In this document: positions 1-64,000 of the stretch, piece after piece
How positions within the stretch are numbered: position 1 is the first letter of the stretch
Layout: every line of letters starts with the position of its first letter
Assembly: GCA_023666965.1 (NCBI GenBank)
Contig: JAMPAZ010000002.1
Location: forward strand, 61,223 to 125,222
Direction: 5' to 3'
DNA length: 64,000 nucleotides
DNA from: Muribaculum sp.
GTDB lineage: Bacteria > Bacteroidota > Bacteroidia > Bacteroidales > Muribaculaceae
Made by a program: the position numbers and the translations under genes
The notes under the pieces: generated by a model
What the model saw: only the letters and a program-made list of their open reading frames with translations
The model's database searches: none
Told to the model about the DNA's origin: nothing

Positions 1-72
1 CGTCGAAAGGTCCAGGAGATGCAGAAGAAAAAAGGTCAAGGAGGCCAACGAACCACCGGTCCGCAATGGTAA
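1..72 (+). CDS. C-terminal end of a Bat-operon TPR protein (BatC-like), partial
   Basis: An open frame runs in from the left edge and stops with TAA at 70-72, leaving 23 residues. The tail is rich in Lys, Gln and Arg (EMQKKKGQGGQ) and ends in Trp. It lies 39 bases upstream of batD, where Bacteroidetes bat operons carry batC, a periplasmic TPR protein with a charged, low-complexity C-terminus. Assignment is by position and composition only; too little is present to see any domain. Confidence 0.5.
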   Translation, partial: RRKVQEMQKKKGQGGQRTTGPQW

Positions 73-111
73 CTCTTCGATAACAATTTAACGCAACCGT
101 TGAGCAACGCT

Positions 112-1917
112 ATGATACGTAAAATATTAGTGACATTAATCGTGTTGACAGGCATGGCCACCCATGCCGCCTCCGACGTGACTTTCACCACGATTCCACC
201 GCGAACCGTGATTGAAGGCAACAAATTCAACATCACCTTCCGGCTCAAAAATGCCGAAGGCACCGGATTTCAGGCTCCCGAAATCGAGGGATGCACCGTC
301 CTTTACGGCCCCGCTATCTCCACCGTTTACAATTCTTCATACACGAACGGACGTATGGAGCAGTCGTCATCCGTCGACTACTCAATCACCTATCGCGCCG
401 AGAAGGCCGGGACATATACCATAGGAGTCGCTAAAATCAATGTCAACGGCAAGACTATGACCACTAAGCCCGCGTCATTTACCGTACTGCCTCCCGGAAA
501 AGATCAACAACGCGACAATTCGTCGCCGGCCGGAGCATCTGGACAATCCACGGCCCAGCGGGTATCCTCAGACGACGTGTTCGTACGCATCATCCTCAAT
601 AAAAGCCATGCATACGAGCAAGAGGCCATCCTCTGTACCATAAAGCTGTATACGACACACAGTATCAGCTCGTTCATCCCTACCGTCCAACCCTCGTTCG
701 ACGGCTTTGTCATTGAGGAAAAGCCCATACAGAGCACCCTCAACGATGTCGAGCACTATAACGGCAACAACTATATGACCGCCATTCTGAAACAATGCGT
801 AATTTTCCCTCAGAAGGCAGGAAAGCTTACCATCAATTCAGGTAAATACGACGTAGTTGTCGTTCAGTATGAGCGCCTTGGCGGATTTTGGGGAGGCTCA
901 CGTCCGGTAGAACAAGAGCTTAAGACATCGTCCAACTCCGTATCGGTGATCGTAGACCCGCTCCCACAACCGCGTCCGGAGGGATTCACCGGGGCTGTCG
1001 GCAACTTCTCAATCGACAGCCGACTGAGCACAAACGTGTTTAAGACTAACGAAGCGGCTTCGCTAATCTACGATATTCGAGGCACCGGTAATATAAAGTA
1101 TATTAAAGAGCCTGTCATAGACTTCCCGACTGAATTTGAGCAATATCAACCCCAAGCCGAAATATCGGCCGCGGTGTCAGGAGCGAGTGTCACCGGCTCA
1201 ATGACCATCGACTATACATTCATACCTCAGAGCGTAGGCAATTTCTCAATTGGCGCCGACAAGTTTGTCTATTTCAACCCCGAGTCGAAAAAGTACGTGA
1301 CTCTGACCACTCCCTCTTACGAGGTAAAAGTGGCACAAGGAGCCGCTGTAGCATCTGCCGCGACTGTAAACAAACAGGGCATTTCAAGTAAAAACACAGA
1401 CATCCTCCATATAAAGATGGGAACTCTTGACCTGCAAAAAAGCCACCCATATTACTACACCTCCTGGTGGTACTGGCCTTCATACATAGTCCTGGCCCTC
1501 ATATTGGCCGCGATAATTTGGATCTACAGCAAACAGGTCAAACTCAACGCCGACATACAAGGACGCCGACTCGCCAATGCTAATAAAGTGGCGCGCCGTC
1601 GACTTAATACAGCCAAGAAATTCATGGCCGCCCACGACAATGAGAAGTTCTACGAAGAGATTCTGCGAGCCACTTGGGGCTACCTCAGCGACAAGCTCCA
1701 GCTCCCCGCATCACAGCTAACCCGCGACAACATCGCCCAGGAACTGAACAAATTCGGAGCGCCGGAATCGCTCACCAAATCTTTCATTGACATCATCGAC
1801 GAATGTGAAATGGCCCGCTATACACCGGTCAAGAGCGAAGAGCAGATCGAGCAGCTATTCTCCCGCACATCAAAAGCCATGAACGAGATGGAAGGAATCA
1901 AACGTGTTAACCGATAA
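112..1917 (+). CDS. batD: BatD-type aerotolerance membrane protein
   Basis: About 601 residues. I take the ATG at 112 rather than an in-frame TTG at 100 because it gives a clean signal peptide (MIRKILVTLIVLTG, cleavage near THAASDV). The periplasmic part consists of BatD-type beta-sandwich domains, with phrases such as FRLKNAEGTGFQAPEIEGC and YTFIPQSVGNFSIG typical of the family. A single membrane helix follows near residues 452-475 (WWYWPSYIVLALILAAIIW), then a basic cytoplasmic tail. Bat proteins are linked to oxygen tolerance and envelope integrity in Bacteroides and Leptospira, but the molecular activity is unknown. It sits between a BatC-like tail and batE and is probably co-transcribed with both (17-base gap to batE). 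Confidence 0.9.
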   Translation: MIRKILVTLIVLTGMATHAASDVTFTTIPPRTVIEGNKFNITFRLKNAEGTGFQAPEIEGCTVLYGPAISTVYNSSYTNGRMEQSSSVDYSITYRAEKAGTYTIGVAKINVNGKTMTTKPASFTVLPPGKDQQRDNSSPAGASGQSTAQRVSSDDVFVRIILNKSHAYEQEAILCTIKLYTTHSISSFIPTVQPSFDGFVIEEKPIQSTLNDVEHYNGNNYMTAILKQCVIFPQKAGKLTINSGKYDVVVVQYERLGGFWGGSRPVEQELKTSSNSVSVIVDPLPQPRPEGFTGAVGNFSIDSRLSTNVFKTNEAASLIYDIRGTGNIKYIKEPVIDFPTEFEQYQPQAEISAAVSGASVTGSMTIDYTFIPQSVGNFSIGADKFVYFNPESKKYVTLTTPSYEVKVAQGAAVASAATVNKQGISSKNTDILHIKMGTLDLQKSHPYYYTSWWYWPSYIVLALILAAIIWIYSKQVKLNADIQGRRLANANKVARRRLNTAKKFMAAHDNEKFYEEILRATWGYLSDKLQLPASQLTRDNIAQELNKFGAPESLTKSFIDIIDECEMARYTPVKSEEQIEQLFSRTSKAMNEMEGIKRVNR

Positions 1918-1934
1918 ACTTTTAATCAACAGCG

Positions 1935-2717
1935 ATGAACCTCAAGACCATTATATATACTTTGATTTTTGCCCTGTCAGCCATATCGGCTTCAGCCTCC
2001 GACATTGTGGCTAAAGCCGACTCCGCTTATATGAATGACGAATTCATCCAGGCCACAGATTTGTATCTACAGGCCGCCGACTCAGTAGGCACATCCTCTG
2101 ATTTGTTATATAATATCGGCAACAGCTATTACCGACAAAACAAACTTGGGATGGCTATACTTTATTACGAACGTGCAATACGCCTCAATCCATTAAATAA
2201 GGATGCCCGCACAAATCTCGCTTTCGTAAACTCCAAGATTACGGACGAACCGGGCGACCGCGGCATGTTCATCTCCAACACCGTAAACGGATTCGCCCAG
2301 AAAGTTCCCGCCAACTATTGGTCGACAATAGCATTAGTGAGTTTCATTCTTCTTCTCGGCGCTATAGCCATGTATATTTTCTCTTCGTCAATCCCCGTAC
2401 GCAAGACAGGCTTTTTCGGTGGATTTGTACTGCTTGCGATATGCATCCTGGCCAACATTTTCGCCGACATTGCCACACGCTACTCGACTTCCCACAATGA
2501 AGCCATCGTAATAGAGCCGTCAACACTTCTCAGCACATCCCCCCGCGTGCCCAAGGACCGCGCCGAAGAGGCCATGCTTCTTCACGAGGGAACAAAAGTG
2601 GAGATTCTTGACTCTGTGACCACACGCATCGACTCAGTGACCACACGTTGGTACGATGTAAAGGTCGACAACGACCACCGCGCATGGATTCAAGGCAAAG
2701 ACATCGCTGTTATTTAA
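1935..2717 (+). CDS. batE: BatE-type TPR/SH3 membrane protein
   Basis: 260 residues, beginning 17 bases after batD. It has a signal peptide (MNLKTIIYTLIFALSAISASA). TPR units cover about residues 25-105 (LLYNIGNSYYRQNKLGMAILYYERAIRLNP read in pieces). Two membrane helices lie near 130-152 and 158-180. A C-terminal bacterial SH3-like domain ends in WYDVKVDNDHRAWIQGKDI. This order is that of BatE, the last gene of the Bacteroidetes bat cluster. The role, inferred from the family, is assembly of a periplasmic complex supporting aerotolerance. No clear terminator follows. Confidence 0.88.
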   Translation: MNLKTIIYTLIFALSAISASASDIVAKADSAYMNDEFIQATDLYLQAADSVGTSSDLLYNIGNSYYRQNKLGMAILYYERAIRLNPLNKDARTNLAFVNSKITDEPGDRGMFISNTVNGFAQKVPANYWSTIALVSFILLLGAIAMYIFSSSIPVRKTGFFGGFVLLAICILANIFADIATRYSTSHNEAIVIEPSTLLSTSPRVPKDRAEEAMLLHEGTKVEILDSVTTRIDSVTTRWYDVKVDNDHRAWIQGKDIAVI

Positions 2718-2821
2718 TGACAACGAGTTATCCGTCAAGCCGTTATCTTCAAAGGACAATTTCATGGATTTGTTCAGTTAAAATTTATGTTTTAAAACAC
2801 ATGTGAATTGTGACCGAAAAA

Positions 2822-2853
2822 TTTGCTTTTCTTATCGGAAAAACCTAATTTTA
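2822..2853 (+). promoter_or_regulatory. Probable promoter for the HTH/USP pair
   Basis: TTTG at 2822-2825, a 20-base spacer and TAATTTTA at 2846-2853 match the Bacteroidetes promoter (TTTG, about 20 bases, TAnnTTTG) with one mismatch in the last base. Transcription would start near 2860. This argues that the reading frame open from 2823 is not translated and that the ATG at 2904 is the real start. Confidence 0.45.
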
Positions 2854-2903
2854 ACGACATCAACAAAAACGAATTAATTTACTCACTAAAAAACAATAGT
2901 ATC

Positions 2904-3164
2904 ATGACAAAGACCATCTCATTCAACGACCTCCGTCGTATCAAAGACAGCTTGCCCGACGGATCAATGCATAAGATAGCAGACCAGCTAAACTGCACCG
3001 TGCAGACCGTTCGCAACTATTTCGGCGGTTCAAACTATGAATTTGGCTCTAACTGCGGAGTTCATATCGAACCGGGTCCTAACGGAGGTATCGTAGTCCT
3101 TGACGACACTACCATCTACGACATGGCCATAGCCATCCTCGAAGAACAAAATCAAGAGAAATAA
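2904..3164 (+). CDS. Small helix-turn-helix DNA-binding protein
   Basis: 86 residues from the ATG at 2904. Residues about 6-40 form a helix-turn-helix of the type that reads FNDLRRIKDSLPDG followed by MHKIADQLNCTVQTVRNYF, the second part being a recognition-helix pattern. A short glycine-rich stretch (GPNGGIVVLDD) and an acidic tail follow. I recognise it as a conserved small DNA-binding protein of Bacteroidales, without a known target. It ends 10 bases before the universal stress protein gene and probably shares its transcript. The frame is open upstream to 2823, but that extension overlaps a promoter-like sequence. Confidence 0.75.
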   Translation: MTKTISFNDLRRIKDSLPDGSMHKIADQLNCTVQTVRNYFGGSNYEFGSNCGVHIEPGPNGGIVVLDDTTIYDMAIAILEEQNQEK

Positions 3165-3174
3165 GCCATCCGAC

Positions 3175-4287
3175 ATGGCAGACGATCGACTCATAACCCT
3201 GGCTATACACACCTATGACCACGCTGTCGCGCTCAAGAACCTTCTTGAAAGCGAAGGCGTGGAATCAGTATTGCAGAACGTCAACCTCCAACAGCCAGTC
3301 GTCTCGTCAGGCATAAGAGTACGAATCCATGAGTCCGACCTGCCACAAGCTCTCCGAATTATTGAAAACACTGACATCTTCTTAAATCCCGAATATTCCG
3401 CGCTCGACTACAACAGACTCGTTCTGTTGCCGGTCGATTTCAGTGAACATTCATTAGCTTCATGCGACATTGCCTTCCGACTCGCTTCACGTCTTAAGGC
3501 CAATGTCATCCTTCTAAACAGCTATCTCGACCCATACTTTGCCGGCAACATCCAGCTAACGGATGCAGCTCAATATGACAACGAAATTGCCGACACCGAA
3601 ATGAAGATGATTCTTGAAAAAGAAGCACGAAAGAAGATGGACCGACTGAAGGACGACATCCGGATGCGGATTAAAAGCAACGATTTGCCCGCAGTGAAAT
3701 TCTCTACTGAAATCGCGGAAGGACTTCCGGAAGAGGTGATAGCCGAATTTGCCAAGCAGAAAAAGCCAGAACTAATCGTAATGGGCACTCGCGGCGCGGC
3801 AAAAAAAGAGAAAGAGCTTATCGGAAGCGTCACAGCAGAAGTCCTCGACTCATGCAGGTTTCCGGTGTTCACCCTCCCCGAATCGGTCAAATTGACAAAA
3901 ATTGAAGAAATCCGCCATGTCTTGTTTTTCAATAATCTCGACCAGGAAGACATTCTCGCCATCGATGCCCTTGCCAGAACATTCTCAAAGGAGCGTCTTG
4001 AAGTGACGCTTGCCAACGTTCCGGGAAAAAAGATCGCCTCGACAAAGTCGCAGGCAGTGTTCATGGCATACTGCCGCGAACACTATCCATCCTTTAACTA
4101 CTCGACAGCCGAACTTTCCCTATCATCCATCACTGAAGACTTTCAGAAGATTCAAGAACGCCACAAAATAGACCTTATCGTCGTGCCAAACAAGAAAAAG
4201 AACGTATTCGCGCGTTTTTTCAATCCCTCACTGGCACACAGGCTCTTGTTTCACTCCGATATTCCCATGATGGTTATTCCCGTTTAA
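3175..4287 (+). CDS. DUF2007 - tandem universal stress protein fusion
   Basis: 370 residues, soluble, no signal peptide. Residues about 6-68 look like DUF2007 (HAVALKNLLESEGVESVLQN, RVRIHESDLPQALRII), a putative signal-transducing domain. A universal stress (UspA-like) domain follows at about 80-240. It opens with VLLPVDFSEHSLAS and contains the ATP-binding signature G-x2-G-x9-G-S in GTRGAAKKEKELIGS near 204-218. A second, more divergent USP half (about 250-370) starts IRHVLFFNNLDQED, ends PMMVIPV and lacks the ATP motif. The role is probably stress or adenylate sensing. It is co-directional with, and 10 bases after, the HTH gene, and is followed by a strong terminator. Confidence 0.85.
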   Translation: MADDRLITLAIHTYDHAVALKNLLESEGVESVLQNVNLQQPVVSSGIRVRIHESDLPQALRIIENTDIFLNPEYSALDYNRLVLLPVDFSEHSLASCDIAFRLASRLKANVILLNSYLDPYFAGNIQLTDAAQYDNEIADTEMKMILEKEARKKMDRLKDDIRMRIKSNDLPAVKFSTEIAEGLPEEVIAEFAKQKKPELIVMGTRGAAKKEKELIGSVTAEVLDSCRFPVFTLPESVKLTKIEEIRHVLFFNNLDQEDILAIDALARTFSKERLEVTLANVPGKKIASTKSQAVFMAYCREHYPSFNYSTAELSLSSITEDFQKIQERHKIDLIVVPNKKKNVFARFFNPSLAHRLLFHSDIPMMVIPV

Positions 4288-4309
4288 GCAACGACATTTG
4301 ACTCTAACG

Positions 4310-4346
4310 AATAATGGGATGTATCTGGGTGCATCCCATTATTTGC
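4310..4346 (+). terminator. Intrinsic terminator after the USP gene
   Basis: AATAATGGGATG (4310-4321) pairs perfectly with CATCCCATTATT (4332-4343) around a 10-base loop, followed by TTG. A perfect 12-bp stem just after a stop codon; the T tract is short. Confidence 0.75.
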
Positions 4347-4385
4347 ATCTTTGTCCGCGATACGTCAAAAATTTAATTACCACGG

Positions 4386-4418
4386 TTGCACGATTTTAAA
4401 TAATTATTCGTAACTTTG
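4386..4418 (+). promoter_or_regulatory. Promoter of rplS
   Basis: TAACTTTG at 4411-4418 is a perfect TAnnTTTG box; a TTG at 4386-4388 lies 22 bases upstream. Transcription would begin near 4425 and give a leader of about 75 bases before rplS. Confidence 0.75.
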
Positions 4419-4428
4419 CACCGCTTTT

Positions 4429-4466
4429 CGCAATCTCTGGCAAGACATGCAGCTTGCTACATTGCG
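4429..4466 (+). promoter_or_regulatory. Structured leader hairpin of rplS
   Basis: CGCAAT (4429-4434) pairs with ATTGCG (4461-4466), and inside it GCAAG (4440-4444) pairs with CTTGC (4453-4457), giving a two-tier hairpin at the very start of the predicted transcript. Ribosomal protein leaders are often autoregulatory, so an L19-binding leader is possible. This is inferred from pairing only. Confidence 0.4.
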
Positions 4467-4500
4467 CAATTACTAACATATTAATTCTTTTAGAACTAAA

Positions 4501-4857
4501 ATGGACTTGATTAAAGTAGCCGAAGAGGCATTTGCCACCGGCAAACAACACCCCGAATTCGGACCCGGCGACACCATCACCGTTGCTTACAGAATCAAAG
4601 AGGGAAACAAAGAGCGTATCCAGCAGTATCGCGGTGTAGTTATCCGCATCTCGGGCGAAGGCGAAAAGAAGCGCTTCACCGTACGCAAAATCAGCGACAA
4701 CATCGGTGTTGAGCGTATTTTCCCCATCGAATCGCCGTTCATCGACTCTATCGTAGTCAACAAATACGGCAAAGTTCGCCGTGCTAAACTCTACTACCTC
4801 CGCAAGCTCACCGGCAAGAAGGCTCGTATCAAGGAGCGTCGCGTAGTCAAAAAGTAA
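4501..4857 (+). CDS. rplS: 50S ribosomal protein L19
   Basis: 118 residues, the usual length for bL19. Diagnostic segments are [56 protein letters not shown] (here [16 protein letters not shown]) and the basic tail [18 protein letters not shown]19 lies at the interface between the ribosomal subunits. The gene stands alone with its own promoter and terminator, as is common in Bacteroidales. Confidence 0.98.
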
Positions 4858-4905
4858 GATTCTCAGTTAGCCACGAAACATTCTGCATGGCAGAAAATGC
4901 ATAGT

Positions 4906-4941
4906 CGGGTAAGTTGGTTTTAGACCAATTTACCCGGTTTT
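4906..4941 (+). terminator. Terminator of rplS (possibly bidirectional)
   Basis: CGGGTAAGTTGGT (4906-4918) pairs with ACCAATTTACCCG (4924-4936) over 13 positions with one G-T pair and a 5-base loop, followed by GTTTTC. It lies between rplS and the convergent small gene at 4960-5070, and may serve both. Confidence 0.8.
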
Positions 4942-4959
4942 CATTATTAGAGCCAGCAA

Positions 4960-5070
4960 TCAGGCGTTCCAATACTCAAAAATTGAAAGCCACAGCAAAA
5001 GCAACAATACGAGTACCGACACCCCGACCCACATCCAGGCCGACACCTTGGTAAACCTTTCTTTTTTCAT
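4960..5070 (-). CDS. 36-residue single-pass membrane protein, unknown
   Basis: On the minus strand an ATG (CAT at 5068-5070) opens a 36-codon frame that stops at TGA (TCA at 4960-4962). The protein has a basic N-terminus (MKKERFTKVSAW), one strongly hydrophobic helix of about 19 residues (VGVSVLVLLLLLWLSIF) and a short tail EYWNA. The charge pattern fits a single-pass protein with the N-terminus inside. It is convergent with rplS and lies upstream of the RNase P RNA terminator. I do not recognise a family. The topology and the position between two terminators support it as a real short gene, but I see no good promoter. Confidence 0.5.
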   Translation of the reverse strand: MKKERFTKVSAWMWVGVSVLVLLLLLWLSIFEYWNA

Positions 5071-5192
5071 CTCACTTGTGAATTATTCCGTTGTTATTAT
5101 ATACATACCCTCGGCTTCGCAGATATGCCGTCAGAAGGCTAATCTACCTGCAAAGTCCACTACTATAACGCATCGTCAACGAAATAAGTTTT

Positions 5193-5224
5193 GATAAAAA
5201 GGCGCGTCACATTTGAGACGCGCC
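5193..5224 (-). terminator. Terminator of RNase P RNA
   Basis: GGCGCGTC (5201-5208) and GACGCGCC (5217-5224) form a perfect 8-bp GC-rich stem with an 8-base loop. On the minus strand the stem is followed by TTTTTATC. It lies just 3' of rnpB. Confidence 0.85.
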
Positions 5225-5237
5225 TTTTAGCCAACAA

Positions 5238-5656
5238 AGATGAGCCGAGCTATAAGCCGGGTTATGTCACGAAATCGATACGCATCGCTATCCGATGCAA
5301 TGTTCAGTTCATGGTCAGTCATTTATCTACGCCGGATGTCGCCATCCGGCTGACAACCTGCGACACTGCGGTCGCGGCCTTAGCAGTCTACCCCCCGACA
5401 ATGGACGAGCAATCCTTAAATGCCGGTATACTTGACCTTGCAGCCCATCAGGTGTGCGGCCGCCGTCATCACTGCCGGCGCCGGTGAGCTCTTACCTCAC
5501 CTTTTCACCCTTACCGCGATAAGCGGCGGTTATTTTCTGTCACACTTCTCAGCCGTTACCGACCGGTTCCCGTTAAGAACCATGGTGCTCTGCGCTGCCC
5601 GGACTTTCCTCTTGCCGCTTATACATCGGCAAGCGACTGACCGCTCTGCTCATCAT
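5238..5656 (-). ncRNA. rnpB: RNase P RNA, bacterial class A
   Basis: The catalytic RNA of RNase P, which matures tRNA 5' ends. Read on the minus strand it contains the universal CR I element GAGGAAAGTCCGGGC (complement of 5597-5611), GACAGAAAATAACCGCCGC, GGGGGGTAGACTGCTAAG and the 3' element AACCCGGCTTAT (complement of 5252-5263). The terminal P1 helix is visible: GATGAGC at the 5' end (complement of 5648-5654) pairs with GCTCATC at the 3' end (complement of 5239-5245). A TAnnTTTG promoter lies just upstream and a terminator just downstream. No protein-coding frame here is credible. Confidence 0.96.
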
Positions 5657-5666
5657 TTATTGGGCA

Positions 5667-5696
5667 CAAAGTTACTCATTTTTTCCGAAGCCCCAA
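5667..5696 (-). promoter_or_regulatory. Promoter of rnpB
   Basis: On the minus strand TAACTTTG (complement of 5667-5674) is preceded at 19 bases by TTG (complement of 5694-5696). The predicted start near 5660 falls a few bases before the P1 helix of RNase P RNA. Confidence 0.8.
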
Positions 5697-5705
5697 CAGC
5701 CGATT

Positions 5706-5735
5706 CAGCATAATCAGCATAATCAGCATAATCAG
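5706..5735. repeat. 9-bp tandem repeat over the porin stop codon
   Basis: CAGCATAAT is repeated three times in direct tandem (5706-5732), followed by CAG. The stop codon of the porin gene (complement of 5732-5734) lies at the edge of the array, so slippage could change the sequence just downstream of the gene. Confidence 0.7.
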
Positions 5736-7039
5736 AAGCTGAACTGCCCCATGAGGCTAACTCGATCGGCGCATTTATGCTGATGGTCGATGTCCATACG
5801 CTTTCCGAAGTTATATTCCAGACCTATCTGACAACGGGGATGCAACTCCCAGAATATATTGGCGGCTCCGTAAAGGCCATATTTATAAGCATAGTTCTCC
5901 ATCACAGGATCATCCTTCGGCAAGAAACGTTCCTCACTGAACATTATGGTGGAGAACAGATTAGGTGCAAAGTTATACTGTAGGGCGGCATACCAGCCAA
6001 AACTCTTCGGGGCATACATCTTGCCCGGTGAATCAATGTCGCCGATAAGATCCATCGGCGAATTCTGTAAGTCCTGCACCATGTCGCTGACACCTTTTCC
6101 ATAGTTGACTCCTCCGTAAACTGTCAGAGGATCCAATGGACGGAACACAGTGCTCAGATGAACTCCCCACCCCATCAACTTGTGATTGCGCTCTTGGACG
6201 AGGTCGCGATACTCCAATCCGCGCAAAATGCCGGAAAGACGCACGTGCTGCAATCCGCCGTTCCACTGGTATTGCACAAAGGCCGCCACGTTAGGCATAA
6301 AGTCGGCACACCCGGTATACCGGCCGTCAAGCTCGGGGATACTCCCATTGGGCGACTCCACCGAAGCGGCAACGACATACTTCTTGTCAAACGTGTGCAT
6401 CCAACGCACGAGCACGTTCGTGTAGTTCATAAGCGAATTTGGTCCTTGGCTGTCGACAGTGGGAGGCGCTGCAGAGGGGTCGGTGTATGTCGACGGCGCA
6501 TATCCCACAGTCCAATCGCCAACAGAGAAATAAGCCTTGCTTAGCTTAAAGTCACGGTTGCCGTAGCCTGAAAATTTAGCTTCTATATAAGCTTGATAAA
6601 GACCCACCTTGGTGCTATGTCCGAATACGCGCACAAAAAAAGCGGTACCGCTCGGTGTCGTACCCAGCCAGTGGTCGCGGGTCGGGTCATTAGGAATAGA
6701 AATCAGATTGGGAATAAAAGCACTGTTATTCATAGCGCCGTTCCAGTCATACCATCCGCGCATCCTCACCACGCCGCCGACACCCATAGCCAGATTGCCT
6801 GTCTTGCTCATTAGCATAAAATAAGGAGCCAACGGATCCTGAAAACTGCGGAACTGATCGACATAGAAATTATCTATCATACTGCGTACAGCGGCAGTAT
6901 CTACAACCTCCTCATTTCCGACATAAATAAGCTGCTGACTGTTTTTCTGAGCCTCAACGCGCCTCTCGATAGGGCTGGCGGCAAAAACGCCCGCTATTCC
7001 GCCCAAAAGGATGGTGATGGATAAAAGTATTCTTTTCAT
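5732..7039 (-). CDS. DcaP-like outer-membrane porin
   Basis: 435 residues with a signal peptide (MKRILLSITILLGGIAGVFA) and a C-terminal Phe (SLMGQFSF), the mark of an outer-membrane beta-barrel. A short region that may be coiled coil (about 22-75) precedes the barrel, as in DcaP-type trimeric porins. The segments KLSKAYFSVGDWTVGYAPST and YTDPSAAPPTVDSQGPNS resemble the conserved DcaP core. It probably lets small anionic solutes or dicarboxylates across the outer membrane; the substrate cannot be read from the sequence. It appears to be monocistronic. I could not find a clear minus-strand TAnnTTTG box in front of it. Confidence 0.8.
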   Translation of the reverse strand: MKRILLSITILLGGIAGVFAASPIERRVEAQKNSQQLIYVGNEEVVDTAAVRSMIDNFYVDQFRSFQDPLAPYFMLMSKTGNLAMGVGGVVRMRGWYDWNGAMNNSAFIPNLISIPNDPTRDHWLGTTPSGTAFFVRVFGHSTKVGLYQAYIEAKFSGYGNRDFKLSKAYFSVGDWTVGYAPSTYTDPSAAPPTVDSQGPNSLMNYTNVLVRWMHTFDKKYVVAASVESPNGSIPELDGRYTGCADFMPNVAAFVQYQWNGGLQHVRLSGILRGLEYRDLVQERNHKLMGWGVHLSTVFRPLDPLTVYGGVNYGKGVSDMVQDLQNSPMDLIGDIDSPGKMYAPKSFGWYAALQYNFAPNLFSTIMFSEERFLPKDDPVMENYAYKYGLYGAANIFWELHPRCQIGLEYNFGKRMDIDHQHKCADRVSLMGQFSF

Positions 7040-7246
7040 GCAAAATTTTTATTTTACTTTATTAAGTAATATTTAAACATTCGTATCCGCGAGATAGTTT
7101 AAATTCGTGTTAACAAATCATCAGGGAGTCAGAAAATATGTTATAAAACATGTTTTTAATATTTTTTAACTCCAATCCTAACTCCATAAGATTTAGTGCT
7201 TTGAAGCTAATTTCCAGAAAATTGAGTGTTAAGCAATGTTCCACTT
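7040..7246. other. Intergenic region with a 12-bp palindrome
   Basis: AT-rich region between the porin (minus) and the thioredoxin-like gene (plus). It contains a perfect palindrome AAAACATGTTTT at 7145-7156 that could be an operator or a chance AT-rich match. No convincing gene; the minus-strand frame over 7110-7340 overlaps the promoter and leader of the next gene and has no recognisable features. Confidence 0.4.
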
Positions 7247-7279
7247 TTTGAACAATTTGGCTACTATTCACTAACTTTG
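7247..7279 (+). promoter_or_regulatory. Promoter of the thioredoxin-like gene
   Basis: TTTG at 7247-7250, 21 bases, then a perfect TAACTTTG at 7272-7279. The start would be near 7286, giving a leader of about 128 bases. Confidence 0.8.
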
Positions 7280-7325
7280 TAGCCGTGATACTTGTTATCG
7301 TTAATGATTGACAGAGGTTGATCAA

Positions 7326-7389
7326 GCCGAAACTCGGCAACAGGCCGGCGTTTGCTCATCGGTTCAGTCCGTAAGCAAACATAGCCTGT
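7326..7389 (+). promoter_or_regulatory. Structured 5' leader, unknown type
   Basis: Two adjacent helices are visible in the leader. The first is GCCGA (7326-7330) with TCGGC (7334-7338) around a tight AAC loop. The second is a two-part stem, ACAGGC (7340-7345) with GCCTGT (7384-7389) and GTTTGCT (7350-7356) with AGCAAAC (7374-7380). No terminator-like T tract follows before the ATG at 7414. I do not recognise a known riboswitch. It may be a regulatory leader or a processed small RNA. Confidence 0.45.
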
Positions 7390-7413
7390 GATTAGTAACT
7401 AAAATCAGATAGA

Positions 7414-7935
7414 ATGAAGAAAGCAATGATCATCATTGCGACACTCGCCGTTCTCCTGGTCCTCATTACAGCCGGCACCAATCAAGCCGTTGACGGTATG
7501 AAAGGCTACAAGGCACCTATGTTTCGCATCGAGAAAAACGATTCGACCGTGGCTCTCGACCAATTAAAAGGACAGTGGGTACTGCTTCAGTTTTGGAAAT
7601 CGAGCGATGCATCTTCGCGCATCGCAGTTAAGCAGTACACGGATATGAAAAGTAAGCTTGACAGCTTGACCGTAGAACGATTTAGCCATCTTGCAGTAAA
7701 TATGGACCGCAACGAACGACTCTTCAACGAGATCGTCCGACGTGACGGGCTGAGCCGGGAGTCGCAATTTCATGCCTCGGGAAGTCGGGCCGAAAAATTA
7801 ATTTCCGACTACCATTTAAAGTCAGGCATGCACACCTACTTAATCGACCCTTCAGGCAAGATTGTGGCAAAAAATCCTTCAGAAGAAGAGATGATTAGAA
7901 TATCGCAAAAAAGAGTAACCACAAAACAAGATTAA
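7414..7935 (+). CDS. Membrane-anchored thioredoxin-fold protein lacking catalytic cysteines
   Basis: 173 residues. An N-terminal hydrophobic segment (MIIIATLAVLLVLITAGT) anchors or exports it. The rest follows the TlpA/AhpC layout: YKAPMFRIE, LDQLKGQWVLLQFWKSSDAS, a central helix and a C-terminal THTYLIDP-like strand (here HTYLIDPSGKIVAKNP). In active TlpA proteins the sequence after the W of the FWxSWCxPC-type motif is CxxC; here it is SSDASS, and the whole protein contains no cysteine. It therefore cannot do thiol-disulfide exchange and may act as a binding or scaffold protein. It is transcribed alone from a promoter with a structured leader and ends at a strong terminator. Confidence 0.75.
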   Translation: MKKAMIIIATLAVLLVLITAGTNQAVDGMKGYKAPMFRIEKNDSTVALDQLKGQWVLLQFWKSSDASSRIAVKQYTDMKSKLDSLTVERFSHLAVNMDRNERLFNEIVRRDGLSRESQFHASGSRAEKLISDYHLKSGMHTYLIDPSGKIVAKNPSEEEMIRISQKRVTTKQD

Positions 7936-8005
7936 AAGGAGGCTGCGTCAAAATGTAATTATAGCATCCTTAAGATGCTATTTGTGTTTTGACACAGCCT
8001 TCTTT
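7936..8005 (+). terminator. Long hairpin terminator between convergent genes
   Basis: AAGGAGGCTGCGTCAAAA (7936-7953) pairs with TTTTGACACAGCCTTCTT (7987-8004) with two wobble pairs. The loop holds a second hairpin, AGCATC with GATGCT. It sits between the thioredoxin-like gene and the convergent GH3 gene and probably ends both transcripts. The GGCTG-GTCA / TGACACAGCC arms recur at 57619-57659. Confidence 0.75.
7952..7988. repeat. Dispersed hairpin repeat, copy 1
   Basis: AATGTAATTATAGCATC, then AAGATGCTATTTGTGT, lies 16 bases past a stop codon. A near copy occurs at 63028-63065, also just past a stop codon. Both retain the GCATC/GATGC stem and the flanking AATGTAATTAT and ATTTGTGT. Confidence 0.55.
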
Positions 8006-8026
8006 GTCACTTCCCGTATTATTCGG

Positions 8027-10954
8027 TTATTTCACTTCAAAGTCAATAGATTGCAGGTCTTCGTCACGTGACGAACTGCCAAATAATATACGATAGCGAC
8101 CCGGGCGCGTCGACAACTCGTCGATCGACGGATCATAATACTCAAATGCCTCCCCGTCAAGAACGATCTCGGCCTTGGCAGTCTCGCCGGGTGCGATGCT
8201 CAACTTCTGGAACCCCTTGAGCGATTTAAGCGGAGCCTCGGCATAGTCCAATGCCTTGACGTATACTTGTACGGTTTCCGTTCCAGGGCGTTTTCCTGTA
8301 TTGGTGACCGGCACAGTTAGCTTCACATTACCATCTCTTTTCATCGACGACTTTGACAAGCGTCCCTTTCCATAATCAAATGTAGTGTACGACAAGCCAT
8401 ACCCGAAAGCGTAATGAGGCTGTCCTCGGAAGTAACGGTATGTGCGGTTGTCCATACTATAGTCGAGGAAGTCGGGAAGATCGTCGTTTGACCGATAGAA
8501 TGTCACCGGCAGTTTGCCACCGGGATTATAGTCGCCCAAAAGCACTTCAGCCAACGCCTGCGAACCACCCTGTCCGGCATACCATGCCTGCAGAAGAGCA
8601 TCATACTGGTCGGATATGCTACCGAACGCTATGGCTGAACCCGAACAATTGACCACCACCACGGGCTTGCCGGTGGCGTGCATAGCCTGTATCAGACGTC
8701 GCTGCACCTTAGGTAATTCGATGTCGGCCTTATCGCCCCCTTCACCTTCCATCTGAGCGGATATACCTCCGATGACCACTATCACTTCCGCATCCCTGAC
8801 GGCATCCACCACCTCGTCGAATTCCACAAGCCGACGCTCGCAGATGTCGCCACGCAACATTGCGAAATTCCCACTGCCGCGCCTATACTCAATCTCTACA
8901 TCGTACGTCTCACCCTCGTTCACCGGAAACGATTTATAATCAGGCACTCTACGGCCGAAGCCATGGCGCATTCCCCCGGCACCGGCATTTTCAACCACCT
9001 CACCGTTGACTTTAAGCAGATAGCCGTTGTCGGTAGTGAAAGTGTACTGCATATCGCCAGTGAACGAAGCCTTATATCTGCCGGACATTCTTACCGACAG
9101 TGAATCCGTGTCAACTCCCTCGGCAAATCCCCACGCACCAAAAGTCGAGAAGTTAACCGCATCGTAGTAATCCGTTTTGACCGGCTCCCCGGCCAGATGG
9201 CGGTTGTTAAAAAATTCCACCTTCAGGCCCTTTCCATCATTTAACTCCCGCAAATGCGAAATCGTAGAATAGTCATCGTCGAGTTCACACGCCTTCCGAT
9301 AAATGACGTTGGTTCGGGGCATGGCGGCCCGTATACCGTCAAGTAGCGAACGGGTATGCTCTTCGGTCGGAGTACCCCCATAATTTCCATTAAGCAATGA
9401 TGCGTCGTCGGCATTCGGACCGACCACTGCTATCGTCTTAATGTCCTTTGACAGTGGTAATATGCCGTTGTTTTCGAGAAGCACCATCGATTCACGGGCC
9501 GCCTGAACGGCAAGAGCATGATTACTCTCACTACTTATAGTAGCCGGAGCGAGCCCATACCAAGGACTCATTTCAGCCGGATCGAACATGCCAAGTTCAA
9601 AACGCCCCAAAAGGGTCTTGCGCAAGTGTTCGTCAAGAACGCTCTCCTGCAAACGACCGTCGGCCAGCGCATCCGTCAACGACATGAACACCTTGCCGCA
9701 TTCCAAATCGGTGCCGTTAAGTACTGCGTCGACCGAAGCCGTGACCGGATCGGGATGGGTCTCATGCTGCCCTTTATTGTAAAAATTATTAATTGCGTCG
9801 CAGTCGGTCAACACGATGGCGTCGTAGCCCCACTTGCGACGAAGGATGTCGACAAGGAGGCGGTCGCTTGTGCAACACGGCTTCCCTTCATAGCGGTTGT
9901 AGGCGCACATGACCTCACGCACGTTTCCCTTTTTTACCAGCGCCTTGAAGGCAGGAAGATACGTCTCCCACAGGTCACGCATCGACACTGAGGCATTGTA
10001 AGTGTGGCGCAACGGTTCCGGACCGCTATGCACGGCATAGTGCTTAGCGCAGGCATGAGTCTTATAGTAGTGGTCGTCGTCGCCCTGCATACCCAACACG
10101 GTCTGCACGCCGAGCACGGCATTCAGATAGGGGTCCTCACCGCATGTCTCCTGGCCACGTCCCCAGCGCGGGTCGCGGAATATATTGACATTCGGACACC
10201 AGAATGTCAATTCAGGATTGCCGGGATAATAAATCTCCCCCATCGGCACATTGAAGATATTGTGGTCGGAGCGGTTCCAATTGGCCCTCGCCTCATCCGA
10301 CACTGTGGAAAACACATCATAGACCAGCTTCGGACTGAATGCCGCAGCCATTCCTATCGGTTGCGGATAAACCGTGTAACCGTCCTGACGAACACCATGA
10401 CATGCCTCACTCCACCAGTTGTATGAGGGAATGCCCAAGCGGTCAACCGATATAGACTTATTCATCATTAATCCCACTTTTTCTTCAGGAGTCAGCAAGG
10501 AGATTAGATTCTCGACACGCTCCTCATAGTCGAGATTAGTATCGCGGAAGGGATAGGCTTTGACTTGGGCGGTGTCGTTGACCAATGCCTCCACCGACAG
10601 CGCCCCGAGAGTGCGCCCTCGATCATCAAGCAGCTCAACGCTCCGGAAGTTTTTGCCATTAGTGTGCGACGGGTCAAAGACCACTCTCACATTTGCCGAG
10701 CGACCCGGCTCTATAGAAGATTCTGGATACTGAGCAAAAATACATTCGCAACTGGGAATTGCCTTCCCGATAGTAAGGGCCTCCTTTGAGTTGTTTTCCA
10801 GCACAAAAGTGTGGCATACAGCCCCTTCCGAGGCATTTAAAGTACCGAAATCCCAGTTATAAGAATCAAAAGAAACTGACGGTCTCGTTTTTGCGTCGAC
10901 AGAATACGCTGCCATCAACACAAAGAGGCACAGAGAAATCACCTTTTTAATCAT
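8027..10954 (-). CDS. GH3 beta-glycosidase with N-terminal DUF1573 and PA14 insert
   Basis: 975 residues from the ATG at 10954, chosen because it opens a signal peptide (MIKKVISLCLFVLMAAYSVDA) and because a promoter at 11006-11037 rules out the longer frame. Domains in order are DUF1573 (about 25-125, WDFGTLNASEGAVCHTFVLE, SCEC), the GH3 N-terminal barrel (about 140-470), a PA14 insert (about 590-730, LKVEFFNNRHLAGEP), the rest of the GH3 C-terminal domain, and an FnIII-like end. The nucleophile is the Asp of VLTDCDAI, near residue 383. The subfamily resembles beta-xylosidase/beta-glucosidase enzymes with the SxACHG motif (SEACHGV). It is probably periplasmic and cleaves oligosaccharides. DUF1573 on a GH3 enzyme is an uncommon arrangement. 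Confidence 0.9.
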   Translation of the reverse strand: MIKKVISLCLFVLMAAYSVDAKTRPSVSFDSYNWDFGTLNASEGAVCHTFVLENNSKEALTIGKAIPSCECIFAQYPESSIEPGRSANVRVVFDPSHTNGKNFRSVELLDDRGRTLGALSVEALVNDTAQVKAYPFRDTNLDYEERVENLISLLTPEEKVGLMMNKSISVDRLGIPSYNWWSEACHGVRQDGYTVYPQPIGMAAAFSPKLVYDVFSTVSDEARANWNRSDHNIFNVPMGEIYYPGNPELTFWCPNVNIFRDPRWGRGQETCGEDPYLNAVLGVQTVLGMQGDDDHYYKTHACAKHYAVHSGPEPLRHTYNASVSMRDLWETYLPAFKALVKKGNVREVMCAYNRYEGKPCCTSDRLLVDILRRKWGYDAIVLTDCDAINNFYNKGQHETHPDPVTASVDAVLNGTDLECGKVFMSLTDALADGRLQESVLDEHLRKTLLGRFELGMFDPAEMSPWYGLAPATISSESNHALAVQAARESMVLLENNGILPLSKDIKTIAVVGPNADDASLLNGNYGGTPTEEHTRSLLDGIRAAMPRTNVIYRKACELDDDYSTISHLRELNDGKGLKVEFFNNRHLAGEPVKTDYYDAVNFSTFGAWGFAEGVDTDSLSVRMSGRYKASFTGDMQYTFTTDNGYLLKVNGEVVENAGAGGMRHGFGRRVPDYKSFPVNEGETYDVEIEYRRGSGNFAMLRGDICERRLVEFDEVVDAVRDAEVIVVIGGISAQMEGEGGDKADIELPKVQRRLIQAMHATGKPVVVVNCSGSAIAFGSISDQYDALLQAWYAGQGGSQALAEVLLGDYNPGGKLPVTFYRSNDDLPDFLDYSMDNRTYRYFRGQPHYAFGYGLSYTTFDYGKGRLSKSSMKRDGNVKLTVPVTNTGKRPGTETVQVYVKALDYAEAPLKSLKGFQKLSIAPGETAKAEIVLDGEAFEYYDPSIDELSTRPGRYRILFGSSSRDEDLQSIDFEVK

Positions 10955-11005
10955 AAGTAAAAAATTTAACACAGATAATGACGGGATATAATTATTTTTT
11001 TCATA

Positions 11006-11037
11006 CAAATTTAAACCATTATTCTCTAATTTCACAA
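11006..11037 (-). promoter_or_regulatory. Promoter of the GH3 gene
   Basis: On the minus strand TAAATTTG (complement of 11006-11013) lies 21 bases after TTG (complement of 11035-11037). Transcription would start near 11000, leaving about 45 bases of leader before the ATG at 10954. Confidence 0.75.
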
Positions 11038-11412
11038 TACATTCCGATTATTATATAGCTATCAGACAAGGTGTTTTATAATTAAACCACTTCCGCACGA
11101 TGCCCGGCATCATGTAAGAAATACAATAACCCTCCGTATGATTCGGACATTAACCTTATTATATCCTCCGTGTAGCTATCAATACATTATCTACTCAACT
11201 AACCTAAAACCAATCCATGCATGTGCTACAATAAGCTCACAGACTTTAACACAATATCAAGATAGGCAACGATAAAAACATGTTTTACAACATGTTTTTG
11301 ATTCCGGCATTAATTCCCGCACTGATTTCAGGCCAATCAAAAAAAATATCCGAAGAAATAGACCAAAATCATTCTCCATTTGTTAATATCACAAGTATAA
11401 GCAGTATGAGGC
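11038..11412. other. Non-coding region between divergent GH3 and permease genes
   Basis: No credible gene. It holds a perfect 9-bp inverted repeat, AAAAACATG (11274-11282) and CATGTTTTT (11291-11299), with an 8-base spacer, similar in core to the ACATGT palindrome at 7145-7156. I found no TAnnTTTG box for the permease gene here. Confidence 0.4.
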
Positions 11413-12483
11413 ATGACAAGACGGAATAATATCACATTCGATCAGGTAATCAGGGCAATTGCGGCAATAGCAATAGTTGTTGCAATAGCTTGGCTCATAG
11501 GCTATCTGAAGAATGTGTTGCTTCCGTTTTGTGTCGCGTGTCTCATAGCATACGTGCTGGAACCGGTCGTAGAATGGCAACAGAAACACCTCAAACTGAA
11601 AAGCCATGTCATTCCGGTTTTCCTAACTTTGCTTGAGACCATCATCGCAGTAGGCGGATTGGCTTGTATAATCGTACCTCTTGCAATCAACGAAATCCAG
11701 CAGTTAGAGTCGCTCATAAAGGCTTCTTCAGGCCATTCAACACCGTTTCTGCCTCCTGAACTTCAAGAATACGTCAAAAGCCTCAATCTTGAGGACCTTC
11801 GACAGTATTTAGACCCGCAGCAACTGGCAGGAATATTTTCAAAAGGCACATCTGTGCTTTCTTCAACTATAAGTGTAGTGATGCATACAATCGAATGGCT
11901 TCTCACATTCATTTATGTAATTTTTATCATGCTTGATTATCGCCAGATTATGAACGGATTCAGAAAAGCAATACCTCCAAAATACCGTACGAAGGTGTAC
12001 CCCATACTCAATGACATCAAGGTAAACATGAACACCTATTTCCGCTCCCAGGCTGTGATTGCCGGGTGTGCGGCAGTATTCTATAGCATAGGGTTCTCTT
12101 TGGCGGGGCTCCCGCTTGCCATAGTCATGGGTCTGCTCACCGGCTTATTATATATGATACCTTACGTGCAGTATGTCACACTTATACCTGTTGCTATATT
12201 GTGCTATCTTGACGCTATGACGGGCTCAACCGGATTTTGGACTGAGTTAGGAAAATGTATAGCGGTCTATGTGGTAAGCCAATGTATATGCGACTATATC
12301 CTGACACCCAAAATTATGGGAAAATCCCTCGGCCTAAATCCCGCGATTATACTGTTGTCGCTTTCAGTATGGGGCACACTGCTGGGAATAATCGGCATGA
12401 TAATCGCTCTGCCTATGACTGCATTGCTCATCGCGTATTACAAACAGTACATACTTTCCGAATCCCCAAGCAACACAAATTAG
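11413..12483 (+). CDS. AI-2E/PerM-family membrane permease
   Basis: 356 residues with about eight hydrophobic helices in the AI-2E transporter pattern. There are two helices near the N-terminus (VIRAIAAIAIVVAIAWLIGY, LLPFCVACLIAYVLEPVVEW) and a large loop of about 90 residues with amphipathic helices. The conserved C-terminal block follows, with LAIVMGLLTGLLYMIPYVQY, ILTPKIMGKSLGLNPAIILL and GIIGMIIALPMTALL. Family members are putative exporters of small molecules or ions; the substrate is unknown here. The start at 11413 is the only good ATG, as the ATG at 11406 runs into a stop. The gene appears to stand alone. Confidence 0.88.
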   Translation: MTRRNNITFDQVIRAIAAIAIVVAIAWLIGYLKNVLLPFCVACLIAYVLEPVVEWQQKHLKLKSHVIPVFLTLLETIIAVGGLACIIVPLAINEIQQLESLIKASSGHSTPFLPPELQEYVKSLNLEDLRQYLDPQQLAGIFSKGTSVLSSTISVVMHTIEWLLTFIYVIFIMLDYRQIMNGFRKAIPPKYRTKVYPILNDIKVNMNTYFRSQAVIAGCAAVFYSIGFSLAGLPLAIVMGLLTGLLYMIPYVQYVTLIPVAILCYLDAMTGSTGFWTELGKCIAVYVVSQCICDYILTPKIMGKSLGLNPAIILLSLSVWGTLLGIIGMIIALPMTALLIAYYKQYILSESPSNTN

Positions 12484-12577
12484 TGAAATATCGTAAACTA
12501 AAAATAAGAACTGCACAACTACATCCAATAAACATTCTTTACGTACAGCTACTCGGAATCTTCAAAGGAACACGGAT

Positions 12578-12608
12578 TTTGATATTTGCAAAATTATGAC
12601 TAATTTTG
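12578..12608 (+). promoter_or_regulatory. Promoter of the TPR-propeller / cstA-like / metA cluster
   Basis: TTTG at 12578-12581, 19 bases, then a perfect TAATTTTG at 12601-12608. It covers a TTG at 12606 that could otherwise be read as a start codon and so moves the start of the next gene to 12660. Confidence 0.75.
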
Positions 12609-12659
12609 AAGTCCCCGACAAATATCGGGCAGGAATGTTGGAAATTAATGCCGAATAAC

Positions 12660-14072
12660 ATGAATGCAAAAATATTACGCCATATAACTGCAATCTTTCT
12701 GATAGTCATTTTCTGCCTGCCTACGGAGGCAATTACTCTTGAGGAGGCGAAAAAGCTCTACCGCAACGGAGACTACGAGACTCCGCTTCCCGAATTTCAG
12801 GCGGCGCTGAAGAAAAGGCCCAAAGATGCATCGCTCAACCAATGGGTGGGAGTATGCCTATATCATCAAGGTCGACCGGAGGAAGCCACTAAGTACCTGA
12901 AATTAGCCGACAGCAAAAACGTCATTGAAGCTCCGCGTTATCTGGCACTGATGGCGTTCGACAACTATGAATTTGCCAATGCAGAGAATTATCTCGACAG
13001 ATACCGCGCCGCTTTGACTAAAGCCAAACGAGAGATGCCGGTTGAGATGGAGGAGTTCGCCGATAAAGTGTCGAGAGCAAAGGCTATGTTTGACCGCGTG
13101 GAAAACATCGTAATCATTGACAGCATTGCCGTCGATCGAGAGGAATTTCTAAGTGCTTACCGATTGTCGCCTGAAAGTGGCTCAATAAATAATGCCGACT
13201 TTCTCCCGGACGATGCCGAAATAGCCGACCCCGCCGTGGTCTACATGCCGGAATCGCGCCAAACGATGATATGGGCGGCACCCGACGATGAAGAAAACTA
13301 CGTGCTTATGACGGCGGCACAACTATACGACGGCACATGGGAAAAGCCTCATATCCTTAGCAAATCGCTTAATTCCGTAGGAGGTGACAGCAACTATCCC
13401 TTCCTAATGCAAGACGGAATAACGCTGTATTACGCCAACGACGGAGAAGAATCGATTGGTGGATACGACATTTTCATATCTCGAAAAGGCGATGACGGAT
13501 TTCTACAGCCACAAAACCTTGGGATGCCTTACAACTCACCATTTGACGACTATATGCTTGCCATCGACGAAACTACAGGCGTTGGCTGGTGGGCCACCGA
13601 CCGCAACCAGCTTGGCGACAGCATAACCATATACGTGTTCATTCCGTCGGAATTGAGAAAAAACTATCCCGTGGATTCGCCGGGACTCGCCGCGAAGGCA
13701 AAAGTCAGCGACTATCGGTCGACTTGGGAAGAGGGCAAGGACTACTCTGACAAGCTCGAAGCCATAGAGGCCATCAAATCCGACAACTCCAGTAAGGGAA
13801 ACGACTTCTATTTTGCCATGCCAGGAGGTGAAATATACACTTCGTGGAGCGATTTCAAGTCGTCCGCAGCTCGAAACGCAATGGACAACTATCTCGATGC
13901 AAAAGAGGAGATTAAGGCTACTGAAGAGGAATTGTCGTTCCTGCGTATGCAGTACCGCGACGGCGACACCTCGGCTAAGTCTGACATTTTATCGCTTGAA
14001 CACCGACTCGAAGAGATGCGGCGAAATCTCAGGAAACTGTCAAACGCGGTCGTACTTGCCGAAAGGCGTTGA
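12660..14072 (+). CDS. Secreted TPR and WD40-like (PD40) protein
   Basis: 470 residues from the ATG at 12660, with a signal peptide (MNAKILRHITAIFLIVIFCLPTEA read in two parts). TPR units occupy about 25-140 (EAKKLYRNGDYETPLPEFQA). A PD40/WD40-like propeller portion runs about 190-330 (SVGGDSNYPFLMQDG, ITLYYANDGEESIGGYDIF). The last 60 residues form a charged coiled coil. The order TPR-PD40 recalls PorE of the type IX secretion complex, but the OmpA-type peptidoglycan-binding domain of PorE is missing. It is probably a periplasmic scaffold. It leads a plus-strand series of genes up to about 20.1 kb. Confidence 0.75.
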   Translation: MNAKILRHITAIFLIVIFCLPTEAITLEEAKKLYRNGDYETPLPEFQAALKKRPKDASLNQWVGVCLYHQGRPEEATKYLKLADSKNVIEAPRYLALMAFDNYEFANAENYLDRYRAALTKAKREMPVEMEEFADKVSRAKAMFDRVENIVIIDSIAVDREEFLSAYRLSPESGSINNADFLPDDAEIADPAVVYMPESRQTMIWAAPDDEENYVLMTAAQLYDGTWEKPHILSKSLNSVGGDSNYPFLMQDGITLYYANDGEESIGGYDIFISRKGDDGFLQPQNLGMPYNSPFDDYMLAIDETTGVGWWATDRNQLGDSITIYVFIPSELRKNYPVDSPGLAAKAKVSDYRSTWEEGKDYSDKLEAIEAIKSDNSSKGNDFYFAMPGGEIYTSWSDFKSSAARNAMDNYLDAKEEIKATEEELSFLRMQYRDGDTSAKSDILSLEHRLEEMRRNLRKLSNAVVLAERR

Positions 14073-14126
14073 CAATCGCCACCCACACACATATTTTATC
14101 TAACTTATTAAGAGGTTGTAAAAAAA

Positions 14127-15566
14127 ATGATAACATTTCTTGTTGCTCTGGCAATTCTTGTCGGAGGCTATTTTGTCTATGGAACTTTAATGGATCGCAT
14201 AGCCGGATGCGACCCCTCGAGAAAAATGCCGTGCTATACCCACCAAGACGGAGTCGACTACATCCCGCTGCCTACGTGGAAAGTATTTCTGATTCAATTC
14301 CTTAACATTGCAGGACTCGGCCCAATCTTTGGAGCCATAATGGGCATCATGTTTGGCCCGTCGGCATTCCTATGGATAGTGTTCGGCACCATACTCGCCG
14401 GAGCCGTCCACGATTTTCTCTCCGGCGTTATTTCTGTCAGAAGAGACGGGGCCTCACTTCCGGAGATTGTCGGCATCGAACTCGGAACCGGCATCAAACA
14501 GCTAATGCGAGCATTCTCGCTTCTGCTTATGATGCTCGTGGGTGCAGTGTTCATCTTGACCCCTGCCGGACTAATAGCGGGGATGACTCCCGACTGGATG
14601 GATGCAAAATTTTGGATTGGAGCCATTTTCATTTACTATATGCTCGCTACCATCCTGCCGATTGACAAACTTATTGGGAATATCTATCCTCTGTTCGGGT
14701 TCGCCCTGCTTTTCATGGCGGTAGGCATAATGTGCGTGCTTATTTTCGGCAATGTGCCCATCCCCGACGACATAATGTCGGGACTGCACAATCGTTCGGC
14801 ATTGGCCGATAGCCAGCCACTGTTCCCGATGATGTTCGTCTCGATAGCATGTGGAGCCATATCCGGATTCCATGCCACCCAGTCGCCAATGATGGCTCGT
14901 TGCCTTAAGAACGAGAAACTTGCCCGCCCCATTTTCTACGGAGCCATGGTGGCCGAAGGCGTGGTAGCCCTAATTTGGGCAGCCGCGGCCATAGCGTTCA
15001 CCGGAGGTTATACCGAACTCGGCACGTATCTCTCTGAAAATGGAGGTGCCGGCGGACTTGTCCATGACATATCAATCAGCTGGCTCGGAGCGTTCGGGGG
15101 CGTACTCGCTATCATCGGGGTGATAGCCGCTCCGATTACCACCGGCGACACCGCACTGAGAAGCGCACGCCTTATAGCCGCCGACTTTATGGGCATCGAG
15201 CAGACGAAAGTACTTAAACGCATAATCCTGTCACTGCCGATTTTCGCTGTGACATACTTCATTATGCTGACCGACTTCAATGTCCTGTGGAGATATTTCG
15301 CATGGTGCAACCAGACACTTGCCATGTTCACGCTTTGGGCGATAACGGTCTATCTGGCACGAAATGGTAAAGCATACGCCGTCACACTGCTTCCGGCAAT
15401 GTTTATGACCTGCGTGTGCATAACGTACATTCTGTTTGCGCCGGAAGGCCTCGGATTCGACTACTCTCTCTCGGTCGGTGCAGGAATCTTGACTGCTTTA
15501 GGGCTTTGCGCATGGTTCCTGAAGACGTATGCCTTCAGACGAAAAGTCGCAATAATGGAAGACTAA
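14127..15566 (+). CDS. CstA-family carbon-starvation / pyruvate-type transporter
   Basis: 479 residues, with about 13 membrane helices. The N-terminus (MITFLVALAILVGGYFVYG) and the signature DGVDYIPLPTWKVFLIQFLN, followed by GLGPIFGAIMGIMFGP and AGAVHDFLSGVISVRRDG, are characteristic of CstA. The protein is shorter than E. coli CstA (about 700 residues), as in many Bacteroidetes. CstA proteins take up pyruvate or peptides on starvation. It starts 54 bases after the TPR-propeller gene and is 19 bases before the PHP gene. Confidence 0.9.
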   Translation: MITFLVALAILVGGYFVYGTLMDRIAGCDPSRKMPCYTHQDGVDYIPLPTWKVFLIQFLNIAGLGPIFGAIMGIMFGPSAFLWIVFGTILAGAVHDFLSGVISVRRDGASLPEIVGIELGTGIKQLMRAFSLLLMMLVGAVFILTPAGLIAGMTPDWMDAKFWIGAIFIYYMLATILPIDKLIGNIYPLFGFALLFMAVGIMCVLIFGNVPIPDDIMSGLHNRSALADSQPLFPMMFVSIACGAISGFHATQSPMMARCLKNEKLARPIFYGAMVAEGVVALIWAAAAIAFTGGYTELGTYLSENGGAGGLVHDISISWLGAFGGVLAIIGVIAAPITTGDTALRSARLIAADFMGIEQTKVLKRIILSLPIFAVTYFIMLTDFNVLWRYFAWCNQTLAMFTLWAITVYLARNGKAYAVTLLPAMFMTCVCITYILFAPEGLGFDYSLSVGAGILTALGLCAWFLKTYAFRRKVAIMED

Positions 15567-15585
15567 GCAAAACAGCAATATCAAG

Positions 15586-16407
15586 ATGAAGCATCTCGAT
15601 TTAAGAAAACTAACATCAACCACCGATCGCTACAATTTTCACAGCCATACGCAATTTTGCGACGGGCGCGCCACGATGGAGACAATGGCTCTGGCGGCAA
15701 TCGCCGCGGGCTTCCGACATTGGGGATTATCGCCACACTCGCCGGTGCCGATTGAATCGTCGTGCAACATGGACAGTTCTGATACCTCGGCCTACTTCGC
15801 CGAAGCCGAAAGGTTAAAGTCGATGTTTTCCGACAAAATCAACCTGTATTCATCTATGGAGATTGACTATCTTGACGAATCCTGGGGGCCGGCAAACGCA
15901 TATTTCGACACACTGCCTCTCGATTACCGCATCGGCTCTGTCCATTTCGTACCGAGCGACTACGGATTTGTCGATGTCGACGGACGCTTCGAATCATTTA
16001 AGATGAAAATGGAGAAATACTTCCACAACGACATCCGCCACGTGGTCGACACCTTCTATGACCAATCTGAAAAGATGTTGCTCGCAGGTGGATTCGACAT
16101 TATAGGCCACTTTGACAAAATCGGCCACAACGCATCGATGTTCAAGCCCGGAATCGAAGACGAAGCGTGGTATCGCGACCGCGTTAATTCAATTATCGAC
16201 CTGATTATCGACAAAGGGGTAACAGTGGAGATAAACACTAAAGCCCGCGAATCTGCATCAAGAATCTTCCCTCGCGAAGAATGGCTCCCGCGACTTGTCA
16301 AAGCCTGCATTCCGATAGTCGTCAACAGCGATGCCCACTTTCCCGACAAGGTAGATTCCGGTCGCGAATATGGACTCTCATTGCTTAAAAAACTGAAAAA
16401 TCCATAA
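15586..16407 (+). CDS. PHP-domain phosphatase (histidinol-phosphatase-like)
   Basis: 273 residues, cytoplasmic. It has the PHP metal-binding motifs: FHSHTQFCDG at residues 18-27, a mid-sequence HFDKIGH, and VNSDAH near 246-251. Overall it resembles the HisJ/HisK type of histidinol-phosphatase, which converts histidinol phosphate to histidinol. No other his gene is nearby, so another phosphoester substrate is possible. It lies between the cstA-like gene and metA with gaps of 19 and 5 bases and is probably in the same operon. Confidence 0.82.
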   Translation: MKHLDLRKLTSTTDRYNFHSHTQFCDGRATMETMALAAIAAGFRHWGLSPHSPVPIESSCNMDSSDTSAYFAEAERLKSMFSDKINLYSSMEIDYLDESWGPANAYFDTLPLDYRIGSVHFVPSDYGFVDVDGRFESFKMKMEKYFHNDIRHVVDTFYDQSEKMLLAGGFDIIGHFDKIGHNASMFKPGIEDEAWYRDRVNSIIDLIIDKGVTVEINTKARESASRIFPREEWLPRLVKACIPIVVNSDAHFPDKVDSGREYGLSLLKKLKNP

Positions 16408-16412
16408 AAATT

Positions 16413-17333
16413 ATGCCGGTAAGAGTCCCTGTATCGCTTCCCGCCGTCGAGCAACTAAAAGAGGAGAATATATTCATCATAGATGAACAGAGAGCCTCGT
16501 CGCAGGACATTCGCCCACTACGCATCGGCATTCTGAACTTGATGCCCTTGAAGATTATGACGGAGACCGACCTGCTGCGCCTGATCTCCAACACTCCGCT
16601 TCAAATAGAGCTTGACCTCATCGACACAGCCTCGCACGTGTCGAGAAACACTCCACGGGAACACATCGAGGAGTTCTACAAGACATTCGACGAGATACGC
16701 GGATGCAACTATGACGGATTCATCATCACCGGTGCACCGGTAGAAAAGGTTAAATTCGAGGACGTGGATTATTGGGACGAGCTTTGTGAAATATTCGACT
16801 GGGCCAAGACCCACGTCACGTCTACGCTCTATATCTGCTGGGCGGCCTTCGCCGGACTGTACCATCACTACAGAGTGCCCAAGCACGTCATTTCGCACAA
16901 GATTTCCGGAGTGTTCCGTCATCGGGTGAAAGACCGCCACAATCCCATATTCCGAGGTTTTGACGATGAGTTTTACGTGCCCCACAGCAGGTTCAGCGAA
17001 TGGCACCGCGACGAAATAGACAATGTCCGCGACTTAACAGTTCTCTCCGAAAGTCCCGAGAGCGGCATTTACATGGTGATGGCACGCGGAGGCAGGGAAT
17101 TCTTCATCACGGGACATTCGGAATATTCCCCCGGAACTCTCGACTTTGAATATCGACGCGACCTAAAAAAAGGGATGTCTCCGGCGATCCCGATCCACTA
17201 CTATATCGACGACGATCCGGAGAAAGGCCCGTTGGTCAGATGGCGTTCTCACGCCAATCTCTTGTTCAGCAACTGGCTAAATTATTTCGTTTACCAAATG
17301 ACCCCCTATGACATCCGACAAATCAATCTATAG
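16413..17333 (+). CDS. metA: Homoserine O-acyltransferase, predicted acetyl-CoA type
   Basis: 306 residues of the MetA family, which acylates L-homoserine in methionine synthesis. Catalytic residues are all present: Lys47 (MPLK), Cys142 (YICWAAFAGLYHHY), His235 and Glu237 (ITGHSEYSPGT). Residue 111 is Glu (ITGAPVEKVKFEDVDYW). In the family, Glu111 directs the enzyme to acetyl-CoA and Gly to succinyl-CoA, so despite the metA name this is probably an O-acetyltransferase feeding sulfhydrylation. It starts 5 bases after the PHP gene, and its last 26 bases overlap the start of the DUF4105 gene. Confidence 0.95.
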   Translation: MPVRVPVSLPAVEQLKEENIFIIDEQRASSQDIRPLRIGILNLMPLKIMTETDLLRLISNTPLQIELDLIDTASHVSRNTPREHIEEFYKTFDEIRGCNYDGFIITGAPVEKVKFEDVDYWDELCEIFDWAKTHVTSTLYICWAAFAGLYHHYRVPKHVISHKISGVFRHRVKDRHNPIFRGFDDEFYVPHSRFSEWHRDEIDNVRDLTVLSESPESGIYMVMARGGREFFITGHSEYSPGTLDFEYRRDLKKGMSPAIPIHYYIDDDPEKGPLVRWRSHANLLFSNWLNYFVYQMTPYDIRQINL

Positions 17334-18540
17334 CAATCTGGCAAGGGCACTATTGCTTTTGCTGCTTATGACGGCTCCTAAGGCATCAGCGACTGACTTC
17401 GGACAAACACTTTCGGACAACGACTCCACGGAAATAAGCCTCATAATCAATTCTCCAGGACCCGATATTTATGAACTGGAAGGACACGCCACCATAAGGA
17501 TTAAGCGCGGAGCGATCGATTACGCGGTCAATTACGGTGTGTTTGATTTCGATTCGCCGAACTTCGTCGGGCGTTTTGTATCCGGTCAGACTGACTATAT
17601 CGTCGCCGCGTACCCCTTTTCGGCCTTCCTTCGCTCATACGGAAACGCCGGTCGGGGAATCACGGAATACACTCTAAATCTGACCCCAGACGAGGCACAA
17701 AAACTAACGGATCTGTTGAGTGTCAATTTATTGCCACAAAACCGCACATACCGTTACAATTATGTTAAGGATAACTGCGCAACACGTCCGCTCGACATGA
17801 TAGAGCGGGCCGTCGGCGGAGAGATATCTTTTCCGAAACCTCCGGCGAGCTGTCGACCTTCGTCGTTCCGCGATGCAATGCGCAATCACCACGCCAACTA
17901 TCCATGGTATCAGTTCGGCATCGACCTTGCGCTCGGAAGCGGCATAGACTACCCGATTTCCAACCGGGAAATGGCATTTTCTCCCGAACTTTTAGGCGAG
18001 ATGCTCCCTTCCGCCACCATAGTTGCCGGCGACGGAACTACCCGCGCTCTCGTAAAGTCAACGACCAAGCTCCTCGAAGAACGTCCGGAAGGTACACCGG
18101 CGGGACCGACCATCTGGTATATGACACCTATGTCCGTGGCATTGCTACTTTTAGCCATCACTCTTATCATCACACTTCGCGACCTGCACAGGCGCAGAGT
18201 GACCCGGTGGTGGGACTTTTCGATATTTACCCTCCAAGGAATTGCCGGAATAGTATTAGCCTATTTGGTATTCATTTCCGTGCATGAAGCCACGAGTCCT
18301 AACTGGCTGTTGCTATGGCTTAACCCCTTATGTATGATTGTCCCCACCTGCATTTACATAAAAAAGTGCAAAGGGTTGGTATTCTGTTATGAAATTGTTA
18401 ACTTTGTGGCACTAATTATATTATCCGTAGTGTGGCCATTCGTGAACCAATCGGGGAATTATGCATTTATACCTTTGATTGTCACAGACGCGATGCTGTC
18501 GGGTAGATATATTTATATATTTTATGCGAAAAAAAGCTGA
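17308..18540 (+). CDS. DUF4105 polytopic membrane protein
   Basis: 410 residues. After a signal-like helix (residues about 10-28) comes a DUF4105 domain (about 45-200). It contains the conserved features YELEGHATIRI, a YGVFDFDSPNFVGRFV block and the cysteine motif YNYVKDNCATRP near 150-162. This architecture is shared with the N-terminal domain of Lnb-type lipoprotein acyltransferases. Five membrane helices fill the C-terminal half. The conserved Cys/His may be catalytic, perhaps for an acyl transfer at the envelope; that is inference. It overlaps metA by 26 bases and the following phosphatase-like gene by 17, suggesting translational coupling. Confidence 0.82.
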   Translation: MTSDKSIYSNLARALLLLLLMTAPKASATDFGQTLSDNDSTEISLIINSPGPDIYELEGHATIRIKRGAIDYAVNYGVFDFDSPNFVGRFVSGQTDYIVAAYPFSAFLRSYGNAGRGITEYTLNLTPDEAQKLTDLLSVNLLPQNRTYRYNYVKDNCATRPLDMIERAVGGEISFPKPPASCRPSSFRDAMRNHHANYPWYQFGIDLALGSGIDYPISNREMAFSPELLGEMLPSATIVAGDGTTRALVKSTTKLLEERPEGTPAGPTIWYMTPMSVALLLLAITLIITLRDLHRRRVTRWWDFSIFTLQGIAGIVLAYLVFISVHEATSPNWLLLWLNPLCMIVPTCIYIKKCKGLVFCYEIVNFVALIILSVVWPFVNQSGNYAFIPLIVTDAMLSGRYIYIFYAKKS

Positions 18541-20140
18541 CCACAACATAACACTTAAATTAGCTTCGATGCTTGTCATGTCGATGTTCTCCTTGAGCAT
18601 CGCCGCGCAGGCACCCTCCCCTCGGCCCAAGTTGGTTGTGGGCATTGTTATTGACGGTCTGCAAGAAGAGTATATCGACCTGCTAAAAGGTTACTTCGGC
18701 GAAAACGGCTTCAAGCGTCTCATGCGCGACGGAGTCATGTTTGACAATGTTAATTTCGGAACTCCCTTAGACGTCACCGCCGCCACGGCAATGCTCTACA
18801 GCGGAGCATCGGCATCGGCCAACGGCATTCCGGCCACATACGTCTACGATTCCGATAATCGCCGTCAATATCCCATTATACTTGACGCCTCCAACATCGG
18901 CAACTATACCGACGAGACATATTCGCCCAAAGCCATCCGTGTCAGCACGCTTTCCGACGAAGTGCGCATTGACGGAGGCGGAGAGGGAAATGTCTACTCA
19001 ATCTCGCCCTCAGCCCATCAGGCCATCATCATGGCCAGCCATGCCGGCAACAGCGCATTTTGGATTAATGATGTCAACGGACGTTGGGCCACCACTACTT
19101 ATTACAAGGACGTACCCTCCCCGATTCAGTCGCGCAATTATTCAAAGTCGCTCGCATCACGTCTTGACACAATGTCGTGGCGTCCATCGATGGATATGAG
19201 CAAATATCCCGATGTCCCGAAACATAAAAAAAACGTTCCGTTTAAATACTCCTTTCCCCGCCATCAAGTAGACCGTATCGCCAACTTCAAGACGGCGGCT
19301 CCGGTAAATACGGAGATTACCGAACTGGCGACGGACTACATCACCTCGCTTCAGCTCGGCAAACACGATGCAATGGACATGCTGAATTTGGGTTACACCC
19401 TTGCGCCATTCAAACTCGCCCAAGATGCCGACCACAGAGTCGAGACCATGGATAGCTACATAAAGCTCGATGCCGAACTGGCACGGCTGTTCCAGGCCAT
19501 CGAAAACAACGTGGGGCTGAGCAACACCTTCGTAATGGTCGCAGGCACCCCTGTTGCGCCAAGCACGAAGGCCGACGACGTAAAGTGGAGTATCCCCACG
19601 GGTGAGTTTTCGGCCCGAAAGGCCGTGTCGTTGCTAAATGTCTACCTTATGGCCAAGCATGGCGACGGCGATTGGGTGGCTGGATACCACGACGGACAGA
19701 TATTTCTAAACGGAAAGTTAATCAAGGAGCATAATCTCGACATCAAAGACCTTCGGGCTGATGCATCCGACTTTTTAACCCGTATGGCCGGGGTGAGCCG
19801 TGTATGGACCATTGACGACATCGTAGCGGGCAAGGCAGGAACAAACGGCGATGCCCTGAAACGCAACACTCAGGTCGATTATGCCGGTGATCTTCATCTG
19901 GAGATCACGCCCGGATGGGAAATAGTCACAGTCGACCCGACTACACAGAAAGAAAACCGCACGACTATGCGCACCGGCTTAATGGGCGCACCGATATTTC
20001 TGCTAAGTCCGCAACTTAAGGCAGAACGAATAAGCACTGAGATAGATGCCCGCGCAATCGCACCCACCGTAGCCCGACAGCTAAGGATTCGTTCGCCGAA
20101 TGCAGTCGAACTACCTCCGATGCGACTCGCGGAGAAATGA
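18524..20140 (+). CDS. PafA-like alkaline-phosphatase-fold protein, probably inactive
   Basis: 538 residues from the ATG at 18524, which overlaps the DUF4105 stop. A signal peptide ends near SIAAQAPS. The fold is that of PafA-type phosphatases: PKLVVGIVIDGLQEEY (metal-ligand Asp near 43), DVTAATAMLYSGASASANGI around the usual Thr nucleophile near 84, and KLDAELARLFQAIENNVG. However, the DHG metal motif expected after FVMVA reads GTPV (near 341). The THG expected before the C-terminal strand reads TTM (near 479), and the DxxxH ligand pair is not evident. Most metal ligands are therefore missing. I infer a pseudo-enzyme, perhaps a binding protein. Confidence 0.75.
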   Translation: MRKKADHNITLKLASMLVMSMFSLSIAAQAPSPRPKLVVGIVIDGLQEEYIDLLKGYFGENGFKRLMRDGVMFDNVNFGTPLDVTAATAMLYSGASASANGIPATYVYDSDNRRQYPIILDASNIGNYTDETYSPKAIRVSTLSDEVRIDGGGEGNVYSISPSAHQAIIMASHAGNSAFWINDVNGRWATTTYYKDVPSPIQSRNYSKSLASRLDTMSWRPSMDMSKYPDVPKHKKNVPFKYSFPRHQVDRIANFKTAAPVNTEITELATDYITSLQLGKHDAMDMLNLGYTLAPFKLAQDADHRVETMDSYIKLDAELARLFQAIENNVGLSNTFVMVAGTPVAPSTKADDVKWSIPTGEFSARKAVSLLNVYLMAKHGDGDWVAGYHDGQIFLNGKLIKEHNLDIKDLRADASDFLTRMAGVSRVWTIDDIVAGKAGTNGDALKRNTQVDYAGDLHLEITPGWEIVTVDPTTQKENRTTMRTGLMGAPIFLLSPQLKAERISTEIDARAIAPTVARQLRIRSPNAVELPPMRLAEK

Positions 20141-20236
20141 CATATTCGTTCATTTCCGTCGTAGCACCTAGACTAGCGCCCCGTTCGCCAAATTTTTCTA
20201 ACCAATATTCCGAAAAATAATAAACAAAATATACAA

Positions 20237-23200
20237 ATGTCATTCGTAAACATACTTACAAAACTGTTTGGGAATAAGTCGAAGCGCGATTTAAATGAAA
20301 TCCGCCCTATTGTAGCCCAAATCAACGCCCTCGGGCCTGAGATGAAAGAGCTGTCAAACGACGAGCTACGTGAAAAAGTGGCCTCCATTAAGCAAGAAAT
20401 TGCCAATGCCGTCGCAGATGACACTAACGCCATTGCAGAACTTAAATCGAAAATAGAAACACTGCCGTTCGACGAGCGCCAACCGCTTTGGGACGAAATT
20501 GACGAACACGAAAAACGCATCCTTGACACCTACGAGGATGAACTTAACCGAGTGCTGCCCGAAGTCTTCGCGGCAATGCGAGAGACTGCGGCCCGCTTCG
20601 CTGAAAACGAGACTATCGAAGTCACGGCCACACAGATGGACCGCGACCTTGCCGCCGCAGGAAAAGACTTCGTCACCATCGAAGGCGACAAAGCTATCTA
20701 CAAAAACCACTGGATTGCCGGAGGCAACGAGATAAAATGGGATATGATCCATTACGACGTACAGCTCATCGGCGGTATCGTCCTGCATCAAGGGAAAATC
20801 GCAGAAATGGCGACGGGAGAAGGAAAAACCCTTGTGGCCACGCTCCCCGTATTCCTCCGCTCGCTAACCGGGCGAGGCGTACATGTGGTGACCGTCAACG
20901 ACTACCTCGCCAAACGCGACTCGGAGTGGATGGGTCCGTTATATATGTTCCACGGACAATCGGTAGACTGCATCGACAAGCATCAACCCAACACAGCGGC
21001 CCGTCGTGCGGCTTACGCCTGCGACATCACTTTCGGTACGAACAATGAGTTCGGCTTCGACTATCTGCGCGACAACATGGCCATGTCGGCCGAAGATATG
21101 GTTCAGCGCAAACACTACTATGCCATTGTCGACGAGGTTGACTCCGTGCTTATCGACGATGCCCGTACGCCGCTCATCATCTCCGGTCCGGTTCCCAAAG
21201 GCGACGACCAGCTGTTTAACGACTTCAAATTTGACGTAAAGAATGTCTACGACGCGCAGCGCAAACTCGTTGCACAATTGTTGCTCGAGGCTAAAGAGAA
21301 ACTCCAGAGCGATGACAAAGACACCCGCAAAGCAGGAGCACTCGCCTTGTTCCGCGCCTATAAGGGACTACCTAAATACGGAGCATTGATTAAATTTCTT
21401 TCGCAAGAGGGCATGAAAGCCGTGCTCCTCGAGACGGAAGCATACTATATGCAGGATAATGGCCGTGAAATGCCAAAGGCCACGGAGCCTCTGTTCTTTG
21501 TAATCGAAGAGAAAAACCGCTCCGTCGAGATGACCGACAAGGGCATCGACGTGCTGACCGGCCACACAAAAGATCCCATGTTCTTCGTCCTGCCAGATAT
21601 AGCGGCACAGCTGTCGGAAGTCGAAGGCGACGAGTCGTTGACACCGGCCGAACGTCAAGAAAAGAAGGACACTTTGATGAGCGACTATGCCATAAAGGCC
21701 GAACGCGTGCATACGGTGAACCAGTTGCTTAAGGCGTACACTTTGTTTGAAAAGGATGTCGAATACGTAATCGACGACGGAAAAATCAAGATTGTCGACG
21801 AGCAAACAGGACGTATTATGGAGGGCCGACGCTATTCCGACGGGCTGCACCAAGCCATCGAGGCAAAGGAAGGCGTAAAGGTGGAAGCCGCCACGCAGAC
21901 ATTCGCCACGATTACTCTTCAGAACTATTTCCGTATGTATCACAAGCTTGCAGGTATGACCGGTACTGCAGAGACTGAAGCAGGCGAGTTCTGGGACATC
22001 TACAAACTCGACGTGGTTACAATCCCGACCAACAAGCCCATCGCGCGTGTAGACATGAACGACCGCGTATACCGTACGCAGAAAGAGAAATACGATGCCG
22101 TCATCAAAGAAATCGAACGCCTCCATGCCATCGGTCGTCCGGTGCTTGTCGGAACTACTTCCGTGGAGATTTCCGAAAAGCTCAGTCGTATGCTCTCTAT
22201 GCGCCGTATCGAACATAACGTATTGAATGCCAAGAACCATCAAAAGGAGGCCGAAATTGTAGCGGGAGCCGGACTTCCCGGAGCCGTCACCATCGCCACC
22301 AATATGGCCGGACGTGGTACCGACATCAAACTTCCGCAGTCCGTCAAGGACCTCCACGACCCTGAGATTAAAGCGTCGAAAGAAGATTCTGGAGTTGGAG
22401 GACTGGCCATCATCGGTACAGAACGTCATGAATCACGTCGCGTGGACCGTCAGCTCAGAGGTCGTTCCGGACGCCAGGGCGACACAGGTTCTTCCGTATT
22501 CTTCCTATCTTTCGAAGACCCCTTGATGCGTGTATTTGCTTCCGACCGGGCAAAGACAATGCTCGATCGTCTGGGCTTCAAAGAGGGCGAAATGATTGAG
22601 GCCAAAATGGTCAACAACGCCATCGAGACCGCTCAGAAACGCGTCGAAGAGAACAACTACGGAATACGTAAGCGCCTTTTGGAATACGACGATGTAATGA
22701 ACAAGCAACGTCAATACATCTACAGTCGACGCCATCACGCCGTAGTCGGCGAACGAATCGGCATCGACATCAACAATATGATGTATGACACGGTCGAGAA
22801 CATCGTCAACACATTTGACTCGCCAAGCGACTATCAGGCACTGTCGCTCGAATTGCTGAAGATATTTGCCATAGAGACTCCATTCTCTGAAGAGGAATAC
22901 CGTTCGCTCTCGCAAAAAGAAGTATTTGAAAAAGTCTTAACTGCAGTGACGGAAGCCTTTAACCGTAAGACCGACCGAATCAAAGAGCTGATGTATCCGG
23001 CAGCAAAAGCGGCTGTAGAACATGGAGCCAAAGGTCGAGGCGAAGTGCTGATTACAGACGGCAAACGTGTGTTCAGAATGCTGTGCGACGTGCAGGAAGC
23101 CTACGAAACCGAAGGCAAGTCAATAGCTAAAGAATGGCATAAACTCATTCTGCTCATCACCATTGACGAGATTTGGAAAGAACACCTTCGTGAACTTGAC

Positions 23201-23698
23201 CAATTGCGCCAGTCGGTGCAGAATGCATCATACGAACAGAAAGACCCGCTGGTAATCTACAAGGTTGAGTCGTTCCACTTGTTCGAGAGCGCCATGAACA
23301 CGTTGAACACCAAAGCCCTATCGGCTCTAATGCGAGGCCAAATTTTCATTCCGCAACAAGTACAACAAGCTCAGCAGCAAGCTCCACAACAGGCACAGCA
23401 ACCCACTCAACGAGCTTCGGACGCACAGTTAAGTTCGGAAAAACAGCACCCTGCTCCAAAGCCTCAGCCGGAGATACGCCAGGCCATGCCGCAACGCCCC
23501 ACGGACTACAGCAACTACAGGGCCACAAAAGAGCAGTATCCCGGAGCCAACGCACAGCGTCAGGCCGCTTCGTCGCCACAAGGACAGCCTCGACAGGCTC
23601 AACCGATAGTCAACAATGGGCCTAAAATCGGTCGAAACGACCCATGCCCCTGCGGTTCAGGCAAAAAATACAAAAACTGCCACGGCAAAGGCCTCTAA
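20237..23698 (+). CDS. secA: SecA preprotein translocase ATPase
   Basis: 1153 residues, long for SecA but usual in Bacteroidetes because of insertions and tail. Walker A is MATGEGKT near residue 190, and the DEAD-type motif reads [20 protein letters not shown] near 297-316. The helicase block ([19 protein letters not shown]) and the [18 protein letters not shown] helix are intact. The last 120 residues form a linker rich in Gln, Pro and Ala, ending in the zinc-binding SEC-C motif [13 protein letters not shown]. It drives export of unfolded proteins through SecYEG. No clear promoter is visible in the 96-base gap upstream; the next gene follows after 12 bases. Confidence 0.98.
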
Positions 23699-23710
23699 AA
23701 GCATATCAAC

Positions 23711-25834
23711 ATGAAATATTTAGCACCTATAACAGCAATGGCAATTTTAGCCTCATGCGCTACCTCGTCAGAAATCAAATATCCGCAAGCTCCGGTCGAC
23801 GAAAACGTTACCGACACATATTTCGATCTGACCGTGGCCGATAAATACCGTCCGTTAGAAAACGATACTTCCACCCAAACCAAAGAATGGGTGGAAGCCG
23901 AAAATAAGGTGACCAACGAATATCTCTCTAAAATCCCCTTCCGGGAAAGTATTCGTAAAAGACTTAACACGCTTTACAACTATCCCAAACACGGCATTCC
24001 GTCAAAAAAGGGCGATTGGTACTACTTTTATGAAAATGACGGACTTAAGAACCAGTCAATCCTATACCGCACGAAAGATTTAAACGGCGAGGCAGAGGTG
24101 TTTCTCGACCCCAACAGCCTTAGCGACGACGGGACTGTGGCATTAACCGGAGTATACATGTCCAACGACGGCAAACATACCGCCTACACCATCTCAAGAA
24201 GTGGCTCCGATTGGACGGAAATCTACGTTATGGATACCGAGACCAAGTCGCTTCTGCCTGACCACATCGAATGGGCCAAATTTACCGGAGCAGACTGGAA
24301 AGGCGACGGATTTTACTATAGCGCGTATGATAAACCGACTGACGGTAAAGAATTTTCAAATGCCAACGAAAACCACCGCATCTACTATCATAAACTTGGG
24401 ACTCCCCAAAGTGAGGACATTGTGGCATTTGAAGACGCAGATCAACCGCTGCACTTCCATTCGGCATACGTTCCCGACGACGAGTCGGCCCTGTTCGTAC
24501 TCGGTGCCGGTGAAGGGCTCGGCAATTCTTTGATGGTGAAAGATCTTCGGAAGCCTGAAGCAAAATGGGTGACTTTGGAATCCTCGCAGGACTATGAAGT
24601 CGAAGTGCTCGACGTAATCGACGGAACAGCTTACATCTACACCAACTATGGTGCACCCCGCTACCGCCTCATGACGGCTTCTTTGGACAAGCCGGGTAAG
24701 GAGAACTGGAAAGAGCTTGTAGCCGAAGACACCGGAGTGCTTACCGGAGTTAACTTCGCCGGCGACAAGTTGATTCTGACCTACGAGACCGATGCCTACA
24801 ACCAAATGTTCGTGCATTCACGCGACGGGAAGCGGCTATCGCAGATTGACCTTCCGGTAATTGGCTCCACATCAGTGTCTTCAAGCAAGAAACATGACGA
24901 AGTCTTCTATACTGTAAATTCATTTACTTATCCGACATCGATATTCAGATATAACCTCGCCGACAACGCCTCCACTCTATATAAGTCAACAGAAATCGTG
25001 GGTTTCAATCCTGACGACTATGTGACCGAGCAAGTATTCTACCCATCCGCCGACGGCACAAAAGTACCAATGTTTATAACCTATAAGAAGGGACTCGAAC
25101 GCAACGGCAAAAATCCGGTCTACCTCTATGGCTATGGAGGCTTCAACATCTCACTCAATCCGGGATTTTCCGCGCCGAGACTGTTGTGGCTCGAAAACGG
25201 AGGCATATATGCTCAAGCGAATCTGCGCGGAGGTGGCGAATATGGCGAACCGTGGCACCTTGCCGGCACCAAGACCAACAAACTGAATGTGTTTAACGAC
25301 TTCATCGCCGCGGCGGAGTATATGATAAATGAAGGATGGACATCACCTGAATATATGACCATCGAGGGAGGATCTAATGGAGGTCTGCTCGTAGGAGCGA
25401 CAGTCAACATGCGCCCCGACTTGTTTAAAGTGGCCATTCCTCGTGTCGGAGTTATGGATATGATGCGCTACCACCTGTTCACTATTGGGTGGAATTGGGC
25501 TTCGGACTACGGCACAAGCGCCGACTCCAAGGAGATGGCAGATTATCTTTACGGCTACTCCCCAATCCATAACATCAAGAATGACGGTACGCCCTATCCT
25601 GCGATACTTGTGACAACAGCAGACCACGATGACCGCGTCGTACCTGCCCACTCATTCAAATATGCAGCCACACTTCAGGCCAGCGACACCGGCGATGCCC
25701 CCAAACTGATACGCATTGACTCGAAGGCCGGACATGGTGCAGGAAAACCGATTTCAAAGGTTATAGACGAATACACCGACTTGTACTCATTTATATTCTA
25801 TAACCTCGGAATTACCCCCGACACAGATAAATGA
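23711..25834 (+). CDS. Prolyl oligopeptidase (S9A) lipoprotein
   Basis: 707 residues. The N-terminus has a lipobox (AMAILASCATSS), so it is an envelope lipoprotein rather than a cytosolic enzyme. A seven-bladed propeller (about 75-430) is followed by an alpha/beta hydrolase domain with all catalytic residues: Ser555 in GGSNGGLLVGA, Asp641 in ADHDDRVVPAHS and His675 in KAGHGAGKP. These positions are close to those of mammalian prolyl oligopeptidase. It cleaves short proline-containing peptides. It follows secA by 12 bases and overlaps the next gene by 4 bases (ATGA). Confidence 0.95.
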   Translation: MKYLAPITAMAILASCATSSEIKYPQAPVDENVTDTYFDLTVADKYRPLENDTSTQTKEWVEAENKVTNEYLSKIPFRESIRKRLNTLYNYPKHGIPSKKGDWYYFYENDGLKNQSILYRTKDLNGEAEVFLDPNSLSDDGTVALTGVYMSNDGKHTAYTISRSGSDWTEIYVMDTETKSLLPDHIEWAKFTGADWKGDGFYYSAYDKPTDGKEFSNANENHRIYYHKLGTPQSEDIVAFEDADQPLHFHSAYVPDDESALFVLGAGEGLGNSLMVKDLRKPEAKWVTLESSQDYEVEVLDVIDGTAYIYTNYGAPRYRLMTASLDKPGKENWKELVAEDTGVLTGVNFAGDKLILTYETDAYNQMFVHSRDGKRLSQIDLPVIGSTSVSSSKKHDEVFYTVNSFTYPTSIFRYNLADNASTLYKSTEIVGFNPDDYVTEQVFYPSADGTKVPMFITYKKGLERNGKNPVYLYGYGGFNISLNPGFSAPRLLWLENGGIYAQANLRGGGEYGEPWHLAGTKTNKLNVFNDFIAAAEYMINEGWTSPEYMTIEGGSNGGLLVGATVNMRPDLFKVAIPRVGVMDMMRYHLFTIGWNWASDYGTSADSKEMADYLYGYSPIHNIKNDGTPYPAILVTTADHDDRVVPAHSFKYAATLQASDTGDAPKLIRIDSKAGHGAGKPISKVIDEYTDLYSFIFYNLGITPDTDK

Positions 25835-26766
25835 TGCGAAGCATCTTAATGCGAATAATCATCGTGCTCCTACTTGCCTGTGTAGCCACATCGTGCTTCA
25901 CAGGCATAGAGAGCACGCCTAAAATTTCAGATAAAGACCTCTCCAAAGAGCGTATCATAGTGACCGACGAAGAGAAATTTCTGTCGGACATCCGGCTCGA
26001 ACCGTTTAGCGATTGGAAAAAGGGAAAACTCTTTTTCGTGACCGACAACCGCATCAATCTTGCGCTTGAACCGTCGCCATTCTCGATGCCGGTTGCGGGC
26101 GACTACCTCTCTTACGACCGCTATCGCGAGGTACCATCGCTGACAGGCTCGTTTGACACGGAGATAGTGCTTGTCGACAGTAAAGGCAACGAGTTTACCC
26201 ACAAAGTCAACGCCACTGCCGACGAGCTAAAGACGAGAGACAAGTTAGAGATTCCGTTCACCATCGAAATGAGCGTTGTAGACAAGACGAGGGAACGGCT
26301 AAAGGGGAAGACTTTCTATGTCCGCACATCCATGTGGTACGACTCCACCGGACGTGCAAGATCCGGACTTAAATATATACCGGTCGAGATTATCGACGTA
26401 GAACCCGGCAATACAGTTTATCCTGTGAAAATACGTTTCACGGCCGCCGGCCATCCCGAAGCCGGTGAAGCAAACGTGTTTATGTATGTCGGCGACTCAT
26501 CGCGTAACTCGCGTAACTTCGCTTCACTCTTCTATTTCTCAGATCCGAGGAAACGCTATCCGCAAATTTCCGATGAGAATTGGGCAAATATTATCCATAG
26601 CCGAGTGGCGCCGTATATGACGCGCGAAGAGTGCCGGCTGGCTCTCGGCAACCCAAACTCAATCGACCGGCACCACGGGACTAACACATATAGCGAACGA
26701 TGGAACTATGAAAATGGAATCTCATTGATATTCGATGACGGAGTTCTACGAAATTATAGAAAATAA
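25831..26766 (+). CDS. Lipoprotein with BamE/SmpA-like C-terminus
   Basis: 311 residues with a lipobox (LACVATSC, Cys near 22). The central part is beta-rich and unrecognised. The last 60 residues (APYMTREECRLALGNPNSID, SERWNYENGISLIFDDG) match the SmpA/OmlA pattern of a short helix pair, G-x-P, then a W-Y strand and D-G turn, as in BamE. A role in outer-membrane assembly or envelope stability is possible but inferred. The start codon overlaps the stop of the peptidase gene, implying translational coupling. murB follows after 18 bases. Confidence 0.7.
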   Translation: MMRSILMRIIIVLLLACVATSCFTGIESTPKISDKDLSKERIIVTDEEKFLSDIRLEPFSDWKKGKLFFVTDNRINLALEPSPFSMPVAGDYLSYDRYREVPSLTGSFDTEIVLVDSKGNEFTHKVNATADELKTRDKLEIPFTIEMSVVDKTRERLKGKTFYVRTSMWYDSTGRARSGLKYIPVEIIDVEPGNTVYPVKIRFTAAGHPEAGEANVFMYVGDSSRNSRNFASLFYFSDPRKRYPQISDENWANIIHSRVAPYMTREECRLALGNPNSIDRHHGTNTYSERWNYENGISLIFDDGVLRNYRK

Positions 26767-26784
26767 CCAAAATTCAGATTGACA

Positions 26785-27786
26785 ATGACGATACTTCCCG
26801 ACTTTGACCTCACGCGGCTGACAACTTTCCATGTTCCAGCAAGCACACGTTGGTTTGCCGAATACGACAATCTCGACGAATTTAAAGAGATTTTGTCAGA
26901 CGGTCGCTTCGCAGGGTTGCCCAAAATGCATATTGGCGGAGGAAGCAATCTGCTCTTTACAAAGCCATTTGAAGGTGTCGTGCTACACTCTGCAATGAAA
27001 GCTGTCAGGCGAGAAGATATTTCAGATACGGAAGCCATACTTCGCGCCGAAGCAGGCATGGAATGGGATTGTCTTGTCAGACTATCAATTGCTGAAGGAC
27101 TTTACGGACTCGAAAATTTGGCATACATTCCTGGCGAGGTCGGAGCCTCGGCCGTACAGAATGTTGGAGCGTACGGTGTAGAAGCTAAGGATAGAATTTA
27201 TTCGGTCGAGACTATCGATACGGCTACCGGACTACCGCGGACATTCTCGCCTGAGGAATGCCGTTATGGCTACCGCGATAGCTTATTCAAGCATACCTGC
27301 GGAAGGTATATCGTCACCGCCGTATCCTACAAACTGTCCAAAACGCCGGTGTTCACTCTCGACTACGGTCCGCTCAGAGAATTGGCAGCCGACAAGGATT
27401 TGAACGCGCAAAAGGTGTATGACCGCGTAGTAAAAATCAGAAAGGAGAAATTGCCCGAACCGTCACAACTCGGAAGCGCGGGATCCTTCTTCAAAAATCC
27501 GGTAGTGCCGGAAGAAATATTTTCTTCGTTGAAGGCTCGGCATCCCGAAATACCTCATTATGAAGCACCAGCCGGGGTGAAGATTCCGGCCGGATGGCTC
27601 ATCGAACATGCCGGACTCAAAGGCTTTCGCAAGGGCGGAGCCGAAGTCTATCCTAAACAATGCCTCGTCATCGTAAATACGGGAGATGCGTCAGCATCCG
27701 ACGTAGTTGATTTATTCTATCATATAAAAACCGTGGTATTAGACAAATACGGAGTCGAACTGCATCCCGAAGTAAACGTCATATAA
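26785..27786 (+). CDS. murB: UDP-N-acetylenolpyruvoylglucosamine reductase
   Basis: 333 residues from the ATG at 26785 (a TTG six bases earlier is a less likely start). FAD-binding features are MHIGGGSNLLF and YIPGEVGASAVQNVGAYGVE. The catalytic Ser is in GSAGSFFKNPV near 229-239, and the C-terminal Glu is in VELHPEVNVI. The length and the extra loop match the E. coli (type I) form. It reduces UDP-GlcNAc-enolpyruvate to UDP-MurNAc in peptidoglycan synthesis. It lies in a compact run of envelope-related genes and 14 bases before the MBL gene. Confidence 0.97.
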   Translation: MTILPDFDLTRLTTFHVPASTRWFAEYDNLDEFKEILSDGRFAGLPKMHIGGGSNLLFTKPFEGVVLHSAMKAVRREDISDTEAILRAEAGMEWDCLVRLSIAEGLYGLENLAYIPGEVGASAVQNVGAYGVEAKDRIYSVETIDTATGLPRTFSPEECRYGYRDSLFKHTCGRYIVTAVSYKLSKTPVFTLDYGPLRELAADKDLNAQKVYDRVVKIRKEKLPEPSQLGSAGSFFKNPVVPEEIFSSLKARHPEIPHYEAPAGVKIPAGWLIEHAGLKGFRKGGAEVYPKQCLVIVNTGDASASDVVDLFYHIKTVVLDKYGVELHPEVNVI

Positions 27787-27800
27787 TAATTGTCCAGAAA

Positions 27801-28571
27801 ATGAGGCTACGATTTCTCGGAACCGGCACATCGACCGGTGTACCCCAAATCGGGTGCACCTGCCCGACATGCATTTCCACAGACATACACGACAAGCGAC
27901 TTAGAGCGTCGGCGTTGCTAAGCATCGGAGATCTTAATCTGCTTATTGACTGCGGTCCTGACTTCCGGGAGCAAATCATTAATGCCGGCGCACCGCACAT
28001 TGACGCAGCCCTGCTTACCCACAGCCATTATGATCACGTCGGGGGCATAGATGACCTTCGTCCATACTGCCACACGAGTCCCGACGGAAGATTTCCGCTA
28101 TACGCCCGGCCAGATGTAATCGAGGATATACGTAATCGCGTGCCATACTGCTTCCGCGAGCATCCCTATCCGGGGGTTCCTATATTTGACACCCGCGAAA
28201 TAGGATCCAATCCATTTTATGTTAACGACATAGAGATAACACCGCTTCCGGTATGGCACTACAAACTTCCGATAGTGGGCTTTAAAATCGGGAAACTGGC
28301 CTACATAACCGATGCGAAAGAGATTCCCTCCGACACGATGTCCTTAGTCAAGGGTGTAGACACATTAATCATAAATGCCCTGCGTCACGAGGAACACCTT
28401 TCGCACATGAACCTCAGCCAGGCGCTTGGAGTAATTGCCGAAGCAAAACCTCGAGTAGCATATCTGACCCACTTTGCCGACAAAATCGGGCTTCAAAGAG
28501 AGGTCGACCCGACACTTCCCAAACCGGTACACATGGCTTACGACAATCTGGTCATTGAGATTCCGGACTAA
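27801..28571 (+). CDS. PhnP-like metallo-beta-lactamase-fold hydrolase
   Basis: 256 residues, cytoplasmic. It begins MRLRFLGTGTSTGVPQIGC and has the structural-zinc cysteines CTCPTC near 19-24, then THSHYDHVGGIDDLRPYC at 72-89, ITDAKE and HMNLSQAL. This set is typical of PhnP-type phosphodiesterases, which open cyclic phosphodiesters such as 5-phosphoribosyl 1,2-cyclic phosphate. No phn operon is present, so the substrate is uncertain. It is co-directional with murB, 14 bases downstream. Confidence 0.87.
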   Translation: MRLRFLGTGTSTGVPQIGCTCPTCISTDIHDKRLRASALLSIGDLNLLIDCGPDFREQIINAGAPHIDAALLTHSHYDHVGGIDDLRPYCHTSPDGRFPLYARPDVIEDIRNRVPYCFREHPYPGVPIFDTREIGSNPFYVNDIEITPLPVWHYKLPIVGFKIGKLAYITDAKEIPSDTMSLVKGVDTLIINALRHEEHLSHMNLSQALGVIAEAKPRVAYLTHFADKIGLQREVDPTLPKPVHMAYDNLVIEIPD

Positions 28572-28657
28572 CTAAACTTTTTCTGAAAACAAATGTCATT
28601 AATAATAGGGAGCATGTCTTTAATGATGCCCCTCTAACTAACGAATTAAGAGATCTT

Positions 28658-29497
28658 ATGAAAAAATTAAACCTGCTTATATGTGCTGTGGCTTCGCTCA
28701 CTTTGGCCACCTCTTGTAGTATATTCCGAGGGAACAAGTCGTCAAAGGCACCCACCGAGGTCGATGTCAATCCGAACGACGAAGATAAGATCAGCGTAAA
28801 CGCCGATGCCGTCGGAGGCGAATGGAACGTGTTTTCAGTCGGCGGTAAGAAAGTGTCAGGCGAGGAACGGCCTTATATCAACTTTAATCTTGAAGACCAC
28901 CGCATCTACGGCTCTAACGGCTGCAACATTATAAACGGTGACTTCACATCTAACAGCGACTCATCGTTAAAAATTGAGAACATGCTCACGTCGATGATGT
29001 CGTGCCCCGATGCACCGTTTGAAAGCGCTATAAACCTTGCATTGGATAAAGCCCGCTACTTTAGCGTCTCAAAGCAGGGACATGAATACTATTTAGTGCT
29101 TCTTGACGAAGCACGTAAATCGCTTATGACTCTGCGGCGTCATAACATGGACTTCCTCAACGGCTCGTGGGAAGTCAAAGAAATCAACGGCCACGATAAC
29201 GACAACAAGGATGTCCAGATGGTCATCGACATATTCGAACAGCGCATCCACGGCAACACGGGATGCAACATTCTAAACGGGTCGCTAATGATCGACCCCG
29301 ACAAGTCGAACTCCATCCAGTTCAGCAATTTGGCCACAACACGGATGGCTTGTCCCGATATGAAGACTGAGACAGCGTTCCTTGTTGCACTTGAAAGCGT
29401 GGAGTTTGCAAAAAAAGGTAAAAATAACACCGTAACTATGACCGACAAAAACGGACGCGAAATGCTCCTCCTAAAGCGCATCGACGTTAAGCCTTAG
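28658..29497 (+). CDS. Double META-domain lipoprotein (HslJ-like)
   Basis: 279 residues with a lipobox (LTLATSCSIF, Cys near 20). Two META domains follow in tandem, about 45-155 and 158-275. Each has the pattern W-x-V...I-x-G, then GCNIINGDF / GCNILNGSL, then a T-M-M-S-C-P-D or T-R-M-A-C-P-D block. META domains occur in HslJ heat-shock and envelope proteins; the function is unknown. The upstream 86 bases contain a weak hairpin but no clear promoter. A strong terminator follows. Confidence 0.88.
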   Translation: MKKLNLLICAVASLTLATSCSIFRGNKSSKAPTEVDVNPNDEDKISVNADAVGGEWNVFSVGGKKVSGEERPYINFNLEDHRIYGSNGCNIINGDFTSNSDSSLKIENMLTSMMSCPDAPFESAINLALDKARYFSVSKQGHEYYLVLLDEARKSLMTLRRHNMDFLNGSWEVKEINGHDNDNKDVQMVIDIFEQRIHGNTGCNILNGSLMIDPDKSNSIQFSNLATTRMACPDMKTETAFLVALESVEFAKKGKNNTVTMTDKNGREMLLLKRIDVKP

Positions 29498-29548
29498 AGG
29501 GCGACAAGCTCATTAATGACTTTAATGTCCTTAAGAAAACTATTAAAA

Positions 29549-29592
29549 AAGGCTGTTTCAGAATCGCATGACTAAATTTCTGAAACAGCCTT
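29549..29592. terminator. Bidirectional terminator between META and HTCS genes
   Basis: AAGGCTGTTTCAGAA (29549-29563) and TTCTGAAACAGCCTT (29578-29592) form a perfect 15-bp stem. It is flanked on the left by an A run, which is a T run for the minus-strand HTCS transcript. Confidence 0.85.
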
Positions 29593-29644
29593 CCCAATTT
29601 ACAAACCTCGGGCATCGCAGATCAAACCGATGCCCTAAACAATC

Positions 29645-32600
29645 TTAGCCTTCATTGATAAATGTTCTTGGCTGAACACCAAATTGCTTTACAAAACAGC
29701 GTGTAAAGTACTTCGGGTCGTTAAAGCCAACAAGATATGCGACCTCCGACACACTGACACCCTTTTTGCCTCGATTCTCCTCCATAATCCCTTTGGCCGT
29801 CTGCAATCTATATAATCGGATATAGCTAACCGCCGACATTCCGGTAAGCGCGATAATCTTATGGTAGAGTTTGGGAGCGCTCATACCCATCATATCCACT
29901 AACGACGCAACCGAGAAATCGGGATTTGAATAATTCGCACGCATTACCTCGACCAACTTTTTAAGAAAAGTTTTGTCGGAATCCTCCATCTCTACAGTGG
30001 GATACGGATTGCTCAAATCCTGGATTATCACTTTCTGCTGATTATTTCGGTTGGTCAAGATGGCATCTAAACGAGCCAGCAGCATTTCGGGTTCAAACGG
30101 CTTTGTCAGATATGCGTCGACTTTAACTTTATAACTTTCAAAACGCGAATCGTAGTCGGACAACGCTGTCAGCATCACAAAAGGAATATGGCACAATTCG
30201 GAATCCGACCGAATCATCCGGCAGAATTCCAATCCGTCGCAGACGGGCATCATCAAATCAGAGATAATAAAGTCCGGACTTATTTTTTGAGCCAAGGCAT
30301 AACCCCGCTCACCATTTATAGCTTCGGCCACGTAATACTTATCGCCAAGAATTCCCTTAATATATCCACGCATATCTCGACTGTCCTCAACAAGGAGAAC
30401 CACCGGTTTGTCGCGCTCGTCCGGCTCGTCAAACGGAATGTCGTCGAAGTTACTGTCGAGTTGCACTGACTCTTCCACCCCGCGGTTGGCCACAACAGGA
30501 GACTCCGAAGCGGCCTTCACCGGGAAGCAGACTCTGAACGTGGTCCCTTTTCCCTCAATGCTCTTGACACTGATGTGTCCGCCGAGAGCCGTAACCAGTT
30601 CCTTGACCAGATATAAGCCTATGCCCGTACTGCTTTGTCCGTAGCTGGTATAGGCTTTCTGGTTCTCTATTTTATAAAAACAATCGAATATGCGTTCACA
30701 CTCTTCCGGGCTTATATAGCTCCCGGTATTAGAAACTGAGACAAACTGCCAAAGCGTATTCTGAGAACCTGCTGGACGTTGGCCCATCCTGCATACAATC
30801 CTTCCTCCGTTAGGAGTATATTTTATAGCATTTGACAACAAGTTAAAGAGTATCTTGTGCATGAAACTCCTATCGCTGACTATCAACTCCGTCCCGACAT
30901 GCACACGCGTAGAGAACTCTATATTGCGCTCTCCCAGCAGATCGGAGAAAGCGGCCATATCGCCATCAAATTCCTCCATCAAATTAAATGCCGCATTATT
31001 CAGATACAAATGCTTGGCATCGATCATTCTGAGATCCATAATCTGGTTGACCAGCGACAGCAGATGATGCGCATTCCTATTAATAATCTGAATATTTTCA
31101 TTAAGCGAGGGATTGTCATTGCCCTCAATCAGTTTTCGGGCCGGGCCGAGAATCAAAGTCAAGGGAGTCTTAAATTCATGCGTCAGGCTTGTAAACATCA
31201 TCAACTTCTCTTTATTTGTGTGCTCGATCTGCTTAGAGATTTCTTCTATGCGCGTCTTTTGCTCGCTAATCTCTTCATTTTTGCGCATGAGCTGTTCGGT
31301 CTGCTCAGTTAAGCGACGTGTTCGCTGTTGCACCTTGGCAACCAACAGCTTCTGCACACTTTTTTGACGACGATAGTAAATGTAGACAGCGATTCCCGCT
31401 ATGCCCAATATACAGATTATCGACAGACATATAAACCACCACGTCTGGTAAAACGGAGCCTTAATGACGATGTGCAGACGGGCATGGTTAGGCGACCATA
31501 TATTGTCAGCATTGGCACAAGTAATTGAAAATGTATATTTCCCGGGTTTTAACCCCGTATACCGGATTTTTCCGCTATTCTTCTCAAAATTCCAATCAGA
31601 GTCAAGTTCGTCTATTTTATAGGCATAAATGATTTTATCCGGATTTGTGTACTCGCGGGCCGAGAACCCAATCTCAAAAGAATTCTCATCAGGTCCGAGC
31701 ACACATACGCTGTCTTGGAGATTATACAGCCCGGTGGCATCGGAAAGCACATACGTTATATCAACTTTCCGGTTGTATGTCATGTCCATATTGCTCGGAG
31801 GGTCAATCACTACGGCACCGGCTATCGAACCAAGACATACGCGCCCATCCGGCATCTCCACGCCCGATCTAATGTAGAATTGATTTGAAACCAACCCGTC
31901 GGAAACGTCATATTTAGTTGTTCGGAGCGTCTGCATGTCGATGTAATACACACCGTCAATTGTACTGATCCACATGCATCGATCGTTACTTCTCAAAATA
32001 TTACAAATTTTTGAGCCAAACACCATAGGATAATTAAAAAATTCCGGAGTTCCGTCGGCTGAAAAATTACATAAATAAAGTCCATTGTTATGACTACCTA
32101 TATAGACCGTGCTGTCGGGCATTTGACGGATAATACCGATTCTCTCAGAGATTCCGGAATCGGGCTTGTCGAGCTTATAGCGGCTATAAAAATACGGTTG
32201 GGCATCGCTTCGGAACTCTCTGAGCCGATTAAGATCAATTATGTACAGGCCATCGCCTCCGACCCAAAGCCGACCACTGTCATCAAGCATAAGAGCCATC
32301 ATATTGGACATGTCGGGCGATACACCTATGAATTCCGACAAATCAAAAAATTCACGAGTCGTGGTATTCAAGAACTGCACTCCCCTGTCGCAACATAGCC
32401 AAATGCCTCCTCTTACGGAATCCAAAGCAAATCTTCGCACTGAATTAGACATCAGATCGCTGTTCTCTGTATTAAATCGTATAAATACAGGCTTCTTCGA
32501 GTCGATGTCCGGCATGTAGTTTAGGCCACCCCCTCGAGTTCCAATCCATAAACCTCCGCTCTCATCCTGAATAATATCCATTATATTGTCATCCGATAGC

Positions 32601-33844
32601 GAGTTGGGGTTAGACGCGCTATGTTGGAAACATTCATATTGAGAATAATCATCATCAGGCCTGGCCACGACAAGTCCCCTACCCGATATTCCGCCCCATA
32701 TATTCCCGTCACGGTCGAGATAGACGGAAGTCACCACATTTAATTCATCAGGGGAATTGAAAAGGGGCTTAACCCGGCTCTTTTTCAAGTATATCAGATT
32801 AACTCCGCCAAGTGATGTGGCCACCCACACATTGTCGTCATCATCTACAAAGACATGATTTACAAAATTGTTGTTAAGCGATGGCATTTTACCTGAGGCC
32901 TGCAGATTGACAAACTTATTGCCATGAGTAAATATACTGATTCCGGAACGCGTTCCGATTACCAAATCCCCGGAACTGTTAACATCTATTCCGGTCACGT
33001 AGTCACCTACTATGCTCCCGGAATCATTTATATCATGTATATAATGCTTAAGCTCGTGTGAACGCGTGTTATAGCGAAAAAAGCCATTTCCAAAAGTACC
33101 TATATTCAGATATATGCCTTGCGGCATGATAGTGCACACATCATTTATTTCAGAAAGAGGTGAAGAATGCTCAATCGGCACTTCCTGCCAATTGCCATCG
33201 GATACCATCATAAATCTTGACAAGCCACTTTCACCGCCCACCCAAATGGCATTGTCCTGACGGCCAAACGCTCTGACTGTTCCACATCGCGGCTTCATTG
33301 CTGAGACAGATTCAACCTCGCCGGAATCACTGAGTCTGAGGCAAAACGCCTCGTCGCCGGAGCCTAACCAAAGCGAGCCGATATGATCTTTTGACAAGAC
33401 ATCTACCCCACGACCGAATAGACTCTCAGCGTCCGGCCGATCATATATTTCAGTCAAAGGCTCTGCCTTACCGGAGATAGCCGAGATCCTCATAATACCG
33501 ACATCTGAAGCGGCCCAAAGATTTCCGGCATTATCCTCTACGATATCGACAAAATAGTTGCTTTTAGTGCGTTGATCAGGAGTAGGCGACAAAGTGCAGT
33601 AGTGGATATAGGCATTACCGTCGAACCGGTCAAGCCCGTTCGACGTGCAGAACCACATGAATCCGCGACTGTCGCGCAGGATATGGAACACGTATTCATC
33701 ACACAATCCATCCGCAGCTCGGTAATATCGGTAGTTGTAGGTATCCGAATCCTGAGCAAAAACCGAATGCATCGATCCGGTGGCCGCAACGAGGACTGTC
33801 ACCAATAATCTAATCCAATAATCAAATCTTGCACTATATTGCAT
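29645..33844 (-). CDS. Hybrid two-component system sensor-regulator (HTCS)
   Basis: 1399 residues. A signal sequence is followed by two periplasmic Reg_prop propellers (about 35-690, repeats such as DNAGNLWAASDVGI and DESGGLWIGTRGGG) and a Y_Y_Y domain (about 700-795). A membrane helix lies near 800-822 (WWFICLSIICILGIAGIAVY). HisKA has its His in LTHEFKTPLTLILGP near 891. The HATPase domain reads NLLSNAIKYTPNGG and STGIGLYLVKEL. A receiver domain carries Asp in ISDLMMPVCDG near 1195, and a C-terminal AraC-type HTH covers about 1290-1399. HTCS proteins sense oligosaccharides in the periplasm and activate a nearby PUL. It lies directly downstream of the susCD-esterase genes. Confidence 0.97.
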   Translation of the reverse strand: MQYSARFDYWIRLLVTVLVAATGSMHSVFAQDSDTYNYRYYRAADGLCDEYVFHILRDSRGFMWFCTSNGLDRFDGNAYIHYCTLSPTPDQRTKSNYFVDIVEDNAGNLWAASDVGIMRISAISGKAEPLTEIYDRPDAESLFGRGVDVLSKDHIGSLWLGSGDEAFCLRLSDSGEVESVSAMKPRCGTVRAFGRQDNAIWVGGESGLSRFMMVSDGNWQEVPIEHSSPLSEINDVCTIMPQGIYLNIGTFGNGFFRYNTRSHELKHYIHDINDSGSIVGDYVTGIDVNSSGDLVIGTRSGISIFTHGNKFVNLQASGKMPSLNNNFVNHVFVDDDDNVWVATSLGGVNLIYLKKSRVKPLFNSPDELNVVTSVYLDRDGNIWGGISGRGLVVARPDDDYSQYECFQHSASNPNSLSDDNIMDIIQDESGGLWIGTRGGGLNYMPDIDSKKPVFIRFNTENSDLMSNSVRRFALDSVRGGIWLCCDRGVQFLNTTTREFFDLSEFIGVSPDMSNMMALMLDDSGRLWVGGDGLYIIDLNRLREFRSDAQPYFYSRYKLDKPDSGISERIGIIRQMPDSTVYIGSHNNGLYLCNFSADGTPEFFNYPMVFGSKICNILRSNDRCMWISTIDGVYYIDMQTLRTTKYDVSDGLVSNQFYIRSGVEMPDGRVCLGSIAGAVVIDPPSNMDMTYNRKVDITYVLSDATGLYNLQDSVCVLGPDENSFEIGFSAREYTNPDKIIYAYKIDELDSDWNFEKNSGKIRYTGLKPGKYTFSITCANADNIWSPNHARLHIVIKAPFYQTWWFICLSIICILGIAGIAVYIYYRRQKSVQKLLVAKVQQRTRRLTEQTEQLMRKNEEISEQKTRIEEISKQIEHTNKEKLMMFTSLTHEFKTPLTLILGPARKLIEGNDNPSLNENIQIINRNAHHLLSLVNQIMDLRMIDAKHLYLNNAAFNLMEEFDGDMAAFSDLLGERNIEFSTRVHVGTELIVSDRSFMHKILFNLLSNAIKYTPNGGRIVCRMGQRPAGSQNTLWQFVSVSNTGSYISPEECERIFDCFYKIENQKAYTSYGQSSTGIGLYLVKELVTALGGHISVKSIEGKGTTFRVCFPVKAASESPVVANRGVEESVQLDSNFDDIPFDEPDERDKPVVLLVEDSRDMRGYIKGILGDKYYVAEAINGERGYALAQKISPDFIISDLMMPVCDGLEFCRMIRSDSELCHIPFVMLTALSDYDSRFESYKVKVDAYLTKPFEPEMLLARLDAILTNRNNQQKVIIQDLSNPYPTVEMEDSDKTFLKKLVEVMRANYSNPDFSVASLVDMMGMSAPKLYHKIIALTGMSAVSYIRLYRLQTAKGIMEENRGKKGVSVSEVAYLVGFNDPKYFTRCFVKQFGVQPRTFINEG

Positions 33845-33894
33845 AAGTAAGCAGCGAGAATTAGTTCGACCCTATTTTGCCGGAGAGAGAGATT

Positions 33895-33902
33895 CAAAGT
33901 TA
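33895..33902 (-). promoter_or_regulatory. Possible promoter of the HTCS gene
   Basis: On the minus strand TAACTTTG (complement of 33895-33902) matches TAnnTTTG perfectly; no TTG lies at the expected distance. The start would be about 44 bases before the ATG at 33844. It would allow the regulator to be expressed independently of the susC promoter. Confidence 0.5.
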
Positions 33903-33921
33903 TTTCATTTTACAAAGATTT

Positions 33922-34857
33922 TTAATCTCCGGTTTTAAATAATCGGGGTGCGAAATCATTAAGCGATTTTCTCCAAACTTTCCACTCATGCGCGCCGGGA
34001 AACTCCGCAAATTCCAAGTCAAGACCTTTACTTCTCATATCGGCAACCGCTTCCTTAGTGGCCTTACTGCGCGGATCTTCAGTGCCAACCGATATATAGA
34101 AGAGATTTAAATCTCTATTGTATCTGTCGCGCTCGCTAATAAGTCCGGGCATCTCCTTTTCAGGATCAAAAACCGGAGGTTCGGAACCGGGGAATGCAAT
34201 TCCTCCGAATATACCGGAACCAAAGACGCCTATATGTGAAAATAAGTCGGTGTTCGACAGTCCTGCATAGAAAGATTGGCCTCCCCCCATCGATAGTCCG
34301 GCTAAAGCCCGGGCAGAGCGATCGGATTTGATACGAAAATTCTTCTCGACAAATGGCATGACAACCTTGGTAAGTTCATTTATAAATGGTCGCATACCTT
34401 CCATATTATATCCGGGCCGAACATTTCCGACGATGGGGACATGCCCGTGAGGCATTACCACAATCATCTCTACGGCCTGACCCGTGGCGATAAGATTATC
34501 GAGGATTATGTCTGTCAATCCGAGTTTGGCCCAACCGGTATAATCCTCACCGCCACCATGGCACAGATAAAGTACCGGATATTGACAATCCGGTGCTGTG
34601 TCGTATGAAGGCGGAGTGTAGACATTAATTTCCTGCCAACGGCCAAACATATCTGACTTATAGCGCACCGTACGGATGCTTCCGTGCGGAACATCGTTGA
34701 CCTTATATTGAGCCAAATCGGCATCGACAGCGGCAGACTCCACTGGCGCCGCATTCGGTGAAGACTGTCCGAAGGCCGCCAAAGCATAAATCAGCGAGCA
34801 GAGGAACAATCCTCTGCCCGCATTAACCATTTCAGTGCATCTATTACTTTTAAACAT
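33922..34857 (-). CDS. Esterase D / CE1-type carbohydrate esterase
   Basis: 311 residues with a signal-like helix (GLFLCSLIYALAAFG). The alpha/beta hydrolase core carries the nucleophile in GLSMGGGQSF, an upstream YPVLYLCHGGGEDYTGW block and the catalytic His in GAHEWKVWRKSL. The sequence resembles the feruloyl/acetyl-xylan esterases fused to or encoded beside xylanases (CE1). It would remove acyl or feruloyl groups from a plant glycan in the periplasm or at the surface. It starts 2 bases after the SusD stop and is probably part of the susCD operon. Confidence 0.88.
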   Translation of the reverse strand: MFKSNRCTEMVNAGRGLFLCSLIYALAAFGQSSPNAAPVESAAVDADLAQYKVNDVPHGSIRTVRYKSDMFGRWQEINVYTPPSYDTAPDCQYPVLYLCHGGGEDYTGWAKLGLTDIILDNLIATGQAVEMIVVMPHGHVPIVGNVRPGYNMEGMRPFINELTKVVMPFVEKNFRIKSDRSARALAGLSMGGGQSFYAGLSNTDLFSHIGVFGSGIFGGIAFPGSEPPVFDPEKEMPGLISERDRYNRDLNLFYISVGTEDPRSKATKEAVADMRSKGLDLEFAEFPGAHEWKVWRKSLNDFAPRLFKTGD

Positions 34858-34859
34858 AT

Positions 34860-36419
34860 TTAATAACTGTCGTTCTGTGTCAAGTTAGGATTGTTGTCAA
34901 CCTCTTCCATCGGAATAGGAAGCCATTCGCGTCCCGGCTTGAAATTGTCGGCAAATTTCTTACTGCGTGCTTTAACTTCCGCAGTGTATTCGGCATCGGT
35001 ACCGAGACCCCAACGACGCAGGTCGAAGAAACGGTCGTACTCGAAGCAGCACTCCTTTTCACGTTCAATGCGGAGACGCTTCAAGAAAGCTTCCGGAGAA
35101 TTCAAGCAGGCAGAATGTACACTCTGTGCCAATGGGAACATATTAGCGCGTTCGCGGATCATGTCGACATAGCCTGTAGCCTCAGTTAGCCCGGCAGCTC
35201 CGTCGGCCATAATCAAACACTCAGCATAGCTCAACAAGATTTCGCCATAGCGGAGCACGCGGGTATTGATTGGAGTAATCCAGCCCGGAGTAGCGGTATA
35301 ATAGTCAGTTGTGTATTTGCGGCACCAGGCATCCTGCTTCCACATATCGGGGCGCCAGTCAGTGTAAGTCTTATAGACCATCTCTCCGGGGAAGTCCGTG
35401 AACAAGTCGGGATAAACAATGTTGTCGCGGAGACGGATGTCATAACCACCATCCTTGTTCATTTCGTCCTTATACATGTCTATCATCCAATTGTAGACAA
35501 TATAGTCGCCCCAGCCACCGGGTGAAGCAGAGAGGAATTTCTCACGGTAAGAGCCGTAGCACGGAGTGGCGCCGTCGTTGGCGAATCCCCAATAACCGCC
35601 GCCCCAGGGATTGACATCCGAGTTCTGAATTTCCCAAATTGATTCGGCATTGTTCTCAGTGTCATGGCGGAAGTTATCGCGATAATTAGCTACAAGTTGG
35701 AATTTACCGCTGTTTACGACTTTCTTGAAAGCATCCTTTGCTTTAGACCACTGCCCGGAGTTCATGTAGAGCTTGCCGAGGAAACTGTAGGCAAAATATT
35801 TGTTAACGCGTCCGACCTCAGCTTGAGTTTCGGGGAGATTTTCAGCGGCATAAAGCAAATCTTTCTCAATGAAGGCCACAAGTTCGTCAAAAGTAGCCTC
35901 CTTTGGCTGGTCAGCCGGGAGTGAAATCCAGTCAACTATAGGAGCCTTCTTATAGAGCATCGCCAGATAGTAGTAGTGCATACCGCGCAGAGCCCTTGCC
36001 TGTGCCAAAACGTTGGTTTTAGAGGCTTCACTGTCCCACTTCACTTCTTCAGCATGAACAATCACGAGATTGCTTCGGAATACTCCTTGATATAGATACT
36101 TCCATGAATAGTAGTTCCAGCGCTGATCATAGTTGGGATAAATTATATTGATAAATGCGGCAAGCTGGGCATCAGGCGATTGCGAAAAGAATTCGTCGCT
36201 TTGGCCTGAAATCAAGAAAGCGTTGAAACTGTTATAGAAACTGCTATATAAAGTGTGGTAGCTACCGACGAGACCGCTTTCAATGTCCTTTTGGGTGTTC
36301 CAGGCAATTTCAGACACCAAGGCATTGGGATTGTTTAGGTCAAGCAACGAATCATCGCATGACGTGAATATAGCTGATGCCGAACAAACGAGCGCGGCTG
36401 AAAGATATTTCCAATACAT
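34860..36419 (-). CDS. SusD/RagB-family surface glycan-binding lipoprotein
   Basis: 519 residues with a lipobox (CSASAIFTSCDDSLL, Cys near 21). The TPR-like helical core shows ARALRGMHYYYLAMLYKKAP, and the C-terminal RagB/SusD block shows RLRIEREKECCFEYDRFFDLRRW. SusD proteins cap the SusC channel and bind the oligosaccharide on the outer surface. It lies 20 bases downstream of susC. Confidence 0.97.
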   Translation of the reverse strand: MYWKYLSAALVCSASAIFTSCDDSLLDLNNPNALVSEIAWNTQKDIESGLVGSYHTLYSSFYNSFNAFLISGQSDEFFSQSPDAQLAAFINIIYPNYDQRWNYYSWKYLYQGVFRSNLVIVHAEEVKWDSEASKTNVLAQARALRGMHYYYLAMLYKKAPIVDWISLPADQPKEATFDELVAFIEKDLLYAAENLPETQAEVGRVNKYFAYSFLGKLYMNSGQWSKAKDAFKKVVNSGKFQLVANYRDNFRHDTENNAESIWEIQNSDVNPWGGGYWGFANDGATPCYGSYREKFLSASPGGWGDYIVYNWMIDMYKDEMNKDGGYDIRLRDNIVYPDLFTDFPGEMVYKTYTDWRPDMWKQDAWCRKYTTDYYTATPGWITPINTRVLRYGEILLSYAECLIMADGAAGLTEATGYVDMIRERANMFPLAQSVHSACLNSPEAFLKRLRIEREKECCFEYDRFFDLRRWGLGTDAEYTAEVKARSKKFADNFKPGREWLPIPMEEVDNNPNLTQNDSY

Positions 36420-36439
36420 AATGTTTACAAAGTTAAGAT

Positions 36440-39400
36440 TTAAAAGTCAATATTGAGGCCGAAGATGTAAGATTTGGGCGACGGGTAATAAGAATTGTCA
36501 AATCCGGGTTCAAAGAGAGAACCGTTGAAGTCCGGGTCATAGCCGTCATATCCGCTGAACGTCAAGAGATTCTGACCGGTGAAAGAGACGCGGACATTTT
36601 CAACATAGCCCTTTAAGAATTTAGGCTTCCAATTGTAACCGATGGATATTGAACTGATGCGGAAGAAAGAAGCATCTTCGAGCCAGCGGTCATTGTACTC
36701 ATACGAGTTGCGGTTGTCGCCATATATTGGACGCGGATTCTTGGAACCGGTGTTTGTAGGTGACCAATAGTCATAACCGGCGTATGCATTCTTGCAGTCC
36801 ATAAGGCTATTCATGACGCGGCTTGCTTCATTGTAAACAGTCACACCAAGTTTACCGTAACCGGTTATACCGAGGTCGAAATTTTTCCATGTAGCCTGAA
36901 TGTTGATACCAAATTCGAGTTTCGGCCAGGGATTACCGCATATTACACGGTCGTCAGTAGTGATTTCACCGTCACCGTTAGCATCAACATAGCGAATATC
37001 GCCGGGGCCGGCATTCGGCTGAATCACCTTACCTTCAGAGTTCTTGTAATTATTGACTTCTTCCTGCGACTGGAAAATACCGTCAGTCTTCAGGAGGTAG
37101 AACATACCGATTGGCTGACCGACACGGGTGGTAGAAGTAGATGTATATTGTTCCTTCTTACCATAGCCGAACTTAAGAAGTTTGTTCTTCGAGTGTGCGG
37201 CGTTTACAGAAACGGAGTAAGAGAAGTCCTTGGTCGGACGGTCACGCCATGTTACAGATACCTCGAATCCCTTATTTTCGATTGAGGCAGCGTTGACGTT
37301 AGGGTTAGACCCGGCGTTACCGGTGGTCATAAGCAACGGAAGAGCCGTTAAAACGTCGTGGGATGTAGAAATATAGTATTCGGCAGAAAGCGAAAGTCGA
37401 TTATTTAGGAAGCTAAGATCGAGACCGATGTTCTTTTGTTCCATGGTTTCCCAGCTTAAATCCATATTGGAGAGCTTTTCCACGGTCTGACCGATAGTGG
37501 CACCCTTGCCGTCGCCATTAAACAGATACTGCGCATAGCTGTTGATAAACATCTGATAATCATAGTAACCGATATTTTGGCTACCGAGCTTACCCCAGTT
37601 GGCACGGATCTTAAGGTCGTTAATCCAGTCTACATTGAAGAACTTCTCCTGGCTGATACGCCAAGCGACCGATGCCGAGGGGAACGTCCCCCATCGTTTG
37701 CCCTTTGCAAAGCGCGAAGAACCGTCGATACGTCCGGTAAGGCTCAACAGATAGCGTCCCTTATAGTCATAATTGATACGCCCGAGATAGGAAATCAACG
37801 TAGCGGCATTGAATGATCCAGATGCAGAAGGATCGCTAGTACCGGCTGATACGGTGTGGAGATACTCGCCACCGGATGTCTGAATCAAATTTTTCAGCGA
37901 TGCGGAACTTGATTTGTGGGTACTCTTCTGATATGTATTTCCGACAATAGCATCCACATGATGTCCGGCAAACTCCTTGTTGAAAGAAAGCGTGTTTTCT
38001 ACAAGGTAGTTATATCTTCTGGACCATGACGAAGTGGATGAAGAAGGACTGTCGCTCATGTTTAGTGCACATCCAAAGCCTTTTGACCAACTGGTATTGT
38101 TCGAGTCGGAAATATCGGCGCCGAGATTAAGTTTATACTTCAAGAATGGGAAGATTTGAAGTTCTGCCCAAGCAACACCACGAATAAATACATATTCATT
38201 CAGGTTGCCACCATTATTAATAACTGCAATAGGGTTATCACCGAGCGCGCGGGCATTGGTCTGATTGCCACGTCCATATCCATGAGTAGTAGCAAATTCG
38301 CTGTCGTCGTACACAGGAATGGTAGGAATCATGTGTGTGACATCCTTGATTCCCGCACCGTTATTCCTAATTTTCGTGCGCGATACAGAGATATTTTCGC
38401 CGTAAGTTAGGCGGCCAAGTTTGCCCTGACTGTTGATGCGGGCAGAAAGGCGACTCATTCCACGTCCTTTCATGGTACCGGTATTGTCCATGTAATTAAG
38501 TGACGCGCGGTAAGTGCCATGCTGCGAGCCTCCTGACATGCTGACATCGTAGCTCTGCATCACACCGGTCTTAAAAAGTTCGTCCTGCCAGTCGGTGTTA
38601 TTGTCCCAATGATCCATTCTCTGCGTTACACCTTCAACACCAAGCGCGATAGCGTTGTCGAATGCGGCATCATAGAGCGCCTTCCATTCGTCGGCATCGG
38701 CATAATCCAGACGCGGAAGCTCCTGGATGGCGAGCTGAGCCCTGAAATTGAAACGAGTGCGGCCTTCTTGTCCGCGTTTGGTCGTGATGATAATCACGCC
38801 GTTTGCAGCGCGCGAACCATAAATAGCCGCGGCTGAGGCATCCTTAAGTACTTGGATAGACTCAATGTCGTTGACGTTGAAGTTAACGTCGTTTGACGAC
38901 GGCATACCGTCGATGACGTAAAGAGGGTCGTTATTGGTAAGGTTGGCCGTACCGCGAATCTGAATCGAAGGGAGCGAACCGATTTCACCGCCGGAACGTA
39001 CGCTCACACCGGCAGCCGCACCCTGAAGGAGGTCGCCGATAGAATTATTGGTCTTCTGCTGGTAGTCTTCGGCTTTCACCACCGACACGGCACCGGTCAA
39101 GTCGGCCTTTTTAACCGTACCATAACCAATGGCCACGACTTCGTCGAGTTCGATGCCGGCTTCCTTCATAGTGACATTAATCTCTGTGCGATCCTTAACC
39201 GGGACTTCGATTGTTTCAAGTCCGACGTAAGAGAATACAAGAGTAGCACTGCCGTTGACTCCCGACAAAGTATAATTTCCGTTTACGTCTGTAGAAGTTC
39301 CGTTAGTGGTGTTTTTAACCATAACGGTAGCTCCGATTACACCCTCGCCGTCTTCAGTGGTGACGGTACCTTTGACTGTCGTTTGCGCCCAAGCCGGTAA

Positions 39401-39487
39401 TGCCGACAAGCACACCATCCATAAAGCCACAGTCTTGAAGAACGTCCTGACGCTCTCCGTAGTCTTCATTTTGCAATTGAATCTCAT
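36440..39487 (-). CDS. SusC/RagA-family TonB-dependent oligosaccharide transporter
   Basis: 1015 residues from the ATG at 39487; an ATG six codons later (39469) gives an equally good signal peptide (FFKTVALWMVCLSALPAWAQ). A carboxypeptidase-D-like domain (about 36-110, VKGTVTTEDGEGVIGATV) is followed by the TonB box region and plug (DEVVAIGYGTVKKADLTGAV, IQIRGTANLTNNDPLYVIDG, KDASAAAIYGSRAANGVIII). The barrel ends in YIFGLNIDF. It imports a glycan fragment with its SusD partner. A TAnnTTTG promoter lies about 50 bases upstream. Confidence 0.98.
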   Translation of the reverse strand: MRFNCKMKTTESVRTFFKTVALWMVCLSALPAWAQTTVKGTVTTEDGEGVIGATVMVKNTTNGTSTDVNGNYTLSGVNGSATLVFSYVGLETIEVPVKDRTEINVTMKEAGIELDEVVAIGYGTVKKADLTGAVSVVKAEDYQQKTNNSIGDLLQGAAAGVSVRSGGEIGSLPSIQIRGTANLTNNDPLYVIDGMPSSNDVNFNVNDIESIQVLKDASAAAIYGSRAANGVIIITTKRGQEGRTRFNFRAQLAIQELPRLDYADADEWKALYDAAFDNAIALGVEGVTQRMDHWDNNTDWQDELFKTGVMQSYDVSMSGGSQHGTYRASLNYMDNTGTMKGRGMSRLSARINSQGKLGRLTYGENISVSRTKIRNNGAGIKDVTHMIPTIPVYDDSEFATTHGYGRGNQTNARALGDNPIAVINNGGNLNEYVFIRGVAWAELQIFPFLKYKLNLGADISDSNNTSWSKGFGCALNMSDSPSSSTSSWSRRYNYLVENTLSFNKEFAGHHVDAIVGNTYQKSTHKSSSASLKNLIQTSGGEYLHTVSAGTSDPSASGSFNAATLISYLGRINYDYKGRYLLSLTGRIDGSSRFAKGKRWGTFPSASVAWRISQEKFFNVDWINDLKIRANWGKLGSQNIGYYDYQMFINSYAQYLFNGDGKGATIGQTVEKLSNMDLSWETMEQKNIGLDLSFLNNRLSLSAEYYISTSHDVLTALPLLMTTGNAGSNPNVNAASIENKGFEVSVTWRDRPTKDFSYSVSVNAAHSKNKLLKFGYGKKEQYTSTSTTRVGQPIGMFYLLKTDGIFQSQEEVNNYKNSEGKVIQPNAGPGDIRYVDANGDGEITTDDRVICGNPWPKLEFGINIQATWKNFDLGITGYGKLGVTVYNEASRVMNSLMDCKNAYAGYDYWSPTNTGSKNPRPIYGDNRNSYEYNDRWLEDASFFRISSISIGYNWKPKFLKGYVENVRVSFTGQNLLTFSGYDGYDPDFNGSLFEPGFDNSYYPSPKSYIFGLNIDF

Positions 39488-39537
39488 GTTCTTTATAAGG
39501 TTAAGAAAAAAATGATTTGGTTCGTTAGATTCCGTCC

Positions 39538-39545
39538 CAAAGATA
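39538..39545 (-). promoter_or_regulatory. Promoter of the susCD operon
   Basis: TATCTTTG on the minus strand (complement of 39538-39545) matches TAnnTTTG. No TTTG at the -33 position is apparent, which fits activator-dependent PUL promoters controlled by an HTCS. Confidence 0.6.
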
Positions 39546-39601
39546 GAGATTGCCCAGTAAACGAATGAGGATTTTTCTTAATTTAAAGAGGATACTCGTA
39601 T

Positions 39602-39653
39602 AATTTCACTTAACATCAAGCTTTTATCCCCCGGACAAAGTATAAGTGAAATT
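39602..39653. repeat. 11-bp inverted repeat upstream of susC
   Basis: AATTTCACTTA (39602-39612) and TAAGTGAAATT (39643-39653) are perfect inverted repeats 30 bases apart. They lie 57-108 bases upstream of the susC -7 box and about 54 bases upstream of the divergent DJ-1 promoter. A possible HTCS operator, or a cruciform or terminator-like element. Confidence 0.5.
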
Positions 39654-39706
39654 CCCGATGTCAAACCGCGCAGTAATCAAATAAATTGTCAAAACTTCAT
39701 AATTAA

Positions 39707-39738
39707 TTTGTTCGATTGATAAATAATTAATACATTTG
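39707..39738 (+). promoter_or_regulatory. Promoter of the DJ-1 gene
   Basis: TTTG at 39707-39710, 20 bases, TACATTTG at 39731-39738: a perfect Bacteroidetes promoter about 38 bases before the ATG at 39777. Confidence 0.8.
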
Positions 39739-39776
39739 GCGACAGAACAAATCGATCCTTAAAACATATACTGATT

Positions 39777-40331
39777 ATGAACACTTCTTATTTATTCTTG
39801 GCAGAAGGCTTCGAGGAAATCGAAGCAATTGCCCCGGTCGACATCATGCGCAGAGCAGGAATGACTGTTTATACCGTCTCCATCACCGACGATCTTATAG
39901 TTAAAGGCGCACACGGAATGGAGATCAAAGCCGACAAATTAATCTCCGAAATCGACAGTTACGACGCCGAATGGCTCATATTGCCGGGCGGGATGCCGGG
40001 AGCGACTAATCTCGCAGCGTGCGGAGAACTGTCAGACATTCTTAAGAACCAATGGATCAAGGGGGGCAAAATCGCCGCTATCTGCGCCTCGCCGGCAGTC
40101 GTGCTGGGACCCTTGGGCATCCTGCGTGGCCAGGATGCCACTTGCTATCCCACGTTCCGGGCCGACTTGGTAAAGAGCGGAGCTAAGTACGTGGATCAAC
40201 GAGTCGTTGAAAGCGGTAATCTTGTGACCTCCAACGGCCCTTCGTCGGCTCTTCTGTTCGGATATTCGATAGTCAGCATCACGCTCGGCAACGATGTCGC
40301 TTCATCCGTAGCATCGGGCATGTTGGTATAA
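39777..40331 (+). CDS. DJ-1/PfpI family protein
   Basis: 184 residues. The N-terminus SYLFLAEGFEEIEAIAPVD supplies the conserved Glu near 13-14, and the nucleophile Cys is in IAAICASPAVVLG near residue 103. The sequence ends ITLGNDVASSVASGMLV. It is the YajL/ThiJ/DJ-1 type, associated with oxidative-stress protection, protein deglycase or glyoxalase activity, and chaperone effects. It has its own promoter and is followed after 80 bases by ilvE. Confidence 0.93.
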   Translation: MNTSYLFLAEGFEEIEAIAPVDIMRRAGMTVYTVSITDDLIVKGAHGMEIKADKLISEIDSYDAEWLILPGGMPGATNLAACGELSDILKNQWIKGGKIAAICASPAVVLGPLGILRGQDATCYPTFRADLVKSGAKYVDQRVVESGNLVTSNGPSSALLFGYSIVSITLGNDVASSVASGMLV

Positions 40332-40412
40332 GGCCATCTTTTTGAGGTAAAAGTAGTGCATATTTAACTTTTTTTCCTAAATTCGCACGACGTAATCAAA
40401 CTATTAACCTCT

Positions 40413-41435
40413 ATGAGTACAGAATTAGAATGGGGAAAGCTGTCATTCGGCTATATCCCGACTGACTATAATGTCCGTTGCTATTATCGCAACGGCAAGT
40501 GGGGCGACATCGAAGTCTCTCAGTCGGAGACCATCGAGCTGCATATAGCGGCCACGGCTCTTCACTATGGTCAGGAAGTGTTTGAGGGACTTAAAGCTTT
40601 CCGCCGCAAAGACGGTAAAATCGGTATTTTCCGCCTTGAGGAAAACGCAAAGCGAATCATCGAATCGGCAAAAGGTCTGATGATGGAGCCGGTCCCCGAA
40701 GAACTCTTCGTGGAGATGGTAAAGAAAGTGGTAAAACTCAATGAGCGGTTTGTGCCCCCTTACGGAAGCGGAGCTTCGCTGTATATCCGTCCGTTGGAAA
40801 TAGGCACATCGGCGCAGGTGGGCGTGAAACCGGCTAAAGAGTATGCATTCATCATTCTCGTCAGCCCCGTAGGCCCGTATTTTAAGGAAGGCTTCAAACC
40901 GACGAATATATGCATCACGCGTCGATTTGATCGCGTAGCACCTAAGGGAACCGGACGATGGAAAGTCGGAGGCAATTATGCCGCAAGTCTGGAAGCCGGT
41001 GAGCTCGCCCACTCCATGGGATATTCAGCAGTGCTCTACCTCGATCCTAAGGAAAAGAAATATCTCGACGAATGCGGTCCGGCGAACTTCTTCGCAATCA
41101 AGAACGGGCGCTACATCACTCCCGCCTCAGAATCGATTTTGCCGTCGATTACCAACAAAAGCTTCATGCAGCTTGCCAAAGACATGGGCATCGAAGTAGA
41201 ATGCCGCCACATTCCTGTGGAGGAACTTGCCGAGGTGCAGGAAGCGGCAGCCTGCGGAACAGCGGCCGTGGCCTCACCCATCGGTGAAATAGACGACCTC
41301 GACACCGACCACAAGTATGTCATCAGCCAAGACGGCAACCCCGGGCCTGTCACTACAGCCCTCTACAATAAACTCCGCGCCATCCAGCTCGGAGAAGAAG
41401 AGGATATTCATGGCTGGAACACTATCCTTGACTGA
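40413..41435 (+). CDS. ilvE: Branched-chain amino acid aminotransferase
   Basis: 340 residues, fold-type IV PLP aminotransferase. It shows ALHYGQEVFEGLKAFRRKDG, SGASLYIRPLEIGTSAQVGV, the PLP Lys near 184 in GTGRWKVGGNYAAS, and CGTAAVASPIGEI. It is the larger, eukaryote-like BCAT form common in Bacteroidetes. It interconverts Val, Leu and Ile with their 2-oxo acids. A strong terminator follows 22 bases after the stop. Confidence 0.96.
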   Translation: MSTELEWGKLSFGYIPTDYNVRCYYRNGKWGDIEVSQSETIELHIAATALHYGQEVFEGLKAFRRKDGKIGIFRLEENAKRIIESAKGLMMEPVPEELFVEMVKKVVKLNERFVPPYGSGASLYIRPLEIGTSAQVGVKPAKEYAFIILVSPVGPYFKEGFKPTNICITRRFDRVAPKGTGRWKVGGNYAASLEAGELAHSMGYSAVLYLDPKEKKYLDECGPANFFAIKNGRYITPASESILPSITNKSFMQLAKDMGIEVECRHIPVEELAEVQEAAACGTAAVASPIGEIDDLDTDHKYVISQDGNPGPVTTALYNKLRAIQLGEEEDIHGWNTILD

Positions 41436-41457
41436 TATTAATCGCTAACTATATTAT

Positions 41458-41492
41458 AAAGAGCCTTGGCAGCGCCCAAGGCTCTTTATTTG
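41458..41492 (+). terminator. Terminator of ilvE
   Basis: AAAGAGCCTTGG (41458-41469) pairs perfectly with CCAAGGCTCTTT (41476-41487), followed by ATTTG. It sits only about 8 bases before the next start codon. Confidence 0.85.
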
Positions 41493-41499
41493 AATAAAA

Positions 41500-42081
41500 A
41501 TGTTTGACTACCAATCTTTAATAGACAAATACTATCCCGTGTCGGAACCGGAACTTCGTGCCATCTACATGAAGCACGGCACTCAAGTGGCAGATCTCGC
41601 TGTGGAAATCAACGAAGCCTGCGGTCTCGGGTTGGATCCTGAAGATGTCAGGGGAGCCGCCATGACCCATGACATAGGCATTTTCGCCACTGACGCAAAA
41701 GGTATTCACTGCCACGGGACAGAGCCTTATCTGCTCCACGGAATAATCGGGGCAGAACTTCTGCGCAAAGAAGGTGCTCCGGAAGAGTGGGCACGCGTGG
41801 CCGAACGCCATACAGGATCTGGAATTACAGCCGAGGACGTAATCATGCTTGACCTGCCGTTTCCGGTGGCCGACTACTGCCCCGTGACTATGTTGGAAAA
41901 ACTCATTTGCTACGCCGACAAGTTCTACTCCAAGAGCGGATCCATGCAACGTAAAAGCTTCGACCGCGCACGCATGTCAATCGCCCGCCACGGAAGCGAT
42001 GCGTTGGCCCGATTTGATCGTCTACACAAGCTGTTTACCCCAAAGGATGCCCCTGACCCAGTTCAGAGCATCAATTCATAG
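41500..42081 (+). CDS. HD-domain hydrolase
   Basis: 193 residues, cytoplasmic. The HD metal motif is MTHDIGIF near 55-62, with the first His in MKHGTQVADLAVEI and a downstream ERHTGSGI and CYADKFYSK. It resembles small HD phosphohydrolases of unknown substrate. It starts right after the ilvE terminator, so it may rely on read-through or a promoter inside ilvE; none is clear. Its last 19 bases overlap the convergent GNAT gene. Confidence 0.85.
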   Translation: MFDYQSLIDKYYPVSEPELRAIYMKHGTQVADLAVEINEACGLGLDPEDVRGAAMTHDIGIFATDAKGIHCHGTEPYLLHGIIGAELLRKEGAPEEWARVAERHTGSGITAEDVIMLDLPFPVADYCPVTMLEKLICYADKFYSKSGSMQRKSFDRARMSIARHGSDALARFDRLHKLFTPKDAPDPVQSINS

Positions 42082-42581
42082 TCGACTATGTCAAGGTAGC
42101 GTCCGAACTTAAATCCCACCTCCTTAAACATCGACACCTGCTTAAACCCAAGCCTTTGGTGAAACGCGATGCTGGCCGAATTATTGCCGGTAATACATGC
42201 TATCAAGGCATGGCACCCTGCACGTCGACATTCTTCAATCAACCGATCCATCAATATCTCGCCGATATGGCAATGCTTTTTCGACGAATCGACATAGACG
42301 GTTGTCTCCCATGTCTTGCCGTAAGCGGCTCGCTCCTTCCAATTATGCGCGTAGCAATAACCCACCACCCGGCCATCGGCTTCGGCAACAAAGTAGGGGT
42401 ATTTACATGCTAAATCGGCAACTCGGCCACGCATAGCTTCCACACTGAGAGCCTCAGTCTCAAACGATATGGCTGTATTGACCACATATTCATTATAAAT
42501 CTCAGCTATCGCCTCCGCGTCTGACGGCGCAACGCTTCTGACCGTCACCTCACAGGGGGCGCTTTGACCCTTTTCTTCCAT
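42063..42581 (-). CDS. GNAT N-acetyltransferase (phosphinothricin acetyltransferase-like)
   Basis: 172 residues from the ATG at 42581; the frame is open upstream but that part looks unconserved. The GNAT core shows VTVRSVAPSDAEAIAEIYNE, YVDSSKKHCHIGEILMDRLI in the acetyl-CoA loop region (the usual Q/RxxGxG/A is weak), ACITGNNSASIAFHQRLGF, and DIVDYELML at the end. The family (PAT/MnaT) acetylates phosphinothricin, methionine sulfoximine or related amino acids. It is convergent with the HD gene. Confidence 0.88.
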   Translation of the reverse strand: MEEKGQSAPCEVTVRSVAPSDAEAIAEIYNEYVVNTAISFETEALSVEAMRGRVADLACKYPYFVAEADGRVVGYCYAHNWKERAAYGKTWETTVYVDSSKKHCHIGEILMDRLIEECRRAGCHALIACITGNNSASIAFHQRLGFKQVSMFKEVGFKFGRYLDIVDYELML

Positions 42582-42729
42582 AAAGCACTCTCTTTTAACC
42601 GACCCCATCAACAACGTGGCCGGAATCCAATTATATTGCAAAATTAATCAAATCTGACATTCACCGATATATTTCACCGTCCAAATCACCGAGAGAATTT
42701 CGTCAGTGAGAATTTCGTCAGATTTAAAA

Positions 42730-42761
42730 TTTGCATATTTCTCGGAAGTTCACTAACTTTG
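42730..42761 (+). promoter_or_regulatory. Promoter of the GH43-GH31-GH97 operon
   Basis: TTTG at 42730-42733, 20 bases, perfect TAACTTTG at 42754-42761. Predicted start near 42768. Confidence 0.85.
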
Positions 42762-42772
42762 TCAATATAGAT

Positions 42773-42831
42773 GCACATAATCGAACCACGACCCTATAAA
42801 ACGGATCATGGTTCCATTATGTGCTTTTTTT
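42773..42831 (+). terminator. Leader terminator (attenuator) of the glycosidase operon
   Basis: GCACATAAT (42773-42781) pairs with ATTATGTGC (42816-42824), extended inward by AACCACGA (42784-42791) with TCATGGTT (42806-42813, one mismatch). A run of seven T (42825-42831) follows. It begins about 5 bases after the predicted transcription start and 25 bases before the ATG, so it should stop most transcripts unless relieved. Confidence 0.75.
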
Positions 42832-42855
42832 GTATCATCTCACATTATTAGTAAA

Positions 42856-44190
42856 ATGGAAAAATTAAGATTACTTACAATCGCAGCCGTCACTTGTGCG
42901 GCCATGACGGCTACCGGACAGAACAAGACTATAATCCAGACCAAATACACCGCCGACCCGGCACCTATGGTTTATAACGACACCATTTACCTTTACACAT
43001 CGCACGACGAAGACGATGCCCAGAGCTACGGATTCAAGATGAAGAACTGGCTTCTGTTTACCTCAACCGACATGGTGAACTGGACCGACCATGGAGCCGT
43101 GGCATCGCTCGACGACTTCAAATGGTATCCGGGCGACAACGGAGCATGGGCCATACAAGTGGTCGAACGCAACGGCAAGTTCTACATGTACTGTCCTATA
43201 CATGGCCACGGCATAGGGGTCCTGGTAGCCGACACCCCTTACGGACCGTTCAAAGATCCGATCGGAAAGCCACTCGTATGGCAACGCGAACACTGGGACG
43301 ACATAGACCCCACAGTGTTCATCGACGATGACGGACAGGCCTACATGTACTGGGGCAATCCGAGTCTATACTGCGTGAAGCTGAACGAGGACATGGTCAC
43401 TACTGACGGCCCGATTATGAAGATGCCCCACATAGCCGACTATCAGGAAGGTCCATGGTTCTACAAGCGTGGACACCGATACTACCTCGCTTTTGCTTCG
43501 ACATGCTGCCCCGAGGGTATCGGATATGCCATGAGCCTATCGCCTCTCGGTCCCTGGGAATACAAAGGCCACATCATGGACCACACTCCTCGCACCAGAG
43601 GCAATCATCCGGGAATTATAGACTACAAGGGCAAAAGCTACGTGTTCGGACATAGCTACGACATATTACGCATCGAGACTCCCGACCACCACGAACGCCG
43701 TAGCGTGGAAGCGGCAGAGATGACCTACAATCCTGACGGAACAATAAAGGAGGTACCTTATTGGCGCGACGCACCTCTCAAGCAGATCGAATGGCTCGAT
43801 CCATACCGCAGAGTCGAAGCGGAGACTATGGCATGGGGCTACGGACTCGGCGCGAATAAAATAGACAACCGCAACTCATATCTAACCAAAATTGACACAG
43901 GCGACTCGATCAGAATAGACGGTGTCAATTTCGGCAAAGGGGCATCGGAATTCTCTGCTTACGTGGCCACGGACAAGCCAGGATGCTCCATTGAACTGCA
44001 CCTCGATTCTGCCGACGGACCACTCGTAGGCCGACTCGACATCGAACCGACCGGAGCCTCAGGCTCATACACTCTGCAAAACTGCAAGGTCAAAGGAGCC
44101 AAGGGCATACACGACCTCGTCATGACTTTTGACGGAGGCTCGGCCCAGTCCGACCTAATGAACATCGACTACTGGAAATTTTCTAAATAA
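42856..44190 (+). CDS. GH43-family glycosidase with C-terminal CBM6
   Basis: 444 residues from the ATG at 42856; upstream in-frame codons fall inside the leader hairpin. It has a signal peptide (LLTIAAVTCAAMTATGQ). The five-bladed GH43 propeller (about 20-315) shows the catalytic base Asp in YTADPAPMVYNDTIYLY, the pKa-modulating Asp in DDIDPTVFIDDDGQAYMYWG and the acid Glu in YQEGPWFYKRGHRYYLAF. A CBM6 (about 325-444, RVEAETMAWGYGLG, HDLVMTFDGG) ends the protein. Likely alpha-arabinofuranosidase or beta-xylosidase acting on arabinoxylan-type side chains. First gene of a three-glycosidase operon. Confidence 0.92.
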   Translation: MEKLRLLTIAAVTCAAMTATGQNKTIIQTKYTADPAPMVYNDTIYLYTSHDEDDAQSYGFKMKNWLLFTSTDMVNWTDHGAVASLDDFKWYPGDNGAWAIQVVERNGKFYMYCPIHGHGIGVLVADTPYGPFKDPIGKPLVWQREHWDDIDPTVFIDDDGQAYMYWGNPSLYCVKLNEDMVTTDGPIMKMPHIADYQEGPWFYKRGHRYYLAFASTCCPEGIGYAMSLSPLGPWEYKGHIMDHTPRTRGNHPGIIDYKGKSYVFGHSYDILRIETPDHHERRSVEAAEMTYNPDGTIKEVPYWRDAPLKQIEWLDPYRRVEAETMAWGYGLGANKIDNRNSYLTKIDTGDSIRIDGVNFGKGASEFSAYVATDKPGCSIELHLDSADGPLVGRLDIEPTGASGSYTLQNCKVKGAKGIHDLVMTFDGGSAQSDLMNIDYWKFSK

Positions 44191-44236
44191 CAACGCTACT
44201 CGTAACGGCGCTAACTTAACCGCAAATTTTTGCCAA

Positions 44237-46783
44237 ATGTACACTTTAAGAAAGATTTTTTCCACCATTATATGTTTGTCGGCGATATATGTAAACGGTC
44301 AACCCTTGTCCTTCGACTTAGACAGCGGCACCGTAAATATCGAGCCGATCGCCGACAATGCGCTAAGAGTCAGATTCTGTAAAAGCTCCGTACGCACCAT
44401 GCCTGAATGGGTATACACAAGCGTCGAAACAAATCTCATTCCCGATGTCGTGGAGACCGACTCCACCATAGCCGTATCGATGCCCCGAATCAGCATGACC
44501 ATTAATCGCCGATCAGGACAGATTTCATATTTTAACAAAAGTCACGACCTTATCCTATCTGAAATCGGCAGAAGTCTTAACCCGTCTACAATCCAGGACG
44601 AACCCACATACGTGGCTTCAGCTACATTTGATTCCCCATCAGATGAAGTAATCATGGGACTCGGGCAATTTCAGGACGGGCATCTGGACGTAAGGGGACT
44701 GTCGCGCAGACTCACACAGGTCAACACTCAAATTTCAGTACCACTGACCGTTTCAACTCGAGGTTACGGCATTCTATGGAACAACTACGGAATGACCGAA
44801 TATAACCCAGGCGACAAAGCCATCAAAATGGAGAAGTCATCGTCCGTCAGCGACGTAGTCGAAGTCGACGTGACATCCACCACCGGAGGAAAAAAGGAGA
44901 TTCGCCAAGACAACATTTTTACTTGTGCCGTAGACATTCCGCAGGCAGGCGAATATGCATTGCTGCTTGACGTAGGGCAGACCATGGCCCGCCACCACAA
45001 CCTCTCGGTCGATGACAGCTTACTGGTCAACATCGACAATCTATGGTTACCGCCGACATCATCAATCAAAGCACATCTCGACAAGGGCACTCACACCTTC
45101 ACCGCCCGACTTGACAAAAACGACTCCCCAGAGCTGCATTACCGTCTTATCGACAACAGCACGTCCTACCTCTCGCCCGTCGCCGACTGTGTGGACTACA
45201 CCGTCTTTGCAGGTGATGCCGATGAGGTTGTGGCCGCTTACCGCAAGGCAACCGGAGGTTCACCCATGGTGCCGCTATGGAGCCTCGGCTACATCCATTG
45301 CCGTGAACGCTACCGCTCGCAAGACCAATGGTTATCCACCGCACGTACATTCCGCGATATGCAAATTCCGGTCGACGTAATAGTCCAAGACTGGCAATAC
45401 TGGGGACGCAACGGATGGAACGCCATGGAATTTGACGATGAGTCTTATCCCGATCCGAAAGCCGCCATCGACACACTGCACTCGCTTGACAAGAAGCTGA
45501 TGCTGTCCGTATGGTCAAAAGTCGATCCGGCGTCCAGGTTGGGCATACAGATGGAGGGAAAAGGGCTATTTATTCCCGGGACTTCATGGGTTGACTTTTT
45601 CAATCCTGAAGCCGCGCAGTTTTATTGGACCAACTTCAGCGATAGACTCCTAAAATTGGGCATCGACGCATGGTGGCAAGATGCCACAGAACCCGAAAAC
45701 GACGATCTTTTAGGCCGTAAAGTCAACGCCGGAACCATACCCGGCGAGATATTCCGCAATGCATATCCGCTTCTGGTCAACAAGACCGTATACGAAGGTT
45801 GCCGCGCTGACGACCCGACGCGACGCACCATGATACTCACCCGCAGTGCTTTCCCGGGCATACAGCGCTATGCCACCGCCATGTGGTCGGGCGATGTCGG
45901 TAACGACTGGCAGACACTCCGACTCCAGATTGCCGCTGGATTGGGATTTTGTGCTGCCGGGATGCCATGGTGGACATACGACGCAGGAGGATTCTTCCGC
46001 CCCGCCGACCAGCACACAAATCCTGCATATATCGAGACTATGTTGCGATGGATCCAGACATCGACGTTCCTACCATTAATGCGCGTCCACGGCTACATGA
46101 GCGACACCGAGCCATGGCTGTACGGAGAAGAAGCCCGCGACATCATACACGATTACATCAATCTTCGATACCGGCTATTGCCATATATTTATTCGGAAGC
46201 AGCAATGGTATCTCGTAACGGCTCCACAATAATGCGGCCATTGATATTCGATTTCAGTCACGACAAGACTGCCTTGTCGACCGAGTCAGAGTTCATGTTC
46301 GGCCACTCTTTGCTAATAAATCCGGTGACTGCCCCCGGCGTAACGGCCTGGACTACATACCTTCCCGCCACCGAAGGAGGATGGTACGACTTTTGGTCAG
46401 GCAAGAGATATGAGGGCGGACGCGACATGACGACAGAGGTGGACATCAACACGATTCCGGTATTTGTCAAAGCAGGATCAATCATCCCTATGTCCAACCA
46501 CGGACAAAGTACGGCTGAAACCACCACGGACACGATAGAGTTAAATATATATCCCGGTGCAGATGCATCATTTGACCTATACCACGACGACGGAACTTCA
46601 TACGCTTACGAATCCGGCGACTACTCTATCGTGCCCTTGAGATGGGACGACAACTCGCGGACGCTGACTATCGGTAAAAACTACGGAACCATGCTTCCCG
46701 CCGTCAAACATTTCTCGATCAAAGCATTTGGCAAAACTTCACAGATCGAATATACCGGAATCCCCATAAAATTAGTGCTATGA
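44237..46783 (+). CDS. GH31 alpha-glycosidase with PA14-like insert
   Basis: 848 residues with a signal peptide (IFSTIICLSAIYVNG). The N-terminal GH31 beta-sandwich is interrupted near 215-325 by a PA14-like module (FTCAVDIPQAGEYALLLDVG). The catalytic barrel shows GYIHCRERYRSQDQWLSTAR, the nucleophile Asp482 in AWWQDATEPENDD and the region TAMWSGDVGNDW with the likely acid/base Asp. A PA14 module in this position is known from xyloglucan alpha-xylosidases of Bacteroides, so alpha-xylosidase is plausible; alpha-glucosidase remains possible. Its stop overlaps the GH97 start by 4 bases (ATGA). Confidence 0.92.
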   Translation: MYTLRKIFSTIICLSAIYVNGQPLSFDLDSGTVNIEPIADNALRVRFCKSSVRTMPEWVYTSVETNLIPDVVETDSTIAVSMPRISMTINRRSGQISYFNKSHDLILSEIGRSLNPSTIQDEPTYVASATFDSPSDEVIMGLGQFQDGHLDVRGLSRRLTQVNTQISVPLTVSTRGYGILWNNYGMTEYNPGDKAIKMEKSSSVSDVVEVDVTSTTGGKKEIRQDNIFTCAVDIPQAGEYALLLDVGQTMARHHNLSVDDSLLVNIDNLWLPPTSSIKAHLDKGTHTFTARLDKNDSPELHYRLIDNSTSYLSPVADCVDYTVFAGDADEVVAAYRKATGGSPMVPLWSLGYIHCRERYRSQDQWLSTARTFRDMQIPVDVIVQDWQYWGRNGWNAMEFDDESYPDPKAAIDTLHSLDKKLMLSVWSKVDPASRLGIQMEGKGLFIPGTSWVDFFNPEAAQFYWTNFSDRLLKLGIDAWWQDATEPENDDLLGRKVNAGTIPGEIFRNAYPLLVNKTVYEGCRADDPTRRTMILTRSAFPGIQRYATAMWSGDVGNDWQTLRLQIAAGLGFCAAGMPWWTYDAGGFFRPADQHTNPAYIETMLRWIQTSTFLPLMRVHGYMSDTEPWLYGEEARDIIHDYINLRYRLLPYIYSEAAMVSRNGSTIMRPLIFDFSHDKTALSTESEFMFGHSLLINPVTAPGVTAWTTYLPATEGGWYDFWSGKRYEGGRDMTTEVDINTIPVFVKAGSIIPMSNHGQSTAETTTDTIELNIYPGADASFDLYHDDGTSYAYESGDYSIVPLRWDDNSRTLTIGKNYGTMLPAVKHFSIKAFGKTSQIEYTGIPIKLVL

Positions 46784-48651
46784 AATTATACCCGCAATTA
46801 GGATTATGCTTGTTAAGCACACTGGCGCTTACTTCTTACGCAATGATACCTGAGATGTCGTCGCCGGACAAAAGCTTGACACTCAATATTGACCGTGATT
46901 CTTTATCGATAACAGTCTACCATGGCGACGAAAAAGCTCTGGAGATACCGGTTCTCGGGCTTATCTCATCCCGAAATGAAGCGCAAATGTCGGTCGACAG
47001 CATCGGGCCATCAGAATTAATCGTCGAGACCTACACAATGCCGACAGGTAAGCGAAGCCTATGTTCAAACGAAGCTTTCGAACGAATAGTATATCTATCC
47101 GACAGTATCGACCATCGACAGAAAATCAGAATCAGGCTCTACAATGACGGATTGGCTTTCAGATATGAACTGGACAATCTCTACAACGACAGCATAATCG
47201 GGGAACTTACATCTTATCGAATTTCAAAAGGCACTCCTCGATGGATACAGCGATGGATTGATTCTTATGAAGATTTCTATCCGATGTCAGACAGCGCCGA
47301 CATATCCAACAGACATTTAGCTTACCCGGCTCTAATTAACTCGGATACTAATACGTGGTGTCTGATTTCCGAAGCCAATATAGAACGTCGACAAAGTGCC
47401 TCAGCACTGTTTTTAGAAGATGATGCCATGACATACCGAGTGCTTCCGGCTCAAAATGAAGCTATTTTGAATGGAGAATGGCATACGCCTTGGCGTATTG
47501 CCATAATAGGGACTCTTGACGATGTGGTAGAATCCACGTTAATAACCGATGTCAGCAATCCTCCATCGAATCTATACATCGATTCAACTTGGATTAGACC
47601 CGGACTCGTTTCATGGGTATATTGGGCACACAATCACGGATCGCGAGACTACGATACGCTAAAAAAGTACGTCGACATGGCCGTCGACATGGGATTGCCG
47701 TATACTCTCATCGATGCGGAATGGGATGAAATGACTGGAGGAAATAACATAGAAGACATTCTCCAATACTCTGTTAACAAAGGTGTTTCGCCTCTGATAT
47801 GGTACAATTCGTCTGTGGGGTGGATCAACGGTGCCCCCGGCCCTAAATTTCGATTAAACAATTCTGAAGACCGTAATCGCGAATTTGATTGGTGCGTGGC
47901 CAATGGAATAAAAGGAGCGAAAATCGACTTCTTCTCAGGCGATTCGGAGATGAACATGTCATACATGATTGACTTGCTTGAATCCGCGGCGGAGCATAAG
48001 ATGCTTGTAAACTTCCACGGCGCGACAATTCCGCGTGGTTGGCAACGGACATACCCTAACTTGATGTCGATGGAAGGTGTGTATGGAGCCGAATGGTACA
48101 ATAATGCGCCTGTGTTGACCGAGAAGGCGGCTCGCCACAATGCCACTCTTCCGTTCACCCGCAATGTGGTAGGACCAATGGACTATACTCCGGTAACATT
48201 CTCCGACTCCCAATATCCCCACATAACTTCCAACGCACACGAACTGGCTCTGAGCGTAGTGTTTGAATCCGCACTGCAACACTTGGCCGACCGTCCCGAA
48301 AGCTATTCCGCCCAACCGGATGCCGTAAGAAAATTTCTAAGCACATTACCTACAGCTTGGGATGACACTCGACTTTTGGGGGGCTATCCCGGGGAGTACA
48401 TCGTAATAGCCCGTAGAAAAGGTGATTCCTGGTATATAGGTGCTCTTAACGGAGTTGATTCAGAAAAATCCATAAATTTATATCTGGATGAAATCATTAA
48501 CCCCGCCAAATTTGAAGCCCAAATGTATGAAGATTCATCACACACAGAATCTACTAAATGGAAATACTCGGACATGACGGCAATTGACATCCCGACTACT
48601 GTCATCTGCCGTCCGCGCGGTGGGTTTGTCATAAAACTATCTCCTCTCTGA
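46780..48651 (+). CDS. GH97-family alpha-glycosidase
   Basis: 623 residues with a signal peptide (LGLCLLSTLALTSYA). The GH97 layout is seen: an N-terminal beta-supersandwich (SSPDKSLTLNIDRDSLSITV), the barrel with YTLIDAEWDEM, VSPLIWYNSS, then KGAKIDFFSGDSEMN, HGATIPRGWQRTYPNLMS and MEGVYGAEWYNN. Asp383 in KIDFF and Glu432 in MEGVYG are placed like the nucleophile and acid/base of the retaining GH97 alpha-galactosidases, so a retaining alpha-galactosidase-type enzyme is more likely than a SusB-like inverting glucosidase. It is translationally coupled to GH31. Confidence 0.93.
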   Translation: MKLYPQLGLCLLSTLALTSYAMIPEMSSPDKSLTLNIDRDSLSITVYHGDEKALEIPVLGLISSRNEAQMSVDSIGPSELIVETYTMPTGKRSLCSNEAFERIVYLSDSIDHRQKIRIRLYNDGLAFRYELDNLYNDSIIGELTSYRISKGTPRWIQRWIDSYEDFYPMSDSADISNRHLAYPALINSDTNTWCLISEANIERRQSASALFLEDDAMTYRVLPAQNEAILNGEWHTPWRIAIIGTLDDVVESTLITDVSNPPSNLYIDSTWIRPGLVSWVYWAHNHGSRDYDTLKKYVDMAVDMGLPYTLIDAEWDEMTGGNNIEDILQYSVNKGVSPLIWYNSSVGWINGAPGPKFRLNNSEDRNREFDWCVANGIKGAKIDFFSGDSEMNMSYMIDLLESAAEHKMLVNFHGATIPRGWQRTYPNLMSMEGVYGAEWYNNAPVLTEKAARHNATLPFTRNVVGPMDYTPVTFSDSQYPHITSNAHELALSVVFESALQHLADRPESYSAQPDAVRKFLSTLPTAWDDTRLLGGYPGEYIVIARRKGDSWYIGALNGVDSEKSINLYLDEIINPAKFEAQMYEDSSHTESTKWKYSDMTAIDIPTTVICRPRGGFVIKLSPL

Positions 48652-48686
48652 CTCCTATAGGGATTATCAATTTTCAGGCATTATTC

Positions 48687-48737
48687 AGAAGCATATTCCA
48701 CACATCCGCGAAATGTATACGGAATATGCTTCTTCTA
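48687..48737 (+). terminator. Terminator of the glycosidase operon
   Basis: AGAAGCATATTCC (48687-48699) pairs perfectly with GGAATATGCTTCT (48721-48733), followed by TCTATTT. Confidence 0.85.
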
Positions 48738-48776
48738 TTTAACATTTATTTCAGCACCGTCTTTCAAAAAAATGCT

Positions 48777-48784
48777 TACCTTTG
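48777..48784 (+). promoter_or_regulatory. Promoter of the cobalamin-capture operon
   Basis: TACCTTTG at 48777-48784 matches TAnnTTTG; the -33 element is weak. The start near 48791 coincides with the first bases of the cobalamin riboswitch. Confidence 0.65.
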
Positions 48785-48793
48785 CCGACGAAA

Positions 48794-48968
48794 ATGGTGC
48801 CGGGCGACGTATCTGCGTCAACCGACTTAATAGGGAATCAGGTGAAAGTCCTGAACAGTCCCGCTGCTGTGAGTTTCAATCAAAAAACACTCTCAACACC
48901 AACAAGCCACTGGACATTAGCTGTCCGGGAAGGCAATTGAGAGTGGAAACGAGTCAGAAGACCTGCCA
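48794..48968 (+). ncRNA. Cobalamin (B12) riboswitch
   Basis: The cobalamin aptamer core is clear: ATGGTGCCGG at the 5' end, TTAATAGGGAATCAGGTGAA, GTCCTGAACAGTCCCGCTGC, TGTGA, a peripheral domain with CCACTG and CCGGGAAGGC, then GAGTGGAAACGAGTCAGAAG and the B12 box ending in ACCTGCC at 48961-48967. It binds adenosyl- or related cobalamin and normally represses the downstream gene when B12 is plentiful. It begins at the predicted transcription start and lies 163 bases upstream of the TonB-dependent receptor start. Confidence 0.95.
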
Positions 48969-48971
48969 TTT

Positions 48972-49103
48972 TGCTATTTGTCAGCTACTTGCGAGGACAA
49001 GTCAAGGATGGCAGCCGGATGACGACGAACCACTGCATTGCACGGGTTCCCGGATTCCCCCTCCTAATACACGCCTTAAAACCCTCGCAGCTTGCAAATA
49101 GCA
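48972..49103 (+). promoter_or_regulatory. Possible expression platform of the B12 riboswitch
   Basis: TGCTATTTG (48972-48980), immediately after the aptamer, is perfectly complementary to CAAATAGCA (49095-49103), 28 bases before the receptor start codon. A small hairpin GCAG/CTGC follows at 49101-49116. There is no T tract, so control of translation initiation through long-range pairing is more likely than termination. Confidence 0.45.
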
Positions 49104-49130
49104 GATTATTAACTGCTAAAAAGCTATGCA

Positions 49131-51131
49131 ATGGAGCGAGGACTCTCATTCTTAATTACATTTGCTGTCTCAACCGGTACGCTGCTCTCCGCGCCGATTC
49201 CCGATATGCCCGATACCGTCACACTTAAAGAAGTGGTGGTCGAGGCCGTTAATCCCAACCGCGAGGTAATCCCCGTCCAACGCCTTGAAGGCGAAGAACT
49301 GACAAGGCTTAACAGCAACAGCGTAGCCGATGCTCTCCGCTACTTTTCCGGCGTGCAGATTAAGGACTATGGAGGCGTAGGCGGCATTAAAACCGTCAAC
49401 ATACGCTCTATGGGAACCAACCATACAGGTGTCATTTATGACGGAGCAGAACTGGGGAATGCCCAAAACGGTCAAATCGACCTCGGACAATTTTCGCTCG
49501 ACAATATAGAGGCAATCTCGCTTCACAACGGTCAAAAAAGCCAAATCCTGCAACCGGCACGCGACTTTGGCTCCGCCGGCACTATCTATCTCCGGACAAA
49601 GACCCCTCACTTTAGTCAAGGACGGACATACAATCTGCGCGGAACAGTGCGCTTTGGCTCGTTCGACCTCATCAACCCGTCGGCACTTCTCGAGCTGAAA
49701 CTTTCGGAAAGGGTAAATCTGTCACTAAGTACCGAACTTATTAATTCGAGCGGAAAGTATAAATTTCGCTACAGAAGAGTCAATCCGGCAGGAGAAATCG
49801 CCTACGACACCACCGCCGTAAGACAAAACGGCGACATAAACGCCACCCGCATGGAGCTCAATCTCAACGGTATGCTCGACAACGGAGAATGGCATTTTAA
49901 AGCATACAACTATAATTCCGAGCGCGGAGTGCCGGGAGCAATAGTCAATAATGTGTGGCGTCGCGGTGAGCGTATATGGGATACAAACTCCTTCCTTCAA
50001 GCCAATTTCACCAAACACTCCGGAAAGTACTCGACTTTAAACACAGCTAAATACTCTTTTTACCGAACCCACTACGTCAATAACGACGACAAGCAGATTA
50101 AAATCGACAATCTATACCGCCAACGCGAATTTTATCTGTCGTCGGCACACGAAATCAGCCCGTCCGGATGGTGCCACCTTTCGGCAAGCTACGACTTCTT
50201 GTGGAACACGCTTAATGCCGACGTTTACGGGTTTGCCAAGCCCGATCGCTATACCAATCTTGTGTCTATGGCCGGGGCTTTTGACTGGCCCCGGATAAAG
50301 ATTCAAGCAAGCGGCCTGATGACATTTGTCCACGATGAACTTAAAGGGCAACAGTCGCCTGCCGACAAACATGTGTTCACACCCGCCGTCTACGCATCCT
50401 TCTTTCCTCTTCGCTCATCCTCAGCATTGTCTCTTCGGGCATTTTACAAACGCTCCTACCGAATGCCGACATTTAACGACCTTTACTATGCCGACATGGG
50501 AAACTCCAAACTTAACCCGGAGCGCGTGGCCCAGTACAATGTCGGCGTGCTCTTTGACCGAGTCTCGCACGGCTTCATCTCAGCCATGAGGATTAGCGTA
50601 GATGCCTATTACAACAAAGTCCACGACAAGATAGTGGCATACCCTAAAGGACAGCAATTCAGATGGACAATGCTGAACCTCGGCGTAGTCGACATCAGAG
50701 GCATCGATGTGTCGGCACTGGTCACAGTCAATCCGGCCAACGACCTCTACATAACAGCGAGAGGCCAATACACCTACCAACGTGCTATTGACATAACGAA
50801 TCCCGCCGACAACTATTATCGCGATCAGATACCCTATATTCCGCACCACTCCGGCTCGGCAGTGGTCAATTTAGTCTGGAAAGACTGGAACCTTAACTAC
50901 AGCTATATATACGTAGGAGAGCGATATAATCAGCAAGAGAATATCCGCTACAACTACACTCAGCCGTGGTACACCAGCGACATATCTGCAAGCCGAAGCA
51001 TCAAAGTCGGAGAAGTCCGGCTAAGACTTTTGGCCGAGGTAAACAATCTGTTCAGCCAGGACTACGACGTCATTCTGAACTATCCGATGCCCAAACGCAA
51101 TTACCGCTTCACAATAACTATCGAACTTTAA
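49131..51131 (+). CDS. btuB: TonB-dependent cobalamin receptor (BtuB-like)
   Basis: 666 residues with a signal peptide (LSFLITFAVSTGTLLSA). A TonB-box-like strand TVTLKEVVVEA is followed by the plug domain (NSVADALRYFSGVQIKDYGG, VNIRSMGTNHTGVIYDGAEL) and a beta-barrel with a FkRSYRMPTFNDLYYADMG-type strand, ending RNYRFTITIEL. The size fits BtuB rather than SusC. Position directly under a cobalamin riboswitch makes B12 or a related corrinoid the likely substrate. The next gene, a BtuG-like lipoprotein, starts 3 bases after the stop. Confidence 0.92.
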   Translation: MERGLSFLITFAVSTGTLLSAPIPDMPDTVTLKEVVVEAVNPNREVIPVQRLEGEELTRLNSNSVADALRYFSGVQIKDYGGVGGIKTVNIRSMGTNHTGVIYDGAELGNAQNGQIDLGQFSLDNIEAISLHNGQKSQILQPARDFGSAGTIYLRTKTPHFSQGRTYNLRGTVRFGSFDLINPSALLELKLSERVNLSLSTELINSSGKYKFRYRRVNPAGEIAYDTTAVRQNGDINATRMELNLNGMLDNGEWHFKAYNYNSERGVPGAIVNNVWRRGERIWDTNSFLQANFTKHSGKYSTLNTAKYSFYRTHYVNNDDKQIKIDNLYRQREFYLSSAHEISPSGWCHLSASYDFLWNTLNADVYGFAKPDRYTNLVSMAGAFDWPRIKIQASGLMTFVHDELKGQQSPADKHVFTPAVYASFFPLRSSSALSLRAFYKRSYRMPTFNDLYYADMGNSKLNPERVAQYNVGVLFDRVSHGFISAMRISVDAYYNKVHDKIVAYPKGQQFRWTMLNLGVVDIRGIDVSALVTVNPANDLYITARGQYTYQRAIDITNPADNYYRDQIPYIPHHSGSAVVNLVWKDWNLNYSYIYVGERYNQQENIRYNYTQPWYTSDISASRSIKVGEVRLRLLAEVNNLFSQDYDVILNYPMPKRNYRFTITIEL

Positions 51132-51134
51132 TCC

Positions 51135-52295
51135 ATGAGACTTATATATATATATCTTACATTAACTTTTCTGCCAATTCTGTTGTGCATCACGAGCTGT
51201 CGAGATGACGAACTCGTGGTGCCGACGGAATATGATATTATCCCTGAGTCGCCCGCCGAGGAGACAAAGATCAGAGGGTTTTACCTCGTTAATGAAGGAA
51301 ATATGGGGTCAAACAAGTGTACCCTCGACTATTTCGACTACTTCACCGGACTTTACGCACGCAACTTCTATGCCGAGCGCAATCCCAACGTCGTAAAGGA
51401 GCTTGGCGATGTAGGCAACGACATAGGCATTTATGGGTCAAAACTATACGTGGTGGTCAATTGCTCACATAAAGTTGAGGTTATGGATGCCCGCTCAGGA
51501 GTTCGGATTGGTCAAATCGACATTCCCAACTGCCGCTACGTCCGCTTCTATCGCGGTAAAGCCTACGTCAGTTCCTATGTAGGGCCGGTACTGATCGATC
51601 CGGATGCACCCAAAGGAGCCGTGTATGAAGTCGACACGCTTTCTCTTTCGATTACCGGAAAGGTGTCTGTAGGTTATCAGCCCGAAGAAATGGAAATAGT
51701 CGACGACTATATGTATGTGGCAAATTCCGGAGGTTACCGCGCCCCAAACTACGACAATACAGTTTCAGTCATCCAAATGATTGATTTTAAACAAGTCCAA
51801 CAGATTCCTGTCGGGATAAATCTGCACCGATTGAAAAAAGACCGTTACGGCAAGCTTTGGGTGAGTTCGCGAGGCGACTACATGTCAAGGCCGTCCCGCC
51901 TTCACGTACTTGAAAAAAAACGTGGATATAACCAGATGATAGTCTCAGACACCATCCCCGTCGCTTGTTCCAATATGGCCATCCATGGCGACTCGCTCTA
52001 CTTCTACGCTACGGAATGGAACAATTTCACAGCATCGAACACCATATCATACGGCATCATCGACATAAATACGCGCCGGATGGTGTCGACCAACTTCATC
52101 ACCGACGGCACGGAGAAGGAGATAACTGTACCATACGGCATTGCCATCCATCCCGAGACCGGCGACATATTTGTTACTGATGCTAAAAACTACGTATCGT
52201 CAGGAACGCTCTATTGCTTCGACAAGAACGGACATAAGAAATGGAGCGTACGTACCGGCGACATTCCTGCCCACATAACATTCCTGCCAAGATGA
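51135..52295 (+). CDS. btuG: BtuG-like surface beta-propeller lipoprotein (DUF5074/YncE type)
   Basis: 386 residues. A lipobox (LLCITSCRDDE, Cys22) marks a lipoprotein. The acidic stretch after it could act as a surface export signal. The rest is a seven-bladed YncE-like propeller: KIRGFYLVNEGNMGSNKCTL at the start, GKVSVGYQPEEMEIVDDYMY, VPYGIAIHPETGDIFVTDAK and DIPAHITFLP at the end. BtuG proteins of Bacteroides bind B12 with very high affinity and hand it to BtuB. The gene is 3 bases after btuB and overlaps the next start (ATGA). Confidence 0.88.
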   Translation: MRLIYIYLTLTFLPILLCITSCRDDELVVPTEYDIIPESPAEETKIRGFYLVNEGNMGSNKCTLDYFDYFTGLYARNFYAERNPNVVKELGDVGNDIGIYGSKLYVVVNCSHKVEVMDARSGVRIGQIDIPNCRYVRFYRGKAYVSSYVGPVLIDPDAPKGAVYEVDTLSLSITGKVSVGYQPEEMEIVDDYMYVANSGGYRAPNYDNTVSVIQMIDFKQVQQIPVGINLHRLKKDRYGKLWVSSRGDYMSRPSRLHVLEKKRGYNQMIVSDTIPVACSNMAIHGDSLYFYATEWNNFTASNTISYGIIDINTRRMVSTNFITDGTEKEITVPYGIAIHPETGDIFVTDAKNYVSSGTLYCFDKNGHKKWSVRTGDIPAHITFLPR

Positions 52296-53512
52296 AAGTC
52301 CTAAAAATATATCTCCCGATTATTGCAATCGTCTCATGCCTGTCGGCGTGTGACGGCAACGACATCCCGATGGTCAATCTCGGGATTGACGACGTGTACT
52401 ACATCCCTCGTATGCATAAGCTGTTTCTCTCGCCGTCTTTGACAGGCGAAGCTTATCGATGGGAAGTGACTGCGTCCGACGGAAAAGTAATTGACTTATC
52501 CACAGATAAAGACTATATCTTTCTGGCAGAGGGCGAGGGAACCTATTCGGTGACTTTCGATATAATCGACACCTCTACACCGTTTCATTTCACCACAACC
52601 GTCAATGTAATGCATGAGGAGGTAGAGTACAGTCCATACATATCGACGGTCTACGAATATTGTCCTGCCCCGGGACAATTCATAAATGAAATGCCCAAAT
52701 ATGAGGATGGCGACACTTATGCCGACATTCTTCAAAAGGCGGAAGAATCTATCTCCGGTACCAACGACATTCTCATCTCGTTAGGCGGATTCGGTGGATA
52801 TGTCACATTCGGATTTGACCACACGGTGATAAACCGACCCGGAGAGGCCGACTTCCGAATCTGGGGAAACTGCTTTTACGAGCTGACCGACCCGTCGAGA
52901 AAGGGGGGATCGGCAGAGCCTGGCATAGTCATGGTGTCGTACGACACCAACGGCAATGGACTGCCTGACGATGAATGGTATGAACTGGCAGGCAGTGATT
53001 ACTCTAATCCATCCACGCGACACGGCTATTCGATAACTTATCACGCACCTGATCCCAATAGGGAAATCGTCGGAGACGAAGACGGCAATCTGAACGACCT
53101 GCACTACATAAAATGGATTGACTCGTCGGGAGCTACCGGATATATGCCGAAAAACATTTTCCACAGTCAGGACTATTACCCTAAATGGGTCGAAGAAAAG
53201 TCCATCACTCTACAGGGAACGTGCCTGCCCGAAAATGGCATCGACGTGAGCGGATACGGCAGCTACTACATTCTATATTCCTTCGGATGGGGATACGTTG
53301 ACAATCATCCAAACGACTACGCCGACCTTAACTCATTCAATATAGACCATGCCGTCGACAGCCGGGGCAATCATGTCGATCTCCCGGGAGCCGACTTCAT
53401 ACGCGTTTATACCGGAGTTAACCAATACTGCGGATGGCTCGGCGAAACTTCGACTGAACTGTGTCGGGCACAAGATCTGCATATCGACCTTCTCGCGCCA
53501 TTTATACCGTAA
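52292..53512 (+). CDS. PKD-like surface lipoprotein of the B12 locus
   Basis: 406 residues from the ATG at 52292, chosen because it overlaps the btuG stop and opens a lipobox (VSCLSACDGND, Cys20). Residues about 25-125 form a PKD-like beta-sandwich (YRWEVTASDGKVIDL, GTYSVTFDIIDTSTPFHFTT). The larger C-terminal part is a beta-rich domain with LGGFGGYVTFGFDHTV, DTNGNGLPDDEWYELAGSDY (a possible calcium-type D-x-N-x-D loop) and YSFGWGYVDNHPNDYADL. Lipoproteins of this type recur in Bacteroides B12-uptake loci. A role as an accessory corrinoid binder or a platform for BtuBG is inferred. Confidence 0.8.
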   Translation: MKVLKIYLPIIAIVSCLSACDGNDIPMVNLGIDDVYYIPRMHKLFLSPSLTGEAYRWEVTASDGKVIDLSTDKDYIFLAEGEGTYSVTFDIIDTSTPFHFTTTVNVMHEEVEYSPYISTVYEYCPAPGQFINEMPKYEDGDTYADILQKAEESISGTNDILISLGGFGGYVTFGFDHTVINRPGEADFRIWGNCFYELTDPSRKGGSAEPGIVMVSYDTNGNGLPDDEWYELAGSDYSNPSTRHGYSITYHAPDPNREIVGDEDGNLNDLHYIKWIDSSGATGYMPKNIFHSQDYYPKWVEEKSITLQGTCLPENGIDVSGYGSYYILYSFGWGYVDNHPNDYADLNSFNIDHAVDSRGNHVDLPGADFIRVYTGVNQYCGWLGETSTELCRAQDLHIDLLAPFIP

Positions 53513-53528
53513 TTTAAAATCATTGTAT

Positions 53529-54494
53529 ATGCTTAAGTTAACGACTTTTCTCCTATTGGCAATAATCCCGGCGGTCGCCCGGCCTCATTGCATCGACTTT
53601 GAAAAAATTAAACACTGGACCGGAACCGGACCTAACCGCGCGGCCTTAGTGTTGCAGTTCCCATCCGATGTCGATCCATACGCTTACGTCTGGGGGTATC
53701 GATGGGACGACGGCATCTCGCCGACCGGCGAAGAGATGGTAAAGGCCATTTGCCGCAATTCAACCGAACTTGCCGTGTTGACACAAAACACCGGCATGTA
53801 CGGGTCGACACTCTGCGGCGTTGGCTTCGGCGACGCTCAGACTTTACTCGCAGACCTGTATTTCGACTTTGAAATGGCTAAGACCTATGAATGGATTAAC
53901 TTTGACTACTACAATGGCAACCCCTTTTTTGGACAAAACGGCGCACCCGGCGACAACGCCCCTCAGATAGCCCGCCAAGCCATCGAAGCCGCATATCAGA
54001 CACACGTGGTACTTCATCCGTTTGACTACACGACGTACGGCTATCCGGCATACGATTACGACTGTTGGAAACTCACAGAAGACAGTGCGGGAGGAATTTG
54101 GATCTCAGGTTGGTACACCGGCTACTGGAGCTACTGGCTCTCAAGCTCTTCAACCGACGAATGGACTTACAGCGGAACCGGATTTAGCGGACGAAAGCTT
54201 ACGGATGGGGCAATCGATGCCTGGAGCTACACTCCGTTTGACGAACCGGGTGTCGGAGGCTTCGGCGAAGGAAATCCGCCTACCGACAATCCGGATTTAA
54301 TCAGCTACCGCCCTGTAGCCACTTCAGGAATCGACGCCATAACATACGATGTCGAATCCGGTCTGTCACAAGTTTATAGCATTTCCGGAATAAAAGTCGC
54401 GACTTTTTCGTCGGAAGGACAAATTCCGCCGTTAAAACCGGGCATTTACCTCATCCGCACAGGCAAGCAAACCCGAAAGATTATTATCCGATAA
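53529..54494 (+). CDS. Secreted protein with W-G-Y domain and type IX-like C-terminal domain
   Basis: 321 residues from the ATG at 53529 (a signal peptide follows: MLKLTTFLLLAIIPAVA; no lipobox). Residues about 30-175 form a domain with AALVLQFPSDVDPYAYVWGY, GYGFGD-like and EWINFDYYNGNPFFGQNG segments that I cannot assign. The pattern V/I-WGY-K/R and a following IGF/GVGF turn recurs in the N-terminus of the next protein. The C-terminus (about 265-321) reads VYSISGIKVATFSSEG, LKPGIYLIRTGKQTRKIIIR, which resembles type IX secretion sorting domains. It is the fourth protein-coding gene of the B12-controlled series, 16 bases after the PKD-like lipoprotein. Confidence 0.75.
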   Translation: MLKLTTFLLLAIIPAVARPHCIDFEKIKHWTGTGPNRAALVLQFPSDVDPYAYVWGYRWDDGISPTGEEMVKAICRNSTELAVLTQNTGMYGSTLCGVGFGDAQTLLADLYFDFEMAKTYEWINFDYYNGNPFFGQNGAPGDNAPQIARQAIEAAYQTHVVLHPFDYTTYGYPAYDYDCWKLTEDSAGGIWISGWYTGYWSYWLSSSSTDEWTYSGTGFSGRKLTDGAIDAWSYTPFDEPGVGGFGEGNPPTDNPDLISYRPVATSGIDAITYDVESGLSQVYSISGIKVATFSSEGQIPPLKPGIYLIRTGKQTRKIIIR

Positions 54495-54533
54495 TACATA
54501 CTCTAATTTTATTAACCAATCTACATTTTTTAC

Positions 54534-57500
54534 ATGAAAGTTTTTACTCTAATAGGAGCCTTGGCTCTCGGCACTTTTGCCGCATCGGCGCAAGCCACAG
54601 TCGATGCATCTAAAGTGCAGTACTCTGTCGGAGAGGGAGAAAATATTCTTCCGGTAATGATCAGATTTAACGAAGGAGTAGTCTATTCCGGCGAAACACG
54701 CCAACACCTCGACAATATCGTGTGGGGCTACAAGTATGGAGCATCGCTTCCGACGCCAGTCGCCGTGTTGAACGCAATCGCCGCCGCTGACCCGCGCTTA
54801 GAGGTTACGGCAGAAAGTAATAATGTGACGTCAATCGGCTTCGACATCGACGGCGACGGCACAATCTCTACTCCGAAAGACAACTTGGCCGCTTCAACCG
54901 ATTCGAAAGCATGGAACGCATCGGTAGAAAACGACGTGCTGACATTCTCATACGGGACACCGCAAGCCGGACCGATGCCTTACGTGTTCTACGTTCCCCA
55001 ACCCAACGTGTCAGGCATCTACATGCCCGAAACCATTTATCTCAGCCTTTCGGACACAGAAAAGTATCTGCCGTTCATGTTGCAGAAAGAGATTGCGGCG
55101 GCACGCTTTTCTACTCCCACATTCTCAATGTACTCCGACGAGGAATTGACCACAACGGACAGAACCATCATAAGCGGCATAGCGGGGCAGGCAAACTACA
55201 ATGCCGGACTCATCACATATACCGGGACGGCTGTCGGCGAGATTTATCTTAAGGCATCGTGTATGACCTATAACCCCTACCGCGCCGACTATTCCACTAC
55301 GGCAAAGGTTGTCGTGGCCGAACCCCGCGTTCCGGTAACAGCCATATACTTCCCCCAGGAAACTCTGTCAATGGGTCTTAAGCAGACTGTTACCGACAAT
55401 AAAGTAGTCATCGAACCCGAAAACGCCACTTTCACGAAACTGACGCTCACTTCGTCGGATACAAAAATAGTCACTATTGCTTCCGCCACCGGAAACATCA
55501 CATCGACCGCAACTCCCGGTTCGGCCACTTTAACGGCCCAGTACACCTACAAGCCGGAGTTGACTTCTATCTGCGAAGTAACCACCGAACTGAAAAATCC
55601 GGTCACCTCGCTCACAATCATGGGACTTGACCCGGAAGCTACGGAAATCAATCTATATCCAAAGCATCTCATCGGACTACGTGCTGAGATTGAGCCTGCC
55701 AACGCCGACATAAAGGATGTAAATGTTGAGTTTATATTGGCTGACGACGTTGAGACCGACCAAGCCGGACGGCCGTTGAACGCCGAGGGCAAGCCCGTAA
55801 TGTCAATGTATAAAGTAAACTATTGGGATGAAAATAATAGCCGTATACAGTTCCAGGAACTTTCCGGCCACTATCCCGGCTCAGGACTTGCAAAAGTAAA
55901 AATCTCCACTACCGACGGGACTAATCTGACAAAAGAATATACCGTAAACGTTATCGAGCCTGACCGCACTCCTCTCGACGGAGGATATGAGGACGGAACA
56001 ATCATTCTTAATGAGGAATGGTACGGCCATACAAACGGTGGCATGAACTACTTGACTGCCGACCGCGATATCATCTATCAGGCTTACGAACGTGAAAATC
56101 CGTTCCAGTCATTCGGCTGCACGTCGCAGTTCGCAACCATCTGGGGAGGCAAGTTGCTCGTATCTTCAAAACAGCCGGCCGATGGAGGCGATCCTCTGCC
56201 CGGCGGAGGTGAGTTGGTCATCGTTGACGCTAAGACTCTTAAGCGTACCGGCTCGATCATGGAACTTAAATACGGCGACGAATCTCGCGCCGACGGACGA
56301 GCCATCGCAGGAGCCGGATTGAACAAGATTTATCAAGGTTCGACCAACGGCATCTATATCATTGACATCGAAAATGCCGCTATAATAGGCAAAGTAGGCG
56401 GATTAGAGGGCGACGGCGAACTCTATGAAGGACAGGTGGGCGACATGATTAACGCCGGCCGCTACGTGTTCGGAATCAAGCAGCAGACCGGAGTATTCAT
56501 TATCGACACCACTATCGACGCCATCGTCAAAGTCATACCGGAAACAGGCATCCAAGGAGTAACCCAGTCGGCCGACGGAAATGTATGGTATGCCACTACT
56601 ACCGAAAGTCAAACAAACTTCGTATGTCTGAATCCTACCACTTTTGAGGAGCTTAAGCGCGTGATACTTCCTGCCGCAAACGGCACGGTAGCCTGTTCTT
56701 GGGGGGCATGGCGCTCGACAAACCTGTTTGCGTCTAAGAATGAAAATGTACTGTGGTTCTTGACAGGAGCCGGAGGAATTACCGGAGGCGGTTCGTCAAT
56801 CTATAAATGGAACACCGATGAATCGCTCGAAAACATCACTCCCTTCTTCCAGCTGAATGGTCTCGAAGGCAGCAACAGCCGTACTTCACAAGGCTTCTAC
56901 GCCACCCAAGGCTATGACAGCCGTTCAAACACCTTGATAGTATTCACTGTCGACGGAGGTTCGAGCGGACACTATCGCTACGCCTGGACACACTTTGTCA
57001 ATGGCGATACAGGAGAAATCGAAAAGACCATCGCTCTTGAACCATACTACTGGTTCCAATCTATGCCCGTATTCCCGGACAAATACCCCGCCACATTTGC
57101 TGAAGAATTGCTCGCAGGAATCACTCTCGACATTGCCGACGAGCCCAAAGCCATCGACTTAAGCGAACTCGTGACCGATAAAGATAATATCGACAGCAAT
57201 ATCATGTTCAGCCTTGCATCTGCGCAGGATGCCGACAGCCCGATAGAGACTGTTCTTGACGGAAAGACTCTGACAATCACTCCTAAAGCCACCGGAACGG
57301 CAAAAGTAAAAGTTTCGGCACTCAGCAACGGACGTTTGACCGAGGAAGAACTCACCGTCAACGTTTCCGACATGTCGGGAATTGATGCCGTCCTGACCGG
57401 AACAGTATCAGTCGTAGTGAAAGGCCACAATCTTGAAATTCGCGGTGCCGAAGGCCGCACGATCGTCATCTACAACACTATGGGCCAAATCGTCGGCAAC

Positions 57501-57602
57501 GCATTTGCCGATAGCCAAGTTTGCACTGCAAATGTCGGACTTACCTCGGGCATATATGTTGTAAAATGCGGACAGCAGTCATTTAAAGTAATCGTAAAAT
57601 AA
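54534..57602 (+). CDS. Large W-G-Y / Ig-like / BtuG-type propeller fusion with C-terminal sorting domain
   Basis: 1022 residues with a signal peptide (LIGALALGTFAASAQA; no lipobox). Domains in order: a W-G-Y domain (about 22-190, HLDNIVWGYKYGASLPTPVA) and linker; Ig-like BIG-type domains (about 265-475, RVPVTAIYFPQETLSMGLKQ, ATGNITSTATPGSATLTAQY). A DUF5074/BtuG-type propeller follows (about 480-855, GTIILNEEWYGHTNGGMNYL, FGCTSQFATIWGGKLLVSSK). The protein ends with a short Ig-like segment and a type IX-like C-terminal domain (about 945-1022, IVIYNTMGQIVGNAFA, LTSGIYVVKCGQQSFKVIVK). It is probably a long surface protein presenting a corrinoid-binding propeller. The upstream gap is 39 bases; a terminator follows. 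Confidence 0.82.
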   Translation: MKVFTLIGALALGTFAASAQATVDASKVQYSVGEGENILPVMIRFNEGVVYSGETRQHLDNIVWGYKYGASLPTPVAVLNAIAAADPRLEVTAESNNVTSIGFDIDGDGTISTPKDNLAASTDSKAWNASVENDVLTFSYGTPQAGPMPYVFYVPQPNVSGIYMPETIYLSLSDTEKYLPFMLQKEIAAARFSTPTFSMYSDEELTTTDRTIISGIAGQANYNAGLITYTGTAVGEIYLKASCMTYNPYRADYSTTAKVVVAEPRVPVTAIYFPQETLSMGLKQTVTDNKVVIEPENATFTKLTLTSSDTKIVTIASATGNITSTATPGSATLTAQYTYKPELTSICEVTTELKNPVTSLTIMGLDPEATEINLYPKHLIGLRAEIEPANADIKDVNVEFILADDVETDQAGRPLNAEGKPVMSMYKVNYWDENNSRIQFQELSGHYPGSGLAKVKISTTDGTNLTKEYTVNVIEPDRTPLDGGYEDGTIILNEEWYGHTNGGMNYLTADRDIIYQAYERENPFQSFGCTSQFATIWGGKLLVSSKQPADGGDPLPGGGELVIVDAKTLKRTGSIMELKYGDESRADGRAIAGAGLNKIYQGSTNGIYIIDIENAAIIGKVGGLEGDGELYEGQVGDMINAGRYVFGIKQQTGVFIIDTTIDAIVKVIPETGIQGVTQSADGNVWYATTTESQTNFVCLNPTTFEELKRVILPAANGTVACSWGAWRSTNLFASKNENVLWFLTGAGGITGGGSSIYKWNTDESLENITPFFQLNGLEGSNSRTSQGFYATQGYDSRSNTLIVFTVDGGSSGHYRYAWTHFVNGDTGEIEKTIALEPYYWFQSMPVFPDKYPATFAEELLAGITLDIADEPKAIDLSELVTDKDNIDSNIMFSLASAQDADSPIETVLDGKTLTITPKATGTAKVKVSALSNGRLTEEELTVNVSDMSGIDAVLTGTVSVVVKGHNLEIRGAEGRTIVIYNTMGQIVGNAFADSQVCTANVGLTSGIYVVKCGQQSFKVIVK

Positions 57603-57615
57603 TTTCATAGCAGAC

Positions 57616-57662
57616 AAGGGCTGTGTCATAAGTCGCCGCATCGGTGAAATGACACAGCCTTT
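57616..57662 (+). terminator. Terminator between the two secreted propeller genes
   Basis: GGCTGTGTCAT (57619-57629) pairs perfectly with ATGACACAGCC (57649-57659), flanked by AA and TTTG. The loop holds a GC-rich CGCCGCATCGGTG. The stem resembles that at 7936-8005. It should reduce expression of the last propeller gene. Confidence 0.75.
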
Positions 57663-57676
57663 GTTCATTAAATCAT

Positions 57677-59137
57677 ATGCTTTTAAACAGACTATACTCT
57701 TTCCTCGGAGCCTCGATGCTTACGTTAGCACAAGCCGTGGCATCCGACATTGACTATACAAAAGGGGTCTTTTTTGTCAACGAAGACTGGTATGGACATC
57801 AAAACTCCACTATCAATTATCTTCTGCCTGACGCTACCGACGGACAGTATTGGCACTATCGCGTTTTCCAATCTGAAAATCCCGGATATGAGCTTGGCTG
57901 CACCAATCAATTTGGAGATATCTGGAACGGCAGATTTTATCTAATTGCCAAACAAGAAAAAGATCCGGGAGCGTCGATCACCGGCGGCCGAATCACCGTA
58001 GCCGACGCTAAGACGATGAAAGTACTTCATCAATCCCCTATAATCGATCCCTCGGGAGCGCAGTGCGACGGTCGCGGATTTCTCGGTATTGACGAGCATA
58101 AAGGCTACATTTCGTCAAGCAACGGAATATGGATATTCAATCTCGACACATACGCGATAGAAGGGCAAGTGACCGGCACTGCAAATCCGAATGCTGGCGA
58201 CGGTCGACCTAATACCGACCCCACAGGCTCGCTCTATCACGGACAATCCGGCTCGATGGTCATATCATCCGGACGCGTATTCGCCGCCCATCAGCAAGAA
58301 GGGCTCCTTGTAATCGACCCGGAAACGGACAAAGTCACCGACAAAATAAGCATGGACATCGTAGCAAGCGGAGCAGGAATAGGTTCGGTAGTCAAGTCGA
58401 AAGACGGGACTATCTGGCTGTCGGTAGCAAAAAATGTGCAGGGTACCGGCACGACACTGCCCTACATAGTCAAAGTAGACCCCCAATCTCTCTCGACAAA
58501 AATAGTTCCCATACCGGAAGGCATGTATCCGCCGTCAAACTCATGGTATGCCTGGACCCCGGATGCTTTTTGCGCTTCATCTCAGACAAACTCGCTTTAC
58601 TGGAAAGGTGGAGAAAACAGATGGTTTTCCGGAACCAAAATTTTTAAATACGACATCGACGGAAACGAACTCACACAAATAATCGACCTCGACGACGACG
58701 GTGAAAATTGGAAACTCTACGGATGCTCTATGAGACTGCATCCGATTACCGATGAAATTTACATGTCGCTGTACCACGATTTCGGGACTCCGACCTATAT
58801 TACGCGACGCTACACCTGCAATGGCGTAAAAATCAAGGACTACGACATGATAATGAACTACTGGTTCCCCTCTCTGCCCGTATTTCCGCAATCCGGCGGA
58901 CAATCAAGCGGTATCGCATACACGGCACTCCCGAAGGTGGACATCTACGTATCAGGCCAGTCGTTGATAGTGACCGGCGCCGAAGGTTCGGAAGTGGACA
59001 TCTACACCACCGACGGACGCAAAGTCGATGCCTTTAAGCCATGGGCCGAAACGTGCGCTTTGCAGCCGGCACTGCAACCCGGCATCTATATAGCCAAGGC
59101 AGGAAGCACAGTTAAAAAGTTCCGTTGGAATTTTTAA
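57677..59137 (+). CDS. Secreted BtuG-type propeller with C-terminal sorting domain
   Basis: 486 residues with a signal peptide (FLGASMLTLAQAVAS; no lipobox). A DUF5074/BtuG-type propeller fills about 27-420: GVFFVNEDWYGHQNSTINYL, GCTNQFGDIWNGRFYLIAKQ, LYHGQSGSMVISSGRVFAAH and YWFPSLPVFPQSGG. These closely parallel segments of the preceding 1022-residue protein (NEEWYGH, GCTSQFATIWGG, YYWFQSMPVFP), so the two propellers are related. The C-terminal 60 residues (VDIYTTDGRKVDAF, LQPGIYIAKAGSTVKKFRWNF) look like a sorting domain. It follows a terminator by 15 bases and so may be expressed at a lower level. Confidence 0.82.
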   Translation: MLLNRLYSFLGASMLTLAQAVASDIDYTKGVFFVNEDWYGHQNSTINYLLPDATDGQYWHYRVFQSENPGYELGCTNQFGDIWNGRFYLIAKQEKDPGASITGGRITVADAKTMKVLHQSPIIDPSGAQCDGRGFLGIDEHKGYISSSNGIWIFNLDTYAIEGQVTGTANPNAGDGRPNTDPTGSLYHGQSGSMVISSGRVFAAHQQEGLLVIDPETDKVTDKISMDIVASGAGIGSVVKSKDGTIWLSVAKNVQGTGTTLPYIVKVDPQSLSTKIVPIPEGMYPPSNSWYAWTPDAFCASSQTNSLYWKGGENRWFSGTKIFKYDIDGNELTQIIDLDDDGENWKLYGCSMRLHPITDEIYMSLYHDFGTPTYITRRYTCNGVKIKDYDMIMNYWFPSLPVFPQSGGQSSGIAYTALPKVDIYVSGQSLIVTGAEGSEVDIYTTDGRKVDAFKPWAETCALQPALQPGIYIAKAGSTVKKFRWNF

Positions 59138-59158
59138 CGTCATTTTTCCTTCAGTCTA

Positions 59159-59189
59159 TTGCGCGAATTACAAGAAAGCCGTAACTTTG
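59159..59189 (+). promoter_or_regulatory. Promoter of metK
   Basis: TTG at 59159-59161, 20 bases, perfect TAACTTTG at 59182-59189. The start near 59196 places the SAM-II-like element at the very 5' end of the transcript. Confidence 0.85.
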
Positions 59190-59213
59190 CACTAACAAAC
59201 GACAATGGCCTCA

Positions 59214-59275
59214 TTGGGTGGAAAAATTTGGCTGCTTGCAACCACCATAAAAAATGCTAAAACCGCTGACTTGCC
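59214..59275 (+). ncRNA. SAM-II-type riboswitch upstream of metK
   Basis: GGTGG (59217-59221) pairs with CCACC (59242-59246) to form P1. Its 20-base loop contains the U-tract AATTTGG and the CTTGCAA segment of SAM-II RNAs. Downstream lie ATAAAAAAT and the conserved GCTAAAA at 59256-59262, whose GC can pair back with GC of TTGC in the loop, giving the H-type pseudoknot. The order P1-loop-UUGCA-P1'-A-rich-GCUAAA is that of SAM-II, known from alphaproteobacteria and some Bacteroidetes. Repression of metK, which makes SAM, by SAM is the expected logic. Confidence 0.75.
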
Positions 59276-59340
59276 GGCGCATCAGCCTTTGGTGCTCACG
59301 ACATAACGATTCGGATTAGTATTTTTCTCCAGTCATAAAG

Positions 59341-59385
59341 ACTCCGCCCACTGACCAATAGGTCGATTGGCGGAGTTATTTTTTT
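59341..59385 (+). terminator. Leader terminator of metK (riboswitch expression platform)
   Basis: ACTCCGCC (59341-59348) pairs perfectly with GGCGGAGT (59369-59376), with an inner GACC/GGTC helix and a T-rich tail TATTTTTTTG. It ends 28 bases before the metK start codon, so it can only act on metK itself. Confidence 0.85.
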
Positions 59386-59413
59386 GACAAACAACGAAAG
59401 CACTTATAAGACT

Positions 59414-60718
59414 ATGACTAAAGGCAACTATCTATTCACATCGGAGTCCGTGTCGGAAGGGCATCCCGACAAAGTGGCTGACCAAATTTCAGATGCCATA
59501 CTTGATGAATTCCTTGCACACGACAAAGATTCAAAAGTAGCCTGCGAGACTCTTGTCACCACCGGGCAAGTGGTCGTGGCCGGAGAAGTAAAAAGCAAAG
59601 CTTACATCGACCTTATGGACGTGACGCGACGTGTGATAAACGAAATAGGTTATAACAGAAGCGAACTCCAATTCGACGGCAACTCATGCGGGGTGCTTTC
59701 TGCTCTGCACGAACAAAGTCCTGACATTAACCGTGGCGTGGAACGACGCAGAAAGTCTGACCAGGGTGCCGGCGACCAAGGAATGATGTTTGGATACGCC
59801 TCTGACGAAACTCCCAACTACATGCCTCTGCCTCTCGAATTAAGCCATACCCTACTGAGAGAACTGTCGGTGATACGCCGTGAGGGCAAACTGATGCCAT
59901 ATCTGCGTCCGGACGCAAAAAGTCAAGTTACCGTGGAATACGGGCCGGATAACCGTCCTGTAAGAATACACACTATCGTGATTTCGACCCAACACGATGA
60001 GTTTGCCAGCCCTGACGGCAAAAATATCAAAGACCAGGAATCGGCTGACCGAATAATGCTTGAGAAAATCCACCGCGATGTCTCCGAAATACTGCTGCCT
60101 CGCGTCATAGCTCAACTTCCGGACAATGTCAAGGCCTTGTTTGACGACAAACTTATTCTGCACGTCAACCCCACCGGAAAATTCGTCATTGGGGGTCCGC
60201 ACGGCGACACAGGACTGACCGGACGTAAAATCATCGTGGATACTTACGGTGGTCGTGGCGCACACGGAGGAGGAGCCTTTTCCGGTAAAGATCCATCTAA
60301 AGTGGATCGCTCGGCGGCATACGCGGCAAGGCATATTGCCAAAAATCTTGTCGCGGCCGGTGTGGCAGGCGAGGTACTCGTACAAGTAGCCTACGCCATC
60401 GGAGTGGCACAGCCCGTTAGTTTGAACATCAACACCTTCGGTACGGCCAAAATCGACATGTCCGATGCAGAAATATCGTCCATCACCGCCAAACTGTTCG
60501 ATATGCGTCCGGCTGCGATTGAGAAGAGGCTGAAACTGCGCAATCCCATCTATCAAGAGACAGCCTCATACGGACACGTGGGTCGCGAACCGCGCACAGT
60601 GACCAAGAAATTCTCATCAAAATATGAAAAAGATAAGACACTGACAGTAGAACTGTTCACCTGGGAAAAGCTCGACATGGTAGACAAAATACGCCATGCC
60701 TTCCGTATACGCGGATAA
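59414..60718 (+). CDS. metK: S-adenosylmethionine synthetase
   Basis: 434 residues from the ATG at 59414; a TTG ten codons upstream lies in the tail of the terminator. Signature segments are [60 protein letters not shown] and [20 protein letters not shown] (P-loop-like GGGAFSGKD). It makes SAM from methionine and ATP. It is slightly longer than the E. coli enzyme (384 residues), as is usual in Bacteroidetes. Regulated by a SAM-II-type riboswitch and terminator; a terminator follows the gene. Confidence 0.98.
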
Positions 60719-60746
60719 CATTCATCCTTCTCGGATACACAATATG

Positions 60747-60799
60747 ACTCCATTAAAGCCATAAATCATCGTTTTTGGCCTTAATGGAGTTGAGTTTTT
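60747..60799 (+). terminator. Terminator of metK
   Basis: ACTCCATTAA (60747-60756) pairs perfectly with TTAATGGAGT (60781-60790), extended inward by GCC/GGC, followed by TGAGTTTTTC. Confidence 0.8.
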
Positions 60800-60828
60800 C
60801 AAAATAGTGTGAAATAATGTTCTGTCAA

Positions 60829-60860
60829 TTGCATATTATACGCCAAAATTACTAACTTTG
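60829..60860 (+). promoter_or_regulatory. Promoter of the PpiD-like gene
   Basis: TTG at 60829-60831, 21 bases, perfect TAACTTTG at 60853-60860. The start would be near 60867, about 79 bases before the ATG. Confidence 0.85.
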
Positions 60861-60945
60861 TGCGATTTTACCCCCAATAGCTCATGCATTGGGTCAGTAA
60901 GTCGTACAACTACGCAGTGAAATATATTAATACATCTAACAATAA

Positions 60946-63021
60946 ATGGCAACACTCGAAAAAATCCGCAAGAGATCAACTCTGCTACTCGTCATCGTGG
61001 GTCTCGCCCTTTTGGCGTTCATCATCGGTGACTTTTTCACATCGGGCCGCACTCTGTTCGGCACAGGTACAACTATCGCTAAAGTAGGCGATGAAAAAAT
61101 CGACATTCAGGAATTTTCCCGTCGCTACGAAGAAGCCAACCAACGCATCCAGCAGCAAAACAATGCTTCGCGTATCGACCCGGCCATGCTTCAGGCAGAA
61201 GTGCTGAACTCGATGGTTCAGGAAAGGCTCATCAACCAAGAGATCGAAGCTCTCGGCATAGAAGTCACCAACGACGAACTGTCAAAGGCCATGCTCGGTG
61301 CATCTGCTCACCCATACATGTATCAGATGGCCCGTCAAATGGGAGCCAACACTCCTGACGAAGTATATGACTTGGCATTCAACCCTGCAAAATACAACGT
61401 CCCCGCCGAAACAGCCCAACAACTCAAGGCCCTATGGTTGCAGCAAGAGGAGCAGATGCTTCAGCTTCTAAAGATGCAGAAATTCCAAAACATGCTCGCC
61501 GGCGCACTTGTGGCAAACGAACTTGACGCAAAGGCATTCTACGACGGAAACGCTTCGACTTCACACATCGCTTACGTCAAGAAGAACTACAGCACAATGC
61601 CCAACGACCAATACGAAGTGTCCTCGTCAGACATCAAGGCTCAGTACAATAAAGACAAAAACATGTACAAAGTTCCTCAGGAAGTTCGTCGCGCCAACTA
61701 TATCGTAGTCAACGTAGCACCGTCCGTACAAGACAAAGATGAAGCCCAGGTACTTGTAGACTCTGTGATCGTTCTTCTCCAGAACACCCCCGCACTCGAG
61801 GCTATAGCAGGCGACGTAAACTTCGGCGTTGACCGCCAGACCACCACCGCCAACGCTATAAACAATCCGCTTCTGCGCACTTTCGTCACTGACTCAGTCC
61901 CGGGTTCTGTACGTCAGATTTCCTACGTAAACGATGAATTTACCGTTGCCAAGCTGATTGACAGCAAAATGGCCGTAGACTCAATCAATGTCGACCTCAT
62001 CGCTTATCAAGGCGACGCAGCCGGACGCGACTCAATTCTCCGCGCTCTCAATTCAGGAGTAGCCTTTGCCGAGGTAGCCGCAATGCCGGGTGTAGTCAAC
62101 TCAGCCGACAATCTCTGGCAGACACTCGCCGCCGCCCCCGACAATGAAGTTAAAGAGCGCCTCCTCAACGCTCCCGCAGGATACTTCATCGTGGACAGCA
62201 CCGCCAATATGGCTCAAATAGCCCGCGTAAATACAAAGCGTGCCCCGGTTAAAGTCTACGACTATGCAACCGTAAGCTACAAGGTTTATCCTTCAGAAGC
62301 CACAATCGACAAGCTCAACGACGACCTCGAAGCATTTATCGGAACTATCCAGAATGCAGATTCGCTCACCATGGAGAAGGCTATGAGCGCAGGCTACACC
62401 CTACTCCCCGCCGCCATTACAGCCGACACATACATGTTGGGCAATGTCCCTTATTCTCGCAATGCAGTACGTTGGGTCATGGAGGCTAAAAAAGGACAGA
62501 TTTCTCCGATACTCGAAGACAACCAAAACGACCATCTCATCGTGGTCGCTCTCAACGACATCATTGAACCCGGATTTGCTCCGCTGTCAGATTCAAACGT
62601 GCTTTCAGCCAACACCCTCAAGGCCCGCAACCAGAAAAAGGCAGCCGACTTGATGGCTAACTACAACGGCAAAGCAACCGACTTGGCAGGCTATGCTCAG
62701 CTTCTTTCAACGGAAGTTGACTCCACAGATGTCACATTCGGACAAACCACAATCAGAGGCATCGGCGTTGAACCTGCACTGATCGGACAGGCTGCCGCCG
62801 CCGCTCCTAACACCCTCTCTCAGCTTGTTCAGGGTGACAACGGCGTGTATGTATTCACCGTCATTGGCGTAGACAATGAATCTCGTCCCTACAACTATCA
62901 GGAGTATGCCGCCCGCTACAATCAGCAGTTCGGCAGCCAGGCAGTGATGCAAAACCTCATCAACATAATGATGGAGAACAATAAGGTACAGAACAATACA
63001 CTTAAGTTCTATACCGAATAA
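60946..63021 (+). CDS. PpiD/SurA-like periplasmic folding factor
   Basis: 691 residues. The N-terminus is a membrane anchor, MATLEKIRKRSTLLLVIVGL followed by ALLAFIIGDFF, with basic residues inside. A SurA_N-type chaperone domain follows at about 45-230 (KVGDEKIDIQEFSRRYEEAN, LNSMVQERLINQEIEALGIE). One or two parvulin-like regions (about 240-350 and 360-620) are divergent and may lack isomerase activity. The last residues form a helix (AVMQNLINIMMENNK). PpiD-type proteins help outer-membrane and secreted proteins fold as they leave the Sec translocon. Own promoter; no terminator with a T tract follows. Confidence 0.9.
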   Translation: MATLEKIRKRSTLLLVIVGLALLAFIIGDFFTSGRTLFGTGTTIAKVGDEKIDIQEFSRRYEEANQRIQQQNNASRIDPAMLQAEVLNSMVQERLINQEIEALGIEVTNDELSKAMLGASAHPYMYQMARQMGANTPDEVYDLAFNPAKYNVPAETAQQLKALWLQQEEQMLQLLKMQKFQNMLAGALVANELDAKAFYDGNASTSHIAYVKKNYSTMPNDQYEVSSSDIKAQYNKDKNMYKVPQEVRRANYIVVNVAPSVQDKDEAQVLVDSVIVLLQNTPALEAIAGDVNFGVDRQTTTANAINNPLLRTFVTDSVPGSVRQISYVNDEFTVAKLIDSKMAVDSINVDLIAYQGDAAGRDSILRALNSGVAFAEVAAMPGVVNSADNLWQTLAAAPDNEVKERLLNAPAGYFIVDSTANMAQIARVNTKRAPVKVYDYATVSYKVYPSEATIDKLNDDLEAFIGTIQNADSLTMEKAMSAGYTLLPAAITADTYMLGNVPYSRNAVRWVMEAKKGQISPILEDNQNDHLIVVALNDIIEPGFAPLSDSNVLSANTLKARNQKKAADLMANYNGKATDLAGYAQLLSTEVDSTDVTFGQTTIRGIGVEPALIGQAAAAAPNTLSQLVQGDNGVYVFTVIGVDNESRPYNYQEYAARYNQQFGSQAVMQNLINIMMENNKVQNNTLKFYTE

Positions 63022-63027
63022 AGAATC

Positions 63028-63065
63028 AATGTAATTATCGCATCTGAAAGATGCTGAATTTGTGT
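63028..63065. repeat. Dispersed hairpin repeat, copy 2
   Basis: AATGTAATTATCGCATC, then AAGATGCTGAATTTGTGT, starts 6 bases past the PpiD-like stop. It matches the element at 7952-7988 in its GCATC/GATGC stem and both flanks. Confidence 0.55.
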
Positions 63066-63100
63066 AGCCGGGTATTGGAGCGTAGCGACAGTGCCCGGCT
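63066..63100. terminator. GC-rich hairpin after the PpiD-like gene
   Basis: AGCCGGG (63066-63072) pairs with CCCGGCT (63094-63100) with a 21-base loop that itself could pair weakly. No T tract follows, so its role as a terminator is uncertain. Confidence 0.4.
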
Positions 63101-63636
63101 CATAATGTAAATATGCAATTAAATCTGTAAACATTTAACCTCTTGACAAATTATTAAAAATCTTTTCAGATTTCACACATTACTCCAACACAAAACCGGT
63201 GGCAATAGCAGTCAGACCCGACGACAAAAGCCGTCAGATCCGGCGGTCAGAGAAGCCGCCGAGCCTGATCGGGTCTATAAAAACATCCACTGCAGAAGCC
63301 GCCATGGCTTCAAAACTTAAAACATCATTACTCTCTAACTAAATCTATTTACGTCAATAATCTTCGACTTTTGTTCTGCGGCGAAAACGACCTGTCCTGA
63401 CAGTGTTCCGTCCACGCCTAAGATTACTTTTGATATAAAACAAACCAGTGCGGTCTAAAGGTCACGCTTTATGGATTATATAACCATATTTTGCAAATGC
63501 AACTGTTTTTAATTCAAACTTGTTAATTTTGGTCTCCCCGAGATAACGCATCGGCCCAAAAGTCGCGCTTACAATCATGCATCACGTCATTTTACCGACA
63601 TACTTAAAAATTGTTTCGACAGAAATCGACAATTTG
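63101..63636. other. Non-coding region with one TAnnTTTG box
   Basis: No credible gene on either strand. Apart from the multi-stem element at 63214-63276 it holds a hairpin, GAAGCC (63295-63300) with GGCTTC (63306-63311), and a TAATTTTG box at 63524-63531 without a matching -33 element. The latter could be a second promoter for the gene at 63695. Confidence 0.4.
63214..63276 (+). ncRNA. Candidate three-way-junction RNA element
   Basis: AGACCCGA (63214-63221) pairs perfectly with TCGGGTCT (63269-63276). Between them lie two hairpins: GACG (63220-63223) with CGTC (63232-63235), sharing two bases with the outer stem, and CGGCGG (63241-63246) with CCGCCG (63256-63261). Together they form a closed three-stem junction of about 63 bases in a long intergenic region. 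Strand and expression are unknown. I do not recognise a known RNA family. Confidence 0.4.
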
Positions 63637-63668
63637 TTTGGAATTAACATTTCAATCTCATATATTTG
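63637..63668 (+). promoter_or_regulatory. Promoter of the C10-like lipoprotein gene
   Basis: TTTG at 63637-63640, 20 bases, perfect TATATTTG at 63661-63668. The start near 63675 leaves a leader of about 20 bases. Confidence 0.85.
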
Positions 63669-63694
63669 CGAAATAAACCGATTCATTACCAACC

Positions 63695-64000
63695 ATGAAC
63701 AAAAAACTCTCCAAAAGTGCCATTGCACTTATCCTCGCCGGAGCGATAGCCTCCTGCCAAGAATCAACATTTGACTCCGTACCCTCACCTCAGGCTGACG
63801 GCTCAATCCCGACTTTCTTAGACGATTCCGACCCATTCATCGGCTCGGAGAAAGAACTCTCCTCATCAGATGCTGTAAAAGTCGCCCGACTTTACTGCAG
63901 TGACAATTCTGAGAGTAGAGCTACGGCGTATATGACGGTTAAAAGTGTCGTGACAATTCCCGACTCTGACGGCAATCCTGCCATTTATGCCGTAAACCTT
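63695..64000 (+). CDS. Lipoprotein resembling the pro-domain of C10 peptidases, 5' part
   Basis: 102 codons are present before the window ends. The lipobox is AGAIASCQES (Cys21). The following acidic, low-complexity stretch (SVPSPQADGSIPTFLDDSDP) is a linker. Then SSSDAVKVARLYC, ending VTIPDSDGNPAIYAVNL, follows the pattern of the Spi-type pro-domain of streptopain-like C10 cysteine peptidases (A-x-x-V-A, then a D-x-x-G-x-P-x-x-Y-V-x-N strand). The catalytic domain, if any, lies outside the window. A stand-alone Spi-type inhibitor is the alternative. Confidence 0.6.
   Translation, partial: MNKKLSKSAIALILAGAIASCQESTFDSVPSPQADGSIPTFLDDSDPFIGSEKELSSSDAVKVARLYCSDNSESRATAYMTVKSVVTIPDSDGNPAIYAVNL

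Follow-up and report, generated by a model that had tools for sequence, protein, structure and literature searches.

A cobalamin riboswitch locus of Muribaculum places BtuB, BtuG and BtuH ahead of three putatively secreted proteins

A vitamin B12 locus of a Muribaculum genome, contained in the 64,000-nucleotide stretch of DNA that we analyzed (hereafter the window), raises the question of what the genes that follow its receptor are for. From ORFs, Rfam and Pfam, the locus reads, entirely on the + strand, as a cobalamin riboswitch, then btuB-btuG-btuH, and then three genes that we refer to as p4, p5 and p6. A preliminary description had proposed that three of its products are BtuG-type propellers serving one receptor, either as a relay or because they differ in corrinoid specificity. 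The cobamide operons of Bacteroides thetaiotaomicron are likewise headed by cobalamin riboswitches and encode BtuB, BtuG and BtuH with further surface proteins (PMC12751083, PMC8941943, PMC6143338); these operons (BtuB-BtuG with BtuH, BtuJ, BtuK and BtuL) and the window share the riboswitch, the three core proteins and the presence of extra ones.

The regulatory element and the receptor agreed with the preliminary description. The riboswitch aptamer (48778..48984, + strand) stands at the head of the locus and matched Rfam RF00174 at 106.1 bits (cut-off 31.5, E 1.5e-25). It is one of two cobalamin riboswitches in the source genome, whose assembly is 83% complete, and all four DUF5074 domains scoring over the cut-off in that genome lie inside its two riboswitch loci. 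Promoters of Bacteroidota have the −7 consensus TAnnTTTG, and a pattern search placed a −7-like box, TACCTTTG (48777..48784, + strand), at the 5′ edge of the riboswitch; with 55 matches in the window versus 35.1 expected, a single match is weak evidence. The first gene (49131..51131, + strand) encodes a 666-aa BtuB-like TonB-dependent receptor with a Plug domain (E 1.2e-14), for which the top NCBIfam model is TIGR01779, that of the TonB B12 receptor (E 2.3e-28), although its 99.1 bits fall below the 599.7-bit cut-off; btuG adjoins it.

The next two genes encode lipoproteins of known B12 uptake families. btuG (51135..52295, + strand) encodes a 386-aa protein with the lipobox CITSC and a YncE/DUF5074 propeller, and its matches to 8blw (E 5.2e-39), 3dsm (E 4.3e-13) and DUF5074 (E 2.5e-17), together with the lipobox, make it a BtuG, as had been proposed. 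In an alignment, its loop N53-T63 pairs with N54-T64 of a Bacteroides BtuG2, and N53-E54-G55-N56 was common to 21/21 BtuG sequences compared. btuH (52292..53512, + strand; 406 aa) overlaps btuG by 4 nt and most likely starts at 52292, the start that provides its lipobox, LSAC. The preliminary description called its product a PKD-like lipoprotein and missed its identity: the PKD-like N terminus matched PKD_3 below the cut-off (18.6 versus 26.3 bits), and the C-terminal 280 aa form a BtuH domain matching 8blw (aa 393-662, E 9e-77) and 7biz (E 2.5e-47), which assigns it to a known B12-binding family. The PDB names of these entries are generic; we take 8blw to be BtuG1/BtuGH and 7biz to be BtuH2. 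With btuB adjoining btuG under a cobalamin riboswitch, this is a BtuBG-type Bacteroidota B12 uptake locus.

We then asked whether the two large downstream propellers are further BtuGs. p5 (54534..57602, + strand; 1022 aa), as resolved by Pfam and profiles, consists of an N-terminal domain shared with p4, a linker, a DUF5074 propeller (aa 487-848; 55992..57077, + strand; E 1.1e-91) and a C-terminal tail, and p6 (57677..59137, + strand; 486 aa) consists of a signal peptide without lipobox, a DUF5074 propeller (aa 29-404; E 7.5e-120) and a tail resembling those of type IX secretion system (T9SS) cargo. At 308 bits (p5) and 400.6 bits (p6), both exceed the gathering cut-off of 27.2 bits for DUF5074 (PF16819); the preliminary description had staked its reading on the large propellers matching DUF5074 or BtuG, and both match DUF5074. 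Its count of three BtuG-type propellers did not hold, as only the first is a BtuG. Neither p5 nor p6 matched a BtuG structure at E 1 in a PDB sequence search, and in a tree of 104 propellers, a branch with support 98 separated 41 BtuG rows from the p5 and p6 of the window, although p6 and p5 did not form two clean groups in this tree (2 and 3 changes), for which there was also a program warning of long branches meeting. Profile comparison by hhalign related the p6 family to the BtuG family at E 2.4e-14 over 294 columns, and the p5 propeller family to BtuG at E 6.6e-13 and to p6 at E 7.8e-70. Judged by these comparisons, p5 and p6 share a Pfam family with the BtuG/YncE propellers (3DSM, 8BLW), of which the window's BtuG is a member, and are profile-level homologues of BtuG, not BtuGs themselves; unlike BtuG they have a different loop and no lipobox. 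We therefore rejected an origin of three BtuGs by recent duplication, and the rule of a single BtuG for each BtuB is intact. The sole credible solved relative of p6 was PDB 9s6c (E 1.3e-12); we abandoned it as a route to the p6 ligand when a search of 393 Bacteroidales genomes with its sequence came back empty at E 1e-30, an answer that is itself uninformative.

p4 (53529..54494, + strand; 321 aa) is not a propeller. It most likely starts at 53529 rather than 53349, judged by its signal peptide, which has no lipobox, and it ends in a T9SS-like tail. Between these, profile comparison identified a DUF4430-like domain, termed p4-type, whose core (aa 22-93; 53592..53807, + strand) scored 80.5 bits with a core profile built with p4's own family included. 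Its link to DUF4430 runs through intermediates. The p4 family aligned with 12 distant p4-type domains at E 1e-16 (hhalign), these 12 aligned with the repeats of two DUF4430-matching proteins at E 1e-19, and the p4 family aligned directly with these repeats at E 2.7e-11 in its N-terminal part; the profile covers the N-terminal 60-70 residues, the C-terminal half being judged by eye. Two distant p4-type proteins, both of one genus, score over the PF14478 (DUF4430) cut-off, whereas p4, which has a long insertion, had no Pfam match at all, and DUF4430 was absent from the Pfam matches at E 1 of all 36 aligned p4-family sequences. A passage in PMC4350170 locates DUF4430, the transcobalamin C-terminal domain, in the C terminus of TCN proteins. 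A PDB search with the DUF4430-like repeats at E 10 matched none of the transcobalamin chains, so no sequence route to the solved transcobalamins was found. The p4-type domain occurs a second time in the locus, at the N terminus of p5 (aa 23-119; 54600..54890, + strand), with E 1.7e-9 in a search of window ORFs of at least 60 aa in which the best ORF besides p4 and p5 reached E 0.11.

Two other identities for p4 were tried and rejected. The source genome's second B12 locus includes a DUF4465 (BtuJ-type) gene, of the jelly-roll class of B12 binders, and DUF4465 co-locates with PF16819 propellers in 40% of one cluster (PMC13398666). p4 is not recognizably DUF4465: hhalign of the p4 family against a DUF4465 protein of Bacteroides finegoldii gave a probability of 0.6/100. 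Nor is it like the 696-aa lipoprotein of B. finegoldii that is placed like BtuL (0.2/100), both comparisons having a single sequence on one side.

The export signals divide the locus in two. Lipoboxes are present in BtuG and BtuH and absent from p4, p5 and p6, and the same division runs through their families: a loose lipobox was found in 59/59 BtuG and 50/64 BtuH versus 3/45 p4, 0/61 p5 and 3/79 p6 sequences, and a T9SS-like tail motif in 41/45 p4, 58/61 p5 and 74/79 p6 versus 0/59 BtuG and 1/63 BtuH sequences. The tail of p5 (57390..57596, + strand) matched DUF6383 at 31.5 bits (cut-off 23.7) and resembles the T9SS type A domain, TIGR04183 (cut-off 23). Scored by themselves, the window proteins fell under the latter cut-off (p4 18.4, p5 19.6 and p6 14.8 bits); in a genome scan at E 1, p5 exceeded it with 25.6 bits (p4 21.9, p6 16.7), in a setting that also yielded matches in 13/14 control genomes, one of which exceeded the cut-off. 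Of the distant p4-type proteins scanned, 8/10 exceeded it. The organism possesses a T9SS, with SprA (2724.5 bits), PorU (481.2 bits) and PorV (416.4 bits) all over their cut-offs, which no control genome passed in searches for these three components. These features suggest that p4–p6 are secreted instead of lipid-anchored, and we infer that the T9SS would carry them across the outer membrane. In B. thetaiotaomicron, by contrast, the newly named accessory proteins are predicted lipoproteins except BtuX. The tails that take the place of lipid anchors in p4–p6, and the riboswitch-linked domain of p4, had been overlooked in the preliminary description.

We next considered whether the layout is peculiar to this genome. 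It is not: a set of 53 loci that start with btuB, each located by way of its p6, includes 46 with at least three propeller domains, and the layout thus recurs in the family. A set of 49 loci, likewise located by p6, extends 9.7 kb or more upstream of that gene; BtuG and BtuH were present in 49/49 of these, BtuB in 46, p4 in 45 and a p5-type propeller in 44. In one locus (L141), no BtuB match was found in the 919 bases preceding the BtuG frame. The distribution is patchy, with p6-type matches in 112/247 genomes of the family and 4/14 of the same genus. Five BtuB-BtuGH regions of other Bacteroidales had no gene recognized by the p4, p5 or p6 profiles. B. finegoldii (NZ_OY725936) resembles the window in carrying one more DUF5074 propeller immediately downstream of BtuB and a BtuG-BtuH fusion, showing that an extra propeller occurs outside Muribaculaceae too, but this protein differs from p6 in its PKD plus DUF5074 architecture (436 aa), its lipobox (by eye) and its 21.6% identity to p6 over 78%.

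For the p4-type domain, a search blind to genomic context gave 28/295 Bacteroidales genomes, and we examined the 27 loci outside the source genome. An Rfam cobalamin riboswitch was found in 24/27, immediately upstream of the gene for the domain in 19/27, and a btuB/G/H-type gene in 22/27; three loci (L193, L195, L196) have a second riboswitch ahead of their p4-type genes. These counts rest on Rfam because a simple regular expression missed 6/14 Rfam-positive loci checked. Among the exceptions, two loci of one genus (L209, L214) showed neither riboswitch nor btu gene, one (L200) showed btuB and btuG but no riboswitch, and three (L197, L206, L208) showed a riboswitch but no btu gene within the stretch examined.

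With moderate confidence, we propose that this is a two-tier, B12-repressed operon, in which BtuBGH uptake is joined by a T9SS-exported, cobamide-capturing outer layer of p4–p6. The inner tier would comprise BtuB, BtuG as its lid, and BtuH as a lipid-anchored binder; the outer tier would be p4 with its p4-type domain, p5 with a p4-type domain and a DUF5074 propeller, and p6 with its DUF5074 propeller. Having traversed the outer membrane through the T9SS, p4–p6 would bind cobamides at the cell surface or a short distance from it, and the captured cobamide would be handed to BtuH/BtuG and enter via BtuB. Direct cobamide binding by p4–p6 and transfer from them to BtuBG are thus predicted by this model, as is B12-dependent expression that reaches p6. 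The model draws support from the conserved linkage of these genes to riboswitches and btu genes, from the profile kinship of both propellers to BtuG, together with a conserved p6 loop at the position where BtuG2 holds B12, and from the export signals. Against it stand the differences between the p6 and BtuG loops and the loosening of the former in distant p6 relatives, the T9SS scores below the cut-off, the hairpin ahead of p6, the patchy distribution of p6 and the p4-type loci that lack a riboswitch. A relay, which the preliminary description had raised, may be at work.

It is also conceivable, although we consider it rather unlikely, that p4–p6 bind a B12-carrying protein (host intrinsic factor or haptocorrin, or bacterial carriers) or vesicles, or that they scaffold BtuBGH assemblies. 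Both propellers and Ig-like linkers often serve as protein-binding modules, and large p4-type homologues combine the domain with BspA-type leucine-rich repeats and an Ig domain (L193, L195) or with Big_2 arrays and a DUF5074 domain (L192, L194). BtuL and BtuK2, moreover, are encoded in B. thetaiotaomicron B12 operons and no cobalamin binding was observed for either (PMC12751083), so operon linkage is no proof of B12 binding. However, conservation of p6 is strong: 58 homologues share 53-77% identity with the window protein, and 89 columns are invariant, which we read as favoring a small conserved ligand. In addition, many Bacteroidales families have p4-type genes in their riboswitch loci, and our analysis established no host for them.

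That BtuG, p5 and p6 are three propellers of differing corrinoid specificity appears improbable. The case for it is the B12-holding loop of BtuG2 (N54-T64), at whose position p5 and p6 differ from BtuG: the aligned p6 loop, NEDWYGHQNST (aa 35-45; 57779..57811, + strand), has N-E and T in common with the BtuG loop and is otherwise different. Nine of its 11 residues are invariant among 59 sequences, the window's included, and only N35, E36 and G40 remain so in a set of 16 that extends to more distant sequences; p5 and p6 loops mostly read NE[ED]W[FY]GH, a count valid for these two only, as the BtuG stretch scanned was too short (10/41 found). Yet BtuG2 makes no contact with the lower ligand, which distinguishes cobamides, but leaves it exposed and has been called a versatile corrinoid binder (PMC10404256); the whole locus has one BtuB, and we found nothing pointing to specificity.

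A strong hairpin (57613..57665, + strand; −35.3 kcal/mol, z −8.2) separates p5 from p6, its arms without a second occurrence in the 83% complete source genome; it is possibly an attenuator or processing signal, and transcription could stop there ahead of p6. This hairpin and the 10/14 same-genus genomes with no p6-type match at E 1e-10 would fit p4–p6 being co-transcribed passengers with another secreted function beside a B12 set of btuB-btuG-btuH only, but we regard this as improbable given that the linkage is kept across genera and families, that a p4-type gene directly follows the riboswitch in 19/27 loci and that second riboswitches directly precede such genes in L193, L195 and L196.

Muribaculaceae are abundant in the guts of mice and other animals, and none of the titles listed in our literature searches concerns their B12 capture. 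Extending the two-tier model, we tentatively suggest, from sequence comparison, that Muribaculaceae and other Bacteroidales may secrete through the T9SS a B12-repressed cobamide-capture set that would act in the manner of siderophores or haemophores and feed BtuBGH, consisting of BtuG-like DUF5074 propellers and a putative new class of corrinoid-binding domain, the p4 type, a remote relative of the animal transcobalamin C-terminal domain. If so, competition for B12 would involve exported proteins besides anchored ones. The p4-type domain is a candidate B12-associated domain outside Pfam that accompanies riboswitches in genomes across Bacteroidales, and it may be a bacterial relative of a human B12-carrier domain; p4–p6 together suggest an outer layer that would collect scarce B12 for a gut bacterium.

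We mapped the B12 operon from a cobalamin riboswitch (48778-48984, plus strand; 106.1 bits, Rfam), with a TAnnTTTG box at its start found by pattern search (48777-48784), through six same-strand genes ending at 59137: a BtuB-like receptor, BtuG, BtuH, and three further genes, p4 (53529-54494), p5 (54534-57602) and p6 (57677-59137). The btuG and btuH genes overlap by 4 nt, and the gaps 5' of p4, p5 and p6 are 16, 39 and 74 nt. A SAM-II riboswitch follows the operon directly (59212-59270, Rfam; TAnnTTTG box at 59182) and, together with the gene after it, which is presumably metK, was taken as the 3' border. The p5-p6 gap holds a hairpin (57613-57665; -35.3 kcal/mol, z -8.2), which may lower or separate p6 expression. 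Its arms had no further occurrence in this genome. The median p5-p6 gap among 56 relatives was -1 nt, and the 11 relatives with gaps above 40 nt had hairpins of -23 to -42 kcal/mol, energies calculated without a shuffle control. Elsewhere in the window, a class A RNase P RNA gene lies on the minus strand (5237-5652, 225 bits).

A preliminary description had the riboswitch heading a BtuB-like receptor, a BtuG, a PKD-like lipoprotein and proteins bringing the BtuG-type propellers to three. The riboswitch and BtuG were borne out, the former by its score and the latter by its matches to 8blw (E 5.2e-39), which we take to be BtuG1, and 3dsm (E 4.3e-13). The 3dsm structure is BtuG2 (PMC6143338). The PKD-like lipoprotein proved instead to be BtuH, whose last 280 residues match residues 393-662 of 8blw (E 9e-77) and also 7biz (E 2.5e-47). 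The three propellers were correct as to DUF5074 (PF16819), which p5 (E 1.1e-91) and p6 (E 7.5e-120) match more strongly than BtuG does (E 2.5e-17), but only the first is a BtuG. No BtuG structure matched p5 or p6 in the PDB at E 1, and their sole credible solved relative was 9s6c. At the level of profile comparison (p6, E 2.4e-14 over 294 columns; p5, E 6.6e-13), both are BtuG homologues. In a tree of 104 propellers, which carries a program warning of long branches meeting, a branch with support 98 sets 41 BtuG rows apart from the p5/p6 rows, and the p5 and p6 rows do not separate cleanly from each other (3 and 2 changes, respectively). Because its group labels derive from the same profiles, this tree serves as a consistency check only. 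The locus thus encodes a single BtuG, and its two other DUF5074 propellers are of a different kind.

BtuG2 grips B12 like pliers with the loop Asn54-Thr64 and another loop (PMC10404256). We checked the numbering on a 366-aa Bacteroides protein, in which Trp194, Tyr239, Trp272, Tyr316 and Tyr335 agree with that paper. The aligned p6 loop reads NEDWYGHQNST, and 9 of its 11 residues are invariant across 59 sequences, the window's included; in a 16-sequence set with more distant p6 members, only N35, E36 and G40 are invariant in the loop. Among p5 propellers, 29 of 31 have NE at the aligned position, 20 of these as NE[ED]W[FY]GH. A conserved yet BtuG-unlike loop in p5 and p6, at the position aligned with the B12-holding loop of BtuG2, fits some conserved ligand.

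The proteins nearest BtuB are lipid-anchored and p4, p5 and p6 look exported by type IX secretion (T9SS), judging by lipoboxes, tails and the presence of SprA, PorU and PorV. In the named loci, a loose lipobox pattern was found in 59/59 BtuG, 50/64 BtuH, 3/45 p4, 0/61 p5 and 3/79 p6 proteins, and a stricter one in 58/59, 38/64, 1/45, 0/61 and 3/79, respectively. A C-terminal tail motif, written after inspecting such tails, occurs in 41/45 p4, 58/61 p5 and 74/79 p6 proteins, and in 0/59 BtuG and 1/63 BtuH. Such tails are similar to the type A sorting domain of T9SS, and the window p4, p5 and p6 each score below the curated cut-off when scored alone. In the genome scan at E 1, in which control genomes also matched (13 of 14, above the cut-off in 1), p5 exceeded the cut-off and p4 and p6 stayed below it. 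SprA was found in this genome, in 237 of 247 genomes of its family (Muribaculaceae) and in 0 of 14 controls; PorU and PorV were found in this genome as well. Its second B12 locus (C11:946000-965900), with a cobalamin riboswitch of 94.4 bits and genes for a DUF4465 protein followed by BtuH-, BtuG-, BtuB- and BtuF-type proteins, repeats the pattern of a tail instead of an anchor. The DUF4465 protein has no lipobox by eye and a T9SS-like tail (type A score 20.8 bits alone; 23.5, above the cut-off, in the genome scan).

The layout recurs in the family and is not an oddity. At E 1e-10, 112 of 247 family genomes have a p6 match, a count that takes in weaker lone propellers; within the same genus the figure is 4 of 14. 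When the best 80 of 165 relatives were taken from named genomes with p6, 49 loci reached 9.7 kb or more upstream of it. All 49 encode BtuG and BtuH, 46 encode BtuB, 45 have p4 and 44 contain a p5-type propeller. Two of the three loci without BtuB (L079, L148; L numbers denote loci from other genomes) start at or within btuG, and in L141 the 919 bases upstream of the BtuG frame gave no BtuB match. Among 53 loci starting with btuB, 46 have at least three propeller domains and 7 have two, the minimum possible since all were found via p6; in 24 of the 53 a single protein combines a p4-type domain with a propeller, and in 1 of these 24 with two. Rfam detected a cobalamin riboswitch in 7 of 7 family loci first searched and in L044, L048 and L211, and none in L043, whose contig begins within btuB. 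In four B12 loci (L060, L061, L064, L065), a p6-like gene is followed directly by a frame of 1324-1445 aa that contains a distant BtuH domain; the L060 frame stops at the contig end. The B. finegoldii record NZ_OY725936.1 (L156, L157) has a BtuB-BtuGH-DUF5074 cluster as well as chromosome-like genes, and its plasmid label may be wrong.

p4 gave no credible match in Pfam or the PDB; among 36 aligned p4 sequences run against Pfam at E 1, the commonest match was a weak secretion tail (7/36, best E 0.0058). Its domain (core residues 22-93) recurs at the p5 N terminus (E 1.7e-9; next window ORF, E 0.11), and the family profile at E 1e-6 matched 28 of 295 Bacteroidales genomes. All matches outside this genome, chosen by domain alone, gave 27 loci. 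Rfam found a cobalamin riboswitch in 24, and in 19 of these the p4-type frame starts within 250 nt of the riboswitch 3' end and is therefore the first gene; the 19 include L197, whose frame, defined stop to stop, overlaps the riboswitch. A btuB/G/H-type gene lies within the stretch examined in 22 of the 27. Three loci have two riboswitches, one directly 5' of the p4-type/propeller genes (L193, 7792-7991; L195, 7436-7624; L196, 10515-10712), and these genes may be controlled separately from btuB. After this riboswitch, L193 (8112-11447) and L195 (7692-11429) each encode a fusion of a p4-type domain with BspA-type leucine-rich repeats and one immunoglobulin-like domain. Neither riboswitch nor btu genes were found near the 260-aa p4-type proteins of L209 and L214, from one genus. 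Of 10 distant p4-type proteins scanned from the 27 loci, 8 exceeded the T9SS type A cut-off, and 2, from one genus, matched DUF4430 (E 7e-7 and 2.4e-20). By profile, p4 is related to 12 distant domains (E 1e-16), which in turn are related to repeats in the two proteins that match DUF4430 (E 1e-19); p4 also matches these repeats directly (E 2.7e-11). The link to DUF4430 spans the N-terminal 60-70 residues, with the C-terminal half judged by eye. The DUF4430-like repeats matched no transcobalamin in the PDB. Animal transcobalamins have DUF4430 at the C terminus (PMC4350170).

Extra lipoproteins in B12 loci, BtuH, BtuJ, and DUF4465 co-located with PF16819 propellers are already published (PMC8941943, PMC12751083, PMC13398666). 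Within the literature searched, and judged by titles, one paper mentioned DUF5074 (a vesicle proteome), none of the six that mention DUF4430 was on bacterial B12, and nothing on such loci was listed for T9SS, cobalamin and BtuB or for Muribaculaceae, cobalamin and TonB. New here are the putative T9SS-tailed outer tier of a B12 locus, a p4-type domain linked to cobalamin riboswitches, and the remote kinship of that domain to DUF4430. In B. thetaiotaomicron, no cobalamin binding was seen for BtuL and BtuK2 (PMC12751083), which cautions against assuming that p4-p6 bind. Because of the family assignments, we expect that low B12 would release the riboswitch and that BtuBGH would be placed on the outer membrane. 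p4-p6 would exit via T9SS, remain on the surface or around the cell and gather cobamides, which would be passed to BtuH/BtuG and then to BtuB, and such a capture scheme is probably how the locus works.
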